Below the pieces are notes generated by a model. That model saw nothing but the letters and a program-made list of their open reading frames with translations. It ran no database searches and was not told the DNA's origin. Below, in pieces: positions 1 through 64,000 of a DNA stretch of 64,000 bases; positions within the stretch are counted from its first letter, which is position 1, and the number at the start of each line of letters is the position of its first letter. A program made the translations under genes and the position numbers. Source of the stretch: Caulobacteraceae bacterium (lineage in GTDB: Bacteria > Pseudomonadota > Alphaproteobacteria > Caulobacterales > Caulobacteraceae); NCBI GenBank assembly GCA_947475465.1, contig CANJLK010000011.1, positions 1-64,000 on the forward strand. The letters run 5' to 3'.

Positions 1-878
1 GGCTCGGCGCCGTACAGCTTGATGATGTCCATGGTCGCCATGGCCAGGCCCGCGCCGTTGACCATGCAGCCGATCTCGCCATCCAGGGCGATGTAGGACA
101 GGTCGAACTTGGAGGCCTCGATCTCCTTGGGGTCCTCCTCGCTCTCGTCGCGCAGCGTGACGATGTCCGGGTGGCGGAAGAGCGCGTTAGAATCGAATGA
201 CACCTTGGCGTCGAGCACCCGCAGCTGATCGTCGGCGGTGACGATCAGCGGATTGATCTCCAGCATGCTCATGTCTTTGGCGACAAAGGCCGCATAGAGT
301 TGACCGAGCAGCTTGGCGGCCTGCTTGGCGAGGTCGCCCGTCAGACCCAGGGTCTTGGCAAGCGCCCGCCCATGGTGGGGCCATACGCCGGTGGCGGGAT
401 CGATGGAGAAGGTGGAGATCTTCTCAGGCGTCGCATGCGCCACGTCCTCGATGCTCATGCCGCCCTCGGTCGAGGCGACGACGGAGACGCGGCTGGTCTC
501 GCGGTCCACGAGCAGGGAAAGGTAGAATTCCTTGGCGATCGCGGCGCCTTCCTCGATGTAGAGGCGGTTCACCTGCTTGCCCTTCGGTCCGGTCTGCTCG
601 GTGACCAGGACCCGGCCCAGCATCTCCTGGGCGCTGGCTCTCACGTCATCCAGCGACTTCAGCACCCGCACGCCGCCCTTGGCGTCGGGGCCCAGGCCCT
701 CAAACCGGCCCTTGCCGCGCCCGCCGGCATGGATCTGCGACTTCACGACGAACACCGGACCGCCGAGCTTTTCGGCGGCCTTGACGGCCTCGTCGACGGT
801 GAAGGCCGGATAGCCGCGCGGGACCGCCACGCCGAACTCTGCGAGGACGGCTTTGGCTTGATGTTCGTGTATGTTCAT
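1..878 (-). CDS. sucC: Succinyl-CoA synthetase (ADP-forming) beta subunit, 3' end beyond window
   Basis: TCA-cycle enzyme subunit that, with SucD, converts succinyl-CoA to succinate with ATP formation in the cytoplasm. The translation begins [16 protein letters not shown], the usual SucC start, and contains the ATP-grasp lysine/glycine stretch [13 protein letters not shown] near residue 50. It stays in register through LEINPLI and [17 protein letters not shown] up to the window edge, so about 290 of the usual roughly 390 to 400 residues are visible. The ATG at 876-878 is the start. sucD would be expected just beyond position 1. Truncation is only by the window edge. Confidence 0.96.
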
Positions 879-1011
879 GAGGCTCGGGGGATGGCTTTGC
901 CGGATCGGCTCGCGCTGCGGCGAGTGGCGGGGGTTATAGGCGCCGCTCCAGACGATGACAACCGCACGGGGCCTTAAAACGCCACCCTGGAGCGCGGTCG
1001 CTACCGTCGCG

Positions 1012-4000
1012 TCAGCCGGCTCCTTCGAAGCCCGCGCTGGCCTTGCGCTCCAGCTTGCCCCAGCCGACCAGGCCGCCGTGGATGGCCGCGTCGATGGAGC
1101 GGACCACCACCGAATACATCAGCTGACGGTAGCCGAAGCGCTGGATCGGCAGCCAGACGAGGTCGGCCCAGGGCGCGCGGCGTTCCAGGGTCATGGCGAG
1201 CGCGCCGGCGGAGAGGTCCAGGAAGATGAAGGCGGCCCAGTAGAAGATCGGCCGGGCCAGGTCGTCGCCGGACCACTCCACCGGATGGAAAGCCCACGCA
1301 TAGAGAGCCGAGATCAGACTCCAGACGATGGCCAGATCGACCAGGGGCGCGATGGCGGTGAGCACGATCTGGAACAGCCAGATCTGCGGCAGGGCGATGA
1401 AGCCCAATACGGGGCGCCTGGTGTCGAACAGGGCGGCGCGATGTTTCCAGATGCATTGCAGGGTGCCGAACGACCATCGGAACCGCTGCTTCAGGAGGCC
1501 GGAGACGGTTTCCGGCGCCTCGGTATAGGCCCTGGCCTCAGGATCGAATTCCACCCGCCAGCCGGCGCGCTGGATGGCGAGGGTCAGGTCCTGGTCCTCG
1601 GCCAGGGTGTCGGCGGGATAGCCCCCCAGGGCCTCAAGCGCCGCGCGGCGCCAGGCGCCGACCGCGCCGGGCACCACCGTCACTGCGCCCAGAGCCGCCA
1701 GGGCGCGGCGCTCCAGATTCTGGGCGGTGACATATTCCAGCGCCTGCCAGCGGGTGATCAGGTTTCGGCGGTTGCCCACCAGGGCGTTGCCGGCGACGGC
1801 GCCGACCTTGGGATCGACAAACCAGCGGGCAAGTTTGGGCAGGGTGTCGGGCGGGAACAGGGTGTCGGCATCCAGCGCCACCACCACCTCGCCGCGGATC
1901 TTGGCCAGACCGCGGTTGAGGGCGCGCGCCTTGCCGCCGTTCTCGAAGACCATCAGCGTCACCCGCGGGTCGTCGGAGAAGGTCTCGCGCACCACGTCGG
2001 CGGTGCCGTCGGACGAGCCGTCGTCCAGCACCAGCACCTCCATGTGCGCCCAGTTGGAGGCAAGGATCCGGCGCACCGAGGACTCGATGACTTTGGCCTC
2101 GTTAAAGCAGGGGATCAGAACGCTGATGAAAGGGCCGGCCTGGGTGTCGGGCATGGGCGGCGTACGCTTGCCGATCTGGGCGCGATGGACGAGCGCCAGG
2201 ACGCCCAGCACCAGCAGCCGAAGGACGCCCAGGACGATGGCGCCGATGAACAGCACCTGCAGAACCAGCTGGGCCCCGTGGAAAAAGCCGAAGCCCAGGC
2301 GGTCGAGGAGGAGAGCCGCACCGTTGCGCGACGTGGGGGGCAGCGCCTCGGCCGGCGTCATCCCCGCCAGGTCGGACACGCTGACCAGCTTGTAGCCATT
2401 GGCGCGCAGCGCATCGATAAGCCGGGGCAAGGCCTCGACCGTTCGGCTGCGGTCGCCGCCGGAATCGTGGAGAAGGACGATCTGTCCAGGCCGCACGGTG
2501 TCGGCGAGGCGAGACAGGGTCGTGGCGACGATCCGGTCCGGGTCAGGCTTCTTCCAGTCGTCCGGATCGATCCTCAGGCCCACGGCCAGGTAGCCCTGCT
2601 CCTGTCCGATGGACAGGCGCGAGACCTCCAGCGGCGTCGAAGGCTCGGCGTCGCCGAAATAGGGGGGGCGGAACAGGCGCATGGAGCGGCCGGTGATGGT
2701 CTCGAACAGTCGCTGGGTCGCCGACAGCTCCACGGCGGCCTGGGCGGCGGGAACATAGGCGATGTCCGGGTGGGTCCAGGTGTGGTTGCCGACGTTGTGG
2801 CCCTCATCGACCTCCCGCTGCACCAGTTCCGGGAAGCGGGCCATGTTCTTGCCGATCACGAAGAAGGTCGCCGGCGCATGCTTGGCCTTGAGGATGTCGA
2901 GGATCTTCGGTGTCCAGCGGCTGTCCGGCCCGTCGTCGAAGGTGATCGCCACCCAGCCGGGATGGGCCCCGAAGCGCTGGACCACATAGGAGGTCGGCAT
3001 GACCTCATAGGCCTCGCCGGAGATCAGTCCCGTGTCCGGGTCATGCTCCAGGGTGCGGCGCCCGGCCGTGGGGATGGATTCCACCGAAAGCACCTCGCCC
3101 GACCCGTCGAAGCTGACGCCCTGTCCCGGATGCAGCGTTTCCAGACCCGCGGGGCTGGCCGCCTCATAGTCGTGGCGCATGATCTTCCAGGTCAGCTGGT
3201 CCTCGCCCCCCATCCGCCAGAGCGCGTAGCCCATGGGCCGGAAACCGTCGGCGACCTTGACCTGGTTGTAGAAGGTCGGCGCATCCAGGAACCAGACCGT
3301 ATGCTTGCGGCCGGCGTCGTCCACATAGCCAAAGTTGGGATTGAGGGCGTTTTCGTCCATCTCGGCGCGGGAGCCGGCGTCATGGGCCTTCTGCGTCGCC
3401 TCGGTGAAGGTGACGGCGTCCGAGTGGCCCTTCAGCTTGCCCTGGGCGAGGGTCCAGTCGTAGCCGTAGGCCCCCAGAGCCAGGACGGTGCGACGCGGGT
3501 CGAGATTGGCCATCCGCTTGGCCAGTTCCGATTCGAACCAGTCCTGGCCGGCGGGCGGCCCGGGTTCGCCGCCGCCATAGTGCTGGTCATAGGCCATCAG
3601 GACCACGGCGTCGGAGGCGGCCTGCAGCCGCTTCATGGGCCAGGTGTCGTCGTCGAACGGCGCGGTGACCCACACCTCGCGGCCAAGCGGTTCCAGCACG
3701 GCCCGGGCCTGGGCGATGAAGCCCGGGTAGGCCTGGGCGCCGGCCGCCGACATGTTCTCCAGATCGAAGACGTAGCCGGCATAGCCGCGCTTCTGGGCCT
3801 CGGCGGCAAGGGTGTCGATCAGCTGCTTGCGGACCTTGGGGCTGAGCAGGACAGCGTCGGCCATCGCCCCGTCGAACACCCCGTCCCTGGCGTTGAACAC
3901 GCCGGGCAGGATCGAGGGCGGGCGTTTGGCGGACGCGATCAGGGCGCGGGCTTCCGGGTCCGAGGTGATGTTCACGTGGCCGGCGGCGTCGGCCAGCTGG

Positions 4001-4365
4001 ATCCACTGCGGCGAGACGACGTCCAGTTCGTTGACGTGATCGGCCAGGGACTGGCGGGAATTCTCGTCCCACGAGACGTAGAAGCCCACCGCCAGCGGGC
4101 GGGCCGGCGTGCTGGCGCTGATGGCGCGCGGATGAGGGATCCGGGTCCACTGCGCCCGTCCCTTGAGCTTGTGGGCGGTCTCCACGTGCAGGGCCTGGAG
4201 GACATAGGGGTCCTTCAGGGTCAGGCCCGGCATATGCGGCGCGAAGGCCAGGGTCGCGAAGAAGCCGGCGGCGAGCGCGGCGGCGACCGAGATCAGCACT
4301 CCGCCCACCAGTCGCATGCGCCTGGCCCGCTTTCCCGTCGGATCGTGGAAGATCAGCTCGGCCAT
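1012..4365 (-). CDS. Three-domain polysaccharide enzyme: GH18-like domain, NodB deacetylase, GT2 synthase
   Basis: A 1117-residue inner-membrane protein. Seen in order: an N-terminal membrane anchor (about 17-42); a glycoside hydrolase 18-like domain (about 90-395) with YVFDLE at 198-203; a carbohydrate esterase 4 (NodB) domain (about 470-665) with metal/catalytic motifs TFDDGP (475-480), HTWTHPD (528-534) and RPPY (566-569); a membrane segment (about 690-725); a family 2 glycosyltransferase (746-970) with DDGSSDG, DAD (832-834), EDQD (923-926) and QRFRW (960-964); and C-terminal membrane helices (985-1060). Family knowledge: GT2 enzymes with Q-x-x-R-W make processive beta-linked polymers and CE4 enzymes remove N-acetyl groups. 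Inference: one chain makes, deacetylates and perhaps cuts or binds an exopolysaccharide, as PgaC and PgaB do separately. No other polysaccharide genes are adjacent. The substrate is unknown. Confidence 0.9.
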
Positions 4366-4700
4366 GGGCGGGGTGTTTAGCGCCTCGACGGGAAATCAGC
4401 CCGCCGTATTAGGCCGAACCGGAAGCCGCCGCCAAGAGATCAGCCGAGGAACAGCAGGCGCAGCGTCCCTCCGGGCATGAAGGCCACGAAAAGTCTGATC
4501 TCGAACCCCCCGCAGAACAGCCCCTTCATGGTCTGCCGGCGCCGGCCCAGGGCATGTCGCCTTGCCCACATCACGGCCCACGGCGGGCCGGGGCCTTCGG
4601 CGGCGTTTGAGAAACGGTCGACATCCTCTATCTCCTGGCGGCGCGCCCGGCGCCTATTCCGACCGGGTCCACGAACCAAGAGCCAGGGGCGCAGCACAGC
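4366..4700. other. 335-base gap; one weak small ORF on the minus strand
   Basis: No convincing gene lies between the polysaccharide enzyme and the LytTR gene. A minus-strand ORF at 4440-4571 would give 43 residues; from its internal ATG at 4529 it would give a 29-residue hydrophobic peptide ending TLRLLFLG with good GC-rich third positions. I see no clear ribosome binding site, so it is only a possibility. The gap should also hold the promoters of the two divergent flanking genes, but I could not identify them. Confidence 0.3.
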
Positions 4701-5504
4701 TTGCGTGAAGAGCCGTCTGAATTTCGCGGGGCGGCGCCGGCCGCAGCTGGCTCTTCGCGAACCGCGCTTGGCCAGGCCCTGGCCATAGCCCGGACGCTTG
4801 GGGTCGCCACGGCGGTGGGCGCCCTGCTGGGCTTCGTGGGCGCCTTCGGAACCATGAACCTGCCGCTGCCGATCCGGATCGCGGCCTGCCTTCCCTTCTC
4901 CTGGATCGGAGCGATCCTGGGCTACCTCTGCGCGCGGGTGGTGTTCTGCCGGCCGTTCGCCAGGCGCCGGCCTTGGCTGGGCGGGGCGGTGGCGGCGCTG
5001 GCGATGATCCCGCCGATGGCGCTGATCGTGTGGCTGAGCTACCGGCTCGTCTCGCCGCCCGGCCTGCCGCTGCGGGCCCTGCCCGACATGCTGAGCATCA
5101 CCGCGGTGATGTGCTTCGCCGGCATGGCCATCGGGGTCGCGCTGCGCCAGCGTGGCCTCGGGCCCGGCGTCACCCAGGCAGGTCCTGTCCCGCCCAAGTT
5201 CCTGGAGCGCCTGCCGCTGAAGCTGCGCGGCGCCGAGGTGTGGGCGGTCGAGGCGCAGGACCATTACCTGCGGCTGCACACCTCCAAGGGCCAGGACCTG
5301 ATCCTCATGCGCCTGGCCGACGCCATCGCGGAACTTCAGGGGATCGAGGGCGCCCGGGTGCACCGCTCCTGGTGGATCGCCCGCGACGCGATCACCGAGG
5401 CCAGGCGCGGCGACGGCCGGGCGACCCTGACATTGAAGGACGGTTCGGAAGTCCCGGTAAGCCGCACCTATGCCGGCCAGCTGCGCGAGCGGCGCTGGAT
5501 CTAG
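4701..5504 (+). CDS. Membrane-bound LytTR-family DNA-binding regulator
   Basis: A 267-residue protein with about four hydrophobic segments in residues 25-150, followed by a LytTR DNA-binding domain (about 170-266). Recognisable pieces are LRGAEVWAVEAQDHYLRLHT, VHRSWWIARDAI and the C-terminal VPVSRTYAGQLRERRW, all typical of LytTR domains. LytTR proteins bind direct repeats in promoters; a membrane-anchored form without a receiver domain suggests that a signal in or at the membrane is sensed directly (inference). The start is TTG with AGGGG about 11 bases upstream; no ATG or GTG exists in the open frame from 4611, so the N-terminus is uncertain. Its stop codon overlaps the convergent acetyltransferase gene by 4 bases (CTAG). 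Confidence 0.82.
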   Translation: MREEPSEFRGAAPAAAGSSRTALGQALAIARTLGVATAVGALLGFVGAFGTMNLPLPIRIAACLPFSWIGAILGYLCARVVFCRPFARRRPWLGGAVAALAMIPPMALIVWLSYRLVSPPGLPLRALPDMLSITAVMCFAGMAIGVALRQRGLGPGVTQAGPVPPKFLERLPLKLRGAEVWAVEAQDHYLRLHTSKGQDLILMRLADAIAELQGIEGARVHRSWWIARDAITEARRGDGRATLTLKDGSEVPVSRTYAGQLRERRWI

Positions 5505-6049
5505 CGATTGCGGCGCGCCCGCCACTGCTCGCGGGTCTGGCCCCAGGCTTCCACCGGCATGGCGTCCAGCGGCGCCGGCAGCGCGCTGGGGCCCAGGTTG
5601 GTCGAGCCCAGCCGGCGGGCGACGGCCTGCGAGGCCGCGTTGTCGGGATCGATGGTGTGGATCGCCTCGGTCCAGCCCAGGACGTCAAAGGCGTAGTCCA
5701 TGGCCGCCGCGGCGCCTTCGGTGGCGTAGCCCTTGCCCCAGGCCTCACGCGCCAGGCCCCAGCCGACCTCCGTGCCGGGCCACCCCTCCGGCTGCCACGG
5801 GCCCAGCCGGCCCACCCAGCGGCCGCTCGCCTTCTCAATGACGGAAAACATCGAGAAGCCGCGGATCGCCCAGGCGCCCGTCATGGTGCAGAGGCCTCGC
5901 CAGGCGGCGGTGCGCGGCTGCGGCCCGCCCAGGTAGCGGGCGGCCTCCTCATCGGCGGCGAAGGCCGCCCAGGCGTCGAAGTCGGCGGCCTCAGGCATTC
6001 GCAGGATGAGGCGATCTGTCTCGAGAATTGGCGCTGGCGAAAGGGACAT
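5501..6049 (-). CDS. GNAT acetyltransferase, RimJ/RimL-like
   Basis: A 182-residue N-acetyltransferase of the GNAT superfamily, using acetyl-CoA. The N-terminal ETDRLILR, the central VGRLGPW...VGWGLAREAWGKGYATEG (acetyl-CoA binding motif A, R/Q-x-x-G-x-G/A variant) and C-terminal DPDNAASQAVARRLG are the standard blocks of the RimJ/RimL and related branch. The acceptor may be a ribosomal protein N-terminus or a small molecule; this cannot be told from sequence. The ATG at 6049 follows GAAAG. It is convergent with the LytTR gene, overlapping by 4 bases. Confidence 0.88.
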   Translation of the reverse strand: MSLSPAPILETDRLILRMPEAADFDAWAAFAADEEAARYLGGPQPRTAAWRGLCTMTGAWAIRGFSMFSVIEKASGRWVGRLGPWQPEGWPGTEVGWGLAREAWGKGYATEGAAAAMDYAFDVLGWTEAIHTIDPDNAASQAVARRLGSTNLGPSALPAPLDAMPVEAWGQTREQWRARRNR

Positions 6050-6163
6050 CTTTCAGGCTCATATGAGGTGGGGAGAGTTCGGAACGGGGCATAGCCTGGC
6101 CGTGGGCGCGGCTGGCGGGCCGCTATCCGACATCGAGGGGTCCGCTTTGGTCAGGGATCGCTC

Positions 6164-6880
6164 ATGCCGCACAAGATTTCAGACGAGACCGGCGCGCCGC
6201 GCAAGGCGCCGTCGACACGCTATGTCCTGGTCGCCGGCGTCGCCGGCGCCTGCCTGCTTGGCGTCGGCCTGGGCCTGTGGGCCAGGCCGGCCATGAGCGA
6301 ACGGCGGATGGCGGCGGCCCCGATGGCTCCAGCCGCGTCCGCCCGCCCCGCCCCGCCCCGCCAGTTGCAGATCGTCGTCGAGACCGCGCCCGCACCGGTC
6401 CCCACGCCCATCCAGGCCCCGCCGATCTCGCTGCCGGCGCCCGCCGCCCCCGCGCCTCCCGAGCCGCTGGCGCCGGTCCGCGCTCCGCAGGCCCTGACCC
6501 GGGTCCGGACGGTTGCGCCACCCACGATCCCCAACGCGCCCAGGCCCCGGACCGTGCGGATCGCCACCGCGCCCAGGACTGCGCATCCTGACGCTGCGAA
6601 GGCCGACCCCGCGCAGCTTGCGCAGCAGGCTGCGAAGCGCCGCAAGGTGGCCGCCGAGGTGAAGCTGGCGAAGCTGGAAGCCCGTCGCGAGGCGCTGGCC
6701 CAGGCCAAGGAAAAGGCGCACGCGGTTGAAATGGCCCAGGCCGAGGCGGCCATGGCAAGAAGGCAAGGCTGGAAAAGGCCCTCGACCGCCCGCAGAAGCC
6801 GGTCCGCAATCCAGCGAAGGTCCACTTCGCATCGCCGAGGCCGCACAGCCCAGCGCTGGCTCCGAGGCCCGTCGAGCTGA
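6164..6880 (+). CDS. N-terminal part of a frameshifted LprI-like membrane protein gene
   Basis: The frame gives 238 residues: a short cytoplasmic head, a single membrane segment (19-41, ending GLGLWARP), a long Pro/Ala-rich periplasmic linker, then a Lys/Glu/Ala-rich helical stretch (about 150-200). After residue about 198 (genomic 6755-6760) the translation turns into Arg/Ser-rich nonsense ending at 6880. The next frame continues sensibly as KKARLEKALDRPQKPVRNP and runs on into the Cys-containing domain of the following entry. Restoring one base near 6757 would fuse both into a protein of about 330 residues, resembling the intact paralogue at 7222. It is therefore probably a broken gene or a sequence error; function unknown. 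Confidence 0.55.
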   Translation: MPHKISDETGAPRKAPSTRYVLVAGVAGACLLGVGLGLWARPAMSERRMAAAPMAPAASARPAPPRQLQIVVETAPAPVPTPIQAPPISLPAPAAPAPPEPLAPVRAPQALTRVRTVAPPTIPNAPRPRTVRIATAPRTAHPDAAKADPAQLAQQAAKRRKVAAEVKLAKLEARREALAQAKEKAHAVEMAQAEAAMARRQGWKRPSTARRSRSAIQRRSTSHRRGRTAQRWLRGPSS

Positions 6881-7152
6881 TGAAGGTCTCCAACAGGCCG
6901 CGTTGCGCGTCTGGCGACGCTGTCTGCGCCGATCCCTCGCTGGGCGCAGCCGAGCGGCAGCTGGCGCGGGCCTACCGCGAGGCGCAGGCCGCCGGCGTGC
7001 CTGGCGAACGGCTGCAGCGCCAGCAGCAACGCTGGCAGTCGGCGCGACAGGCCGCGGCGCGCGAGGCGCCGTGGGCGCTGCATGACGTCTACTTGGCCCG
7101 GATCGCCGAACTGAATGGGATGACCCGCGAGGCCCAGGGCGGTGAGAATTGA
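6880..7152 (+). CDS. C-terminal LprI-like domain, downstream half of the frameshifted gene
   Basis: A 90-residue frame starting at an ATG that overlaps the upstream stop (TGATG). It carries the LprI-type lysozyme-inhibitor-like domain: two cysteines (RCASGDAVCADPSLGAAERQ) followed by LARAYREAQAAGVP and a helical tail. The paralogue at 7222-7920 has the same domain fused to a membrane anchor, so this piece most likely belongs to the gene beginning at 6164. The start-stop overlap could allow re-initiation, but the fragment alone has no export signal. The function of the domain here is not known; LprI of Mycobacterium inhibits lysozyme. Confidence 0.55.
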   Translation: MKVSNRPRCASGDAVCADPSLGAAERQLARAYREAQAAGVPGERLQRQQQRWQSARQAAAREAPWALHDVYLARIAELNGMTREAQGGEN

Positions 7153-7221
7153 TCCAGCTTCGCCCTTGCAACCGCAGCGGCGTCGCTGCGCTTAGGCTGG
7201 CGAGGGACGCCTGAAAGACCA

Positions 7222-7920
7222 ATGCAGATGTCGATCGATCCTAAGGGCGAGCCGCTTCGGACGGCCAGCTATCACGGTTTCGCGACGCCGCCGACGGCGA
7301 CCTTGATCGGGCGGAGGCCTGGCCAGCGCGCGCGCTGGGGCCTGATTGCGGCCGGCGTTGGGGCGGCGCTCGCGCTCGGTCTGGGATTCGGCATGTGGGC
7401 CAGGCCCGATCTTGGCCACGGTGACGCACTGGAACCAATGCGGGCCGCCCCGCAGACCCACCCCGGCATGAACGTGGAGGTCGCTGCGCGCCCCGCCATG
7501 GACGAGCCCAGACCAGGAACTCCGCTGCTAGTGCTGTCGCCTGAGATGTCGGAGGGCGCGGCCCGAGTAGCGCCCGCGACGCCCAGCCTACCCGCTGCGT
7601 CACCGGCGCCCGCCCTACGGGCCGAGCCGGCTCGTATGGCCCCGGCCCGGGCGGACGACTTTCCCTGCGCCGACGCGCGTGGCGTGGGCGAGCAGCTGGT
7701 ATGCGGCGACCCGCAACTGGTCGCGGCGGACCGGCGGATGGCCCGAGCCTACAGCCGGGCCCAGCGGGCGGGCGTTCCCCGCGAGGTCCTTCGCGATGAG
7801 CAGGGCGACTGGCTGGCGCTGCGCGAAGATGCCGCGCGGCGCTCGCCCCAGGCCGTCGCCGACCTCTACGAACAGCGGATCGATGATCTCAACGCCCAGG
7901 CGCAGGACGGCCCCGACTGA
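7222..7920 (+). CDS. Membrane-anchored protein with C-terminal LprI-like domain
   Basis: A 232-residue intact paralogue of the broken gene just upstream. It has a membrane helix (about 39-60, ending GFGMWARP), a Pro/Ala-rich linker (65-145), and a C-terminal domain with two cysteines at 149 and 161 (PCADARGVGEQLVCGDPQL), then DRRMARAYSRAQRAGVP. The pattern Cys-x11-Cys followed by L-x-x-x-D/E-R-x-x-A-x-x-Y is the LprI/DUF1311 signature. The domain should sit in the periplasm with a likely disulfide. A second in-frame ATG at 7228 is an alternative start. The gene is convergent with mdh, 9 bases apart. Confidence 0.75.
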   Translation: MQMSIDPKGEPLRTASYHGFATPPTATLIGRRPGQRARWGLIAAGVGAALALGLGFGMWARPDLGHGDALEPMRAAPQTHPGMNVEVAARPAMDEPRPGTPLLVLSPEMSEGAARVAPATPSLPAASPAPALRAEPARMAPARADDFPCADARGVGEQLVCGDPQLVAADRRMARAYSRAQRAGVPREVLRDEQGDWLALREDAARRSPQAVADLYEQRIDDLNAQAQDGPD

Positions 7921-7929
7921 CGGTCGGCC

Positions 7930-8913
7930 TTAGCCAAGCATGTCCTTGACGGTGTCGCGTTCGCCGACCAGCTCATCGTTGGTGATGGCGATCTTCGACT
8001 TGGCGAAATCATCCATCTCGTAGCTGGTGATCACATCATAGCCGGCGGCCGTGGTCTTGACCGGCATGCCGGCCCAGACGCCGTCGGCGAAGCCATAGCG
8101 GCCCTGGCTCTCGACAGCGATGGAGTGGATCTTGCCCGGCGTCACCAGGCTGTTCACGTGGTCCACCAGGGCGTTGGCGGCCGAGGCGGCGGAAGAGACA
8201 CCGCGGGCCTCGATGATCGCCGCGCCGCGCTTGCCGACCGCCGGCAGGAATTCGGTCTTCAGCCAGGCTTCGTCACCGATCACCTGAGCGGCGTCCTTGC
8301 CGCCGATCTTGGCGTGGGTGAAATCGGCGAACATGGTCGGGCTGTGGTTGCCGTAGATGAACAGGTCGGTGACCTCGGAGATGTCGACACCGGCCTTCTT
8401 GGCCAGCTGGGCGCGGCCGCGGTTTTCGTCCAGGCGCACCATGGCGGTGAAGCGATCCTTCGGCAGGCGCTTGGCCTGGCTGGCGGCGATCATGACATTG
8501 GTGTTGCAGGGGTTGCCCACCACCGCCACGCGGCAGTCGTCGGCGGCCACGGCGTCGATGGCCTGGCCCTGGGCGATGAAGATCTTGCCGTTGTCCTTCA
8601 GGAGATCGGCGCGTTCCATGCCCGGACCACGCGGCTTCGAGCCGACCAGCAGGGCCCAGTTCACGTCCTTGAACGCGACATTGGCGTCGCCGGTCAGGAC
8701 CATGTCCTTGAGCAGCGGGAAGGCGCAGTCCTCAAGCTCCATGGCGACGCCCTTCAGCGCCTTCTGGGGGCCTTCCACCGGGATTTCGAGCAGTTGCAGG
8801 ATCAGCGGCTGATCCTTGCCAAACATCTCGCCCGACGCGATGCGGAAGAGCAGGGCATAGCCGATGTTGCCGGCGGCTCCAGTGACCGCCACGCGGATCG
8901 GTGTCTTGCTCAT
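7930..8913 (-). CDS. mdh: Malate dehydrogenase (NAD-dependent, 327 residues)
   Basis: TCA-cycle enzyme oxidising malate to oxaloacetate with NAD. The N-terminal Rossmann motif is [15 protein letters not shown]; the substrate arginine loop reads [17 protein letters not shown]-site NPCNTN is present, and the catalytic histidine lies in YGNHSPTMF. Length and motifs match the longer MDH group (about 325-330 residues, cytosolic-MDH-like), not the 320-residue LDH-like form common in alphaproteobacteria. I chose ATG 8913 because GGGAG lies 8 bases upstream and the sequence before it has no MDH similarity. It lies on the same strand as sucC but separated from it by several genes. Confidence 0.95.
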
Positions 8914-9032
8914 GGTGGTGCTCCCGTTTGCTGAGTTGCGGCGGGTGCTACTCCAGCCTGGGCCATGCTGCAATGCCGCAGGAGCCTGGAAATCCGCTTG
9001 GCGGGCGCGGCGGCAGGTGTTCAACCTAACCT

Positions 9033-9452
9033 ATGATTGCGATCGACCCCGCGTTCCTGGCGACCTCTCACCCTCTGGGCGATCTGGCTCTGAGCCACGT
9101 ACGCCTGCAGGGCGACGCGCGCTTTCCCTGGATTCTGCTGATTCCCCGCGTTGCCGGCGCGCGCGAACTGGAAGACCTGGCCCAGGGCGAGCGGGACGTC
9201 CTGATGGAGGAGATCCTTAGGACGGGCGCGGCGGTGCGCGCCACTGGAGAGGCGCTGGGCCGACCGGTGAGCAAGCTGAATGTCGGCCAGCTGGGCAACG
9301 TCACGCCTCAGCTTCACATCCACGTGGTAGGCCGGCGGACCGACGATCCGGCCTGGCCGGGCCCCGTCTGGGGCGTGGCGGGCGCGGAGCCCTATACGCC
9401 GGAAGCCCTGGCGCAAGCGGTACGCGCGGCGAGCGCCGCCCTGGGGCTTTAG
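9033..9452 (+). CDS. HIT-domain nucleotide-binding protein
   Basis: A 139-residue histidine-triad family protein, probably a nucleotide (Ap4A or AMP-conjugate) hydrolase or transferase. The active-site strand reads PQLHIHVVGRR, so the first histidine of the His-x-His-x-His triad is Gln, a known variant in this family; the catalytic middle histidine is kept. Upstream, KLNVGQLGNVTPQ matches the glycine-containing loop before the triad. It is divergent from mdh and its stop overlaps that of the convergent secreted protein gene by 4 bases. Confidence 0.88.
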   Translation: MIAIDPAFLATSHPLGDLALSHVRLQGDARFPWILLIPRVAGARELEDLAQGERDVLMEEILRTGAAVRATGEALGRPVSKLNVGQLGNVTPQLHIHVVGRRTDDPAWPGPVWGVAGAEPYTPEALAQAVRAASAALGL

Positions 9453-10123
9453 GGGCCGGTTCGCCTCAGCGCGACGTCGAACACTTCGTCGCCACGGGTC
9501 AGACGGCCCGACCAGCGGCCATCACCGCCGTCATGCAGGGTAACGACGGACTGGAGCGTGTCGCGCACCGTGAAGCGCAGGGTCAGGTCCGAACCGGAGC
9601 GCTGGATATCGTCCACCAGGCCGGAGGCGCCCAGGGCGCCGGGGCGGGTGAGGTCGCGCCACACACCTTCGAGCCGGTCGCGGCGGTCCACGAGTTGCAG
9701 GGCGTAGAGCGCCCCGCCTCGGCCGGCCTCAAGGGTCCAGCCGCCGTCGAGAGGCCCCTGGAATTGCTCGGCGGAGGCGAAGGAAGCCCGCAGGCGGCTG
9801 TCGTAGGCGAGGTCGCGCACGCCGGGCGGGCCGTCCGGGGTCTTTCCCGTCTCTTCCAGATGCACCGGCGCGGTGAGCCGCGGGCCCGGCGGCGGCGCAT
9901 AGGGAATAGGCCCAGCCGGCACGGAGGGGGGGATGCGGACCGGAGACGGATCTGGGTCGGGGGCGATCTTCTGGCCCGCCACGTCGGGCTCGTCCTGGTC
10001 CCGTGACAGGGGCGCGTCGGGATGGTCGAGAAGCGCGCCGATCGGGTCGGCGGGCGGCTGCGCGCGGGCGGCGGCCGGCAGGGCGGCTAGCCCCAACGCC
10101 AGGAAAAGGGCCGGCGCGCGCAG
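9449..10123 (-). CDS. Secreted protein of unknown function
   Basis: About 224 residues if it begins at the CTG at 10123. The N-terminus then reads as a signal peptide (LFLALGLAALPAAARA, then QPP), followed by a Pro/Asp-rich linker and a C-terminal beta-rich domain (GGWTLEAGRGGALYALQLVD ... RWSGRLTRGDEVFDVALRR) that looks like a lipocalin-like or META-like fold, but I do not recognise a family. No ATG, GTG or good TTG fits the signal peptide exactly; an ATG at 10240 inside the upstream lyase gene is the alternative start. The gene follows the CitE-like lyase with 4 bases between that stop and this start, suggesting co-transcription. Confidence 0.6.
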   Translation of the reverse strand: MRAPALFLALGLAALPAAARAQPPADPIGALLDHPDAPLSRDQDEPDVAGQKIAPDPDPSPVRIPPSVPAGPIPYAPPPGPRLTAPVHLEETGKTPDGPPGVRDLAYDSRLRASFASAEQFQGPLDGGWTLEAGRGGALYALQLVDRRDRLEGVWRDLTRPGALGASGLVDDIQRSGSDLTLRFTVRDTLQSVVTLHDGGDGRWSGRLTRGDEVFDVALRRTGP

Positions 10124-10127
10124 GGTC

Positions 10128-10988
10128 TCAGCCCGCCCGGGCGGCGATGGCGTCGGCGAGGGCCAGCGTGCGCCGTGCCTCTTCCAGATGCAGCCGTTCG
10201 ACCATGCGCCCCTCGACCTTGAGCACGCCCTTGCCGGCATTCTCCGGCAAATCGAAGGCCTGCGCCACCGTCGCGGCCCAGGCGACGGCCTCAGGTTCCG
10301 GCGTGAAGGCGCGATTGGCGGTCTCCAGGTGACTCGGATGGATCAGGGTCTTGCCGTCGAAGCCGTAGTCGGCGCCCTGCGCGCACTCCCGCGCCAGGCC
10401 CTCAAGGTCGCGGATGTCGTTGTAGACCCCGTCGAGGATCGTCAGCCCGTGGGCGCGGGCGGCCATCACGCTCATGGCCAGGGCCGCATGCAGGGGGCCG
10501 CGGTCCGCGCCCGGGCGGCAGCGCATGGCCTTGGCCAGGTCGTTGGTCCCTATCACCCAGGCCCCGGCGCCGGAGGCGCTCGAGGCGCGGCCAAGCTCGT
10601 CCAGGGCGAAGAGCGCCTGCGGCGTCTCGATCATCGCCCAGATCGGGATACCCGGGCCGAGCGCCGCGCGCACGGCGGCGAAATCGGCCGACGCCGAGAC
10701 CTTGGGGACCAGCACCGCCTGCGGCCGCGCCCTGGCCATGGCGGCGAGATCGTCCGCGCCCCAGGGGGTGTCGAGACCGTTCACCCGCACCACCAGCTCG
10801 CGCGCGCCGAAGCCGCCCTCGCCGACAGCCTGCGCCGCCTGGGCGCGGGCCTCCGGCTTGGCGTCAGGGCCCACGGCGTCCTCCAGGTCGAGAATCACCA
10901 CGTCGCAGGCGAGGGTGCGCGCCTTCTCAAGCGCGCGGGCGTTGGAGGCCGGCAGGTAGAGAGCGCTGCGGCGCGGGCGGGCGGCCAT
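10128..10988 (-). CDS. HpcH/HpaI-family CoA ester lyase (CitE-like)
   Basis: A roughly 286-residue TIM-barrel lyase related to citrate lyase beta and malyl-CoA lyase. Seen: PRRSALYLPASN near the N-terminus, ILDLEDAVGPD (metal-binding acidic residue), RVNG, VLVPKVS, WAMIETPQA (metal Glu), and the C-terminal DGKTLIHPSHL. Such enzymes cleave or make CoA thioesters such as malyl- or citramalyl-CoA; the exact substrate is open. I prefer the ATG at 10988 over the TTG at 11009. It precedes the secreted protein gene closely on the same strand. Confidence 0.86.
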   Translation of the reverse strand: MAARPRRSALYLPASNARALEKARTLACDVVILDLEDAVGPDAKPEARAQAAQAVGEGGFGARELVVRVNGLDTPWGADDLAAMARARPQAVLVPKVSASADFAAVRAALGPGIPIWAMIETPQALFALDELGRASSASGAGAWVIGTNDLAKAMRCRPGADRGPLHAALAMSVMAARAHGLTILDGVYNDIRDLEGLARECAQGADYGFDGKTLIHPSHLETANRAFTPEPEAVAWAATVAQAFDLPENAGKGVLKVEGRMVERLHLEEARRTLALADAIAARAG

Positions 10989-11064
10989 AGGGGCCGGCGG
11001 CGGTTGCAAGGCGGGCGCTCCTCACGCATGGATGAACCCTACTCTTAGCGGTTAGGATGGGGGC

Positions 11065-11457
11065 ATGACCACTCGCTACGATCCCGAGGCCCGCAACGTG
11101 CTGGGAACCGAGCTCAGGCCCTGTTCCGTGGCGCCGATGACCGGATTCTTCCGCAACGGCTGCTGCGAGACGAGCCACGACGACACCGGCCTGCACACGG
11201 TATGCGCCGTCATGACCGCCGACTTCCTGGCCTTCAGCCGCGCGGCGGGCAACGACCTGTCCACGCCGATGCCGGAGCATGGCTTCGACGGCCTTAAACC
11301 CGGCGACCGCTGGTGCCTTTGCGCGCCGCGCTGGAAGGAGGCGCTGGACGCCGGCGCCGCCCCGCAGCTGGTGCTTGAGGCCACCCACGAGGAGACGCTC
11401 GCCATCGTCCCGCTGGGCGTGCTCAAGGATTACGCCTTCGAGGCTTCAGGCCACTAG
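11065..11457 (+). CDS. DUF2237 family protein
   Basis: A 130-residue protein with the full DUF2237 pattern: NVLGTELRPCS, MTGFFRNGCCETSHDDTGLH, VCAVMTADFLAFSRAAGNDL, LKPGDRWCLCAPRWKEAL and LEATHEETLAIVPLGVLKDYA. Several conserved cysteines and histidines suggest metal or redox chemistry, but the family has no firm function that I know. It is divergently placed from the CitE-like lyase and followed by a palindromic repeat. Confidence 0.88.
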   Translation: MTTRYDPEARNVLGTELRPCSVAPMTGFFRNGCCETSHDDTGLHTVCAVMTADFLAFSRAAGNDLSTPMPEHGFDGLKPGDRWCLCAPRWKEALDAGAAPQLVLEATHEETLAIVPLGVLKDYAFEASGH

Positions 11458-11465
11458 AATTGCGA

Positions 11466-11563
11466 CCCTTCGGGGGAGCTGTCGGCAAAGCTGACTGGGG
11501 GGTGACCGCCGCCTTCTGAGCGGACTCCCTCCGGCCCTTCGGGCCACCCCCCAATGGGGAGGA
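11466..11563. repeat. Intergenic palindromic repeat element
   Basis: Between the convergent DUF2237 and thpR genes. Visible pairings: TGGGGGGTG near 11496-11504 with CACCCCCCA at 11545-11553, and an inner hairpin GGCCC-TTC-GGGCC at 11533-11545. The first part also contains AGCT separated by a short loop. The arrangement resembles dispersed intergenic repeats of Caulobacterales genomes. It may also act as a two-way transcription barrier, although U-tracts are lacking. Confidence 0.5.
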
Positions 11564-11564
11564 A

Positions 11565-12101
11565 CTAGCCCAGCGGATATTCCGCCTCCCGCCGGTAGCG
11601 TGAACCCTCGCCGCCCAGGGTGCTGGAGTAGAGGCCGAAGCGGTCGATGGGGATCGGCGGGGATTGCAGCAGATTGTTGGCCTGGACCCAGGCGCCGACC
11701 TCGGCCGGGTTGGCGTGGCGCAGATAGGCCAGGGTCACGTGCGGGCGGTAGGTGCGCGGGTCGGGCTTGAGTCCCACGCGCCGGGCGGCGGTCTCGCAGG
11801 CGCGGGCGAGGCGCTGCAGGGGCTCCGACTGGGCCAGCCCCGCCCAGACGGCGTGCACATCGGCGCCCTCGCCGAACGCGCCGGCGCCTTGCAGGACAAT
11901 CTCGAAGGCGGGCAGGCGCAGCGCCGCCAGCTCGGCGTCCAGGTCGCGAGCGATGTCCTCGCGGATGTCTCCCACGAACCGCAAGGTCACGTGCAGGGCC
12001 TCCAGCGGCCTCCAGCGGGCGGCCTCGATCCCGTGCTGGCGGCGGGCCAGGGCCTGGCCGATGTCGTCTGGAACCGAGAGCGCGGCGAACAGGCGGATCA
12101 T
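11565..12101 (-). CDS. thpR: RNA 2',3'-cyclic phosphodiesterase
   Basis: A 178-residue member of the 2H phosphoesterase superfamily (LigT/ThpR), which opens 2',3'-cyclic phosphate ends of RNA. Both catalytic His-x-Thr motifs are present: HVTL at 37-40 and HVTL at 121-124. The N-terminus MIRLFAALSVPDDI is typical. The length is normal. No operon partner is evident; it is divergent from the Bax-inhibitor-like gene. Confidence 0.93.
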   Translation of the reverse strand: MIRLFAALSVPDDIGQALARRQHGIEAARWRPLEALHVTLRFVGDIREDIARDLDAELAALRLPAFEIVLQGAGAFGEGADVHAVWAGLAQSEPLQRLARACETAARRVGLKPDPRTYRPHVTLAYLRHANPAEVGAWVQANNLLQSPPIPIDRFGLYSSTLGGEGSRYRREAEYPLG

Positions 12102-12215
12102 GGCGGCGATTGTCTCACAGAAGCTTCACTGCGTAAGGCCTTGCTTCCGCCTCATCGGACCACGATATTTGAGAGGCGCCCAATCGGGGCGTTTGGAATC
12201 AAGGACTTTGCTCAC

Positions 12216-12968
12216 ATGAGCGACTTCAACCGCGGCTACTCGAGCGCGATCCCCACGGATCGGGCCGACATGTCGGTTGACGCCGGGCTCCGCAGCTTCA
12301 TGCTCGGCGTCTATAACAAGGTGGCCCTGGGCCTGGTGCTCTCGGCCGGCCTGGCCTTCCTGACGGGCGCCTATCCGCCGGTGCGGGACCTGCTCTTCCG
12401 GGTCACGGCCGATGGCAGGGCCGCCGGCTTCACCCCGCTGGGCATGATCGTGGCCTTCGCCCCGATCGTCGTGATGCTGGTCTCCGGCTTTGCGATCCGC
12501 AACCCGACCGCCAAGAGCGCCGGCGCCCTTTACTGGACCATCGTCAGCCTGATCGGCGCCTCCCTGGGCGTGGTCGTGCTGCTCTACACCGGCGCATCGA
12601 TCGCCTCGACCTTCCTGATCACGGCGGCGGCCTTCGGCTCCCTCTCCCTGGTGGGCTACACCACCAAGAAGGACCTGACCGGCTTCGGCAGCTTCCTGAT
12701 CATGGGCGTCGTCGGCCTGCTGATCGCCAGCGTGGTCAACATGTTCCTGCACCTGGCCGCCATCGCCTTCATCGTCAACATCCTGGGCGTGCTGATCTTC
12801 GCGGGCCTCGTCGCCTACGACACCCAGCGCCTGAAGATGACCTACTACCAGCTGGGCGGCGACCAGCAGGCCATGAGCGTGGCCACCAACTACGGCGCGC
12901 TCAGCCTCTACATCAACTTCATCAACCTCTTCCAATTCCTGCTGAGCATGCTGGGCAGCCGCCGCTAG
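12216..12968 (+). CDS. Bax inhibitor-1/YccA family membrane protein
   Basis: A 250-residue protein with about seven transmembrane helices. The C-terminal signature ILGVLIFAGLVAYDTQRLK and the final helix NFINLFQFLLSMLGSRR match bacterial BI-1/YbhL-type proteins, which include proton-sensitive calcium channels and interact with FtsH-type quality control in some bacteria. The start at ATG 12216 (MSDFNRGYSS) follows AAGGAC 9 bases upstream; a longer upstream frame is not coding. A strong terminator lies directly downstream at 13000. Confidence 0.92.
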   Translation: MSDFNRGYSSAIPTDRADMSVDAGLRSFMLGVYNKVALGLVLSAGLAFLTGAYPPVRDLLFRVTADGRAAGFTPLGMIVAFAPIVVMLVSGFAIRNPTAKSAGALYWTIVSLIGASLGVVVLLYTGASIASTFLITAAAFGSLSLVGYTTKKDLTGFGSFLIMGVVGLLIASVVNMFLHLAAIAFIVNILGVLIFAGLVAYDTQRLKMTYYQLGGDQQAMSVATNYGALSLYINFINLFQFLLSMLGSRR

Positions 12969-12999
12969 GCGGATCCGTCTGACAGCGACGAAGAGATCG

Positions 13000-13028
13000 G
13001 CCCCGGCGGGAAACCTCCGGGGCTTTTT
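13000..13028 (+). terminator. Rho-independent terminator after the BI-1 gene
   Basis: GCCCCGG at 13000-13006 pairs with CCGGGGC at 13017-13023 across a 10-base loop and is followed by TTTTT. It lies 31 bases after the stop of the upstream plus-strand gene. Confidence 0.85.
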
Positions 13029-13033
13029 CGTGT

Positions 13034-13369
13034 CTAGTCCACCACCTTGAACCGGCCGCGGTCGAAAAAGCGCAGCAGGGGTTCGAGCTCGTGGCCGCGC
13101 TTCAGCACCATGTCACCCTGGCCCAGGATCGACCAGGCGCCCTGGCGGGCGGCGAGCGCCGGGCGCTTCTCGATCCGGTAGAGCGGCTGCTCGGAGCAGC
13201 GGCGATAGACCGAGAAAACGCAACGGTCGGACAGGCCGTCGATGGCGTAGTCGCGCCACTCGCCGGCCGCCACCATGCGACCGTAGAGCCCGAGCAGGCG
13301 TGTGAGCTCACGCCGCTCGAAGAAGACGCTCGCCCGTGCGGGCGAGGCGTAGGACGGATCCAAAGCCAT
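13034..13369 (-). CDS. DUF2794 family protein
   Basis: A 111-residue alphaproteobacterial protein of the DUF2794 family. Characteristic segments: VFFERRELTRLLGLYGRMV, AAGEWRDYAID, VFSVYRRCSEQPLYRIEKRP and LKRGHELEPLL. The function is not known to me. It is monocistronic, on the minus strand, convergent with the BI-1 gene. Confidence 0.85.
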   Translation of the reverse strand: MALDPSYASPARASVFFERRELTRLLGLYGRMVAAGEWRDYAIDGLSDRCVFSVYRRCSEQPLYRIEKRPALAARQGAWSILGQGDMVLKRGHELEPLLRFFDRGRFKVVD

Positions 13370-13435
13370 CGCCTGGGAGCCTAAACCGAAACTCCGGGCC
13401 GAGGCCAGAGCCAGAATTGGGCTAGTTCCACCCCC

Positions 13436-13631
13436 GGAGGGCGCCCAGAAATGACCTTATTCCCGACCCTTCGCCGCCTGATGCGGCCGCCATATTCCAG
13501 TTGTCGGTTGGTCAGGCGGTGGTCCCGGATCCTGAACAGCCCCCCCAGCCCCCCTGGGATTGGCGCATTGGCCAGCCGACACTTCCGATATGACCCCCGC
13601 GGGTGCTCTCCAGCCGCGGGGGTTTTTCTTT
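13436..13631 (+). ncRNA. Candidate structured small RNA with a C-rich apical loop
   Basis: No coding gene fits this plus-strand interval, yet it ends in a clear intrinsic terminator and folds well. Seen: hairpin GCCGC-CTGAT-GCGGC (13473-13487); a 13-pair stem, 13502-13514 with 13569-13581, including two G-U pairs; an inner 8-pair stem GGTCCCGG (13521-13528) with CTGGGATT (13554-13561); and a 25-base apical loop holding two C-runs (seven C at 13540-13546, six C at 13549-13554, the last pairing in the stem); then the terminator. A sequence GCTAGTTC at 13421-13428 resembles a Caulobacter -10 box, but I see no -35 box. C-rich loops pair with Shine-Dalgarno sequences in known alphaproteobacterial sRNAs. 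The 5' end is a guess. Confidence 0.4.
13593..13631 (+). terminator. Strong intrinsic terminator with no plus-strand gene upstream
   Basis: ACCCCCGCGG (13593-13602) pairs with CCGCGGGGGT (13614-13623) and is followed by TTTTCTTT. The T-tract is on the plus strand only, so it should end a plus-strand transcript. The gene to the left is on the minus strand, which points to an independent RNA. Confidence 0.8.
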
Positions 13632-13651
13632 GCGCCGAAGACCAGCCGCCC

Positions 13652-14344
13652 TCAGGCCCTGGGCTGGCCGACGCCGAGAATGCGGCCGCCGTGGCCGCCC
13701 TGGACGATCACCACGGACTTCAGGCCCTCCTCGGCCGGGACCGGCAGGCGGAAGGCGGCCGGGCGACCGCGCCAGCCGCCCAGGCGGGTGACCTCGCGGA
13801 CCACGTTCTTGTGAGGAATGGTCTGCCCCTTGTTGTCGCCGCTCTTGACGACGACGTCGCGTTCGCGCGGGTCGTATCGGACCAGCCAGACATCGCCGCC
13901 CCCGCGCGGCGCGCGTCCCGAGCCGACATAGACCCTGGCCCCGGAGAAGCGGATGTCCGGCGGATCGCGCGGCGCGCGGGCGGCGTCGCCGATGAGCTTG
14001 ATCACTCGATCGCCCTTCAGGCCGGCGGCCTGGGTGCGGCCGTCCACCACCACCTGCGGCGTATAGGGCTCGCGCAAGGACAGCTTGGCCACATAGGCCT
14101 TCTGGCGTTCCGTGAACTCCGGCCTTGCGAAGGTGTCGGCCCAGCCGAGGTAATCCCAGTAGTCGACGGGGAAGGTGAGGGCGAGCACGCCCGGGCGTTC
14201 GGCCAGCTTGGCCAGGTTGGCGTTCGCCTCGCCGCAGGCCGCGCAGCCCTGGGCCGTGTAGAGCTCGACCACCACGGGCGGCTTGGCCACCGCCGAAAGC
14301 GGCGCGGCGAGCAGGATCAGGCTTAAAAGCGCGGTCTTCCGCAT
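13652..14344 (-). CDS. Secreted DUF1223 (thioredoxin-like) protein
   Basis: A 230-residue exported protein: signal peptide MRKTALLSLILLAAPLSAVA, then VVVELYTAQGCAACGEAN with a CxxC-type motif, followed by FPVDYWDYLGW, YTPQVVVDG and a C-terminal beta-rich part. These are the hallmarks of DUF1223, a periplasmic thioredoxin-fold family with unproven redox function. It is downstream of acnA on the same strand but separated by a perfect 14-pair hairpin. Confidence 0.88.
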   Translation of the reverse strand: MRKTALLSLILLAAPLSAVAKPPVVVELYTAQGCAACGEANANLAKLAERPGVLALTFPVDYWDYLGWADTFARPEFTERQKAYVAKLSLREPYTPQVVVDGRTQAAGLKGDRVIKLIGDAARAPRDPPDIRFSGARVYVGSGRAPRGGGDVWLVRYDPRERDVVVKSGDNKGQTIPHKNVVREVTRLGGWRGRPAAFRLPVPAEEGLKSVVIVQGGHGGRILGVGQPRA

Positions 14345-14392
14345 GCCCGGCGACTTAAGCGGAGTTCGCTGGACTGTAAATTACAAGAAGGC

Positions 14393-14424
14393 GTGAGGGG
14401 ACGGCCAGCCGGCCGTCCCCTCAC
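14393..14424. terminator. Perfect 14-pair hairpin downstream of acnA
   Basis: Arms at 14393-14406 and 14411-14424 are perfectly complementary with a 4-base loop. It begins 4 bases beyond the acnA stop. A short pyrimidine stretch follows on the minus strand. Likely terminator between acnA and the DUF1223 gene. Confidence 0.75.
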
Positions 14425-14428
14425 CCGA

Positions 14429-17122
<2,694 letters not shown>

Positions 17123-17320
17123 GTGGGGAGATCCTCTCTCTGTGCCGGCCGCATCACGTCCGCCGAAGGGATCGCGCGCTTTTGGAGCGGGACACACAGC
17201 GTCCCTTCCGGCGCGGCGAACGTCCCCCAAGGTGACGGCGGCCGCGGGCTTAATAGACTGCCGACCGTTAGCAGTCCATGCACCGGCACGGCGCAGCTTG
17301 GTCGGGTTTGTGAGGATGCG

Positions 17321-17953
17321 GTGATCGAGTCCCTGGAACTGAGCGGATTGGGCGCGAGCCGGGGCGGCCGGCGCCTGTTCTCGAACCTCTCCCTGACCCT
17401 CAAGATGGGCGAGGCCTGCGCGCTGACCGGCGCCAACGGCTCGGGAAAGACCACCCTGCTGCGCGCCGTGGCCGGCCTGGTCGAGGTCGACGAGGGCACT
17501 GTCGGCTTCGTTGGCATGGATCCCTCGGAGGCCCGTGCGTCGGGCCTGCATCTGATCGGCCACCAGGACGGGTTCAAGCCCGGCCGCACGGCTCGCGAGG
17601 AGCTGGATTTCTGGAGCCTGTGGAGCGGCGGCGGCGAGCGTGAACTGCAGGCCGCCATCAAGGTGCTGGATCTGAAGCTTCTGCTCGACCTCGAGGTGCG
17701 CAGGCTTTCGGCCGGCCAGCGGCGACGGGTGGCGCTTGCCCGCCTGCTTGCGGTGCCCCGGGCCCTGTGGCTGCTGGACGAACCGCTCAGCCCCCTGGAC
17801 GCCCGCTGGCGGGCGCAAATGGGGGAGATCATGGCCCGCCACCTGGCCGGCGGCGGCATGATCTTGGCCGCCGTGCACGATCCACTGCCCGTCGCCGCAG
17901 TCACCTTCGAAATCCCCGCGCCCGGCGACACCTCCTCAGAGGTCGCGCTTTGA
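17321..17953 (+). CDS. ccmA: Haem exporter ATP-binding protein CcmA
   Basis: A 210-residue ABC ATPase of the CcmABCD complex, which releases holo-CcmE for cytochrome c maturation. Walker A GANGSGKT (37-44), signature LSAGQ (129-133) and Walker B LWLLDEP (149-155) are intact. The start is GTG at 17321 with GAGG 5 bases upstream. The stop overlaps the ccmB start (TTGA), so translation is probably coupled. First gene of the ccm operon. Confidence 0.95.
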
Positions 17954-18615
17954 GCCGATTTTCCGCCCTCCTGGCGCGGGAGACGGCGCTCGCCTGGGGC
18001 CGCGGCGGCGGGCCCACCGTCAGCGTCGGCTTCTATGCCGGCGTCGCCACTCTGCTGCCGCTGGCCATCGGCCCGGAAGCCCAGAGGCTGGCCGCCATCG
18101 CGCTCGGCGCAGCCTGGGTGGCGCTGGCGCTGGCGTCCCTGCTGTCGCTCGACCGGCTATTCGAGCGGGACTACGAGGACGGCGCCCTGGACCTCCTGGC
18201 GCTATCGCCGCTGCCGCTGGAACTGACCGCCGCCGCCAAGTGCCTGGGGCAGTGGATCGCCACCGGCGCGCCGCTGGCGCTCGCCGCGCCGATCGCCGCC
18301 ATCGGGCTGGGGGCGCCGGTCTCCCTGGCGCCGCTCGTCTTCATCACCGCTCTTGCGGGCGGACTGGCCTTCGCCTTCGTGGGCGGCATCGGCGCGGCGC
18401 TCAGCCTTGGCGCGCGGAGAGGCGGCCTCCTCACCGCGGTGATCGTCCTGCCGCTCCTCGTGCCGCCGGTGATCTTCGGCGGCGGCGCGCTGGACGCCTC
18501 CGCCAGCGGGCTTCCCTGGACTCCGGGATTCCTGCTGCTCTGCGCCTATGCCGTGGCGGCCCTGGCGCTGGGGCCCATCGCCATGGCGGCCGCCTGCCGC
18601 AACGCCCTGTCGTAA
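17950..18615 (+). CDS. ccmB: Haem exporter membrane protein CcmB
   Basis: A 221-residue protein with six hydrophobic segments and the CcmB-typical LDRLFERDYEDGALDLLALSPLPLE loop in residues 55-85 (split here only for reading). It forms the ABC transporter core with CcmA and CcmC. The start is TTG at 17950, overlapping the ccmA stop by 4 bases. In most alphaproteobacteria ccmC follows directly, but here a Spy-like gene intervenes. Confidence 0.93.
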   Translation: MSRFSALLARETALAWGRGGGPTVSVGFYAGVATLLPLAIGPEAQRLAAIALGAAWVALALASLLSLDRLFERDYEDGALDLLALSPLPLELTAAAKCLGQWIATGAPLALAAPIAAIGLGAPVSLAPLVFITALAGGLAFAFVGGIGAALSLGARRGGLLTAVIVLPLLVPPVIFGGGALDASASGLPWTPGFLLLCAYAVAALALGPIAMAAACRNALS

Positions 18616-18723
18616 CGGGCTTCGACATTACGAAATGGTCACGCGACGGGGCGCCGTTTCGCCTTCATCTGACGCCAGGGTGAAGCTCAGCCATTCGGGT
18701 CGAACGAATCCAGGGAGCCTTCC

Positions 18724-19320
18724 ATGTCACGACGCCTCACAATCACGCTCGCGGGCGCAGCCTTCGCGCTCTACGCGGCCGCCGGCGCGGCCGCGTTTGC
18801 CCAGCCTGCGGCGCCGCCGATGTCCGGTGAGCATATGAGCCCCGGCGGGCCGATGGAGCGCCATGTCATGGTCATGCGCCATGGCGGTCCGGGCGGGCAT
18901 GAGCACCGCGACCCCACCGCCCACCTGAGGGCCATCCTGCAACTGAAGCCCAGCCAGGAAGCGGCGCTGACCGCCTATGTGGCGGCCATGAAGCCGCCGG
19001 AACACGAGGGCATGATGCACAACATGGCGACGGGCGGCCCGCCCGACGGCAAGCCCGCGCCGGAAGCCAAGACCACGCCTGAGCGGCTGGCGGCGATGGA
19101 CAAGATGATGTCCGAGCACATGGCCATGGCCCACGCGCGGCTGGACGCCATCCGCACCTTCTACAACCAGCTCGACCCGGCCCAGAAGAAGGCCTTCGAC
19201 GAACTGCCGCCGCCGATGATGATCATGATGGGCGGGCATGAGGGCGGCCCCCACCGGATGGAGATGATGCACGGCAAGCATCCCATGCCGCCGATGGCGC
19301 CGCCCCAACCGCACTCCTGA
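18724..19320 (+). CDS. Met/His-rich periplasmic protein, Spy/CpxP-like
   Basis: A 198-residue protein with a signal peptide ending about AFAQ (residues 1-28). The mature part is unusually rich in Met and His, for example HVMVMRHGGPGGHEHRD, HEGMMHNM, KMMSEHMAMAHA and the tail RMEMMHGKHPMPPM. It has helical Spy/CpxP-like segments (LQLKPSQEAALTAYVAAMK near residue 70, QLDPAQKKAFDELPPP near 155), so it fits the LTxxQ/metal-resistance superfamily of periplasmic chaperones or metal sponges. It lies between ccmB and ccmC with about 110 bases on each side. Inference: copper or haem-related protection during cytochrome assembly; a general envelope-stress role is equally possible. Confidence 0.75.
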   Translation: MSRRLTITLAGAAFALYAAAGAAAFAQPAAPPMSGEHMSPGGPMERHVMVMRHGGPGGHEHRDPTAHLRAILQLKPSQEAALTAYVAAMKPPEHEGMMHNMATGGPPDGKPAPEAKTTPERLAAMDKMMSEHMAMAHARLDAIRTFYNQLDPAQKKAFDELPPPMMIMMGGHEGGPHRMEMMHGKHPMPPMAPPQPHS

Positions 19321-19432
19321 GGCCCTCCCCGGCGGTCCGCAGGCCCCGCGGGCCGCCGTTTTTCTTGCCCCCTTCCCCCCGCAAGGCCGGTTTCCACTTT
19401 TGCGCGGAGCCCTGGAGCGTTACTGCCGCCCC

Positions 19433-20161
19433 ATGACCTGGGCGCCCGCCTTCCTGTCGAACCCCGAGCGGTTCATGGCCTTCTCCCGTTGGGCCGCGCC
19501 GATGTTCGGGGTGATCGCCGCACTCCTGGGCCTGGCCGGCCTGTGGTTCGGCTTCACGGCGCCTGACGACTATCAGCAGGGCGCGACCGTTCGCATCATG
19601 TTCATCCATGTGCCGGCCTCATGGCTGGCGATGTTCGCCTACGCCTGCCTGGCCGGGGCGAGTTTCCTGGCGCTGGTGTTCCGCCACGCGCTTGCCGACG
19701 CCGCCGCCCAGGCCGCCGCACCGCTGGGCGCCGGCTTCACCTTCCTGGCCCTGGTCACCGGCTCACTGTGGGGCCGGCCGATGTGGGGAACCTGGTGGGT
19801 CTGGGACGCGCGGCTGACCTCGGTGCTGGTGCTGTTCCTCTTCTACCTGGCCTACATGGCGCTGCGGGCCTCGCTCGACGATGAGGTCAAGGGCGCCCGG
19901 GCCGGCGCGATCCTGGCGCTGGTGGGCGCGGTCAACCTGCCGATCGTGGTCTGGAGCGTCGAGTGGTGGAACTCCCTGCACCAGGGCTCGTCGCTGTTCG
20001 CCAAGGGCGGACCGGCCATGCCGCCGGTCTATCTGACCCCGCTGTTCCTGATGGGGCTGGCCTATACGGCCGCCTTCGGCTCGCTGTGGCTGGTGCGGAT
20101 CCGCGGCGAGGTCTGGCGCCGGCGCGCCGAGGCCGCCATGGCCCGGGCGGCCCGCTCTTGA
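19433..20161 (+). CDS. ccmC: Haem lyase/exporter subunit CcmC
   Basis: A 242-residue six-helix membrane protein. The periplasmic tryptophan-rich haem-handling motif WGTWWVWDARLTS lies at 118-130, and the two conserved haem-ligand histidines are H59 (FIHVPASW) and H183 (SLHQGSS). CcmC loads haem onto CcmE. ATG 19433 (MTWAPAFLSNPERF) is preferred over an upstream TTG. ccmD follows 16 bases later. Confidence 0.96.
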   Translation: MTWAPAFLSNPERFMAFSRWAAPMFGVIAALLGLAGLWFGFTAPDDYQQGATVRIMFIHVPASWLAMFAYACLAGASFLALVFRHALADAAAQAAAPLGAGFTFLALVTGSLWGRPMWGTWWVWDARLTSVLVLFLFYLAYMALRASLDDEVKGARAGAILALVGAVNLPIVVWSVEWWNSLHQGSSLFAKGGPAMPPVYLTPLFLMGLAYTAAFGSLWLVRIRGEVWRRRAEAAMARAARS

Positions 20162-20177
20162 GACCAGGGGGCTGACC

Positions 20178-20324
20178 ATGCTGCATCTCGACGCCGGCAA
20201 GTACGCGGCCTTCCTGTGGCCCGCCTTCGCAATCAGCGCCTTCGTCATCGCCGTCATGATCGGCAATGCCCTGGCCTACGCCCGCCGGTGGCGGCGCCGC
20301 GCCGAAGAGCTCGCCGGCCAATGA
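20178..20324 (+). CDS. ccmD: Haem exporter protein CcmD
   Basis: A 48-residue single-helix membrane protein: MLHLDAGKYAAFLWPAFAIS, then a hydrophobic helix and the basic tail YARRWRRRAEEL. This is the normal CcmD layout (short periplasmic head, one helix, Arg-rich cytoplasmic tail). It stabilises the CcmABC-CcmE complex. Its stop overlaps the ccmG start (ATGA). Confidence 0.88.
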   Translation: MLHLDAGKYAAFLWPAFAISAFVIAVMIGNALAYARRWRRRAEELAGQ

Positions 20325-20845
20325 CCCGCTGGCTTGCGGCCCTGCCGCTGGCGGTGATGGCGGCGCTGGCGGCGCTGTTCGCCTTCTACGCCCTGAAGCA
20401 CGACCCGCACGTCAATCCCCACGCCCTGGTCGGCAAGCCCATGCCGGACCTCACCCTGCCCGACCTCGACGGCGGGCCGCCGCGCAGGCTGGCCTCGGCC
20501 CTCGCCAAGGGACCGGTGCTGGTCAACTTCTACGCCTCCTGGTGCGCGCCCTGCGCGATCGAGCATCCGGTGCTGGGGCGGTTCAAGGCCGCGGGCCTCC
20601 CGGTGATCGGCGTCGCCTACAAGGACCAACCCGCCAGGAGTCAGGCCTATCTGGCCCGTCTGGGTGACCCCTACGACTGGCGGCTGACCGATCGCGACGG
20701 CCGGGCCGGCATCGAGTTCGGCGTCACCGGCGTGCCCGAGACCTTCCTGGTGGGGGCCGGCGGACGGATCATCGCAAAGCACACCGGCCCCATGACCCCC
20801 GACGATGCCGACAAGCTCGCGGCCCAGGCGTTAACCGCCCGTTGA
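20321..20845 (+). CDS. ccmG: Thiol:disulfide interchange protein CcmG/DsbE
   Basis: A 174-residue membrane-anchored thioredoxin-fold protein that reduces apocytochrome c cysteines in the periplasm. N-terminal anchor (4-25), active site WCAPC at 74-78, and the cis-proline region GVTGVPETFLV near 135. The start overlaps the ccmD stop by 4 bases. ccmE, ccmF, ccmH and ccmI are not in the window and must lie elsewhere. Confidence 0.93.
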   Translation: MTRWLAALPLAVMAALAALFAFYALKHDPHVNPHALVGKPMPDLTLPDLDGGPPRRLASALAKGPVLVNFYASWCAPCAIEHPVLGRFKAAGLPVIGVAYKDQPARSQAYLARLGDPYDWRLTDRDGRAGIEFGVTGVPETFLVGAGGRIIAKHTGPMTPDDADKLAAQALTAR

Positions 20846-20898
20846 TCCGCGCACGGCCATGGTGAGGGCGCGTTAACCATGATCAGAGCCGGCCCGAC

Positions 20899-21162
20899 GT
20901 GAATCCGATCCGCCCCACCGCCCTGCCGCCAAGCTCGAGCCCCCAGGTTTCGACCGGCGCTGACGCCGCTCGCGCGGCCGCCCAGAAGGCTTTTTTCGAC
21001 GCCGCCATGGGCCGTGCGCCCGCCCCCGCCCGCACCGCACCGGTCAGCGTCACGGTGACCGCCACGCCGGTTCCCCAAAGGGTGGAATTGCGGCCCAGCG
21101 GCGAGACGGAAACGCCCACCCGGATCCTCCGCCCCGGTTCTCTCTTGGATATCCGCGTCTAG
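20899..21162 (+). CDS. Small hypothetical protein downstream of ccmG
   Basis: An 87-residue frame with a GTG start. It is Ala/Pro/Thr-rich, with a basic helix ADAARAAAQKAFFDAAMGRAP (split reading, residues 22-42) and a C-terminus ending RPGSLLDIRV. No signal peptide or known domain. Codon usage is that of a real gene. The stop is followed by an AT-richer stretch at 21190-21210. Function unknown. Confidence 0.55.
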   Translation: MNPIRPTALPPSSSPQVSTGADAARAAAQKAFFDAAMGRAPAPARTAPVSVTVTATPVPQRVELRPSGETETPTRILRPGSLLDIRV

Positions 21163-21212
21163 TCCAAGGCTAAGCTCCTGCTTAAGCTCTTAAATTATTT
21201 TAACTTTCTGAA

Positions 21213-21458
21213 ATGGGAACAGCCGCTGTTACGGCGAGTTTGTTCGCCATGGACCGCGAAAGTGACATTTATCAAGAAGCGGCCGCCCTCTGGCGGGAGG
21301 TGTTCGGCGAGCCGGCGCCGCCCCATGCCGACGGGGAGGCGCTGCTTGATGCCATCGTCACGCGAAGCAGCCCTCCGGCGTCCTACGACCGGCTGAACTC
21401 ACCCCACCTGCGCCCGACGACGATCACCCGGCCGGCTGACCCTGGACACGGGCGGTAG
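21213..21458 (+). CDS. Small hypothetical protein
   Basis: An 81-residue frame; an internal ATG at 21249 (MDRESDIYQEAAALWREVFG) may be the true start, giving 69 residues. The acidic helical N-terminal part followed by GEPAPPHADGEALLDAIV looks protein-like, with no recognised domain. It converges on the MarR gene with 7 bases between the stops. The region just upstream (21186-21210) is notably AT-rich for this genome and may hold the promoter. Confidence 0.5.
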   Translation: MGTAAVTASLFAMDRESDIYQEAAALWREVFGEPAPPHADGEALLDAIVTRSSPPASYDRLNSPHLRPTTITRPADPGHGR

Positions 21459-21465
21459 AGGCCAG

Positions 21466-22020
21466 TCAGGCGGCGGGGGCCTTCTCCGCCTTCTTCTTGG
21501 CTTTGCGCTTGGCCTTGTCGGCCTTATCCGGCTTCGGAGCCTTCGGCGCCTTGGCGTCCGGGCCCGTGGGCGCCTCGACCAGATCGCGCAGGAGCTCCAG
21601 CAGGGCCTGACGCTTTCCGCTTCCGCCCACCAGCTTCATCAGCCTGGCGTCGGCGGCGGCCATGTGCGGCTGAGCCTGGGCGAGGCTGTCGCGCCCCGCG
21701 GCGGTGAGGCGGACCGCATTGGCTCGGGCGTCCACCGCGGAACGTTCCCGCTCCAGCAAGCCCTTGGCGATCATCCGCTGGGCCATGTCGGCCAGGGTCG
21801 AACGGTCGATGCCGGTAATCCGGACCAGATCGGCCTGGGTGGCGCCCTCGCGCTCAGCCGCCGCCGACAGCACCGCGTACTGCCTTTGGGTGACCGCCCC
21901 TGGACCGAATTCCTCGGCGTAGATGTCGAGCGCGCGCTGCAGGGCGCGGTGCAGCAGGTGACTGGGTGAGCGGTCGAGGGCGGAGCCCCCATGCTTGCCG
22001 CCGGACTTGTGCTTGGCCAT
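21466..22020 (-). CDS. MarR-family regulator with Lys/Ala-rich tail
   Basis: A 184-residue protein. Residues about 20-150 form a MarR-type winged helix: FGPGAVTQRQYAVLSAAAER, TQADLVRITGIDRSTLADM (recognition helix), and the wing region ERSAVDARANAVRLTAAGR. The C-terminal tail (152-184) is almost only Lys, Ala, Pro and Asp, like histone-H1-type tails; this is unusual for MarR and may add non-specific DNA binding. MarR proteins normally repress a nearby or their own gene in response to small phenolic ligands or oxidants; no divergent target is obvious. Confidence 0.82.
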   Translation of the reverse strand: MAKHKSGGKHGGSALDRSPSHLLHRALQRALDIYAEEFGPGAVTQRQYAVLSAAAEREGATQADLVRITGIDRSTLADMAQRMIAKGLLERERSAVDARANAVRLTAAGRDSLAQAQPHMAAADARLMKLVGGSGKRQALLELLRDLVEAPTGPDAKAPKAPKPDKADKAKRKAKKKAEKAPAA

Positions 22021-22097
22021 CGCCGTCCCCTGCGTGGATCGCGCGGACAGTAGCGCTCATTTGCGTCTGTTTGACGACAGACGATCCGTGGACGTCG

Positions 22098-22682
22098 TCA
22101 GTCGGATTCCGGAGGCGGCGGAAGGTCGGTGGGTTCCATGTACTTCATGAGCAGCGGCACCTGGGTAAGCGAGAACAGCACGGTGACCACTTCCAGGCCG
22201 AAGGTCTTGAAGAGCACCCAGACGGACTCGCTCTGGGTCTGCCAGATGACGATGTTGGCGACACCCAGGACGACATAGAGCAGGCCGAAACGGATCGTCA
22301 GGGTCCGCCAGACCTTGTCCGGCAGGACCAGCGCCTGGCCCAACAGGAGCTTCAGCGGATTGCGCTTCAGCGCCACCCCGCCAAACAGCACCGCGGCGAG
22401 GACAAAATGGATCACGGTCGACTTGACCTTCATGATCCGCGGATCGTGGAAGACCAGGGTGAGGCCGCCGAACAGCGCCGCCATGCCGCCGACGAACAGC
22501 GGCAGCCAGGCCACCCGTCGCTCCACCAGTCCGCCGACGAGAAGGGCCGCGACCGAGGCGATCACGATGGCGGCCGTGGCCTTCATGAAGTCCTTGCCGG
22601 TCAGGAAGTACACGACCGGGAATACGACGATGGCGGCGTAGTCCACCCCGTAGCGGATCCACTTGCGGGCCTGTTCGGTCAT
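22098..22682 (-). CDS. yciB: Inner membrane septation protein YciB/IspZ
   Basis: A 194-residue protein with five to six membrane helices. The YciB pattern is seen: DYAAIVVFPVVYFLTGKDF, KVKSTVIHFVLAAVLFGG, NPLKLLLG and the region TLTIRFGLLYVVLGVANIVIW (in two pieces). The family affects septation and envelope synthesis. The start ATG 22682 overlaps the ftsY stop (ATGA). Last gene of the dapF-mtaB-ftsY-yciB operon. Confidence 0.9.
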   Translation of the reverse strand: MTEQARKWIRYGVDYAAIVVFPVVYFLTGKDFMKATAAIVIASVAALLVGGLVERRVAWLPLFVGGMAALFGGLTLVFHDPRIMKVKSTVIHFVLAAVLFGGVALKRNPLKLLLGQALVLPDKVWRTLTIRFGLLYVVLGVANIVIWQTQSESVWVLFKTFGLEVVTVLFSLTQVPLLMKYMEPTDLPPPPESD

Positions 22683-23620
22683 ACGCCCTGCTCCAGCCCG
22701 ACCAGGGACCGGGCGAAGGCGCGCGCATCGAAGGGCTGCAGGTCATCGACGCCTTCGCCGACACCCACCAGCTTGATGGGGCTGTCAGATGCCTGGGCCA
22801 CCGGCACAAGGACCCCACCGCGCGCCGTGCCGTCGAGCTTGGTCATGACGATGCCGGACACGCCGATCTGGTTGCCGAAGATATTCTCCTGAGCCAGGGC
22901 GTTGCGGCCCACCGTGGCGTCAAGCACCAACAGGGTCTCATGCGGAGCGTCCGGATCGAGTTTCTTCACCACCCGGATGACCTTCAGCAGTTCGTCCATC
23001 AGCCCCTGCTTGTTCTGCAGCCGGCCGGCGGTGTCGATCAGCACCACATCGTAATTCTGCGCCTTGGCGCGCTCGACCGCATCGAAGGCCAGGCCCGCGG
23101 CGTCGGAATTGATCGGCCGGCTCATGAAGTCGGCGCCGGCCCGCTCGGCCCAGACCTTCAGCTGCTCGACGGCGGCGGCCCGGAACGTGTCGCCGGCCAC
23201 GACCAGAACCTTGGCGCCGCGTCCGGTGAGGTCGGCGGCGATCTTGCCCAGCGTCGTGGTCTTACCCGAGCCGTTCACGCCGATGAACAGGACGATGTAG
23301 GGCTTCGGGCCCGATAGCGGATCGAACGTCCCCTGGCGCAGGGAGAGCTCATCGCCGATGGCGGCGGCCAGCGCGGCCTTGATGTCGGCCTCGTCGACGT
23401 CCTTGCCGAACTTCTCGGCGGAGAAGCGCGCGGTGATGCGGGCGGCGGAGGACGGGCCGAGGTCGGCCTCGATCAGCATCTCCTCAAGTTCGTCCAGCTT
23501 GGCCTGGTCGAGCGGCGCCTTGGCGACGAAGACGGAGGTGATCTGCTCGCCCATCTGCTTGGACGAGCGCGACAGGCCCGCCGTAAGCTTCTGGAACCAG
23601 CCGCGTTTGGGTTCGGTCAT
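22679..23620 (-). CDS. ftsY: Signal recognition particle receptor FtsY
   Basis: A 313-residue SRP receptor GTPase that docks ribosome-nascent-chain complexes at the membrane. The NG domain is complete: G1 GVNGSGKT (114-121), DTFRAAAVEQL, G3 DTAGR (196-200) and G4 TKLD (260-263). The acidic A domain of the E. coli protein is absent, as in most alphaproteobacteria. It is co-oriented with mtaB (36-base gap upstream) and overlaps yciB. Confidence 0.97.
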   Translation of the reverse strand: MTEPKRGWFQKLTAGLSRSSKQMGEQITSVFVAKAPLDQAKLDELEEMLIEADLGPSSAARITARFSAEKFGKDVDEADIKAALAAAIGDELSLRQGTFDPLSGPKPYIVLFIGVNGSGKTTTLGKIAADLTGRGAKVLVVAGDTFRAAAVEQLKVWAERAGADFMSRPINSDAAGLAFDAVERAKAQNYDVVLIDTAGRLQNKQGLMDELLKVIRVVKKLDPDAPHETLLVLDATVGRNALAQENIFGNQIGVSGIVMTKLDGTARGGVLVPVAQASDSPIKLVGVGEGVDDLQPFDARAFARSLVGLEQGV

Positions 23621-23656
23621 GGGCGGGGTTTAGCGGGGGAGCGCGGCGGCGTCACC

Positions 23657-24940
23657 TTACTCCGCAGCAACCCGGGCCGGCAGGGTCGCGAGCACCCGCT
23701 TGCCGTCGTGGCCCGTGACGAGCAACGGGACGATTTCCCCCACCTGGGCGGGTCCCTCGAAGGCGATCTCGGTGAAGTCGTCGGCCCGGGCCAGGCCGTC
23801 TCGCTCGACGAGGCCCGCCAGGGTCCGGCCCACCTGTCGCTGCAGATGCCGGGCCAGGGCCGCGTCGCCGGCCGCCCGCAGGCGCGCGGCTCGGGCCTTC
23901 ACCACGGGCCCCCTGACTGGGGGCATACGGGCGGCCGGCGTGCCGGGCCGGGCGCTGTAGGGGAAGACGTGGAGGAAGGAGAGACCCGCCGCCTCCACCA
24001 GCGACAGCGTGTTCTCGAACATCGCGTCGGTCTCGGTGGGAAAGCCGGCGATCAGGTCGGCGCCAAAGGCTACGTCGGGGCGCACGGCGCGGACGTCGGC
24101 GATCAGCTTCAGCGCGTCGGCGCGGCTGTGCCGGCGTTTCATCCGCTTGAGGATCATGTCATCGCCGGCCTGGAGCGAGAGGTGCAGATAGGGCATCAAC
24201 CGCGGCTCTTCGGCGAGGCAGCGCATCAGGTCCGGGTCGATTTCGGCGGCGTCGATGGAGGAGAGCCGCAGGCGGGGCAACTCCGGAACGAGCTTCAGAA
24301 TTCGGCCGACCAGCTGGCCCAGTGTCGGCTGGCCAGGCAAGTCGGCGCCCCAGCTCGTCACATCCACGCCGGTCAGCACCACCTCGCGGTAGCCCTGGGC
24401 CGCCAGCCGCTGGACCTGGGCCACCACCTCGCCAGCCGCCGCCGAGCGGGAATTGCCGCGGCCGTAGGGGATGATGCAGAAGGTGCAGCGGTGGTCGCAG
24501 CCGTTCTGGACCTCCACATAGGCCCGCGCCCGATCCTTCAGCCCGTCTATGAGATGCCCGGCGGTCTCGCGGACGCTCATGATGTCGTTCACCCGGACAC
24601 GCCCAAGATCGGGCCGGTCGCGGTAGGCGCCGGCGGCGCTCTTTTCCGCATTTCCCAGCACCAGGTCGACCTCCGGCATGGCGGCAAAGGCGGCCGGGTC
24701 GATCTGGGCCGCGCAGCCGGTGACGATGATCCGGGCTCCGGGGCGCTCTCGGCGGGCCTTGCGGATCGATTGCCTCGCCTGGCGCACCGCCTCGCCGGTC
24801 ACCGCGCAGGTGTTGAACACGATGGCGTCGGCCAGACCGTCCTGCGCCGCCTGTTTGCGGATGATTTCGCTCTCGTAGCTGTTCAGCCGGCAGCCGAACG
24901 TCACAATATCGACGTCAGGACGGTCGGCGGCTTCGCTCAC
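23657..24940 (-). CDS. mtaB: tRNA t6A37 methylthiotransferase MtaB
   Basis: A 427-residue radical-SAM methylthiotransferase that converts t6A to ms2t6A at tRNA position 37. N-terminal MTTase domain with C17, C45 and C76 (second iron-sulfur cluster); radical SAM CxxxCxxC at C148, C152, C155 (GCDHRCTFCIIPYGRG); C-terminal TRAM-like segment. I chose the GTG at 24940, which overlaps the dapF stop (GTGA) and starts at the conserved VTFGCRLNSYES region; a longer ATG version reads through dapF out of frame. Confidence 0.93.
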   Translation of the reverse strand: MSEAADRPDVDIVTFGCRLNSYESEIIRKQAAQDGLADAIVFNTCAVTGEAVRQARQSIRKARRERPGARIIVTGCAAQIDPAAFAAMPEVDLVLGNAEKSAAGAYRDRPDLGRVRVNDIMSVRETAGHLIDGLKDRARAYVEVQNGCDHRCTFCIIPYGRGNSRSAAAGEVVAQVQRLAAQGYREVVLTGVDVTSWGADLPGQPTLGQLVGRILKLVPELPRLRLSSIDAAEIDPDLMRCLAEEPRLMPYLHLSLQAGDDMILKRMKRRHSRADALKLIADVRAVRPDVAFGADLIAGFPTETDAMFENTLSLVEAAGLSFLHVFPYSARPGTPAARMPPVRGPVVKARAARLRAAGDAALARHLQRQVGRTLAGLVERDGLARADDFTEIAFEGPAQVGEIVPLLVTGHDGKRVLATLPARVAAE

Positions 24941-25761
24941 GGCAGTTCGCCCGCGAAGTCGACAGCGGCGGGGCCGGTCATGATCACGTGGTTGTCCTCG
25001 GCCCGCCACTCGATCAGCAGGTCGCCGCCGTCCAGCTTCAGCACTGCCGAGCGGTCAGTGAGGTCCCGCCGCGCCGCCGCCACAAGGGCCGCGCAGGCGC
25101 CGGTGCCGCAGGCCTGGGTCAGACCCGCGCCGCGCTCCCAGACCCTCAGGCGGATGTGGTCGCGGTCCAGCACCTGGGCGAAGCCGACGTTGACCTGCTC
25201 GGGGAACAGGGGATGGCGTTCGATGACCGGGCCCGCCGTGGCGATCGGCGCGGTGGCGATGTCGTCGACGAAGAACACCACGTGCGGATTGCCCATGGAG
25301 ACACATCCGGGCGCCACCGTCAGGGCGGGCTCCTCGGTGAGGCTGGTCTCCAGGGCGCGGGTGTCCTGGGCGAAGGCCAGGGGGATCTGTGACCAGTCGA
25401 GGCCAGGCTCGCCCATGTCGACGCTGACCAGCCGCTCGCCGGCGCGGGTGGCGATCAGGCGGCCGGCCCTGGTGTCGATGGTGGCCACATCCGTGCCGCC
25501 CGCCTGCATCAGCAGCCAGCCCACGCAGCGGGCGCCGTTGCCACAGGCCGAGACCTCCTCGCCGTCGGCGTTCCAGAAGCGGACGCTGGCGTCGGCGCCC
25601 TCCCCCTTGTCGATGGCGATCAGCTGGTCGCAGCCGACGCCGTTGACGCGGTCGGCGATGGCGCGCACTTCAGCAGGCGTGGGCGAAAACGGCGCGGAGC
25701 GGGCTTCGACCACGACAAAGTCGTTGCCGAGCCCATTCATCTTCAGGAACGGACGGGTCAT
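24937..25761 (-). CDS. dapF: Diaminopimelate epimerase
   Basis: A 274-residue epimerase that converts LL- to meso-diaminopimelate for lysine and peptidoglycan. Both catalytic cysteines are present: C73 in ACGNGARC and C218 in ACGTGAC. MTRPFLKMNGLGNDFVVV is the classical N-terminus, supporting ATG 25761. First gene of a four-gene operon; divergent from the prolyl oligopeptidase with 80 bases between. Confidence 0.97.
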   Translation of the reverse strand: MTRPFLKMNGLGNDFVVVEARSAPFSPTPAEVRAIADRVNGVGCDQLIAIDKGEGADASVRFWNADGEEVSACGNGARCVGWLLMQAGGTDVATIDTRAGRLIATRAGERLVSVDMGEPGLDWSQIPLAFAQDTRALETSLTEEPALTVAPGCVSMGNPHVVFFVDDIATAPIATAGPVIERHPLFPEQVNVGFAQVLDRDHIRLRVWERGAGLTQACGTGACAALVAAARRDLTDRSAVLKLDGGDLLIEWRAEDNHVIMTGPAAVDFAGELP

Positions 25762-25841
25762 GGGCCGCCATATAGGCGAGATCGGCCCCAAAGGCACGTC
25801 GCGCGCGACAGCACCGTTCCCACAGGCTTAGAAATACGGGC

Positions 25842-27917
25842 ATGAAAGCTCTCGTCTGCGCGTTCGCCGCGCTTGCCCTGGCCACCCCCATCGCCCACGC
25901 CCAGCCCGCCACCGACGACCCCTTCCAATGGCTGGAGGACATCGACGCGCCGCGTTCGATGGCCTGGGTCGAGGGTCAGAACGCCAAGGCCGCCAAGCGT
26001 CTGGAGGCGGATCCGCGTTACGAGACGTTTCGGAGCGAGGCGCGCGCCATATTCACCGCCCAGGACCGCGTTCCAACGCCCCGCTTCCGGGCCGGCGGGA
26101 TCGACAATTTCTGGCAGGACGCGGGCAATGTTCACGGCGTCTGGCGGCACACCAGCCTCGCCTCCTACCGAACGGCGCAGCCGCAGTGGGAGACCCTGCT
26201 GGATCTCGGTGCGCTCTCGAAAGCCGAGGGCAAGAACTGGATCTGGAAGGGCGCCGACTGCCTGAGGCCCGCCCAGACCACCTGCCTTGTCCGCCTCTCC
26301 GACGGCGGCGGCGATGCCGTGGAGGTGCGCGAGTTCGACACCGTAACCAGGTCGTTCGTGGCCGGAGGCTTCCGGTTCGAGACCGGCAAGCAGAACATCG
26401 ACTGGATCGACCGCGACACGCTCTTCGTCGGCCGCGAATGGACCCCCGGCGAAGTGACCGCGTCCGGCTATGCCTATGTGCTCAAGATCGTGAAGCGAGG
26501 CGCCGCACCCGTAGAGGTCTTCCGGGGCCAGCCTTCCGATGTTGGCGCTACGCCGATCGTCCTGCTGGGTGAGAACGGCCACGCCGACGCCCTGCTGGTC
26601 CGCCGCACGATCACCTTTTTCGAGGGCGAGTTCAGCCTGCTCGCCGACAAGGGCCTTGCGCCGATCCCGCTGCCGCGCAAGTCCGAGTTCGACACCTATG
26701 TCGATGGCCAGGCGGTGTTCACGATCAAGGAAGCCTGGAGGGGCTTCGCCGCAGGGGCGGTGATCTCCTACGACCTGGCCGACCTGAAGCGCGACCCGGC
26801 GACGGCGAAAGCCCAGCTGGTCTATCAGCCGGGACCGCGCGAGGCCGTCGAGAGCGTCTCGTCCACTCGGGATCGGCTGGCCATCGTTCTGCTGGACAAC
26901 GTCAAGGGTGCGGTGGACGTCTATGACCATAAGGCCGGCGTCTGGCTGGGGCGGCGGCTAGGCCTGCCAGCGGACGCCAACATCGTCCTCGTGGACGCAG
27001 CCGGCGACGACAACCGCATGTTTCTCAGTGTCGAGGGCTTCCTGGACGCGACAGCCCTTTGGCTGGCCGACGCCGACGACGGTCGCGTGGACCGGATCAA
27101 GGCCCTGCCGCCGCGCTTCGACGCCTCGAAGGACCTGGTCGAACAACACTTCGCCATCTCTTCGGACGGGACCAAGATCCCCTACTTCCTGGTGCGGCCC
27201 AAGGCCATGAAAGGCGATGGATCGACGCCGACCCAGATGTTCGGATATGGCGGCTTCGAGGTCGCCGAACCGCCCGCCTACATCCCCCAGATGGGCAAGC
27301 TGTGGCTGGAACGGGGCGGCGCCTATGTGATCGCCAACATCCGCGGCGGCGGCGAATTCGGACCGGCCTGGCACGAGGCGGTGCTGCGCGAGAAGCGCCA
27401 GCTGGCCTTCGACGACTTCGCCGCGGTGGCCCGCGACCTGATCGCGCGGAAGGTCACCTCGCCCAGGCGGCTGGGCATCTACGGCCGGTCCAACGGCGGG
27501 GTGCTCACCACCGTGTCCATGACCCAGCATCCGGAGCTCTGGAACGCCATCGTCATCGAGAGCCCGCTGATCGACATGCTGCGCTACAACCACTTGTCGG
27601 CAGGCGCATCTTGGGTGGGTGAATATGGCGATCCCGACGTGGCTGCCGACCGCGCCTTCATCGCCAGATATTCCGGCTATCAGAACCTGAAGTCCGGGAT
27701 GAAATATCCAGAGGTCTACATCACCACCAACACCCGTGACGACCGGGTGCACCCGGGCCATGCGCGGAAGTTCGCGGCCAGGCTGGAGGCCATGGGCATC
27801 CCCTACCTGTTCTACGAACAAACCTTCGGCGGCCACGCCAACGACGCCGACCCCGAACTCAACGCCCGCCGTTGGGCCCGGCACTATGTCTACCTGGCGC
27901 AGAAGCTGATGGATTAG
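25842..27917 (+). CDS. Secreted prolyl oligopeptidase family serine peptidase (S9A)
   Basis: A 691-residue exported peptidase. Signal peptide about 1-20 (MKALVCAFAALALATPIAHA), N-terminal DPFQWLEDIDAPRSMAWVE typical of S9A, a beta-propeller part, and a C-terminal alpha/beta hydrolase domain from about 440. Catalytic triad as read: S550 in GRSNGG, D634 in TRDDRVHPGH, H665 in GGHANDAD. The usual nucleophile elbow is GGSNGG; Arg replaces the second Gly. Cleaves short peptides after proline in the periplasm (family knowledge). Monocistronic. Confidence 0.93.
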   Translation: MKALVCAFAALALATPIAHAQPATDDPFQWLEDIDAPRSMAWVEGQNAKAAKRLEADPRYETFRSEARAIFTAQDRVPTPRFRAGGIDNFWQDAGNVHGVWRHTSLASYRTAQPQWETLLDLGALSKAEGKNWIWKGADCLRPAQTTCLVRLSDGGGDAVEVREFDTVTRSFVAGGFRFETGKQNIDWIDRDTLFVGREWTPGEVTASGYAYVLKIVKRGAAPVEVFRGQPSDVGATPIVLLGENGHADALLVRRTITFFEGEFSLLADKGLAPIPLPRKSEFDTYVDGQAVFTIKEAWRGFAAGAVISYDLADLKRDPATAKAQLVYQPGPREAVESVSSTRDRLAIVLLDNVKGAVDVYDHKAGVWLGRRLGLPADANIVLVDAAGDDNRMFLSVEGFLDATALWLADADDGRVDRIKALPPRFDASKDLVEQHFAISSDGTKIPYFLVRPKAMKGDGSTPTQMFGYGGFEVAEPPAYIPQMGKLWLERGGAYVIANIRGGGEFGPAWHEAVLREKRQLAFDDFAAVARDLIARKVTSPRRLGIYGRSNGGVLTTVSMTQHPELWNAIVIESPLIDMLRYNHLSAGASWVGEYGDPDVAADRAFIARYSGYQNLKSGMKYPEVYITTNTRDDRVHPGHARKFAARLEAMGIPYLFYEQTFGGHANDADPELNARRWARHYVYLAQKLMD

Positions 27918-27994
27918 CGTCGGCGCGAAGATGCAAGCACGGCCAGACCGATCCGCCTGAGCTCAGGCGCAGGGCCATGTTCTCGGATATGGCC

Positions 27995-28219
27995 CTAACC
28001 GTCAGCGAACATGTTGATGGAAAAGAGCTTCTGATTGGCCTCGTCGGTCACGGTGACTTCAAACCGCTCGTGCGCCCAAAACTCATCCGGATTGTCCCGA
28101 AGGACTTCGGAAAGGACGACAAGGGCCGACGCCTTCGCCGCCTCAAGGTCGGGGAGTTCCGTTCCTTCCCTGTCCGGGAAGCGACGACCGTCTTCAGTGT
28201 GGAAAAAGTAGCGAGGCAT
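27995..28219 (-). CDS. DUF6894-type small protein
   Basis: A 74-residue protein starting MPRYFFHTEDGRRFPDREG (ATG 28219; an ATG at 28237 would add six residues). The pattern P-R-Y-F-F-H, followed by D-x-x-G-x-E-L-P-D-L-x-x-A, is that of a small family common in alphaproteobacteria (DUF6894). Function unknown. It stands alone between two unrelated genes. Confidence 0.75.
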   Translation of the reverse strand: MPRYFFHTEDGRRFPDREGTELPDLEAAKASALVVLSEVLRDNPDEFWAHERFEVTVTDEANQKLFSINMFADG

Positions 28220-28355
28220 CCGATCACGTTGAGCCATATCCCCAGGCTTCGCGCTAACCTATGACATCCCGACCTCGCCCCGGTCTTGATCGCAGCCCGA
28301 GACAAGCTGGTGAGGGGCCGATTCAGCGGTGAGCTGCGGCTCACCGAGGAACCCG

Positions 28356-28946
28356 TTAGCTCTTCTCTATGGCCGTGGCGGCTTCGTCGATGAGGGCGAC
28401 GACGCGGTCGATCTCCTCAGGCTTGATCGGGCGGCGGGACAGGCGAGCTTGAAGGGCCATGCCGAGGTTGGCCATGGCGCGGCCAATGCGGGGCCTTGTG
28501 GTGTCGGCGCCCTCGGCCGCCTCGGCCATGCGGGCGAAGACGGCGTCGACGCCGGCCTGGTTGGCGGCCAGGGCTTCGCGACCGGCCTCGGTGGCCTCGA
28601 ACAGCTTGCGACTGGCGTCGGGCGATGTCGGGCGGATGAAGCCCTCGTCTTCGAGCAGGGCGAGTGTCGGATAGATCACGCCAGGGCTCGGCCGATAGGC
28701 ACCGCCGGTGCGGTCTTCCAGTTCCTTGATCAGTTCGTAGCCGTGGCGCGGCTGCTCGGCGATCAGGGCCAGGACGATGAAGCGAAGGTCCCCGTGTTCC
28801 AGGAACCGGCCGATCCGACCGCCGCGATGACGGCCGGGGCCGCCCCGTCCGCTCATGTGTCCGGCCAGATGGGCGCCCATGTGGCCCCAGGGACCGCGGC
28901 CGCGCCGCTCTTGGTCGTGGCCGAAAAAGTGATGGTGTCTGTGCAT
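28356..28946 (-). CDS. PadR-family repressor with His-rich N-terminus, YqjI-like
   Basis: A 196-residue regulator. Residues 1-45 are His/Gly-rich (MHRHHHFFGHDQE, HMGAHLAGHMSG, GRHRGGR), and a PadR winged helix follows: LRFIVLALIAEQPRHGYELI, PSPGVIYPTLALLEDEGFI. The order of His-rich extension, GRF-L/F-x-HG-x-LR, then PadR domain is that of YqjI, a nickel-responsive repressor in E. coli (family knowledge). Inference: metal-responsive repression of itself and perhaps other genes. A palindromic site at 28981-29028 lies directly upstream. No yqjH-like ferric reductase is nearby. Confidence 0.86.
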   Translation of the reverse strand: MHRHHHFFGHDQERRGRGPWGHMGAHLAGHMSGRGGPGRHRGGRIGRFLEHGDLRFIVLALIAEQPRHGYELIKELEDRTGGAYRPSPGVIYPTLALLEDEGFIRPTSPDASRKLFEATEAGREALAANQAGVDAVFARMAEAAEGADTTRPRIGRAMANLGMALQARLSRRPIKPEEIDRVVALIDEAATAIEKS

Positions 28947-28980
28947 ATCGAAAGCCCCCTCCTTAGGGGCACTATCGATA

Positions 28981-29028
28981 TATCTAAATCGTTTCCACGA
29001 GGCAAGCGTATTTAGATATGTCTAAATA
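28981..29028. promoter_or_regulatory. Palindromic operator upstream of the PadR gene
   Basis: TATTTAGATATGTCTAAATA at 29009-29028 is a perfect palindrome (8-base arms, 4-base centre). A second half-site TCTAAAT occurs at 28983-28989. These AT-rich arms stand out in a GC-rich genome and lie 35-82 bases upstream of the PadR start. Likely autoregulatory site; binding has not been shown. Confidence 0.65.
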
Positions 29029-29049
29029 CGCTTTAAGATTGGCTGCCGC

Positions 29050-29946
29050 CTAGACCGTTTTCAGGGTCTCGGCGATCAGACGGCCCTCGGCCGCGCGGTT
29101 GGATCCCGCGCGCCAGGCGACGACGATCTCGCGGCTGGCATGACCGGGCGTGATGTGGCGGACCGCCACCTGGGAGGCGTCGGTGAGGCCGGCGTCGACG
29201 GCCATGGCCGGGAGGAAGGTGACGCCCAGACCCGCGCCGACCATCTGCACCAGGGTTGGCAGGGAGGTGGCGGCGAAGGCCTCCTCGCCGTCGGCGTTGC
29301 GCTGGGGCCGGATACCGCAGGCGGCCATGGCGTGGTCGCGCAGGCAGTGGCCGTCCTCCAGAAGGATCAGCTCCTCCTGTTCAAGCGCCTCGGCCGTCGT
29401 GGACTTCAGCTTGGCCAGGGGGTGGCCGACCGGCATGGCGGCGAGAAGTTCGTCATCGGAGACGTGGGCCCAGTTGAGGCCTGACATGTCGAACGGCAGG
29501 GCGATCAGGGCCGCGTCCAACTGGCCGGCCTTCAAGGACGCAATCAGCCGCTGGGTCAGGTCCTCCCGCAGGAACAGCCGCAGCTTGGGAAAGCGGCTGC
29601 GCAGCAGCGGCAGCGCGCGGGGCAGGAGGAAGGGGGCGATCGTCGGAATGACCCCCAGCCGGAAGCGGCCGGTGAGCGGCTGGCCGGCGTTCTTGGCCGC
29701 CTCGACCAGTTCCTCGGCCTCGTTGAGGATCACCGTGGCGCGCCGCAGAGCCTCCTCGCCTACCGCCGTCAGGATGATCCCGGAGCGGGCCCGGTCGACC
29801 ACCGCCGCGCCAAGAGTCCGCTCCAGCTCTTGAATGCCTGAAGACAGCGTCGGCTGGGTGACGTGGGCGGCCTCGGCCGCGCGGCCGAAGCTGCCCTGTT
29901 CGGCGAGGAGCTTGAGATACTGAAGCTGGCGAAGGGTGGGGAGCAC
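29050..29946 (-). CDS. oxyR: Peroxide-sensing LysR-type regulator OxyR
   Basis: A 298-residue LysR family activator. N-terminal HTH: LRQLQYLKLLAEQGSFGRAAEAAHVTQPTLS region (residues 5-35). The redox pair of OxyR is exact: C201 in LLEDGHCLRD and C210 in AMAACG, nine residues apart as in E. coli (C199/C208). Peroxide oxidises this pair and switches the protein on. The start is GTG 29946, 8 bases after the ahpF stop, so it is co-transcribed with ahpF and probably ahpC, its expected targets. Confidence 0.95.
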   Translation of the reverse strand: MLPTLRQLQYLKLLAEQGSFGRAAEAAHVTQPTLSSGIQELERTLGAAVVDRARSGIILTAVGEEALRRATVILNEAEELVEAAKNAGQPLTGRFRLGVIPTIAPFLLPRALPLLRSRFPKLRLFLREDLTQRLIASLKAGQLDAALIALPFDMSGLNWAHVSDDELLAAMPVGHPLAKLKSTTAEALEQEELILLEDGHCLRDHAMAACGIRPQRNADGEEAFAATSLPTLVQMVGAGLGVTFLPAMAVDAGLTDASQVAVRHITPGHASREIVVAWRAGSNRAAEGRLIAETLKTV

Positions 29947-29954
29947 CCGCCGGC

Positions 29955-31538
29955 TCAGGCCGCCTTCGCCGCCGCCGCGACCGGCTCCTGGCGGATCAGG
30001 AAGTCAAAGGCCGACAGCGCCGCCTTTGAGCCGTCGCCCATGGCGATGACGATCTGCTTGTAGGGCGTGGTCGTCGCATCGCCCGCCGCGAAGACACCGG
30101 CAACGGACGTCTGGCCGCGGTGGTCCACCTCGATCTCGCCGCGCGGCGTCAGGGCCACGGAACCCTTCAGCCACTCGGTGTTGGGGACCAGGCCGATCTG
30201 CACGAAGATCCCCTCCAGCTCGACCTCGTGGGCCTGATCGCTGTTGCGGTCTTTGTAGCGCAGGCCGGTGACCTTGGCGCCGTCGCCGGTGACCTCGGTC
30301 GTCAGGGCCGAGGTAATGATGCGGACGTTGGGCAGGCTGGCCAACTTGCGTTGCAAGACCGCATCGGCGCGCAGCTCGGCGTCGAACTCGATGAGGGTGA
30401 CGTGGGCGGTGATGCCGGCCAGGTCGATGGCCGCCTCGACGCCGGAATTGCCGCCGCCGATCACCGCCACGCGCTTGCCCTTGTAAAGTGGCCCGTCGCA
30501 GTGCGGGCAGTAGGCGACACCGCGATTGCGGTACTCGTCCTCGCCCGGAACGTTCATCTGCCGCCAACGCGCGCCGGGCGCCAGGACCACGGTGCGCGAC
30601 TTCAGGCTGGCGCCGCTTTCGAGTTGGACCTCGATCAGGCCACCCGCCTGTGAGGGCGCCAGGAGCCCGGTCGCCGTCTGCAGGTTCATGATGTCGACGT
30701 CGTAGTCGCGGACGTGGCGCTCCAGGGCCGCCGCCATCTGCGGGCCTTCCGTATGGGGCACGGAGATGAAGTTCTCGATGCCCATGGTGTCGAGCACCTG
30801 GCCGCCGAAGCGCTGGGCGGCCACGCCGGTGCGGATGCCCTTGCGGGCCGCGTAGATCGCCGCCGCGGCGCCGGCCGGGCCGCCGCCCACCACCAGGACA
30901 TCGAAGGCGTCCTTGGCCGTGATCTTTTGGGCCTCGCGGGCCGCTGCGCCGGTGTCCAGCTTGGCGAGGATTTCCTCCAGGCCCATGCGGCCCTGGCCGA
31001 AGGGCTGGCCGTTTAGCAGGATGGTGGGCACGGCCATAACCTGGCGGGCGTCAACCTCGGCCTGGAACAGCGCGCCATCGATGGCGACATGGCTGATCCT
31101 GGGGTTGAGAGCGGCCATGGTGTTCAGCGCCTGCACCACGTCGGGGCAGTTCTGGCAGCTCTGGGAGAAATAGGTCTCGAAGGCATAGTCGCCGTCCAGC
31201 GCCCGCACCCGCTCAATAACCTCCGCGTCGATCCGGGGCGGATGGCCGCCCACGTGCAGCAGGGCCAGGACCAGCGAGGTGAACTCGTGGCCGAGCGGCA
31301 GGCCGGCGAAGCGGACATGGGCGTCGCCGGCGGCGCGGGTGATCGCGAAGGAGGGCTTGCGGGCGTCCTGGCCGGCCAGACTCAGCCTGACCTTGTCCGA
31401 TACAGAAACCACGTCCTCCAGCAGTTCGCGGGTCTGGCGCGAGCCTTCGCCGTCGTCCAGCGAGGCCACCAGTTCGATGGGCTCGCGCAGGTTCTGCAGA
31501 TAGGCCTTGAGCTGGTCCTTCAGGTCGGCGTCCAACAT
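29955..31538 (-). CDS. ahpF: Alkyl hydroperoxide reductase subunit F
   Basis: A 527-residue flavoprotein that passes electrons from NADH to AhpC. N-terminal double thioredoxin-fold domain with CQNC at 128-131; FAD site [14 protein letters not shown] near 214-227; NAD site [12 protein letters not shown]; thioredoxin-reductase-type CPHC at 344-347. ATG 31538 is preferred because AAAGG lies 9 bases upstream; the ATG three codons earlier would be too close to it. Between ahpC and oxyR in one transcription direction. Confidence 0.97.
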
Positions 31539-31620
31539 GGGAGGCATCCTTTCAAATTCGCCGCCGGGGGTGGCCGGAGGCGGCGCCGTCCGCGGTCGGA
31601 CGGCGCCGGTACTGTTTCGG

Positions 31621-32184
31621 CTAGATCTTGCCGACGAGGTCGAGGGAGGGCTTCAGGGTCTTGTCGCCTTCTTCCCACTTGGCCGGGCAGACTTCACCGG
31701 GGTGGCGGGCCACGTACTGGGCAGCCTTCACCTTGCGCAGGAGTTCAGCGGCGTTGCGGCCGATGCCTTCGGCGGTGATCTCAACGGCCTGGATGACGCC
31801 GTCCGGATCGACAATGAAGGTGCCGCGGTCGGCCAGGCCCACGCCCGGGCGCATCACTTCGAAGTTGTTGGTCACCACGCCCGAGGGGTCGCCGATCATG
31901 GTGTACTTGATCTTGCCGATGGCGGGCGAGGTGTCGGACCAGGCCTTGTGGCTGAAGTGGGTGTCGGTGGAGACCGAATAGATCTCGACGCCCAGCTTCT
32001 GGAACTCGGCATAATTGTCGGCCAGGTCTTCCAGCTCGGTCGGGCAGACGAAGGTGAAGTCGGCCGGATAGAAGAAGAAGACCGACCACTTGCCCTTCAG
32101 GTCCGCGTCGCTGACGCCGACGAACTGGCCGGCCTTGAAGGCTTGGGCGGAGAAGGGTTTCACGGTTGTGTTGATGACGGACAT
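31621..32184 (-). CDS. ahpC: Alkyl hydroperoxide reductase subunit C (peroxiredoxin)
   Basis: A 187-residue typical 2-Cys peroxiredoxin that reduces peroxides. Peroxidatic C47 lies in [10 protein letters not shown] and resolving C166 in GEVCPAKW, at the same positions as E. coli AhpC. Length is exact for the family. First gene of the ahpC-ahpF-oxyR unit; a LysR-type palindrome lies upstream at 32245-32278. Confidence 0.98.
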
Positions 32185-32244
32185 GGGGCGCTCCTGGCTA
32201 ATGTCGGAGCCCTAGTTAGTCGGCCGGACGCCATAGCGCCAATC

Positions 32245-32278
32245 GATTAAATCATCCGATAGGATTGATCTAATCTAT
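32245..32278. promoter_or_regulatory. Probable OxyR-binding region upstream of ahpC
   Basis: GATTAAATCAT (32245-32255) and TTGATCTAATC (32265-32275) form an imperfect inverted repeat around GATAG. It includes ATAG-N7-CTAA and CTAT elements resembling the OxyR ATAG-N7-CTAT pattern. It is AT-rich and lies about 60-90 bases upstream of the ahpC start. Assignment to OxyR is inference from context. Confidence 0.5.
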
Positions 32279-32288
32279 GACCTAGCCG

Positions 32289-32810
32289 CTAGTCCGGCTG
32301 GCCGGTCTCCACGTAGGACTTCAGCCGCGCCAGCTGCGCGCCGAGCACGCCGTCAACGGGCCCCGCCCAGCTCTCCGCCAGGCCACCCTTGGCATAGCCG
32401 CCCACGTCGTAGACCAGGTTGACCGCCGTCTTCCCGTCCGTCTCCTTCATCCTCAGCGCGAGATGGCCCGTGGCGCCGGTCGAGCTCAAGGGGCCAAGCG
32501 CCCCCTCGAGGATCAGGCTCTTGCCGTCGGCATAGACGACTCGCATGTGCCGCACCTGGCCGCCCGCGAGCTTTTCGCAGAAGCAGCCGCTGGCGAGGTC
32601 GATGGTCAGGTTGCGCGCGTCGCCGGACCAGCTGTGATCACTGCTCCACCAGCGTCCCGGCGTCAGAAAGGCGGCATAGACCCTGGCCGCGGGCGCGGCG
32701 ATGGTCGCCTTCTCCAGCACCTCGAACCCGGCGGCGGAACGGTCCGTCACCTCGGCCCGCGCGGCGGCGGCCATGACCAGGACAACCAGGGCGGGGATCA
32801 GTCGCTTCAT
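32289..32810 (-). CDS. Exported SRPBCC-fold protein
   Basis: A 173-residue protein with a signal peptide (MKRLIPALVVLVMAAAARA) and a START/polyketide-cyclase-like domain: FEVLEKATIAAPAARVYAAF, RWWSSDHSWSGDARNL, GCFCEKL and a long C-terminal helix. Ligand-binding fold; the ligand is unknown and export is unusual for this superfamily. It follows murI by 11 bases and is probably co-transcribed with it. Confidence 0.78.
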   Translation of the reverse strand: MKRLIPALVVLVMAAAARAEVTDRSAAGFEVLEKATIAAPAARVYAAFLTPGRWWSSDHSWSGDARNLTIDLASGCFCEKLAGGQVRHMRVVYADGKSLILEGALGPLSSTGATGHLALRMKETDGKTAVNLVYDVGGYAKGGLAESWAGPVDGVLGAQLARLKSYVETGQPD

Positions 32811-32821
32811 CTTTGGCGCTC

Positions 32822-33673
32822 CTAGGCGGACTCGAAGCTTAGCGGGCCGCCCCAGAAGGCTTCAACCAGGCTCGACTGGGCGCCGGGGCGACCGGTCGTC
32901 AGGAAGCGACGGACAGCCCCCGAGCCCATGGCGTACTCCGGGTGGCGCTCGAAATAGCGGGCCAGGGCGTCGGCGGTCGCCTGCGGCTGGTGGATGAGGG
33001 GCGTCCGGGGCGGGAGGGCGTCCCGGAACAGGTCGGCGACGATCTCGTAGTGGGTGCAGCCAAGGATCGCCCGGTCCGGCGGCCGCCCGATGCGCAGGGT
33101 GATCGCCCGCACCTGGCCCTCGACCTCGGCCGCCAGCACGCCGCGCGGCGCCCCCTGTTCGATCAGGCCGGCCAGGTCTGGGCAGGGCTGGGAAAAAACC
33201 GCGACATCCTGACGGCGCTTATCGATCTCGATCTCGTAGACGCGGGAGTTCGCCGTGGCGGGTGTCGAGAACACCGCCAGGATGTCGAGCTTCTCCACCT
33301 TGTCGCCGCGCCGCTCGGCCTCGTGCTCCCAGGGGAGGCCAGTCGCGGCCTCGATGGTCGGCACGATGATGCCCAGGACATTGACCGGGCGGCCCAGCGC
33401 GCGGCGGTAGTGGGGCAGCCAGGTCTGCTGCAGTCGCCGCAGCGCGATCCCCGAAGCGGTGTTGCAGGCCAGGACCACCAGGTCGCAGCCCTGCGCGAAC
33501 AGGCGTTCGCAGCCCGCCCGGGTGAGGGCCACGATCTCTTCCCCAGGCCGACCGCCATAGGGGGTGTTAGCCTGGTCGGCGAGGTAGATGAAATCGGCGC
33601 TCGGGAACCGCTCAACCAGCCGGTGATGGACCGACAGCCCGCCCACCCCGGAATCGAAAACGCCGATGGCCAT
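32822..33673 (-). CDS. murI: Glutamate racemase
   Basis: A 283-residue racemase that supplies D-glutamate for peptidoglycan. Both catalytic cysteines are present: C70 in VLACNTAS and C206 in ILGCTHYE; the N-terminal IGVFDSGVGGLSV is standard. An insertion around residues 115-130 (HEAERRGDKVEKL) is longer than in many MurI. The tandem TetR operators lie in the divergent intergenic region beyond its start. Confidence 0.94.
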   Translation of the reverse strand: MAIGVFDSGVGGLSVHHRLVERFPSADFIYLADQANTPYGGRPGEEIVALTRAGCERLFAQGCDLVVLACNTASGIALRRLQQTWLPHYRRALGRPVNVLGIIVPTIEAATGLPWEHEAERRGDKVEKLDILAVFSTPATANSRVYEIEIDKRRQDVAVFSQPCPDLAGLIEQGAPRGVLAAEVEGQVRAITLRIGRPPDRAILGCTHYEIVADLFRDALPPRTPLIHQPQATADALARYFERHPEYAMGSGAVRRFLTTGRPGAQSSLVEAFWGGPLSFESA

Positions 33674-33730
33674 GAATCGCTGTTAGCCCCCGCGCGGCGC
33701 CGCGTCCATGGGTCAGGTGAGCCCCAAAAC

Positions 33731-33762
33731 TTGACAATATTGTCAGGCTGACATAGTTGTCA
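33731..33762. promoter_or_regulatory. Tandem TGACA-N4-TGTCA operators overlapping a promoter
   Basis: TGACAATATTGTCA (33732-33745, a perfect palindrome) and TGACATAGTTGTCA (33749-33762, the same arms) lie 17 bases apart centre to centre. The first overlaps a TTGACA -35-like box at 33731. The sites lie 87 bases upstream of a two-gene unit ending in a TetR regulator and 58 bases from murI. Likely TetR autoregulation; could also affect murI. Confidence 0.72.
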
Positions 33763-33848
33763 TTTTGAACTCGTCCTTCACAGCGCATTTTCGATGCGCT
33801 CCCAGGGAAGCGCCGGGCCCATCGTCGTCAGCCTCACCTGGAATCCCT

Positions 33849-34109
33849 ATGTCTCCGTCCAACCTGCCGCCACGGCCCTCCGAGGCCGCTCCCAATACAC
33901 CCGACCAGATCGCTCAGGAGATCGACGTCCAGACCGCGCTGGCCCTGTCCCGGGCCGCAACCCAGGCGCTGCGCGCCATGGGGCCGCTCAGCCGTCACGC
34001 CATCGAAGACGCCGTGGAGGCGGAGATCGCGCTGCAGGACCTGCGCGAGGGCGTTGTACCCAGCATCGTGACCGCCATGCTCCGCGCCGAGATCGCAGAG
34101 GCCGCGTGA
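33849..34109 (+). CDS. Small protein of unknown function preceding a TetR regulator
   Basis: An 86-residue protein: a Pro/Ser-rich head, then a helical body (QIAQEIDVQTALALSRAATQ, HAIEDAVEAEIALQDLREGV and VPSIVTAMLRAEIAEAA). No membrane segment or known domain. Its stop overlaps the TetR start (GTGA), so the two are translationally coupled and presumably work together. An upstream frame from 33765 is less likely. I do not recognise the family. Confidence 0.65.
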   Translation: MSPSNLPPRPSEAAPNTPDQIAQEIDVQTALALSRAATQALRAMGPLSRHAIEDAVEAEIALQDLREGVVPSIVTAMLRAEIAEAA

Positions 34110-34780
34110 ACGAACGGCGCGTGGCCCGCATCAACCTGCCGGCCCGCGCCGCCGCCGCCGAACAGCGCCGGCTGAAGACCCGCGAAAGACTGCTGGCCGC
34201 CGCCGAGGCGGTTATCGCGGACAAGGGCTTTCGCGGCGCCAGCATCGAGGATTTCGTGGCCGCCGCCGGCGTGTCCCGCGGGACCTTCTACAACTACTTC
34301 CCGACCACGACGGCGCTGCTGCACGCCATGAACACCCGGGTGGCCGGCGAACTCGACGCCCACCTCGACTCCATGGTCCGCGAGATCGAGGATCCGGTCA
34401 CCCGCCTCGCCTCGACCTTTCACGCCATCCTGGCGGCCTATCTGAGCGATCCGGTGCGTGGCTGGGTGGCCATGCGCGTGGCCGATTCCGCCGCGCCGCG
34501 CCAGGGGGCCTTCGAAGACCGTTTTGCCAGGAACTACCGCGAGGCCGTGGCGCTCGGTCGCTTCCGTGAGATCGACATGACCGCCGCGTGGACGGTCGCC
34601 TTCGGCGCCATGCGCATGGCCCAGCGCGACGCCGTGACGGGCGCCGCAGCGCCGGTCCAGACCGTGCAGGTTGTGGCCCTGGTGTTGAGTGCGTTCGGCG
34701 TGCCCTACGATGAGGCCCACCAGATCAGCGCCGCCGAGGCCGAGGCTGCGCGTGTGGCCATGTCGGCGGCCAGGACCTAG
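34106..34780 (+). CDS. TetR-family transcriptional regulator
   Basis: A 224-residue protein with an N-terminal TetR HTH: RERLLAAAEAVIADKGFRGA, then SIEDFVAAAGVSRGTFYNYF (about 40-62). The C-terminal ligand domain is unassigned. The GTG start overlaps the 86-residue gene. Tandem TGACA-N4-TGTCA sites at 33731 are the likely operator. Its stop overlaps the convergent DUF4345 gene by 4 bases (CTAG). Confidence 0.88.
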   Translation: MNERRVARINLPARAAAAEQRRLKTRERLLAAAEAVIADKGFRGASIEDFVAAAGVSRGTFYNYFPTTTALLHAMNTRVAGELDAHLDSMVREIEDPVTRLASTFHAILAAYLSDPVRGWVAMRVADSAAPRQGAFEDRFARNYREAVALGRFREIDMTAAWTVAFGAMRMAQRDAVTGAAAPVQTVQVVALVLSAFGVPYDEAHQISAAEAEAARVAMSAART

Positions 34781-35160
34781 GACGCCAGCCGGCGCTCCAC
34801 CCGTTCTCGCCACAGCGCCACGAGCGGCGTCACGGCCAGTTCCATCACCAGGGGAATGGCGACCGACGGCGGCAGGCCCGTACTGGGCGCGCCGATCAGC
34901 CGCGCCAGGCCGCCGATCACGACGATGGCTGCCAGGCCCCGCACGACGGCGCCGCGCCGCTCGATGGTCGGCACGCACCACCAGAACGTCAGTCCGATGC
35001 CGAGCAACAGGCCCGAGAGATAGCGGGCCTCGCTGGCCGACGTCGTGCCGACAGTGTCCATGTGGCCCAGCGCGCCCCAGCCGCCGCCATAGACCGGCAC
35101 ACAGCCGGCCAGGACGATCACCCCCTGCAGCAGGCGCCGTTCAGCGCGCGGCGAGATCAC
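34777..35160 (-). CDS. DUF4345 family membrane protein
   Basis: A 127-residue protein with four hydrophobic segments: LLQGVIVLAGCVPVYGG, ARYLSGLLLGIGLTFWW, VVRGLAAIVVIGGLARLIG and a C-terminal helix. The motif RYLSGLLLGIGL...IGGLARL is typical of DUF4345. Function unknown. The GTG start overlaps the ogt stop (GTGA), so it is the last gene of that unit. Confidence 0.75.
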   Translation of the reverse strand: MISPRAERRLLQGVIVLAGCVPVYGGGWGALGHMDTVGTTSASEARYLSGLLLGIGLTFWWCVPTIERRGAVVRGLAAIVVIGGLARLIGAPSTGLPPSVAIPLVMELAVTPLVALWRERVERRLAS

Positions 35161-35720
35161 CCGAACAGGTCCGCTTGGGCCGCCGGCGGCCGCGCCGGTG
35201 GCGGCTGGACGACCGCCGCGCCTTCGATGGTCAACAGCCGGACCTTCGTGTCGACCCCGCCCGGGGCCGAGAAGCCGCCGAGCTTGCCGCCCGCCGCCGT
35301 CACCCGATGGCAAGGAACAACGATGGGCCAGGGATTGGCCCCCAGCGCCTGACCGACATTGCGGGCCAGCAGCTTGTCGCCCAACCGCACGGCGATCTCG
35401 CCATAGGTCAGGGTTTCCCCCGGCGGGATGGCTCTGGCGATTTCGTAGACGCGGGCGTTGAACTCCGGGACCCGGCCGATATCGATCTCCACGTCCAGCA
35501 GATCAGGCCGCCCGCCGGCCAGCAAGGCGCGGATATCGGCGATGGCCTTTTGGATCGCAGGCGTCGGCGGCGTTTCGGCCGCGCCAGGGTGCTTGCGCAG
35601 GAAGCTCCGGCAGGCGGTTTCTGGGTCGGGATGGGGCAGGTGGACGGCCACGAGGCCCCTGTCGCTCCAGGCCAGGCCCGCCCAGCCGATGACCGTGTCG
35701 AAGAGGGTGTAACGGATCAT
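35157..35720 (-). CDS. ogt: Methylated-DNA-[protein]-cysteine S-methyltransferase
   Basis: A 187-residue suicide DNA-repair protein that removes O6-alkyl groups from guanine. The acceptor cysteine is C137 in VVPCHRV, preceded by NARVYEIARAIPPGETLTYG and the helix-turn-helix arginine region LLARNVGQALGANP. It lacks the Ada regulatory domain, so it is the Ogt type. It lies downstream of the rsmB-like gene (59-base gap) and overlaps the DUF4345 gene. Confidence 0.94.
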   Translation of the reverse strand: MIRYTLFDTVIGWAGLAWSDRGLVAVHLPHPDPETACRSFLRKHPGAAETPPTPAIQKAIADIRALLAGGRPDLLDVEIDIGRVPEFNARVYEIARAIPPGETLTYGEIAVRLGDKLLARNVGQALGANPWPIVVPCHRVTAAGGKLGGFSAPGGVDTKVRLLTIEGAAVVQPPPARPPAAQADLFG

Positions 35721-35779
35721 CCGCCCGTTATAGTCCCGCGCGCCGAAATCCGCTGGCGGCTTTCGGACATCGATGCCGG

Positions 35780-37084
35780 CTAGAGCGCCTTGCGGAACCG
35801 GGCCACGTAGAAGCCGTCGGTCCCGCCGTCCAGGTGGTGCGGCAGGATACGCAAGGTTCCGTCGGCCTTCAGGCTGGCGGCCGGCGACCCGCCTTCGCCG
35901 GGACGCACCGGGTCCAGCACCATGCCCGGCGTGCGATTCAGGAACGCCGCCACCTGGCCCTCGCCCTCCTCCGGCTCCAGAGAGCAAACGCAATAGACCA
36001 TCCGTCCGCCGGGCTTCGTGCGCCGCGCCGCGGAATCCAGTAGCCGGCTCTGCACCGCAGCCAGGCTGGCGATATCCCCGGGCCGCGCCGCCCACAGCGC
36101 GTCCGGATGGCGGCGGAAGGTGCCTGTGGCTGAGCAGGGCGCGTCCAGCAGGACCGCGTCGAACGTCCGCCGGTCCGGCCAGCTTCCGGCGTCGGCGGTG
36201 ACGATCTCGGCCTCCAGTCCAAGCCTGGCCAGGTTCTCGCTGACCCGCTTCAGGCGCGGGGCGGAGCGGTCCAGCGCGGTGACGCTTGCCCCGGCCGCGG
36301 CCAGTTGCAGCGTCTTGCCGCCCGGCGCGGCGCAAAGGTCGAGCGCGGTTTCGCCCGGCTGGCCAGCCAGCAGGCGGGCCGGGACAGCGGCTGAGGCGTC
36401 CTGAACCCACCACAGACCCTCGGCGAACCCCGGCCAGGTCGCCACGTCGCCGCGTCGCTCGGTGCGCAGGGACCCGCCGGGCAGGACGACGGCTTCCAGG
36501 TCGTCGGACAGGGCGGCCGGGGTCGAGGGATCCTTCAGCGACAGGTCCGTTCCGGGCTCCTGTCCGATCACGGCGGCGAGCGCACGGGCCTCTTCGGCGC
36601 CAAAGGCGGCCTGCCAGCGCATGTAAAGCCACTGAGGGGCGAGCAGTTCGGGGTCATCGAGCTCCGGCGGCTCGCGGATCAGCCCGCGCAGGACGGCGTT
36701 CACCAGGCCCTTGAGCGGGGCGGCGACCTTGGCGGTCATGTCGACGGCGGTTGTCACCGCGGCGTGCGGCGGGGTCTTCAGGACAAACACCTGGGCCACG
36801 GCCAGGCGCAGGATCTGCACGACGATCTCGGGCGGCGGCTTCTTCAACCGCGCCTGCAGGGCGTTGTCGATGGCCCCCAGCCGGCGAAGGGTCGCCATCA
36901 CCAGGGCGCGGGCGAAGGCCCGGTCGCGGGGCGCCAGGGCCGCCAGCGCCGGATGGTTCAGGCCTTCGTCCACACCGGCGCGCTTGCCGAGGGCGGCGAC
37001 CAGCAGGTCGAGCGCGGCCATGCGGGCCGGCAGGCCCCCGCCGTTCAGGTTCTGGGCGTCGTTCGGTACTGCGGTGTCATTCAC
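35780..37084 (-). CDS. rsmB: RsmB/NOP-family RNA (cytosine-5) methyltransferase
   Basis: A 434-residue protein: N-terminal NusB-like RNA-binding part (about 20-150) and C-terminal SAM-dependent methyltransferase. Seen: LDLCAAPGGKTLQLA (SAM motif I), DAPCSATGTFRRHPD (catalytic motif IV Cys) and YCVCSLEPEEGEGQV (motif VI Cys). Target by homology is 16S rRNA C967, but some alphaproteobacterial paralogues differ. The GTG start at 37084 follows shortly after the small membrane protein gene. Confidence 0.9.
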   Translation of the reverse strand: MNDTAVPNDAQNLNGGGLPARMAALDLLVAALGKRAGVDEGLNHPALAALAPRDRAFARALVMATLRRLGAIDNALQARLKKPPPEIVVQILRLAVAQVFVLKTPPHAAVTTAVDMTAKVAAPLKGLVNAVLRGLIREPPELDDPELLAPQWLYMRWQAAFGAEEARALAAVIGQEPGTDLSLKDPSTPAALSDDLEAVVLPGGSLRTERRGDVATWPGFAEGLWWVQDASAAVPARLLAGQPGETALDLCAAPGGKTLQLAAAGASVTALDRSAPRLKRVSENLARLGLEAEIVTADAGSWPDRRTFDAVLLDAPCSATGTFRRHPDALWAARPGDIASLAAVQSRLLDSAARRTKPGGRMVYCVCSLEPEEGEGQVAAFLNRTPGMVLDPVRPGEGGSPAASLKADGTLRILPHHLDGGTDGFYVARFRKAL

Positions 37085-37127
37085 CGGCGCGGCGTGCCCG
37101 GATCGGCGCGCCGGCGCAAGGGCGAAG

Positions 37128-37502
37128 TCAGGCGGCCTTGCGCCAGGCCGACGCCACGCTGCCCAGGAAGGTCAGCATTCCGGCGATCGCCAGGACGGTC
37201 CCCAGGACGACGCCGCGCAGGGCCGGCTTGTTTCCGCTCAGGAACATGGCCAGCGATGGGATCATCACCAGGACCGCGGCGGTCGAGAGGATGAAATTGA
37301 TCCAGCCCAACCGCCCGGCACGGCCAGACAGGGCATAGAAGGTTCCCATCAGCGCCAGGGTCGCCCAGCCAAGCAGGTTCAGGTGGGCGTGCGCGGGCGC
37401 CAGTGTGAAGTCTTCGCTGGAGCCCATGATGGCGCCCCAGACCATGCCCGCGAGCACGAAGAGGCCGCCGACGGTGAAGAAGGACAAGGCTAGTCTGGAC
37501 AT
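37128..37502 (-). CDS. Small four-helix membrane protein with a HAHLN motif
   Basis: A 124-residue protein with four hydrophobic segments. The second contains APAHAHLNLLGWATLALMG; paired histidines in a helix of this kind occur in small proteins related to haem-copper oxidase subunit I. Other blocks: GRLGWINFILSTAAVLVMIP and a C-terminal helix near SVASAWRKA. I infer a possible haem-binding membrane protein, weakly. It precedes the rsmB-like gene. Confidence 0.7.
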   Translation of the reverse strand: MSRLALSFFTVGGLFVLAGMVWGAIMGSSEDFTLAPAHAHLNLLGWATLALMGTFYALSGRAGRLGWINFILSTAAVLVMIPSLAMFLSGNKPALRGVVLGTVLAIAGMLTFLGSVASAWRKAA

Positions 37503-37595
37503 TGGATTTCCCCCCAAGATCGTAAGGGAGGAAACCAACGAACGCCGCCGATGGCAAGGCTTGGCGATCCGCCGGCCCGGCCTTAGATTCAGGCC

Positions 37596-37790
37596 ATGGA
37601 CGAGACCCCCACAACCGCGGCCCCTGGAAAGCCCCTGACCGCCGCCGCCCGGCGGGCTCTGCAGGAAGCCGAAGCCCGCCACGCCGCCGCCAAGGCCGCC
37701 CAGGCCGCGGAAGAACACGGCGGCCCAAAGGGCCTGGAACCGACCCGCTTCGGCGACTGGGAGCGCAAGGGCCTGGCGGTGGACTTCTAA
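37596..37790 (+). CDS. sdhAF4: Succinate dehydrogenase assembly factor 4 (DUF1674)
   Basis: A 64-residue protein with an Ala-rich helical head and the family-defining C-terminus GGPKGLEPTRFGDWERKG, then LAVDF. SDHAF4 homologues bind flavinylated SdhA and help join it to SdhB. Length is typical for bacterial members. It stands alone here; the sdh operon is not in the window. Its stop overlaps the pyrF stop by 4 bases. Confidence 0.88.
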   Translation: MDETPTTAAPGKPLTAAARRALQEAEARHAAAKAAQAAEEHGGPKGLEPTRFGDWERKGLAVDF

Positions 37791-38509
37791 CCCGCCTGGG
37801 CCATCTCGGCGGTGATCCGCAGGGCCGCGGCCTGCGGGTCGTTGGCGGCGGTGATGGGGCGGCCGCAGACAATGTGGCTCGCGCCGGCCTTCAGGGCCTC
37901 CAGCGGCGTGGCGGCGCGGGCCTGGTCGTTCTTCGCCGACCAGTCGGGGCGCACCCCCGGCGTCACCACCAGGAAGTCGCGGCCACCGAGAGCGCGCGCC
38001 AGCGCGGCCTCGTGCGGGCTGGCGATCACCCCGTCGCAGCCGGCGGCGATGGCCTGGTGGATGCGCCGTTCGACCAGGGCGCGGGCGCCTTCCGAATAGC
38101 CCATCTCCTCCAGATCCGCGTCGGCCAGACTGGTAAGCACCGTCACCGCCAGCACCTTCAGGCTCGAGGCCCCCCGCCCCCGCACGGCGGCGGCCATCAC
38201 CTGCGGCTCGCCGTGAACGGTGAGGAAGTCGCAGCCCGAGCCCGCCAGCACCGAGGCGGCCTTCTGAACCGTCGTCGGGATGTCATGCAGCTTCCAGTCG
38301 AGGAACACCTGCTTGCCCTGGGCCTTCAGGTCGCGCGCCAGAACCATGCCGTCGGAGGCGAAGAGCTCCAGCCCGACCTTGTAGAAGCTGACGGCCGGAC
38401 CCAGGGCGACGACCGCGGCGCGGGCCTCCTCGGTTGTCGGGAAATCCAGCGGCACGATCAGGCGCGGGTCGGCCTTGACGGCGGGTTGCAGGAGGTCGGC
38501 GGCGGCCAT
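37787..38509 (-). CDS. pyrF: Orotidine 5'-phosphate decarboxylase
   Basis: A 240-residue TIM-barrel enzyme, last step of UMP synthesis. The catalytic Asp-x-Lys-x-x-Asp motif is seen in FLDWKLHDIPTTV; the phosphate site includes GVRP and CGRPITAA. N-terminal LIVPLDFPTTEEA. ATG 38509 is chosen because the extension upstream is not PyrF-like. Divergent from marC by 72 bases. Confidence 0.96.
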   Translation of the reverse strand: MAAADLLQPAVKADPRLIVPLDFPTTEEARAAVVALGPAVSFYKVGLELFASDGMVLARDLKAQGKQVFLDWKLHDIPTTVQKAASVLAGSGCDFLTVHGEPQVMAAAVRGRGASSLKVLAVTVLTSLADADLEEMGYSEGARALVERRIHQAIAAGCDGVIASPHEAALARALGGRDFLVVTPGVRPDWSAKNDQARAATPLEALKAGASHIVCGRPITAANDPQAAALRITAEMAQAG

Positions 38510-38581
38510 GGCGGGCTCCGGGCATGCGAGGGCGCAAGCCGGAGGGTCGGCGGGCGCAGCAATTTGGGCTAAGACCCGGGG

Positions 38582-39265
38582 ATGATCCATTGGGACTTCG
38601 CGGTCAACTTCTTCGTGGCGCTGTTCGCCCTGCTCGACCCGATCGGCAATGTGCCGGTGTTCGCCGCCTCGACGGCGGGCGCATCCAGCCGCCAGCGGGC
38701 GCAGATCGCGCTCTATATCTCGCTGTTCGTCGCGGGCTTCCTTGTCTTCTTCTACTTCTCCGGCCTGGCCCTGCTCACCTTCTTCGGCATCTCCATGCCG
38801 GCCTTCCGCATCGCCGGCGGGGTGATCCTGTTCATGCTGGGCCTCAAGATGGTGAACGACGACTTCACCGCCGGCTTCGCCAGCGCCGCCGAGGAGACCG
38901 GCGACAAGGCCACCTATGTCCGCCGCCGCGTCGAACAGATGATCGTGCCCTTCGCCATGCCGCTGCTGATCGGCCCCGGCGCGATCTCGACGGTGATCAT
39001 CTACGCCAGCCAGGCCAAGGCCTATGGCCTGCAGGGCGCCGCCACGGGTGTGGCGGTCATCATCGCCGTGGCCCTGGCCACCCTGCTGTCATTCCTGGCG
39101 ACGCCGGTGATCAGCCGCATCTTCGGCAAGATCGGGCTGTCAATCATCGTGCGGGTGCTGGGGCTGATCCTCTGCGCCATGGCGGTGCAGTTCCTGATCT
39201 CCGGCTTCGCCGACGCCACCCACGGCTTCATCCGCCACGACGCCGCCATGCCCTATCCCAGTTGA
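38582..39265 (+). CDS. MarC-family integral membrane protein
   Basis: A 227-residue protein with six membrane helices. Motifs LFALLDPIGNVPVF near the N-terminus and VPFAMPLLIGPGAISTVI in the centre define the MarC/NAAT (UPF0056) family. The transport substrate is not established; the old antibiotic-resistance link is not supported. A dispersed palindromic repeat follows it. Confidence 0.92.
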   Translation: MIHWDFAVNFFVALFALLDPIGNVPVFAASTAGASSRQRAQIALYISLFVAGFLVFFYFSGLALLTFFGISMPAFRIAGGVILFMLGLKMVNDDFTAGFASAAEETGDKATYVRRRVEQMIVPFAMPLLIGPGAISTVIIYASQAKAYGLQGAATGVAVIIAVALATLLSFLATPVISRIFGKIGLSIIVRVLGLILCAMAVQFLISGFADATHGFIRHDAAMPYPS

Positions 39266-39280
39266 CTCTTTTTCGACCGT

Positions 39281-39404
39281 CATGGCCGGGCGCGTCCCGG
39301 CCATCCAGAAACGCAGGCGACCGAGACACGAAGCACGCGCCGCCGCTTCGCCAGACCTTCAGCATCTGCGCGTCTGGATCCCCGGGACAAGCCCGGGGAT
39401 GACG
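39281..39404. repeat. Dispersed double-palindrome (REP-like) element
   Basis: Two hairpins, ATGGCCGGG-CGCGT-CCCGGCCAT (39282-39304) and ATCCCCGGG-ACAAG-CCCGGGGAT (39378-39400), each with 9-pair stems and 5-base loops. CCAGA (39305-39309) and TCTGG (39373-39377) pair inside them, giving a mirrored element. This type is widespread between genes in alphaproteobacteria. It separates the convergent marC and SDR genes. Confidence 0.75.
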
Positions 39405-39420
39405 AACGAAGTCCAGGGCT

Positions 39421-40221
39421 TCACATCTTACGGAACCGCGCCCCCTGGCTCCTGAACAGGGCGAGCGCCCATTCGTCGGGAACCAGCTTGGCGAGGGCGG
39501 CGATGGCCTTGTTGGGCGCGCCCGGCACGCAGACGGCGCGGTTGGCCTCCACCGCCTCGTAGCCGGCCGCCGCCACCTCGTCGGCTCCCATCCACAGCCA
39601 GGGCGGAGTGGCGGCGCTGATCTGGGCGCGCGTCCCGTTGACGTCATGAAATTCCGAATAGGTGAAGCCGGGGCAGAGGGCGCTGACGTGGACGCCATGC
39701 GCCTCGGCCTCCAGGTGCAGGCTCTGGGAGAACTTGATCAGGAAGCTTTTGCTCGCCCCGTAGAGCGTGTGGGCCGCCGAACCGGGCAGCAGGCCCGCCA
39801 GGGAGGCCACATTGACGATCCGCCCGAAGCCACGGTGGATCATGCCCGGCAGAACCCTGTGGGCCAGTTCGGCCGGCGCGGTCATCATCACCTGGATAAA
39901 AGCCTGCTGCGCCTCCCAGCGGGTCTCGGCGTAGGTTCCCGGCAGGCCATAGCCGGCGTTGTTCACGAGCACGTCCACCGTGCGGCCGTGGGCAGTGAGA
40001 AAATCGAGAATCTGGCCCGGCGCCTCCGGCTCGCTAAGGTCAGCCGCGACGCTCAAGGTCTCGACGCCGTAGCGCAGGGAGATCTCGTCCGCCAGTTTCT
40101 CCAGCCGATCCAGCCGCCGCGCGGTGAGCGCCACGTCATAGCCGTGGCTGGCCAGCACCCGCGCCATGGCCGCCCCGATCCCCGCTGAAGCGCCGGTCAC
40201 CAGAGCCAGTTTACGATCCAT
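39421..40221 (-). CDS. Short-chain dehydrogenase/reductase
   Basis: A 266-residue classical SDR oxidoreductase. Cofactor motif TGASAGIGAAMA near 9-20; NNAGYG in the centre; catalytic Ser and the YGASK motif (Tyr-x-x-x-Lys). The C-terminal extension (MGADEVAAAGYEAVEANRA) is typical of the DltE/YqjQ-like subgroup. The substrate is unknown. Single gene, divergent from kup. Confidence 0.9.
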   Translation of the reverse strand: MDRKLALVTGASAGIGAAMARVLASHGYDVALTARRLDRLEKLADEISLRYGVETLSVAADLSEPEAPGQILDFLTAHGRTVDVLVNNAGYGLPGTYAETRWEAQQAFIQVMMTAPAELAHRVLPGMIHRGFGRIVNVASLAGLLPGSAAHTLYGASKSFLIKFSQSLHLEAEAHGVHVSALCPGFTYSEFHDVNGTRAQISAATPPWLWMGADEVAAAGYEAVEANRAVCVPGAPNKAIAALAKLVPDEWALALFRSQGARFRKM

Positions 40222-40408
40222 GCCACGTCCCCAATCCCACGCCCGAACCTAGGGCCGAAGCCCCGGCATTCAAGGAAAAGCCGCGCGGCATGGCGTCGCC
40301 GAAAAATGGGCGCCATTGAACGGGGTCAAGATTGGGTGTATCGCGCCCGCCGCACGACGGCATCGGGCCGCCTTAAGGGAACAGCGTTGGTGTTCCCGGA
40401 GAGAATGG

Positions 40409-42328
40409 ATGGCTGATCCGGCCGGGGGCGCTGCTGTGGCGCCCGAGGAATCGCCTCGCTCTGCGCATTCCGAATCCTTCTTCGCCCTGGCGCTTGGGTC
40501 GATGGGTGTGGTGTTCGGCGACATTGGCACCAGCCCGCTCTACGCCATGCGCGAGGCGCTGCGTCACACCCGCGCGACGATCTCTCCGGAAACCGCCGTC
40601 CTGGGCGTCATCTCGCTGGTCACCTGGGCGCTGATCCTTATCGTCACGGTCAAATATGTCGTCTTCCTGATGCGGGCGGACAACAAGGGCGAAGGCGGCA
40701 CGCTGGCCCTGATGGCGCTGGCGCAGCGCTTCGTGCCGCGCCGTTCGGGCTGGGTGCTTTTCCTGGGCATGATCGGGGCGGCGCTGTTCTACGGCGACGG
40801 CATCATCACGCCGGCAATGTCCGTGCTGTCGGCGGTTGAAGGCATCCGCGACGCGCCCGGTGCGCCGCACGAGGTCGCCAAGCTGACCGTGCCGATCGCC
40901 GCCGGCATCCTGATCGCGCTCTTCCTGATCCAGGCCAAGGGCACCGCCAGCGTCGCCCGCTACTTCGGCCCGATCTGCGCCCTGTGGTTCCTCGTCCTGG
41001 CGGGACTGGGCATTTACCACATCATCGACGACCCCTCGGTCTTCCGGGCGCTGTCGCCTCACTACGGGGTCATCTTCCTGATCGACAACGGCTTCCTGGG
41101 CTTCGTGATCCTGGGCAGCGTATTCCTGGCGGTGACCGGGGCCGAGGCGCTCTATGCGGACATGGGCCATTTCGGGAAGAAGCCCATCCAGGCGGCCTGG
41201 CTGTTCTTCGTCCTGCCGGCCCTGCTCCTGAACTATCTGGGTCAGGGCGCGCTGGTGCTTCACCATCCCGGCGCCCACGTGGACCCGTTCTACCGGATGA
41301 TCCCGCAGGCCATCTACTGGCCCGTCCTGATCCTGGCCAACCTGGCGACCGTGGTGGCCTCACAGGCGGTGATCACGGGCGCCTTCTCGATGACCCAGCA
41401 GGCCGTACAGCTGGGCCTCTTCCCGCGCATCGACATCCGCCGGACCTCCGAGACCCAGGCCGGCCAGATCTATGTGCCGCAGGTCAACACCTTCCTGATG
41501 GTGGGGGTGCTGGTGCTGCTGTTCACCTTCAAGAGCTCGTCCAACCTGGGCGCGGCCTATGGCATCGCGGTGACCGGGGCGATGTTCGTCGACACGCTGC
41601 TCTTCATGGTCATCGTCCGCTACATGTGGCGTCGGCCCGCCTGGCAGGCAGTGCTGGCGGTCTCCGGCTTCATCGCCCTGGACCTGACCTTCATCTCCTC
41701 CAACCTCCTGAAGATCCCCGACGGGGCCTGGCTGCCGCTGGTGCTGGGCGCGGCCATGGTGGTGATCATGTGGACCTGGACCCGCGGCTCGCAGATCCTC
41801 ACGGAAAAGACCCGTCGCGACAGCGTGCCCATGGTCGAGCTGTCGGAGATCCTCAAGGCCCGCGCCCCGCACCGGGCGCCCGGGACCGCGATCTTCCTGA
41901 CCTCCGACCCCACCATGGCGCCCGTGGCGCTGATGCATAACCTCAAGCACAACAAGGTGCTCCACGAGAAGAACATCATCCTGACGATCGACACTGCGGA
42001 GACCCCGCGGGTGACCGACCAGGACCGCATCGCCATCGAGCCGGTCAACGACGACTTCAAGAAGATCGTCATCACCTACGGCTTCATGGAAAGCCCGAAC
42101 CTGCCCAAGGCGCTGGGCCTGTGCCGCAAGCTGGGCCTGAAGTTCGACATCATGGCCACCAGCTTCTTCCTCGGCCGCCGCTCGGTGGTGCCCTCGGCCC
42201 AGAGCGGCATGCCCCTCTGGCAAGATAAGTTGTTCATCTTCCTGATGAAGAACTCCGCCAACCCGACCGACTTCTACAAGATCCCGCCAGGCCGGGTGGT
42301 CGAGTTGGGCACCCAGGTGACGGTATGA
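40409..42328 (+). CDS. kup: Potassium transporter Kup
   Basis: A 639-residue K+ uptake permease with 12 predicted helices and a cytoplasmic C-terminal domain. The N-terminal GVVFGDIGTSPLYAMREAL is the Kup signature; GDGIITPAMSVLSAVEG and GAEALYADMGHFG also match. ATG 40409 has GGAGAG about 6 bases upstream. A small hairpin (40377-40397) lies immediately before the ribosome binding site. A small membrane protein gene follows. Confidence 0.97.
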   Translation: MADPAGGAAVAPEESPRSAHSESFFALALGSMGVVFGDIGTSPLYAMREALRHTRATISPETAVLGVISLVTWALILIVTVKYVVFLMRADNKGEGGTLALMALAQRFVPRRSGWVLFLGMIGAALFYGDGIITPAMSVLSAVEGIRDAPGAPHEVAKLTVPIAAGILIALFLIQAKGTASVARYFGPICALWFLVLAGLGIYHIIDDPSVFRALSPHYGVIFLIDNGFLGFVILGSVFLAVTGAEALYADMGHFGKKPIQAAWLFFVLPALLLNYLGQGALVLHHPGAHVDPFYRMIPQAIYWPVLILANLATVVASQAVITGAFSMTQQAVQLGLFPRIDIRRTSETQAGQIYVPQVNTFLMVGVLVLLFTFKSSSNLGAAYGIAVTGAMFVDTLLFMVIVRYMWRRPAWQAVLAVSGFIALDLTFISSNLLKIPDGAWLPLVLGAAMVVIMWTWTRGSQILTEKTRRDSVPMVELSEILKARAPHRAPGTAIFLTSDPTMAPVALMHNLKHNKVLHEKNIILTIDTAETPRVTDQDRIAIEPVNDDFKKIVITYGFMESPNLPKALGLCRKLGLKFDIMATSFFLGRRSVVPSAQSGMPLWQDKLFIFLMKNSANPTDFYKIPPGRVVELGTQVTV

Positions 42329-42363
42329 GGCCACCCGCCGGCGTTCAGGTCACGGGCTGAGCC

Positions 42364-42672
42364 ATGGTCCTGGCCTATATCGGCGACGCGCTCTGGGTCA
42401 TCGCGCTCAGCCTGATGTTCGCCGCCTCGCGAGCGGCCGCGCTCCGGACCAAGGGCATGGCGCGCCTGCCCTATCTGAGCGGCGAGGGGCCGCGGACCTT
42501 CGTGCTGTGGGCCGTGCCGGTCGCGAGTTTCGCGGCCAGCCTGTGGCCGGCGATCCAGGCGCGCAGCATGATGGGCGACGCCGCCGTCATCCTCTTTGGC
42601 CTGCGCGCCGTCGCGCCGCCCCTGCTGGTCCTGCTTCACCTGCGCGGCCTGCGCGACACCTTCACGCGCTAA
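42364..42672 (+). CDS. Small membrane protein downstream of kup
   Basis: A 102-residue protein with three to four hydrophobic segments: VLAYIGDALWVIALSLMFAA, TFVLWAVPVASFAASLW and a C-terminal helix LLVLLHLRGL. No known domain. The 35-base gap to kup and same direction suggest co-transcription. Function unknown. Confidence 0.65.
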   Translation: MVLAYIGDALWVIALSLMFAASRAAALRTKGMARLPYLSGEGPRTFVLWAVPVASFAASLWPAIQARSMMGDAAVILFGLRAVAPPLLVLLHLRGLRDTFTR

Positions 42673-42783
42673 GCCTCCAGCCCCTTTCGCTCCTGAGGCG
42701 AATTGCGTGGACGACCGGCGTTCGCATCCCGATGATATCAAACGAGGGCATCGGGACACTCGACGGAATTTTTGGAGGCTGGG

Positions 42784-43545
42784 GTGAAGAAATCCTATTT
42801 TGCGGGCCTGGGCGCCGCGCTCGGCGTGGCGCTGCTGTCGACACAGGCCGCCGCGGCCGTCACGGCGATTTCCGGCTACGTCAACGTCACGGCCTCGGCG
42901 ACGGCCGACGGCGGCCAGACCGTGACCGACAGCGCGGGCGATTCCTGGACCGGCGTCCCGACGAACCTGGGGACCGTCGGGGCGAACGCCGTCAGCAGTG
43001 ATGGCAACGGCAACGCGATCTCGGCCTTCGGCTACGTCTACGGCGCCTGGAATTCGGAAAGCTCCGGCGTCTTCCAGGGCCAGGACTTTGGTTGGAACTT
43101 CAACAATGCTTCCGGCGAGGCCGACACCACCGGTAACCCGGTCAACTGGAGCTACACCTTCGACACCAGTGCGCCAGCGTCGTTCAACCTGGGCTACAAC
43201 GTCTACCATTTCGGAAACGGGTTCGGTCTTTGGGGCTGGAATCTCGCCTTGGACGGTAACGACATCCTGAACTTGCAGAATGCGTTCTCACCCGATGCCA
43301 GCGGGAACTTCAGCTATGATCTGACAAGCGGAACCCATACCGTCGAACTGCGCAACAACGCGAACCTGCGGTCCGGCGGTTTCACCCAATCCTACCTCGA
43401 AGGCGACTTCTCGTGGTCGATCGGGCCGCCGTCCAACTCGGATGTGCCGGAACCGGCCAGCTGGGCGCTCATGCTGATGGGCTTCGGCGGGCTTGGCGCG
43501 GCCCTGCGCCGTCGCCGCGCCGCCACACGGCTGGCTATCGGCTAA
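42784..43545 (+). CDS. PEPxxWA-CTERM sorting-domain exported protein
   Basis: A 253-residue secreted protein: signal peptide (ending STQAAA), a beta-rich Gly/Asn/Ser/Thr-rich body, and the C-terminal sorting signal VPEPASWALMLMGFGG, followed by a short hydrophobic stretch and LRRRRA. PEPxxWA-CTERM proteins are thought to be handled by an exosortase-like system. GTG 42784 has GGAGG 5 bases upstream. Low Lys and high Asn/Gly content suggest an extracellular or surface protein. A strong terminator follows. Confidence 0.88.
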   Translation: MKKSYFAGLGAALGVALLSTQAAAAVTAISGYVNVTASATADGGQTVTDSAGDSWTGVPTNLGTVGANAVSSDGNGNAISAFGYVYGAWNSESSGVFQGQDFGWNFNNASGEADTTGNPVNWSYTFDTSAPASFNLGYNVYHFGNGFGLWGWNLALDGNDILNLQNAFSPDASGNFSYDLTSGTHTVELRNNANLRSGGFTQSYLEGDFSWSIGPPSNSDVPEPASWALMLMGFGGLGAALRRRRAATRLAIG

Positions 43546-43573
43546 CGACAGACCCTCGACTGTCAGGTTTCGG

Positions 43574-43603
43574 ACCCCGGCGCCGCGAGGCGCCGGGGTT
43601 TTC
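43574..43603 (+). terminator. Intrinsic terminator after the PEPxxWA-CTERM gene
   Basis: ACCCCGGCGCC (43574-43584) pairs with GGCGCCGGGGT (43589-43599) over a GCGA loop, then TTTC. Eleven base pairs. Confidence 0.85.
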
Positions 43604-43706
43604 TGTTCTGGCGGCTCTTTGGCATTCTTCCTTGAACTACAGCCGCGCCTGCCCTTAAACGCGCGGGCCGCCCGTTATCCCCCGCCTTCAGGACCTCCGC
43701 CGCGCC

Positions 43707-44935
<1,229 letters not shown>

Positions 44936-44939
<4 letters not shown>

Positions 44940-45142
44940 GCGTCCAGACGATTGAAGGGATAGCGGTCGCGGATTTGCAGCTGGAAGAAGCGGCCCTTGG
45001 ATTCCGCTTCCAGGAACGAGCGGCAGACCTCGCCCGGCACGCCGACATAGACGTAGCGCTCGCCGCTGGCGAAGCGGACCAGAAGTTTGGCCCGTTGGGT
45101 GTCGTAGTCGATCTGACTGATCGCGGTCGAATCCACGTGCAT
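44936..45142 (-). CDS. KTSC-domain small protein
   Basis: A 68-residue protein: [36 protein letters not shown] and [20 protein letters not shown]. The V-x-S-x-A-I-x-x-I-x-Y-D start and G-x-x-Y-x-Y-x-x-V-P centre mark the KTSC domain, often found alone or near RNA-related proteins. The canonical KTSC tetrad is not kept near ESKGRFF. Function unknown. ATG 45142 is the start. Confidence 0.8.
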
Positions 45143-45273
45143 CGGCTGTCTCCCGGCGGCCCAGCACCCCCTAAACTCCCGGGGCGTCACCAGCGGTTCC
45201 CGAATGCAGCCGATCCGTGCCAAGCTCGCTCCAAGGCGACGCTTCGCATCGCCTCGAAATCGGGGGAGACACC

Positions 45274-45681
45274 ATGCAACCGCACGTCCTGGTGGCGATC
45301 GTCACCATCATCTCGGTCCTGACCTACCTGACCATGGGGCTTCGTGTCGCCGGCGCGCGACGCAAGTCCGGCATCGCCGCGCCGGCCATGACCGGCGATC
45401 CGGAACTGGAACGGACCATCCGCGCCCACTACAACACACTGGAATGGCTGCCGATCTACCTGGTCGGCCTATGGCTGTTCGCCATCTACTGGAACGACCT
45501 GGTGGCCGCGGGCCTGGGCATCGTCTGGATCTTGGGCCGCATCCTCTATGTGCGCGGCTACATCGCGGCGGCCGAGAAGCGCGAGCTGGGCTTTGGCATC
45601 CAGGCCCTCGCCACCGCCGTCCTGCTGTTCGGGGCGTTGGGTCGGCTGGTTTGGCTGCTGATCAAGGTCGGCTACGCCTGA
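45274..45681 (+). CDS. MAPEG-family membrane protein
   Basis: A 135-residue four-helix membrane protein related to microsomal glutathione transferases. Motif ERTIRAHYNTLEWLPIYLVG near residue 50 is typical (E-x-x-x-R-A-x-x-N-x-x-E), followed by LGRILYVRGYIAAAEKR. Substrate unknown. ATG 45274 has GGGGGAGAC upstream. Confidence 0.88.
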   Translation: MQPHVLVAIVTIISVLTYLTMGLRVAGARRKSGIAAPAMTGDPELERTIRAHYNTLEWLPIYLVGLWLFAIYWNDLVAAGLGIVWILGRILYVRGYIAAAEKRELGFGIQALATAVLLFGALGRLVWLLIKVGYA

Positions 45682-45724
45682 CCGTCTCGACCGTCCGCCC
45701 CGCCTGTGGCAGAGCCGGTGGGCC

Positions 45725-46366
45725 ATGTTCGCGCCCGTCGACCCCGCCCGCTACGCAGCCTACCTGGGGGTGATGTCGGTAATGGTGGTGACGCCGGGGC
45801 CGGCGAACCTCTTCGCGATCGCCACAGGCGCCCACGGGGGCCGGACCGCGGTCCTGCGGGCGGTGGCCGGCATGAACCTGGCGAGCCTGGTCTGGATCGG
45901 CGGGGCGGCCCTGGGCCTAGCGGCCCTGGCGCGGGCCTTGCCCGCATTCTTCCACGCGATGGCCTATGTAGGCGCGGCCTATGTCGCTTGGCTGGGCCTG
46001 AGAGCGCTTTGGGCGGCGCGCGGCGAGGCGAGCCCGGTCGCGCAGGGGCCGGCGCGCGCCGGCCGGTCGGCCTTCCGCGACGGCTTCGCCGTGCAGATCT
46101 CCAATCCCAAGGCCCTGCTCTTCACCACCGTGGTCCTGCCGCCCTTCCTCGACCCCGCCAGGCCGCTGACGGGTCAGCTGGCGGTGTTCGCGGCGACGGT
46201 GGTGGTGATGGATGTGGCGGTGATGACAGCCTATGGCGTCGGCGGAGCAGCGATCGCCGCGCGGATGACTGAGCCTGGTTTCCGGCGCGGATTCGCGGTG
46301 TTCACAGGCGCCCTGCTGCTCACCGCGGCGGTCCTTATCGCCTTTCGCGCCGCAAGCTTCGCCTGA
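45725..46366 (+). CDS. LysE-family amino-acid exporter
   Basis: A 213-residue protein with six helices. The N-terminal VMVVTPGPANLFAIATGAHGG and internal FRDGFAVQISNPKALLFT are the RhtB/LysE signature regions. Exports an amino acid or similar metabolite; the substrate cannot be read. It follows the MAPEG gene by 43 bases. Confidence 0.88.
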   Translation: MFAPVDPARYAAYLGVMSVMVVTPGPANLFAIATGAHGGRTAVLRAVAGMNLASLVWIGGAALGLAALARALPAFFHAMAYVGAAYVAWLGLRALWAARGEASPVAQGPARAGRSAFRDGFAVQISNPKALLFTTVVLPPFLDPARPLTGQLAVFAATVVVMDVAVMTAYGVGGAAIAARMTEPGFRRGFAVFTGALLLTAAVLIAFRAASFA

Positions 46367-46446
46367 CGCGCGGAAACCACAATTGGGTCCGAGTGTTGTG
46401 CTGTAACCATGTCCGTTCGAGGGACAGAGCTGTCCGAGACCTGAAA

Positions 46447-47031
46447 ATGTCCAAAAGATCGATCGCCATCCTCGCGGCCCTGGCGCTGGGCGCCAGCCTC
46501 GCCGCCTGCCAGACGGCCACGCCCTATCAGCCCAACCTGCCCGGCAACGCCGCCTCGGGAGGCTATTCCGAGATCAGGCTTGAGCCCGACCGCTGGCGGG
46601 TGACGTTCAGCGGCAATTCCATGACCTCACGTGAGACCGTTGAGGGCTATCTGCTGTTCCGGGCCGCGGAACTCACCCTGCAGCAGGGCGACGACTGGTT
46701 CACCATCATCGATCGCCACACCGACAAGGACACCAAGACCTATGTCGAGCCCGATCCGCTCTACCATCCCTGGTATGGCCCGGCTTACGGCTACTGGCGG
46801 CCGTCCTGGCGGTTCCGCGGCCGCGGTTTCGGTTGGCGCACCTGGGACCCGTTCTTCGGCGACCCCTTCTGGGCCGACCGCATGGACGTCCAGACCGTCG
46901 AGAAATTCGAGGCCTCGGCCGAGATCGTCACCCACAAGGGCGCCAAGCCGGCGGGCGATCCCCGGGCCTTCGACGCCCACGCGGTGGCCGACAGCCTGAA
47001 GCCTCGCATCCAGTACCCCGCCCCCAAGTAG
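46447..47031 (+). CDS. CC0125/CC1285-type lipoprotein
   Basis: A 194-residue lipoprotein: signal MSKRSIAILAALALGASLAA with lipobox cysteine at about residue 21 (LAACQT). The body contains GGYSEIRLEPDRWRVTFSGN and TSRETVEGYLLFRAAELT, the blocks of this Caulobacter-defined lipoprotein family, and an aromatic, Pro-rich central segment (YHPWYGPAYGYWRPSW). Outer-membrane location is likely. Function unknown. Confidence 0.86.
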   Translation: MSKRSIAILAALALGASLAACQTATPYQPNLPGNAASGGYSEIRLEPDRWRVTFSGNSMTSRETVEGYLLFRAAELTLQQGDDWFTIIDRHTDKDTKTYVEPDPLYHPWYGPAYGYWRPSWRFRGRGFGWRTWDPFFGDPFWADRMDVQTVEKFEASAEIVTHKGAKPAGDPRAFDAHAVADSLKPRIQYPAPK

Positions 47032-47051
47032 CCAATCGGCGCCCGCGCACG

Positions 47052-47080
47052 AAAAAGCCCCGGCTCTCGCGAGCCGGGGC
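47052..47080 (-). terminator. Intrinsic terminator for the minus-strand PEPxxWA-CTERM gene
   Basis: GCCCCGGCTC (47057-47066) pairs with GAGCCGGGGC (47071-47080); on the minus strand the hairpin is followed by TTTTT (47056-47052). It lies 36 bases beyond the stop of the gene ending at 47116. Confidence 0.85.
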
Positions 47081-47115
47081 CTGTTCAGGTCTGGCCGGGC
47101 CGAAGCCCCGGCGGC

Positions 47116-47880
47116 TTAGGCGGTAGCGCCCAGCACCTTGCGGCGCGAACGCAGGGCCGCGCCGACGCCGCCGAAGCCCAGGATCATCAGGGCCCAGGCG
47201 CCCGGCTCGGGTACTTCGCCGGCGCTGAAGTGGCTGATCTCGAAGCTGTTGGTGGTCGAGTAGAAATCGATCGACGTCAGGTCGCGATCGAACTGGAAGG
47301 TCAGGCGCCCGTTGCTCCGGTCGCTCGACTGATTGCCGTTGTCGGTGACCAGGCCACCGGTGTTGCCGGCGATCCAGCCGCCGTCCACCGCGTCAGTTAC
47401 GTTCGTGCCCGCATAGTGGAACACGATGTGATTGTAGCCGTCGAGCGAGCCCGAGTAGAGGCCGAAAGCGTTCACACCGCTGCGGGTGATGTGGAGGGTC
47501 GCGAAGCCATCAGCCGGGTTCACAGTGCCGTGGCCGTAAAGGGTCAGGTACTGGGTCGAATCTTCGCCCGAGGGGTCCACCGTCAGCGGCACGGCCGGCG
47601 AGGCGCTGTTGCCAGTATGGCCGGTGAACAGCGCGGCGCTGGCGTTGCCGGTCAGGCTGAAGCCGCTGTAGTTGAAGATGATGTTCGCAAACGTCGGCGC
47701 GCCGCTTGTCTCGAAGCTGGTGATGATCTGCTGGCCGGACGGGGCGCTGAAGTCCTTTCCGCCGAACGACGCGTAGGTCAGGTCATTCATGCCCGGCAGC
47801 GGGCTGGCGGCGCTGGACGCGCCGGCGGCGGCCAGAAGGCCGAGGGCGGCGGTGGCCGCGAGAACGAGACGGAGTTTCAT
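47116..47880 (-). CDS. PEPxxWA-CTERM sorting-domain exported protein (second)
   Basis: A 254-residue secreted protein: signal peptide MKLRLVLAATAALGLLAAAG, a beta-rich Ser/Gly/Asn-rich body and the terminal sorting motif VPEPGAWALMILGFGG with a basic end (LRSRRK). It shares only the sorting signal and general composition with the copy at 42784. ATG 47880 lies after GGAGATTGC. No exosortase or glycosylation cluster is in the window. Confidence 0.88.
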   Translation of the reverse strand: MKLRLVLAATAALGLLAAAGASSAASPLPGMNDLTYASFGGKDFSAPSGQQIITSFETSGAPTFANIIFNYSGFSLTGNASAALFTGHTGNSASPAVPLTVDPSGEDSTQYLTLYGHGTVNPADGFATLHITRSGVNAFGLYSGSLDGYNHIVFHYAGTNVTDAVDGGWIAGNTGGLVTDNGNQSSDRSNGRLTFQFDRDLTSIDFYSTTNSFEISHFSAGEVPEPGAWALMILGFGGVGAALRSRRKVLGATA

Positions 47881-48012
47881 GCAATCTCCTGCAGTCGACG
47901 AATAGGGTCGGCCGAAAACAAGCTGGGCCATTTGTAGTTGAGTCATAAACGTGTGTCTGACGCCCGACGAATCTTTTCCCTATCCAGGGGATTTTTCGCC
48001 GCGCCGCCGAGC

Positions 48013-48036
48013 ACAGCTGGGGACAGCTGGGGACAG
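48013..48036. repeat. Short tandem repeat, 10-base unit
   Basis: ACAGCTGGGG occurs twice back to back (48013-48032) and starts a third time (ACAG). It lies in the 5' region of the flavin-dependent oxidoreductase gene, about 115 bases before its start. Confidence 0.7.
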
Positions 48037-48148
48037 CCGCCGCCGGCGTGGGCTGTACAGGACCGGCTTGATTGTCGATGGTGTCGGGATCGCGACCAAG
48101 CGAACCCCTAGGCCGGATCAACTGGCCAGTCTGCCCGGAGGAAATTCC

Positions 48149-49135
48149 ATGCGCTACACGACCAGTGTCCCCGGCTTCACCATGTTCCAGGGCAATTCGG
48201 GTCAGCCGGAATGGTCGCGCGACCTGAAGCCGGATCACATCCAGATCATCGCCCAGCGCGCCGAGGCGCGGGGAATTTCGCACCTTTCCATCCCGTGGCA
48301 CATCGCGATGCCGCGCGACGACTACGGATCGAACATGGGCGCGCGGTGGCCGCATTCCCTGGCCACAGCCGGGCTCCTTCTGGGCGCGACAAAGACCATC
48401 ACCGTGGCCCCCCTGGTCGTCTCGCCGTGCCACAACACCATCGAGCTGGCCAAGGCCTTCGCCACCCTGGATTGGATGTCGGGCGGACGCTGCCTGCCGG
48501 TCATCCTGGCGGGCTACACCCAGTGGGAGTTCGACCTCCTGGGCGGCGACTACGAGAACCGCAACGACATCACCGACGAGCAGGTAGAGGCCATGCAGGC
48601 CCTGTGGGGCCGCGAGAACCCTCGCTACGACGGCAGGTTCGTGCAGGTTCCCGACCTGCTCTTCGAGCCGAAGCCGATCGGCGGGACCATTCCAATGTGG
48701 TTCGGCGGCAAGGCCAAGCGGGCGCTGCGCCGAATGGCGAAATATGGCGTCGGATGGCAGTCTTACGCCACCAATGCCGAGGATGTGCCGGCCGCGGTCG
48801 AGTACATCCGCGCCCAGCCGGGGATCGGCGACAAGCCTCTCGACATCTTCTGCTACTTCGCCAACCCGACCCACGACCCGGTGTCGCACGCGCAGTCCGA
48901 GGCGCCCAAGGTGGTTGTGGGCGACGCCGCGATCATCGAGCGCGCCCAGTACCTGGCCGACAAGAAGATCAACGTGACCGGCGCGCCGCTCAACTCCTAC
49001 GCCGAAAAGGGCGTCCTGAAGCCGGCGCGGTCCTTCGAGGAATACCTCGACCGTCTCGACTGGTTCGGCCAGGAGATCATCCCCGCGACGCGGTCGTTCG
49101 GCGACCCGCCAGCCGTCATGGCCCGCAAGGCCTAG
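48149..49135 (+). CDS. LLM-class flavin-dependent oxidoreductase
   Basis: A 328-residue luciferase-like monooxygenase-family protein (FMN or F420 type). Seen: SHLSIPWHIAMP (barrel strand with the active-site His region), VAPLVVSPCHNTIELAKAFATLDWMSGGR, and IPMWFGGKAKRALRRMAKYG near the C-terminal phosphate-binding part. ATG 48149 has GGAGG 8 bases upstream. Substrate unknown. A G/C-rich hairpin and then tRNA-Gly follow. Confidence 0.88.
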   Translation: MRYTTSVPGFTMFQGNSGQPEWSRDLKPDHIQIIAQRAEARGISHLSIPWHIAMPRDDYGSNMGARWPHSLATAGLLLGATKTITVAPLVVSPCHNTIELAKAFATLDWMSGGRCLPVILAGYTQWEFDLLGGDYENRNDITDEQVEAMQALWGRENPRYDGRFVQVPDLLFEPKPIGGTIPMWFGGKAKRALRRMAKYGVGWQSYATNAEDVPAAVEYIRAQPGIGDKPLDIFCYFANPTHDPVSHAQSEAPKVVVGDAAIIERAQYLADKKINVTGAPLNSYAEKGVLKPARSFEEYLDRLDWFGQEIIPATRSFGDPPAVMARKA

Positions 49136-49149
49136 CCAAGAGCCCGCGC

Positions 49150-49172
49150 CCTCCCGCCGGTCCGGCGGGAGG
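49150..49172 (+). terminator. Hairpin after the flavin-dependent oxidoreductase gene
   Basis: CCTCCCGCC pairs with GGCGGGAGG over a 5-base loop. No U-tract follows, so termination is uncertain. Confidence 0.45.
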
Positions 49173-49202
49173 TCACAAGGGTCTTCAAGTCTGCGGAAAA
49201 TT

Positions 49203-49277
49203 TGGAGCGGGCGAAGAGATTCGAACTCTCGACCCCAACCTTGGCAAGGTTGTGCTCTACCACTGAGCTACGCCCGC
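49203..49277 (-). tRNA. tRNA-Gly (anticodon GCC)
   Basis: On the minus strand the sequence opens GCGGGCGTAGCTCAGTGG, has a D-arm, an anticodon arm with CTTGCCAAG (anticodon GCC), a T-arm with GTTCGAATC, and an acceptor stem GCGGGCG/CGCCCGC followed by discriminator T and encoded CCA. All four arms pair. Confidence 0.97.
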
Positions 49278-49377
49278 GCTCCTCGAAGGCGTCCTAGCCC
49301 CCGAAAATTCGAAGGCGGCTTATGGCAGACGCCCATGGGCTTTGCAAGGCGCGAAGCGGGCGCGGGCGCGCGACGGC

Positions 49378-50193
49378 CTAGCGGCCGAAACGTGGGGCCT
49401 TCAGGCGGCGCTTGTTGGTGTGGTCTTCGCGGGCCGGGGCGACCTCTTCCGGGTACTCACCCTTGAAGTAGTAGCGCTGCCAGGCCTCCTTGGTGGCCTC
49501 GGGGTCCTGGCGGAAGATTTTCTTGTTGAACTCGCTGCGGTGCTTTTCCCAGACGTCGTACTGGTGGCGCAGCTCGGGGTTGGAATCCATCCGCCGGATC
49601 ACCGGCTGGATCTCGTGCAGGGGCTTGTCCTGGATGAGGGTGATGAAGCAGAAGGCCTCGCCCTTTTCGAAGCGCACCTTGCCGGGACGGGTGAACAGCC
49701 AGTTCATGGTGAAGGGGAAGGGCAGCCAGTCGGTCTCGACGACGCCGGCCAGGGGCTGGATGCCGTCCTTCATGTGGTTGGGCGGCCCCATCACCATCAT
49801 CGACCAGCCCGGCGGAGTGCGGAACAGATAGCCCGGATGCATGGTCAGGACGCCATGGCTGAAATGGCTGGTGGCCAGGCGGTGGAAGTCCGGGCTGGGG
49901 TGGTCCGGTCTTAGGGTGATGTCCTCCTGGCGGATCCCCCCCGTCCACTCGGCGGTGAAGGCCACGGGCGACAGGAGCTCCCACCCGGAGGTGTTGGCCA
50001 TGTTGAGCGGCAGGCAGCGGTAGGCGTGGCGCGAGGCGAAGCTTTCCATCCAGTTGCGTTCCAGCCGCCCGGGGATCATCTCCGGCGGCCGCTCGGTCGT
50101 CGGATAGCACTCGAGTTCCATCACGGGAGTCACCTGGGGCTGGACGCTGACCGGTTCCTTAAAGCGGCGGGCCGGGCCGGCGTCCAGTTCCAC
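49378..50193 (-). CDS. DUF6065-type protein of unknown function
   Basis: A 271-residue soluble protein with a GTG start (ATG at 50121 is a possible later start). Conserved-looking blocks are RNWMESFASRHAYRCLPLNM, ANTSGWELLSP, TMHPGYLFRTPPGWSMMVMG and FEKGEAFCFITLI. The layout resembles the DUF6065 family, with no known activity. The C-terminal 60 residues are basic and helical. It is divergent from the ProXp gene, with 29 bases between starts. Confidence 0.75.
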   Translation of the reverse strand: MELDAGPARRFKEPVSVQPQVTPVMELECYPTTERPPEMIPGRLERNWMESFASRHAYRCLPLNMANTSGWELLSPVAFTAEWTGGIRQEDITLRPDHPSPDFHRLATSHFSHGVLTMHPGYLFRTPPGWSMMVMGPPNHMKDGIQPLAGVVETDWLPFPFTMNWLFTRPGKVRFEKGEAFCFITLIQDKPLHEIQPVIRRMDSNPELRHQYDVWEKHRSEFNKKIFRQDPEATKEAWQRYYFKGEYPEEVAPAREDHTNKRRLKAPRFGR

Positions 50194-50222
50194 TGTCGCG
50201 CGGGCTTCGATAAGACGCCCCG

Positions 50223-50726
50223 ATGAAGACCCGCGCCGAACTCATGGCCCTGCTGGCAATCCTCGGCGTCGAGACCGAGACGATCGACCATCCCGCCGTC
50301 TTCCGGGTGGGCGAGGGGGAGGACATCAAGGCGGCCATCCCAGGCGCCCACACCAAGAACCTGTTCCTGAAGGACGCCAGGGGCCAGCTGTGGCTGATCT
50401 CGGCCCGGGACACGACCCAGATCGACCTCAAGCGCCTGCCCGCCGCGATCGGCGCGGGACGGCTGTCGTTCGGGGCCGAAGCCCTGATGGTCGAAGCCCT
50501 GGGCGTCACGCCCGGATCGGTGACCGCGCTCGCCCTGATCAACGATCCCGACCATCGGGTCCGCTTCGTCCTGGACCGCGCCCTGGCCGACGCGGACAGG
50601 GTGAATTTCCACCCCCTGACCAACACCGCCACCACCGGGCTCAGCCAGGCGGGGTTGCGGACCTTCCTGGCGGCGGTGGGCGTGACGCCCCTGATCGTCG
50701 ATTTCACCGCCATGACGGTGGTCTAA
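50223..50726 (+). CDS. Prolyl-tRNA editing deacylase (ProX/YbaK-like)
   Basis: A 167-residue trans-editing protein that hydrolyses mischarged Ala- or Cys-tRNA(Pro). Seen: YbaK fold with [29 protein letters not shown] (catalytic lysine region) and LRTFLAAVG near the end. This form (PrdX/ProXp-ala) is common in alphaproteobacteria whose ProS lacks the INS domain; ProS is not in the window. Confidence 0.88.
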
Positions 50727-50816
50727 GGTCCACTCACACGTTGAAGCCGCGCGCCTGCGGGACCATCTTGGCGGCGAAACGTTGGAACTGGCGCCAGCCG
50801 AAGGAAGAGACTGCCC

Positions 50817-51719
50817 ATGAGCCTGATCGGTGAAACCGCCGGGGCCGCCGCCGCCGATGTCGTCAAGGACGGCACGGACGAGAGCTTCATCGACGATGTG
50901 GTCGAGGCATCCCGGTCGGCGGCGGTCATCGTCGACTTCTGGGCGCCTTGGTGCGGCCCCTGCCGCCAGCTTGGGCCGGCCATCGAGAAGGCCGTGCTGG
51001 CCGCCAAGGGCAAGGTGAAGCTGGTCAAGATCGACATCGACAAGAACCCGGCCTACGCGGGCCAGCTTCGCGTCCAGTCGATACCGGCGGTGTTCGCCTT
51101 CGTCGACGGCAAGCCGGTCGACGGCTTCATGGGCGCCTTGCCCGACAGCCAGGTGAAGGCCTTCGTCGACAAGCTGGCCAAGATGGCGCCCGGCGGCGCC
51201 TCGCCGATCGACGACCTTCTGGATATGGCCAAGGAGTCCCTGGCGCTGGGCGACCTGGGCGGCGCGGCCCAGGCCTACGCCCAGGTGCTGCAGGCCGATC
51301 CGCAGAACGTGAAGGCCCTGGGCGGCATGGCCCGGCTGTACCTGGACTCCGGCGACGCCGAACATGCCCGGGAAATCCTGGCCATGGTCCCGCCCGACGC
51401 CAAGGACCAAGGGGTGGATAGCGTCCGGGCCGCCCTGGCGCTGGCCGCGGAGGCGCCCTCCGACACCAAGGCCTTCGAGGACCGGCTGTCCGCCGACCCC
51501 GACGACCACGAGGCCCGCTTCGAACTGGCCAAGGCCTTCGCCGGCTCGCACCGCCTGGAGCAGGCGGCCGACCAGCTCCTGACGATCATCGAGAAGGACC
51601 GGACCTGGAATGACGAGGCGGCGCGCAAGCAGCTGCTCACCGTCTTCGAGGCCGCCGGCCTGATGTCGGAGATCGCCCGCAACGGCCGCAAGCGGCTGTC
51701 CGCCATACTGTTCAGCTGA
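50817..51719 (+). CDS. cnoX: Thioredoxin-TPR co-chaperone CnoX (YbbN)
   Basis: A 300-residue fusion of an N-terminal thioredoxin domain (about 15-120) with C-terminal TPR-like helices (about 130-300). The active site is WCGPC at 45-49, so unlike E. coli CnoX (SxxC) it keeps a redox-active pair. CnoX proteins protect substrates under oxidative stress and pass them to GroEL. The Lon-substrate-domain gene follows after 20 bases, suggesting a protein quality-control unit. Confidence 0.92.
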   Translation: MSLIGETAGAAAADVVKDGTDESFIDDVVEASRSAAVIVDFWAPWCGPCRQLGPAIEKAVLAAKGKVKLVKIDIDKNPAYAGQLRVQSIPAVFAFVDGKPVDGFMGALPDSQVKAFVDKLAKMAPGGASPIDDLLDMAKESLALGDLGGAAQAYAQVLQADPQNVKALGGMARLYLDSGDAEHAREILAMVPPDAKDQGVDSVRAALALAAEAPSDTKAFEDRLSADPDDHEARFELAKAFAGSHRLEQAADQLLTIIEKDRTWNDEAARKQLLTVFEAAGLMSEIARNGRKRLSAILFS

Positions 51720-51739
51720 ACGCCAGGAAAGAGCCCGCC

Positions 51740-52402
51740 ATGCCCGGCTACCGTCACGCGGCCGACCTGCTGCAGGTGATCCCGGTCTTCCCGCTGGACG
51801 GGGCGCTGCTGCTGCCCGGCGGCGACCTGCCCCTGCAGATCTTCGAGCCGCGCTATCTGAACATGATCGATGACGCCATGGCCGGCGACCGGATCATCGG
51901 CATGATCCAGACCCGGGCCGGCGGCGACCGCGAACGGCCAAGACTGGCCGGCGTCGGCTGCGCGGGGCGCATCACCGCCTATGCCGAGACCTCCGATGGC
52001 CGCTACCTCATCACCCTGACCGGCGTCTGCCGGTTCGAGGCGGGCGAGGAGATGAGCGTGCCCATGCCCTATCGCCAGCTGCGGGTGAGCTACGAGCGCT
52101 TCGTCCACGACCTGGCGGAGGATGAGGCGCGCGAGGCGCCGCCAGGCGCGCGCGAACGCTTCGCCCGGGCGCTGAAACGCTACCTCAACCACCGCGATCT
52201 CGACATCGACTGGGACACGGCTTCGAACGCGCCGCTGGAGGCCCTGGTCAACAGCCTGGCCATGGGACTGCCCTTCGAGCCGGCGGAGAAACAGGCCCTG
52301 CTGGAGGCCCCCGACCTGGCCGGACGCTTCGAGGCGCTGGCCACCCTGCTGGAGATCGACGCCTTGGAGGACGGCGACGATGAAGGCCATTCGGTCCAGT
52401 AG
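51740..52402 (+). CDS. LON peptidase substrate-binding domain protein
   Basis: A 220-residue protein with only the N-terminal LON domain: IPVFPLDGALLLPGGDLPLQ, FEPRYLNMIDDAMAGDRIIG and VGCAGRITAYAETSDGRYLI, followed by a helical C-terminus. It lacks ATPase and protease domains. The role is not established. Probably co-transcribed with cnoX. Confidence 0.9.
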   Translation: MPGYRHAADLLQVIPVFPLDGALLLPGGDLPLQIFEPRYLNMIDDAMAGDRIIGMIQTRAGGDRERPRLAGVGCAGRITAYAETSDGRYLITLTGVCRFEAGEEMSVPMPYRQLRVSYERFVHDLAEDEAREAPPGARERFARALKRYLNHRDLDIDWDTASNAPLEALVNSLAMGLPFEPAEKQALLEAPDLAGRFEALATLLEIDALEDGDDEGHSVQ

Positions 52403-52461
52403 GTGGGTGCGGGCGATCTTGTGACGCAAGACCCCGGGACTCCGGCGGCTCCCCCACCCGC

Positions 52462-53649
52462 ATGACGGGCCGGCCGGTCTATGTGAACTGGGACCTCTCC
52501 AGCTACACCGGCTGGGGCGTCTACGGTCTGAACCTGGCGCTTCAATGGTGCCAGGACCCGGACCTGACCGTCTATTTCACCGGCAAGTCTTCCCGTGAGG
52601 GCCTGTCGCTGGACCTGCTGCGCCAGCTGGCCATCGAGCCCCTGCTGCGCCGCTCGGAAGCCTTCCAGGCGAAGCTCGCCCCCTTGAGCGGCCAGGCCGC
52701 GGCGGTGCAGGGCCTGGCGCTCAACGGATTCGACGATGCCTTCGAGGTGGCCCAGGTCGCCCACGACGTGCGCCTGCTGGGCGAACCCAGCCTCGCGGTA
52801 ACCTTCTTCGAAACAACCCAGATGGCGCCGGACGCCCTGCTGCGGGCCGCGCAATATCCACTGGTGGTCGCCGGCTCCAGCTGGAACGCCGAGATCCTGC
52901 GCGCCCACGGTCTGAAGGACGTACGCTTCGTGATGCAGGGGGTCGATCCGGCCTTCTTTCACCCGGCGCCGCGCCAGGGCCTCTATCCCGACCGCTTCCT
53001 GGTGTTCAGCGGCGGCAAGCTGGAGCGGCGCAAGGGCCAGGACCTGGTGCTGGCCGCCTTCCGCCGCTTCGCCGAGCGGCGGACCGACGCCCTGCTGGTC
53101 ACTGCCTGGCAGTCGCCATTCAACGGCTATGCGCCCAGTCTGAATTTATCCGGCCTGGCCAGCCCCCTGCCGCCTGGGGGCGAGAGCGTCGATGTGCTGG
53201 CCTGGGCGGCCGCCAACGGCATCGACCGTGACCATGTGATCGACCTGGGGATGATCGCCAACCGCAACATGCCGGGCATCCTGCGCGAGATGGACGTGGC
53301 CCTGTTTCCCAACCGGGCCGAGGGCGGCACCAACCTGGTGGCCATGGAATGCCTGGCCTGCGGCGTGCCGGCCATCCTGTCGTGCAATACCGGTCACCTG
53401 GATCTGATCGAGGACGGCAATTGCTATCCGCTCGACCAGCAGGGCGTGCTTGCCGGCCGCGAAGGGCCCTTCGGGGCCGTCGCCGGCTGGGGCGAAAGCG
53501 ACGTGGACGAGATCGTCGAGCAGCTGGAGCGAGTCTATGCGCACCGCGAGGAAGCCCGCGCCCGGGGGCTGGCCGGAGCGGCCATGATGACCGGGCACAG
53601 CTGGGCCGGGACCGCCCAGGCGATGAAGGCGATTATCCTGAGCCATTGA
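52462..53649 (+). CDS. Family 4-type glycosyltransferase
   Basis: A 395-residue GT-B glycosyltransferase. Seen: VYVNWDLSSYTGWGVYGLNL at the N-terminus, VFSGGKLERRKGQDLVLAAF in the centre, and FPNRAEGGTNLVAMECLACG in the C-terminal nucleotide-sugar site (E-x7-E motif). It may act on a cell-surface glycan; donor and acceptor are unknown. Alone among non-glycan genes. Confidence 0.86.
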   Translation: MTGRPVYVNWDLSSYTGWGVYGLNLALQWCQDPDLTVYFTGKSSREGLSLDLLRQLAIEPLLRRSEAFQAKLAPLSGQAAAVQGLALNGFDDAFEVAQVAHDVRLLGEPSLAVTFFETTQMAPDALLRAAQYPLVVAGSSWNAEILRAHGLKDVRFVMQGVDPAFFHPAPRQGLYPDRFLVFSGGKLERRKGQDLVLAAFRRFAERRTDALLVTAWQSPFNGYAPSLNLSGLASPLPPGGESVDVLAWAAANGIDRDHVIDLGMIANRNMPGILREMDVALFPNRAEGGTNLVAMECLACGVPAILSCNTGHLDLIEDGNCYPLDQQGVLAGREGPFGAVAGWGESDVDEIVEQLERVYAHREEARARGLAGAAMMTGHSWAGTAQAMKAIILSH

Positions 53650-53702
53650 CCCGGCGGCGAAGACGATGACGAGGGGCGCGCCGTGCAGTAGGAGTTGGTC
53701 GC

Positions 53703-53912
53703 ATGAGCACCGCCGTCCCCGCCGCCCCCGACATCGAGGTGGATCCCCGCCTTCTGGAAATCCTCGTCTGTCCGCTGACCCGCGGCCCCCTCGAGTATGA
53801 CCGCGAGAAGGGGGAGCTGATCAGCAAGGGCGCGCGTCTGGCCTATCCGATCCGCGACGGCGTGCCGATCATGCTGCCGGAAGAAGCCCGCGAGCTCGAC
53901 GATGGCGAGTAG
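53703..53912 (+). CDS. Trm112-family zinc-ribbon-like protein
   Basis: A 69-residue protein: [20 protein letters not shown] and [20 protein letters not shown]. This is the bacterial Trm112/YcaR pattern. Only one cysteine of the zinc pair positions remains (CPLT), as in many bacterial members. May help a methyltransferase fold (family knowledge from Trm112). It overlaps the next start by 11 bases. Confidence 0.9.
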
Positions 53913-54390
53913 GCGCGGCCTTCCCAGCCATCTGCGGCGGTTCGGCGTGATCCACGTGATCATCGGCCTGGTCGCCGTCGTCGTGATCGGCGGCCTCCTG
54001 GCGCTCGATTTCAGCCACCGGCGCGCCATCAACGTGGGCACGGCCCAGGCCTGGGACATCCAGGGAGCGCCCTGCCCGACCGCGACGCCGCAGGAATGGG
54101 CCGCCACGCACCAGATCGCGCCGAAGACCTTCGACTACACTGGCGACGTGCTGGGCCGGGTGGCCGGCGACGCCAGCTGCTCCGACGTCCAGGACAAGGG
54201 CGGCAAGGGCCTGGGCGTCATCAAGGTCTGCCAGTTCACCAGCCCCGCGGCCCTGACCGTGAAGACCAAGGCCGGCATGTTCTACTTCCTGCCGGGCGTC
54301 GGCCAGCCGGCGACGATCATCATCCGCCAGGGCCAGCCGCGCTGCGTCCTGGCCTCGAAGTTCACGCTGAAGGGCGGGGATAAGACCTAG
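53902..54390 (+). CDS. Membrane-anchored periplasmic protein of unknown function
   Basis: A 162-residue protein with one N-terminal helix (about 14-35) and a periplasmic domain containing four cysteines (APCPTAT, ASCSDVQ, KVCQFTS and PRCVLAS), which could form two disulfides. Middle blocks are [19 protein letters not shown] and [15 protein letters not shown]. No family recognised. The start overlaps the Trm112 gene; its stop is 5 bases from the convergent HPr gene. Confidence 0.7.
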
Positions 54391-54395
54391 GGTCT

Positions 54396-54674
54396 CTATT
54401 CGTCTTCGTCGAACCGGGCCGCGACCAGGGCCGCCAGAGCGTCGACGGCCGCCTGGGCCTCGGGCCCCTCGGCCTCGATCTCGATGCAGCAGCCGGGGCC
54501 GGCGGCCAGCATCATCAGCCCCATGATCGAGCGGGCGTCGACGGTCTGGCTGTCCTTGGAGACGCGGACCTCGGCGTCGAATCCGGAGGCGGCGCGGACG
54601 AACTTGGCGGAGGCGCGGGCATGCAGGCCCCGCTTGTTGACGATGTCGACCGTGCGGGCGGCCACCTCGCTCAC
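54396..54674 (-). CDS. ptsH: HPr-type phosphocarrier protein (nitrogen-PTS)
   Basis: A 92-residue HPr. The phosphorylated histidine is H18 in KRGLHARAS, and the regulatory serine is S49 in DARSIMGLMML. In alphaproteobacteria this HPr belongs to a regulatory PTS controlled by HPr kinase. The last gene of chvI-chvG-hprK-EIIA-HPr. Confidence 0.95.
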   Translation of the reverse strand: MSEVAARTVDIVNKRGLHARASAKFVRAASGFDAEVRVSKDSQTVDARSIMGLMMLAAGPGCCIEIEAEGPEAQAAVDALAALVAARFDEDE

Positions 54675-54684
54675 CGGGCCGCGC

Positions 54685-55089
54685 TCACTTCTCGCCGGCC
54701 AGGACGTATGAGGCCACGGAGATATATTTGCGTCCGGCCTCCTGGGCGGCGGCCACGGCCTCCTCCAGGCTTTGGCGGCTGCGCACGCTGGCCAGCTTGA
54801 TCAGCATGGGCAGGTTGAGGCCGGCGATCACCTCGGCCTTAGTCTGCTCCATCACCGAGATGGCGAGGTTGGACGGCGTGCCGCCGAACATGTCGGTGAG
54901 CAGGATGACGCCCGCGCCGCTGTCCACCCGGCCGCAGGCGGCCAGTATGTCCTTGCGCCTGCGCTCCATGTCGTCTTCGGGGCCTATACAGATGGCCTCG
55001 ACCGCGGCCTGCGGCCCGACCACATGTTCCATGGCGAAGACGAACTCCGCCGCGAGGCGCCCGTGCGTGACGATCACGAGGCCGATCAT
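54685..55089 (-). CDS. PTS EIIA component, mannose family
   Basis: A 134-residue EIIA of the mannose type with active-site H9 in MIGLVIVTHG. LTDMFGGTPSNLAIS is the other family block. No EIIB/C/D sugar permease is nearby, so it is a regulatory phosphate acceptor, as known in Caulobacter and rhizobial nitrogen-PTS. It lies 10 bases before the HPr gene. Confidence 0.93.
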   Translation of the reverse strand: MIGLVIVTHGRLAAEFVFAMEHVVGPQAAVEAICIGPEDDMERRRKDILAACGRVDSGAGVILLTDMFGGTPSNLAISVMEQTKAEVIAGLNLPMLIKLASVRSRQSLEEAVAAAQEAGRKYISVASYVLAGEK

Positions 55090-55150
55090 GCAAACTCTTC
55101 CAAGGGTATCCCCACCCAGCGCGGCGTGAGCGTCAGAACCGCGAGCCGTG

Positions 55151-55603
55151 CTAAATACGCCTGTTGGAGCCCTCGTCAAAGAGGTCCAGCGCGCGACTGA
55201 GTTTCGCAGGCGCCGAGGCGTCCCGGAAATCCAGTTCCACAAGGGGCAAGTCGACTCCCAGGCGGTCTGCAGACTGGCGCGCGGGGATGCGCTCGGGCGA
55301 GTTGTAAGTGGCCACGAGGACCACCTTGGCGAGTATCAGGGCCGGGCTGGACACCACATCGAGGCCGCGCACCTCGATCAATCCGGCCAGGGTCGGCGGC
55401 GCGCGGCCGAACAGGCGGCCCCCCGAGACCCACAAAGCCACCCGGTCGTCGGCCACCAGTTGGAAGCCCGCGTCGAGCGCGCGGAGCGCCAGGTCGCTCT
55501 TGCCGGCGCCGGAGGGGCCCTCGATCAGCACGCCGCGCCAGCGGCCCCGACGGCGCGCGGCGATCAGGCCGGCATGGACGATAAGAGGGACCTGGCCGGT
55601 CAA
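55151..55603 (-). CDS. hprK: HPr kinase/phosphorylase, truncated alphaproteobacterial form
   Basis: A 150-residue serine kinase of HPr. The P-loop GPSGAGKS is at 29-36, followed by SDLALRALDAGFQLVADDRV. The N-terminal half of the Gram-positive enzyme is absent, and the protein is essentially the catalytic domain only, normal for alphaproteobacteria. ATG 55603 overlaps the chvG stop (ATGA). Confidence 0.93.
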   Translation of the reverse strand: MTGQVPLIVHAGLIAARRRGRWRGVLIEGPSGAGKSDLALRALDAGFQLVADDRVALWVSGGRLFGRAPPTLAGLIEVRGLDVVSSPALILAKVVLVATYNSPERIPARQSADRLGVDLPLVELDFRDASAPAKLSRALDLFDEGSNRRI

Positions 55604-57198
55604 ACCCGGGCCTCCGGCAGGAACAGCAGGAAGACCGCCCCCAGCACCTTGCCGTCGTCGTCGGTGCGGTTGCGGGCCTGCAGCGAGCCGCCATGGGCCT
55701 CGGCGATCTGGCGGGCAATGGACAGGCCGAGGCCGGAGTTGCCGCCGAAGGCCGCCCCCTTGGGCCGCGAGGTGTAGAACCGCTCGAACACCGTCTCCAG
55801 GTTCTCCGGCGGGATGCCGGGGCCCAGATCGGAGACCGTCGCGATCGCCCGGCCGGCGGCGTGCGACAGGGCCACGGTCACCTCCCCGCCCGGCGGACTG
55901 AAGGAACGGGCGTTGTCGATCAGGTTGCGGAAGATCTGCCCCAGCGGTCCTTCGCGCCCGGAGACCCTGACCGGACCGCCGTCCTCCGGACCGTCGAAGC
56001 GCACGGTGACGTCGCCGGCCTGGGCCGTGGCCTGGTAGAGGCCGACGATGTCCTGGACCAGGCGGTTGAGGTCCACCGGCCGGGGCGAGTCCCGCGACAG
56101 CTCGGCGTCGAGCCGCGAGGCGTTGGAGATGTCGGTGACCAGGCGGTCCAGGCGCTGGACGTCGTTCTTGAGGATGGCCATCAGTCGCTCGCGCGCGGCC
56201 GGGTCCTTGATCAGGTCCAGGGTTTCGATAGCCGAGCGCAACGAGGTGAGCGGGTTCTTGATCTCATGCGCCACGTCGGCGGCGAAGCTCTCGATGGCGT
56301 CCATCCGCTCCGACAGGGCGGCGGTCATATTCTGCAGGGAGCGGGTCAGGTCGCCCAGTTCGTCCTCGCGCTCGGCCAGGTCGGGGAGCGAGATGGCCCG
56401 CGCCCTGGACAGGCGAACCCGGTCGGCGGCCCGCGCCAGGCGGCGGACCGGCTGGGCGATCATCCGGGTCAGCAGCAGCGACGAACCCAAGGTCACACCG
56501 ATGGCGATCAGGATGAAGGGAATCATCGCCATCCGCTCGCGGGCCACGATGGCGTCCACGTCGCGGGCCTCGAGGGTCAGCACCCCCAGCACCGCCTGGA
56601 CGTGCTGGATGGGGATCGAAACGGAAACCACCCGGACCCCATCTTCACCGCGGCGCACCCCGGCCACGTGCCGACCGTGCAGCGCGCTTGCCACTTCGCG
56701 GGTGAGCGCGAGGCGGCCCTTCTCCGGCCGGGCGGCTGGCCTGGGCAGGGTCAGGTCGAGCTGCAGGCCTTCGGCGCCGCGGGCCCGGGCCGGCGGCAAG
56801 GCCCTGGATTCCACCCGGTCGATGACCCAATTGCTGTCGGCCACCACGCGCCCTTGGGCGTCGTACAGCCGGGCCCGTTGGGCCTTGGGGTTGGCCAGCA
56901 ACTGAAGCACCAGTTCGTTGGCGAAGGCCGCGTCCATGCCCGGCTGCGGTTCGCCGACCGTGGCCGCCCGGTCGATGATGCTGGCCATCAGTTCGCCCTG
57001 GGTCGACAGGCTGTCGATGCGGGCGTCCACCAGCCCCTGGCGCAGCTCGTTCAGCACCAGGGCCCCGGCGATCAGCACCGCCAGGCCAAGGACATTGAGG
57101 ACGACGATCAGCTGGCCGAGGCTGGACCCCGGCAGCCAGCGCGCGCGCCGGGGCTTCTTCGCCCCCTCAGGTCTCGCGGTATCGGTAGCCGACGCCAT
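55600..57198 (-). CDS. chvG: Envelope-stress sensor histidine kinase ChvG
   Basis: A 532-residue sensor kinase. Two membrane helices (about 26-50 and 226-246) flank a large periplasmic sensor domain; then a HAMP region, a HisKA box with H311 in [16 protein letters not shown], and an HATPase domain with DNARSFSP and GNSGLGLSI. It phosphorylates ChvI in response to acid or cell-wall stress (known for ChvG/ExoS). ATG 57198 lies 32 bases inside chvI. Confidence 0.94.
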
Positions 57199-57877
57199 AG
57201 AGGGTTTCGATTGCGTCGAACTCTGGGTCAACGTCGCGGAACTTCTTGCGCATGCGCTTGATGTGGCTGTCGATCGTACGGTCGTCGACATAGACCTGAT
57301 CGTCGTAGGCCGCGTCCATCAGGTTGTCGCGGCTCTTCACGAATCCCGGGCGCTGGGCCAGCGACTGCAGCAGCAGGAACTCGGTGACGGTCAGCTTCAC
57401 GGGCTTGCCTTCCCACAGGCAGTCGTGGCGGGCCGGATCGAGGGTCAGCTTGCCGCGCTTGATGGCCCTGGCGCTGGCGTCGGCGGCGCTCTGGGCAGAG
57501 GGCTCCTCGCCGTCGATCCCGGCCCGGCGCAGCACCGCCTTCACCCGCTCGATCAGCAGGCGCTGGCTGAACGGCTTGTGCATGTAGTCGTCGGCGCCCA
57601 GGTTGAAGCCCAGGATCTCGTCGATCTCCTCGTCCTTGGAGGTGAGGATGATCACCGGCAGGTCGGAGGTCCGGCGCAGGCGACGCAGCACCTCCATGCC
57701 GTCCATGCGCGGCATCTTGACGTCTAGGATGGCCAGGTCCGGCGGATCGTTCTCGAGCGCAGCCAGTCCCGAGGCGCCGTCGAAATAGGCCTTCACGGTG
57801 TGGCCGTGGCTCTCGAGCGCGAGGCTGACGGAAGTGACGATGTTCTCGTCGTCGTCCACCAGGGTGATCTTGGCCAT
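57167..57877 (-). CDS. chvI: Response regulator ChvI
   Basis: A 236-residue OmpR/PhoB-type regulator. Receiver domain with acidic pocket VDDDEN and phospho-acceptor D52 in [14 protein letters not shown]101 in MHKPF; C-terminal winged helix with [19 protein letters not shown]. First gene of the operon; the divergent gene at 58028 shares its promoter region, a likely ChvI target site. Confidence 0.96.
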
Positions 57878-58027
57878 GGGGTGTTCAAACTCTCTGCATT
57901 GGTCGCCGGTGAAGCTAGTCGCGCCGCACCGTGGCCTCAATGGGGCGCGTGCTCGCCCGGTTGTAACGGTCAACCTGACCTTAAAGCTTCATCGGCTAGG
58001 TTCGGCGTGAAATTCGGGGGCGCCAGA

Positions 58028-59743
58028 ATGGCCGGGGGACGTGTTCACTTCGAGATCTTCGTGCGGAAGTATCCGGATTCCGACTGGAAGCTGGAGAGCG
58101 CCACCGAGGTCCGGACGATCGCGCTCGATGCCGCCCACGAAGTCATCAACAAGGGCCTGGCCGCCGCCGCCCGGGTGACCCGCGAGACCCAGGACGAGGA
58201 CAGCGGCGAGTTCGCCTCGCTCACCATCCTGACGCTGGGCGTCCCGGAGAAGCGCCGCAAGGTGCGCGTCGCCGAAAGCACCGAGCCGCTCTGCGTCACC
58301 CCGCAGGACCTCTACACGGTCCACGCCCGCGACCGGATCGGCAAGCTGTTCGAGAGCTGGCTGGAGCGCCAGGGCGCCACACCCTTCGAGCTGCTGCACC
58401 GGCCCGACCTCGTGGAGAAGCTCGAGGCCAGCGCCGTCGAGATCACCCACGCCATCCAGAAGGTCGCCGTGCCCGAGGCCCACGCCCGCGGGACCGATAT
58501 CCCGGTGATGGTCCGCTCTTTCCGCAGCCTCGCCGACCGCGCCATCGAGCGGCTGATGCGCGACGCACGAAAGAAGGCCCTGCCGCAGGTCACGCCCGAG
58601 ACGGTGGGGCGGGTCGCCGCGTCGCTGCTCCAGGAGGCGGAGGGCGCCTATCTGCTGAGTTGCGGCGTGGCCGGCTACCTGGCCAAGGGCAAGAGCTGGG
58701 GCGAGAAGGTCGGGCTGCTGCTCGACCTGGCCGAGGCCGCACCGCCGCCCGGGGCGGCCCGGGCCATGACCCTGGGCGTCCTGGCCCAGCCCCTGGCGGA
58801 GATCGTCGGCTCCAAGCGCGGCCTGGACGAAATCCTGGGCGGCGGCCTGGACCTGGGCGCGAGCCTGGCGGCCATGAGCCGTCTGGCGGCCGCCGAGGTG
58901 ATCGACAAGCTGGTGGAGATCGAGAACTCCGTCGCCAAGATCATGCCCAACCTGTCGCCGCGCGCCCAGCGCCTGGCGCTGTGGCTGGGGACGGAGGATT
59001 TCACCGGCGCGCGGGCCACCATCGGCCAGCGCATCCTGCGCGAGCTCTCCGGCCCGAGACGTCTGCGGCCCACCGATCCCTCCGGCGAGATCGATGTGAT
59101 CCGCGGCCTGGCGATGGCGCTCACCGCCGCCTCGGGCAAGCTCCTGCCCATCGACAACGTCCAGGCGGCGTTCTCCGCCCGCACCCGCATGCTGGTGACC
59201 CGCGACTTCGTGGAGAGCTACCTGGGCCAGGGCCGCACCGCCCACAACGAAGCCGAGGCCCTGATCTGGCTCACCGAGAACATCATCGGCGGGGGCAACA
59301 AGCGCGAGGCCGGGCGCTGGCTGCAAAGCCTCGTCTGGAGCCTGAAGTTCGAGCGCGAGTACCGCGACAGCTCGGGCCCCGTCGCCCAGGCCCGGCTGTT
59401 CGAGCTGGCCAAGCTGCAGCGGGCGGTCAGCCGCTGCGGGCTCGTGGAGGAGGATTTCCGGCCGATCCAGACCAAGCTCGGCGAGATCGGCGGCCTGATC
59501 GACACCGACAACGGCGTGATCGCCCAGACCCTGCGCGCGCACGCGCCGGCGCTCACCCGCCTGACCCTGCTTCTCAAGCTGGCGAGCGGTGAGCAGGGTC
59601 CGCTGGGTCCGGTGGCCGACAAGGCCCGCACGGAGGCCCTGAAGCTCGCCCGCCACGACTCCACGCGCTCCGAACTGGCCACCGCCCCCGACCGGGTCGA
59701 CGCCATACGCGACCTGCTTCAGCACGCGGCGCTGGCGGCTTAA
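58028..59743 (+). CDS. Large orphan protein divergent from chvI, unknown function
   Basis: A 571-residue soluble protein with no signal peptide or membrane segment. It begins MAGGRVHFEIFVRKYPDSDW and continues with long helical stretches; blocks such as ALLQEAEGAYLLSCG cannot be tied to a family. The N-terminal 70 residues look like a small alpha/beta module (KLESATEVRTIALDAAHEVI), while the rest (about 130-570) appears all-helical, including LGTEDFTGARATIGQRILRE and WLTENIIGGGNKREAGRWLQ. Codon use is normal for the window. It shares a 150-base divergent region with chvI and may be co-regulated. I do not recognise it. Confidence 0.75.
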   Translation: MAGGRVHFEIFVRKYPDSDWKLESATEVRTIALDAAHEVINKGLAAAARVTRETQDEDSGEFASLTILTLGVPEKRRKVRVAESTEPLCVTPQDLYTVHARDRIGKLFESWLERQGATPFELLHRPDLVEKLEASAVEITHAIQKVAVPEAHARGTDIPVMVRSFRSLADRAIERLMRDARKKALPQVTPETVGRVAASLLQEAEGAYLLSCGVAGYLAKGKSWGEKVGLLLDLAEAAPPPGAARAMTLGVLAQPLAEIVGSKRGLDEILGGGLDLGASLAAMSRLAAAEVIDKLVEIENSVAKIMPNLSPRAQRLALWLGTEDFTGARATIGQRILRELSGPRRLRPTDPSGEIDVIRGLAMALTAASGKLLPIDNVQAAFSARTRMLVTRDFVESYLGQGRTAHNEAEALIWLTENIIGGGNKREAGRWLQSLVWSLKFEREYRDSSGPVAQARLFELAKLQRAVSRCGLVEEDFRPIQTKLGEIGGLIDTDNGVIAQTLRAHAPALTRLTLLLKLASGEQGPLGPVADKARTEALKLARHDSTRSELATAPDRVDAIRDLLQHAALAA

Positions 59744-59865
59744 TTCCCTTCCCGTCCTGGGAAGGGACAGGCCGCGCAGCAACCAGGGCGGGGAGGTCGC
59801 GATCCTGCTCTGCGTCAGAGCTTAGCCCTGACAACCCCCACCCGTCCAAGACTTTGCCTCGTCCA

Positions 59866-59886
59866 CCCTCCCCATGAAGGGGAGGG
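59866..59886. terminator. Hairpin between convergent genes
   Basis: CCCTCCCC pairs with GGGGAGGG over a 5-base loop, immediately before the stop of the minus-strand pseC gene. The 146-base gap 59744-59889 also holds a second, weaker hairpin (TTCCC ... GGGAA near 59752-59766). No long T-tract. It is probably a repeat-type element that separates the two transcripts. Confidence 0.45.
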
Positions 59887-59889
59887 AAA

Positions 59890-61053
59890 TCAGACCCCCA
59901 CCACCGCCCGCAGCGCGCCAACCACCCGCACCACATCGTCGTCCGACATGCCCGGATAGAGCGGCAGGGAAAGGCAGCGGTCGTACCAGGCCTGGGCGCC
60001 CGGCAGGTCGAGGTCGCCGTAGCGCTGGCGGTAATAGGGCTGGCGGTGGACCGGGATGTAGTGGACCTGGCTGCCGACCCCTCGGGCCTTCAGGCCGTCC
60101 ACCACCTGGCGGCGCGTCACGCCGGCGGCCTCGAAGTCGATCAGCACGCACATCAGGTGCAGGACCGGGTCACTCCAGGGCGGCTGGGCGGCGACGCTGA
60201 CCACGGGGCCCAGCGGCGCCAGCGCCTGGCCGTAGGCGGCGGCCAGCGCGCGGCGGCGGGCGGCGAAGCGGTCGAGCTTGGCCAACTGGGAGAGGCCCAG
60301 CGCGCAGAGCAGGTCGGGCAGGCGGTAGTTGAAGCCGGGCTCGGCCATCTCGTACCACCAGGGATCGGCGCCCTGCGGCCGCATCATCCCGTGGCTGCGC
60401 ATCAGGCGCAGGCGCTCGGCCAGCGCCGGGTCGTTGGTGGTCACCATGCCGCCCTCGCCGGTGGCGATGGTCTTGACCGGGTGGAAGGAGAAGGTGGCCA
60501 TGGCGGAGTGCCGCGCGTCGCCCACCCGCTCGGCGACATTGCCGAAGGTCATGGCCGTACCCAGGGCATGGGGCGCATCCTCCACCATCACCGCGCCCGC
60601 CGTGGCGGCCAGGGCCTCAAGGCCCGGCAGGTCGCAGGCGTCGCCGCGCAGGTGGACCGGCAGGACGGCGCGCAATCGCCGGTCACCGACCCGCGTCAGG
60701 GCCTCGCCGAGGGTGTCCGGCGTCATGAGCCCGCTCATGGGATCGACGTCGGCGAAGACCACCTCGCCGCCCACGTAGCGGGCGCAGTTAGCGGTGGCCA
60801 GGAAGGTGATCGAGGGGACGATGACCGCTTCGCCAGGCTGGACCTTCAGCGCCAGCATAGCCAGGTGGAGGGCGGCGGTGCCGTTGGCGCAGGCCACCGC
60901 GTGGGCGGCGCCAACCTTCTCCGCGAAAGCGTGTTCGAAGGCGTCGACGGTCGGCCCGGTGGTCAGGAAATCGGCGCGCAGGGCCTCGGCGACCGCAGCG
61001 ATGTCGTCATCCTCGATGGTCTGGCGGCCATAGGGGAGGATCGGCGGGGACAC
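59890..61053 (-). CDS. pseC: UDP-4-amino-4,6-dideoxy-N-acetylaltrosamine transaminase PseC
   Basis: A 387-residue PLP enzyme of the DegT/DnrJ/EryC1 fold, second step of pseudaminic acid synthesis (FlmB in Caulobacter). Seen: PYGRQTIEDDDIAAVAEAL, ANGTAALHLAMLAL, VEDAPHALG and the PLP lysine K194 in FSFHPVKTIATGEGG. The start is GTG 61053, one base after the pseB stop. Pseudaminic-type sugars decorate flagellin in Caulobacter. Confidence 0.93.
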   Translation of the reverse strand: MSPPILPYGRQTIEDDDIAAVAEALRADFLTTGPTVDAFEHAFAEKVGAAHAVACANGTAALHLAMLALKVQPGEAVIVPSITFLATANCARYVGGEVVFADVDPMSGLMTPDTLGEALTRVGDRRLRAVLPVHLRGDACDLPGLEALAATAGAVMVEDAPHALGTAMTFGNVAERVGDARHSAMATFSFHPVKTIATGEGGMVTTNDPALAERLRLMRSHGMMRPQGADPWWYEMAEPGFNYRLPDLLCALGLSQLAKLDRFAARRRALAAAYGQALAPLGPVVSVAAQPPWSDPVLHLMCVLIDFEAAGVTRRQVVDGLKARGVGSQVHYIPVHRQPYYRQRYGDLDLPGAQAWYDRCLSLPLYPGMSDDDVVRVVGALRAVVGV

Positions 61054-61054
61054 C

Positions 61055-62200
<1,146 letters not shown>

Positions 62201-62202
62201 CT

Positions 62203-62613
62203 ATGACCCGCCGCCTTTTCCTTGGACGCCTTGCCCTGGCCGCCGCCTGCGCCAGCCTGCCGGCGGCCGCAGCCTGGGCCGGCGAGGAAAAGAAGAAGAA
62301 GTCCGGCGGCGAGAGCTACCTGCCCCTCGCGGCCATTACCGGCTCAACCAACAAGCCAGGCGGACGGCGCGGCGTGCTGACGGTGGAGTGCGGCCTGGAC
62401 GTGCCCGACCCGGTGCTGCGGGCCCGCGCCGACGCCTCGCTGCCCAGGCTGCGGGCGGCCTATGTCCAGACGGTGATCGCCTATGCCGCCGGACTGCCGG
62501 TCGGCGCCCAACCCGACGTCGACTTCCTGGCCAGGTCGCTGCAGAAACAGACCGACACCGTGCTCGGCCGCACGGGCGCCAAGCTGCTCATGGGCGCCAT
62601 CCTGGTCGGCTGA
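62203..62613 (+). CDS. Tat-signal exported protein, FliL-like C-terminus
   Basis: A 136-residue protein with a twin-arginine-type signal (TRRLFLGRLALAAACAS), a Lys-rich segment (EEKKKKSGG), then a domain with VLTVECGLDVPDPVLRARAD and SLPRLRAAYVQTVIAYAAGL, whose helix pattern recalls the FliL periplasmic domain. Divergent from pseB (98 bases between starts). The flagellar link is weak inference; otherwise unknown. Confidence 0.65.
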   Translation: MTRRLFLGRLALAAACASLPAAAAWAGEEKKKKSGGESYLPLAAITGSTNKPGGRRGVLTVECGLDVPDPVLRARADASLPRLRAAYVQTVIAYAAGLPVGAQPDVDFLARSLQKQTDTVLGRTGAKLLMGAILVG

Positions 62614-62619
62614 GCCGGC

Positions 62620-63396
62620 TCACATCGCCGAGATGCCGCCGTCGAGGCGCAGTTCCGCGCCGGTCATGAACTTGCTCTCGTCGCTGGCCAGGTAGAGGCA
62701 GGCGTTGGCGATGTCCTCGGGCTCGCCGATGTGGCCCATCGGCACCTGGCGGCCCAGCTTCTTCTCCGCCTCCTCCTTGCCGAACCGCTGGCGCAGCGGG
62801 TCCAGGATCGGGGTGTCGATGAAGGTCGGATGGATCGAGTTGGAGCGGATGTTCAGCCCCTGCTTGGCGCAGTGCAGGCCGATCCCCTTCGAAAGAAGCC
62901 AGACCGCCGCCTTGGAGGCGTTGTAGGCCGGCGTGTTGTGGCCGGCGATCACGCCGGCGATCGAGGAGATATTGACGATAGATCCCGGCTGGTTCTGCCG
63001 CAGGTACTTCAGCGCGTGCTTGGTCCCCAGGAACACCGAGTCGACGTTCACGCTCATCACCAGCTTCCAGTCGTCCAGGCTCAGACTCTCGATGTCGCCG
63101 CCCCGGCTGATTCCGGCGTTGTTCACCAGCACCGAGATGCCACCCATGGCGGCGTCGGCCGCCTCCAGGGCGAAGGTCCACTGATCTTCCTTGGTCACAT
63201 CCAGGGGAAAGGCGAAGGCCGTGCCGGCGCCGTTGGCGGTGTCGATCTCCGCCGCCACGGCCCTGGCGCCCTCGACATTGATGTCCGCCAGCGCGACCTT
63301 CGCCCCTTCGGCGGCGAGCTTGCGCGCCATGGCCGCGCCCAATCCCTGGGCGGCGCCCGTGATGAAGGCCTTCTTGCCCGCGACCCGTCCTGACAT
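62620..63396 (-). CDS. Short-chain dehydrogenase/reductase
   Basis: A 258-residue classical SDR. Cofactor motif ITGAAQGLGAAMA near 12-24, NNAGIS, catalytic Ser in NISSIAG, and YNASKAA (Tyr-x-x-x-Lys). The DDLEE-like D in LADINVE suggests NAD preference. Similar to 3-hydroxysteroid or cyclopentanol dehydrogenases. ATG 63396 is chosen; an ATG at 63417 adds seven residues. Downstream of the pterin dehydratase gene on the same strand. Confidence 0.9.
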   Translation of the reverse strand: MSGRVAGKKAFITGAAQGLGAAMARKLAAEGAKVALADINVEGARAVAAEIDTANGAGTAFAFPLDVTKEDQWTFALEAADAAMGGISVLVNNAGISRGGDIESLSLDDWKLVMSVNVDSVFLGTKHALKYLRQNQPGSIVNISSIAGVIAGHNTPAYNASKAAVWLLSKGIGLHCAKQGLNIRSNSIHPTFIDTPILDPLRQRFGKEEAEKKLGRQVPMGHIGEPEDIANACLYLASDESKFMTGAELRLDGGISAM

Positions 63397-63455
63397 GGCG
63401 ATGACTCCCTTGAACATGTTGTACGCCGGCCCGCGCGCTAGGGGCCGGCGGTCGT

Positions 63456-63761
63456 TTATTGTCCGCCGAGGCCCTTGGCCGCTTCGTCCATGAAGGCCGC
63501 CAGGGTCACGTCCAGCGCCGTGACGCCATCCGCGTCGTGGGTCGCCAGCGTCACCTCCACCCGGTTGTAGACATTGAACCACTCGGGGTGATGATCGAGC
63601 TTGTCGGCCATCAGGGCCACGCGGGTCATGAAGCCGAAAGCCGCGTTGAAGTCCTTGAACCGGAACGTCCGCTGGATCGCGTCGCGGTCGCCGGGCAAGG
63701 CCGACCAGCTCGGGAGGGACTTGATCGCCGCCTGCGCGCCGATCTTCGCCGGCCGGCTCAA
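63456..63761 (-). CDS. phhB: 4a-hydroxytetrahydrobiopterin dehydratase
   Basis: A 101-residue pterin-4a-carbinolamine dehydratase. The diagnostic motif is [20 protein letters not shown], then [13 protein letters not shown]. The start is TTG 63761, overlapping the stop of the HAD gene (TTGA). It would recycle the cofactor of an aromatic amino-acid hydroxylase, but none is present here; in bacteria without one its role is unclear. Confidence 0.9.
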
Positions 63762-64000
63762 GACAGGGCCTCGGCGACGAAATCGAGGCCGGTCGCGGCC
63801 GACAGCGCCGCCAGGGTCTGATCCACATCGACCACCTTGATCGCCCTCATGCCAAGCGCCGCGGCCGGCTTGCAGTTGATGCCCAGGTCGTCGAGGTAGA
63901 CGCAGTTTTCCGGCGCCACGCCCAGCAGGTCGCACATCATCAGGTAGATTCTCGGGTCAGGCTTGCGCAGCCCCGCCTTGGAACTCTCGATCACTGCGTC
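63758..64000 (-). CDS. HAD-family hydrolase, 5' part beyond window
   Basis: The C-terminal 80 residues of a HAD-IA hydrolase: [20 protein letters not shown] (motif III Lys region), then [20 protein letters not shown] (motif IV, DD). This spacing is typical of phosphatases related to the N-terminal domain of epoxide hydrolase and acyl-CoA-dehydrogenase-associated HADs. The start lies beyond position 64000. Its stop overlaps the phhB start. Confidence 0.85.

Follow-up and report, generated by a model that had tools for sequence, protein, structure and literature searches.

The closest described system is CC3664 (Rfam RF01530), a Caulobacter RNA that Landt and co-workers (2008) reportedly discovered by tiling array. 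Our literature search for CC3664 returned a single match, a Brucella vaccine PCR paper whose available text we take to be unrelated. A second family, BjrC174 (Rfam RF02355), is an sRNA of the Bradyrhizobiaceae, which the available part of PMC4842269 describes as abundant and with an active promoter, its start having the highest promoter activity among the tested starts without a mapped promoter. The literature search found nothing naming both CC3664 and BjrC174, and the Rfam clan column is empty for both. Among other small RNAs, GsrN (CCNA_R0081) also displays a C-rich loop on a Caulobacteraceae sRNA, a likeness drawn from its description and not from a comparison of sequences; according to the accessible portion of PMC5869019, this loop pairs with the katG leader, and gsrN differs from the locus studied here in lying near sigT/phyR genes in most relatives and in having a sigma-T promoter. 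SisA-D (alpha-r8) are similar in being widespread alphaproteobacterial sRNAs with siblings and a pyrimidine-rich contact stretch, but occupy another gene neighbourhood (PMC12559287, in the part available). Identity with SisA-D was ruled out, as the 10-mer of their contact stretch, UUUCCUCCCU, is absent from the 128-nt sequence considered below. CcnA is located in the chromosomal replication origin (PMC8959179, accessible text), and Hfq-bound sRNAs are listed in the portion of PMC11005374 that was available. CCNA_R0092, for which partial texts report a 23-fold cell-cycle change (PMC3829707) and an internal start (PMC8224329), was not used as an equivalent of CC3664, since no result in this analysis links the two.

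The window, by which we mean the whole stretch of DNA analysed, comprises 64,000 nucleotides from a Caulobacteraceae bacterium (GenBank assembly GCA_947475465.1, contig CANJLK010000011.1). Once the Rfam threshold was opened, CC3664 matched at 13503-13624 with 58.1 bits and an E-value of 2.1e-8, the whole model (positions 1-136) being aligned. The curated gathering score is 60 bits, 1.9 bits more than this, so the match stays formally below the cut-off and was missed by the default Rfam scan, which gave a tRNA alone. The consensus structure, the loop and the Caulobacter-type gene neighbourhood of CC3664 are all present at the locus, and stem and terminator are likewise shared. By position and sequence, the predicted window RNA is a syntenic copy orthologous to Caulobacter CC3664, a statement that we confine to orthology and do not extend to Rfam membership. 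The sequence-only reading had not recognised this locus as a known one. The window neighbours differ from those that the available part of PMC5869019 reports for gsrN in relatives, and no general stress response gene occurs among the identified ones. The features of the locus are:

13034..13369, minus strand: DUF2794 gene (Pfam PF10984), divergent neighbour kept alongside the RNA (synteny)
13443..13468, plus strand: upstream block conserved among copies, spanning -60 to -35 relative to the start of the hairpin; putative activator or promoter element (97 copies aligned)
13491..13496, plus strand: -10-like hexamer CATATT (alignment of copies)
Plus strand, between the DUF2794 and DUF1223 genes: small RNA gene, consisting of the hairpin at 13503-13580 and the terminator at 13593-13630
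13503..13580, plus strand: covarying hairpin of 78 nt (Rfam RF01530 match at 13503-13624, covariation, our own model)
13535..13553, plus strand: C-rich loop region, exposed apart from the CAG side of a clamp within it; putative pairing surface (unpaired probabilities)
13593..13630, plus strand: intrinsic terminator of the small RNA, a 10-pair stem (13593-13602 with 13614-13623) and a T-rich tail to about 13630
13652..14344, minus strand: DUF1223 gene (Pfam PF06764 and synteny), convergent to the small RNA
10128-11009: citrate-lyase-type gene

In the window the aconitase gene acnA lies beyond the DUF1223 gene. In C. crescentus, CCNA_03774 encodes a citrate lyase (PMC11005374, accessible part), and the citrate-lyase-type gene of the window would fit the naming of CC3664. 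Elsewhere in the window, a tRNA gene at 49206-49277 on the minus strand is the sole RNA family above its Rfam cut-off.

In the minimum-energy fold, positions 13503-13515 pair with 13568-13580 to form the outer helix, above which stand 3 and 9 further pairs. The 13-pair outer stem had been placed earlier, in the same register, at 13502-13514 with 13569-13581, and the inner stem, although present as proposed, has 9 pairs instead of 8. A three-pair CUG/CAG clamp (13532-13534 with 13546-13548) cuts into the C7-AG-C6 loop, whose seven C occupy 13540-13546 and whose six C occupy 13549-13554, the sequence of the loop side being CTGAACAGCCCCCCCAGCCCCCC. The unpaired probability is at least 0.93 at 13535-13545 and 13549-13552, but drops to 0.75 and 0.10 at the final two C. 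The interval 13436-13631 folds at -90.8 kcal/mol, with a z-score of -3.1 against dinucleotide shuffles, one of 200 of which was equally stable. The long hairpin with its runs of seven and six C and the plus-strand terminator, all proposed from the sequence, are thus borne out by the fold, the CC3664 match and covariation. We infer that 13503 is the 5' end of the small RNA, and the likely transcript, with both ends predicted from sequence, would be about 128 nt long (13503 to about 13630); the 150-200 nt expected previously appears too long, and 13443-13468 is better read as promoter DNA.

CC3664 matches were detected in the own genome and 46 of 47 others of the genus, across the family in 211 of 249 genomes (21 of 22 genera) and in one of 32 genomes from other families of the order, these counts being lower bounds because the search filters are strict. 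The cut-off itself was exceeded in 31 of 80 relatives and, within the family, in 101 of 249 genomes. Caulobacter vibrioides alone matched among 14 named control genomes, and a plasmid collection searched for the RNA gave no match. DUF2794 and DUF1223 are present at all 60 of the best CC3664 loci (L003-L032 and L064-L093) and acnA at 52 of them; at one locus, L012, DUF2794 is 1.4 kb distant. Covariation, for which the sequence-only reading had proposed a search, is present in the stem: across 52 aligned hairpins, 94.8% of 1138 cells are paired and 13 of 22 pairs are altered on both sides, a result reached by none of 500 shuffles. These hairpins were chosen by the loop motif and trimmed at GTCGG/CCGAC-like ends, a procedure that builds in part of the conservation of the loop and first pairs. 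The loop GAACAGCCCCCCCAGCCCC is exact in 58 of 60 loci chosen by the Rfam model, a model that itself contains the loop, and is far more constant than the stems. G.U cells number 176 in the aligned hairpins, as against 11 A.C cells, which together with the covariation marks the plus strand as the RNA. A terminator follows the hairpin on this strand in 87 of 97 distinct copies; the opposite strand gave 37 and shuffled sequence 14. The comparison gives good support to the predicted small RNA and its exposed C-rich loop. This is a real small RNA gene, known in outline and lying just below the database cut-off, and the surprise is its breadth and constancy, together with the probable merging of two separately named orphan families into one.

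The gap-free alignment of the 97 copies on the hairpin start yielded the block consensus GCCnYGAAATGACCTTATTTCGGTCC, followed by CGCC at -28 to -25 and an A/T-rich -10-like stretch; a sigma-70 consensus scan did not detect the -10-like hexamer at 13491-13496. A related block, roughly GCCnnATTTCGGCC, is similarly placed, with spacing judged by eye, in distant members as well as in copies that lack DUF2794. The near-constant distance and variable intervening sequence suggest the geometry of a DNA-protein contact, for example an activator site over the -35 region, and the block is probably a promoter element. Against this, the Rfam model of BjrC174 has its start about 84 nt before the hairpin, so that the block may be transcribed there. 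A general regulon motif was considered and rejected: in the own genome the block has 15 matches with at most two mismatches, compared with 5 for the reversed pattern, and those outside the sRNA locus are, by eye, mostly coding or single.

Further copies of the hairpin were encountered both in tandem and dispersed. The window locus differs from Caulobacter-type loci in having one hairpin, as opposed to a tandem pair between DUF2794 and DUF1223 in 27 of 30 of the latter (L064-L093; 25 of 30 by a stricter pattern). The stem of the second tandem hairpin has diverged in loci of this type. A second copy in the own genome (G000:C15:419-494, minus strand; equivalent to L002:419-494) lies immediately upstream of purL and is without an evident terminator. 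Across 16 dispersed loci of the genus, purL is downstream in 4, once at about 0.6 kb, and a terminator is seen by eye in a few and is absent in most. The hairpin and the upstream block occur together near purL in the dispersed copies L002 (own genome), L036, L040 and L044.

To follow the RNA into far relatives, we used the best 80 of 583 loci, in named records, from a DUF2794 search. Motif and fold identified the hairpin in 14 of the 80, all close relatives, and a covariance model (R1) of 9 of these, from Caulobacterales only, was run on the other 66. It matched in 35 at E-values up to 1 (25 of these at about 0.01 or lower); every hairpin found is oriented divergently to DUF2794, at a distance of 120-368 nt from the match to that gene. 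The matched genera include Bradyrhizobium, Rhodopseudomonas, Rhodoplanes, Bosea, Microvirga, Kaistia, Parvibaculum, Pannonibacter, Roseibium, Parvularcula, Marinicaulis, Aquisalinus, Robiginitomaculum and Asticcacaulis, and the neighbours at these 35 loci include Bax1-I in 27, acnA in 11 and DUF1223 in 9. Within the same 66 loci, R1 found no match in Rhizobium, Neorhizobium or Aureimonas, nor in 7 of 8 Rhodobacteraceae-type loci (the exception being L170 at E 0.78); the Roseibium-like L110, L115 and L143 have the loop motif without an R1 match. The alignment fitted to R1, which is biased towards structure, has 90.5% of 819 cells paired and 21 of 22 pairs altered on both sides, and none of 500 shuffles scored as high. 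As a separate observation, the loop unit AGCCCCCC is present a third time near 2664 on the minus strand of L126.

A scan of 40 distant or intermediate loci with the curated Rfam models placed BjrC174 over the hairpin in 11 and CC3664 in none. In two Bradyrhizobium genomes (L136 and L140) BjrC174 scored 179 bits and R1 matched the hairpin at E 0.01, the gene order being Bax1-I / DUF2794 / RNA / DUF1223 / acnA. BjrC174 thus resembles the window RNA in its place beside DUF2794, DUF1223 and acnA and in a hairpin matched by a Caulobacterales-only model, but differs in stem sequence, and its own model gave no match to the window at E-values up to 10. With locus and hairpin shared, the predicted window RNA is probably homologous to BjrC174. 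The hairpin, the divergent DUF2794 site and the gene order that CC3664 and BjrC174 have in common suggest that they are branches of one old family in which the C-rich loop has hardly changed.

A second model (R2), built from the R1 matches, permitted a search independent of DUF2794. In 289 genomes across the class it gave 16 matches besides the own genome at E-values up to 0.01, a cut-off at which about 3 chance matches are expected, and left 272 genomes without a match; DUF2794 lies within about 1.5 kb at 12 of the 16 loci. A second draw of 199 genomes, made as a 'phylum' set whose listed genomes all belong to the same class and which says nothing on other classes, gave 14 matches besides the own genome; its 12 newly fetched loci include DUF2794 in 10 and DUF1223 together with acnA in one. 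Presence is underestimated by R2 because few candidates were scored per genome, yet the family is surely also absent from many lineages.

As to what the RNA does, we consider it probable that the locus is a stand-alone sRNA gene of CC3664/BjrC174 type, the loop of which pairs in trans with G-rich RNA. In such a mechanism a promoter with the conserved upstream block, a presumed activator site, would start the RNA near 13503 and the intrinsic terminator near 13630 would end it at about 128 nt. The long covarying stem, which the comparison supports, would display the nearly invariant loop GAACAGCCCCCCCAGCCCC, and the loop would most likely pair with G-rich sites, located either in another RNA or close to mRNA ribosome binding sites, and thereby alter translation or stability. 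For the pairing step, the contact of the GsrN loop with the katG leader offers a parallel. The trans-acting sRNA proposed by the sequence-only reading accordingly keeps its well-supported half, the small RNA whose C-rich loop is exposed, while its action on G-rich ribosome binding sites stays unproven, with no conserved target found. Target prediction against 5' regions, also proposed there, showed no excess complementarity for the neighbouring genes: measured against mononucleotide shuffles, in a set that excludes acnA, the mean z-score of the loop was -0.06 for DUF2794 (70 loci), 0.12 for DUF1223 (43), 0.27 for Bax1-I (28) and 0.57 for LigT (4). The 12-mer loop complement has 20 sites in 10 genomes, where no gene was seen to recur, the neighbours of the sites being unanalysed. 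In G626, a relative of lower GC (47% in 30 loci), TGGGGGG is commoner than its reverse (127 versus 72); 91 distinct sites out of the 127 were examined, of which 2 are the antisense of the sRNA itself and 6 have a start codon just downstream. At one of them (L246; G626:C1), before a CitMHS/TrkA_C permease gene, 13 nt of the ribosome binding region are perfectly complementary to the local sRNA. This site was chosen after the fact and does not rank among the best 14 by energy, and 12 other genomes gave no match to the gene at E 1e-40; the permease is a weak lead as a target.

That no conserved RNA target emerged from these searches, and that the loop is so much more constant than the stems, would also suit a real sRNA whose loop titrates a protein binding C-rich single strands, Rho being a thinkable case. 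We regard such titration as unlikely; no candidate protein was identified, and GsrN, the related Caulobacter C-rich loop, acts by pairing according to the accessible part of PMC5869019. Still less likely, in our estimate, is an sRNA acting chiefly as a sponge for another RNA, the role that CrfA has towards SisA-D: such RNAs exist in Caulobacter (PMC12559287, available text) and a long invariant loop would suit a single constant partner, but no G-rich partner RNA was found in a search that was not systematic.

The position of the hairpin 120-368 nt upstream of the DUF2794 match in 35 distant loci raises the alternative of a conserved minus-strand 5' leader of DUF2794 with a G-rich loop. We judge this very improbable and reject it, as both the G.U to A.C ratio and the terminator counts given above favour the plus strand, and the hairpin and upstream block are kept in dispersed copies without DUF2794. 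A short coding transcript or antisense open frame is barely conceivable and was likewise rejected: a 291-aa plus-strand ORF does begin at 13451, but it lies opposite DUF1223, and the 52 aligned hairpins (77-91 nt) have lengths in all three phases (10, 30 and 12) and a stop in 28, 26 and 21 rows for frames 0, 1 and 2.

Returning to the trans-acting small RNA, we hold it slightly better than an even chance that one ancestral alphaproteobacteria-wide sRNA stands behind CC3664 and BjrC174, set in a fixed block of Bax1-I / DUF2794 / sRNA / DUF1223 / acnA in lineages from Caulobacteraceae to Bradyrhizobium, under the control of a dedicated activator that uses the upstream block, and acting with its nearly invariant C-rich loop on a conserved partner; a loop so constant suggests a constant partner. 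Two orphan RNAs of well-studied bacteria would thereby become one question, that of a conserved locus, upstream block and loop, and DUF2794, a protein of unknown function, is now linked with an RNA gene. What is learnt in Caulobacter or Bradyrhizobium would then apply to other alphaproteobacteria as well.
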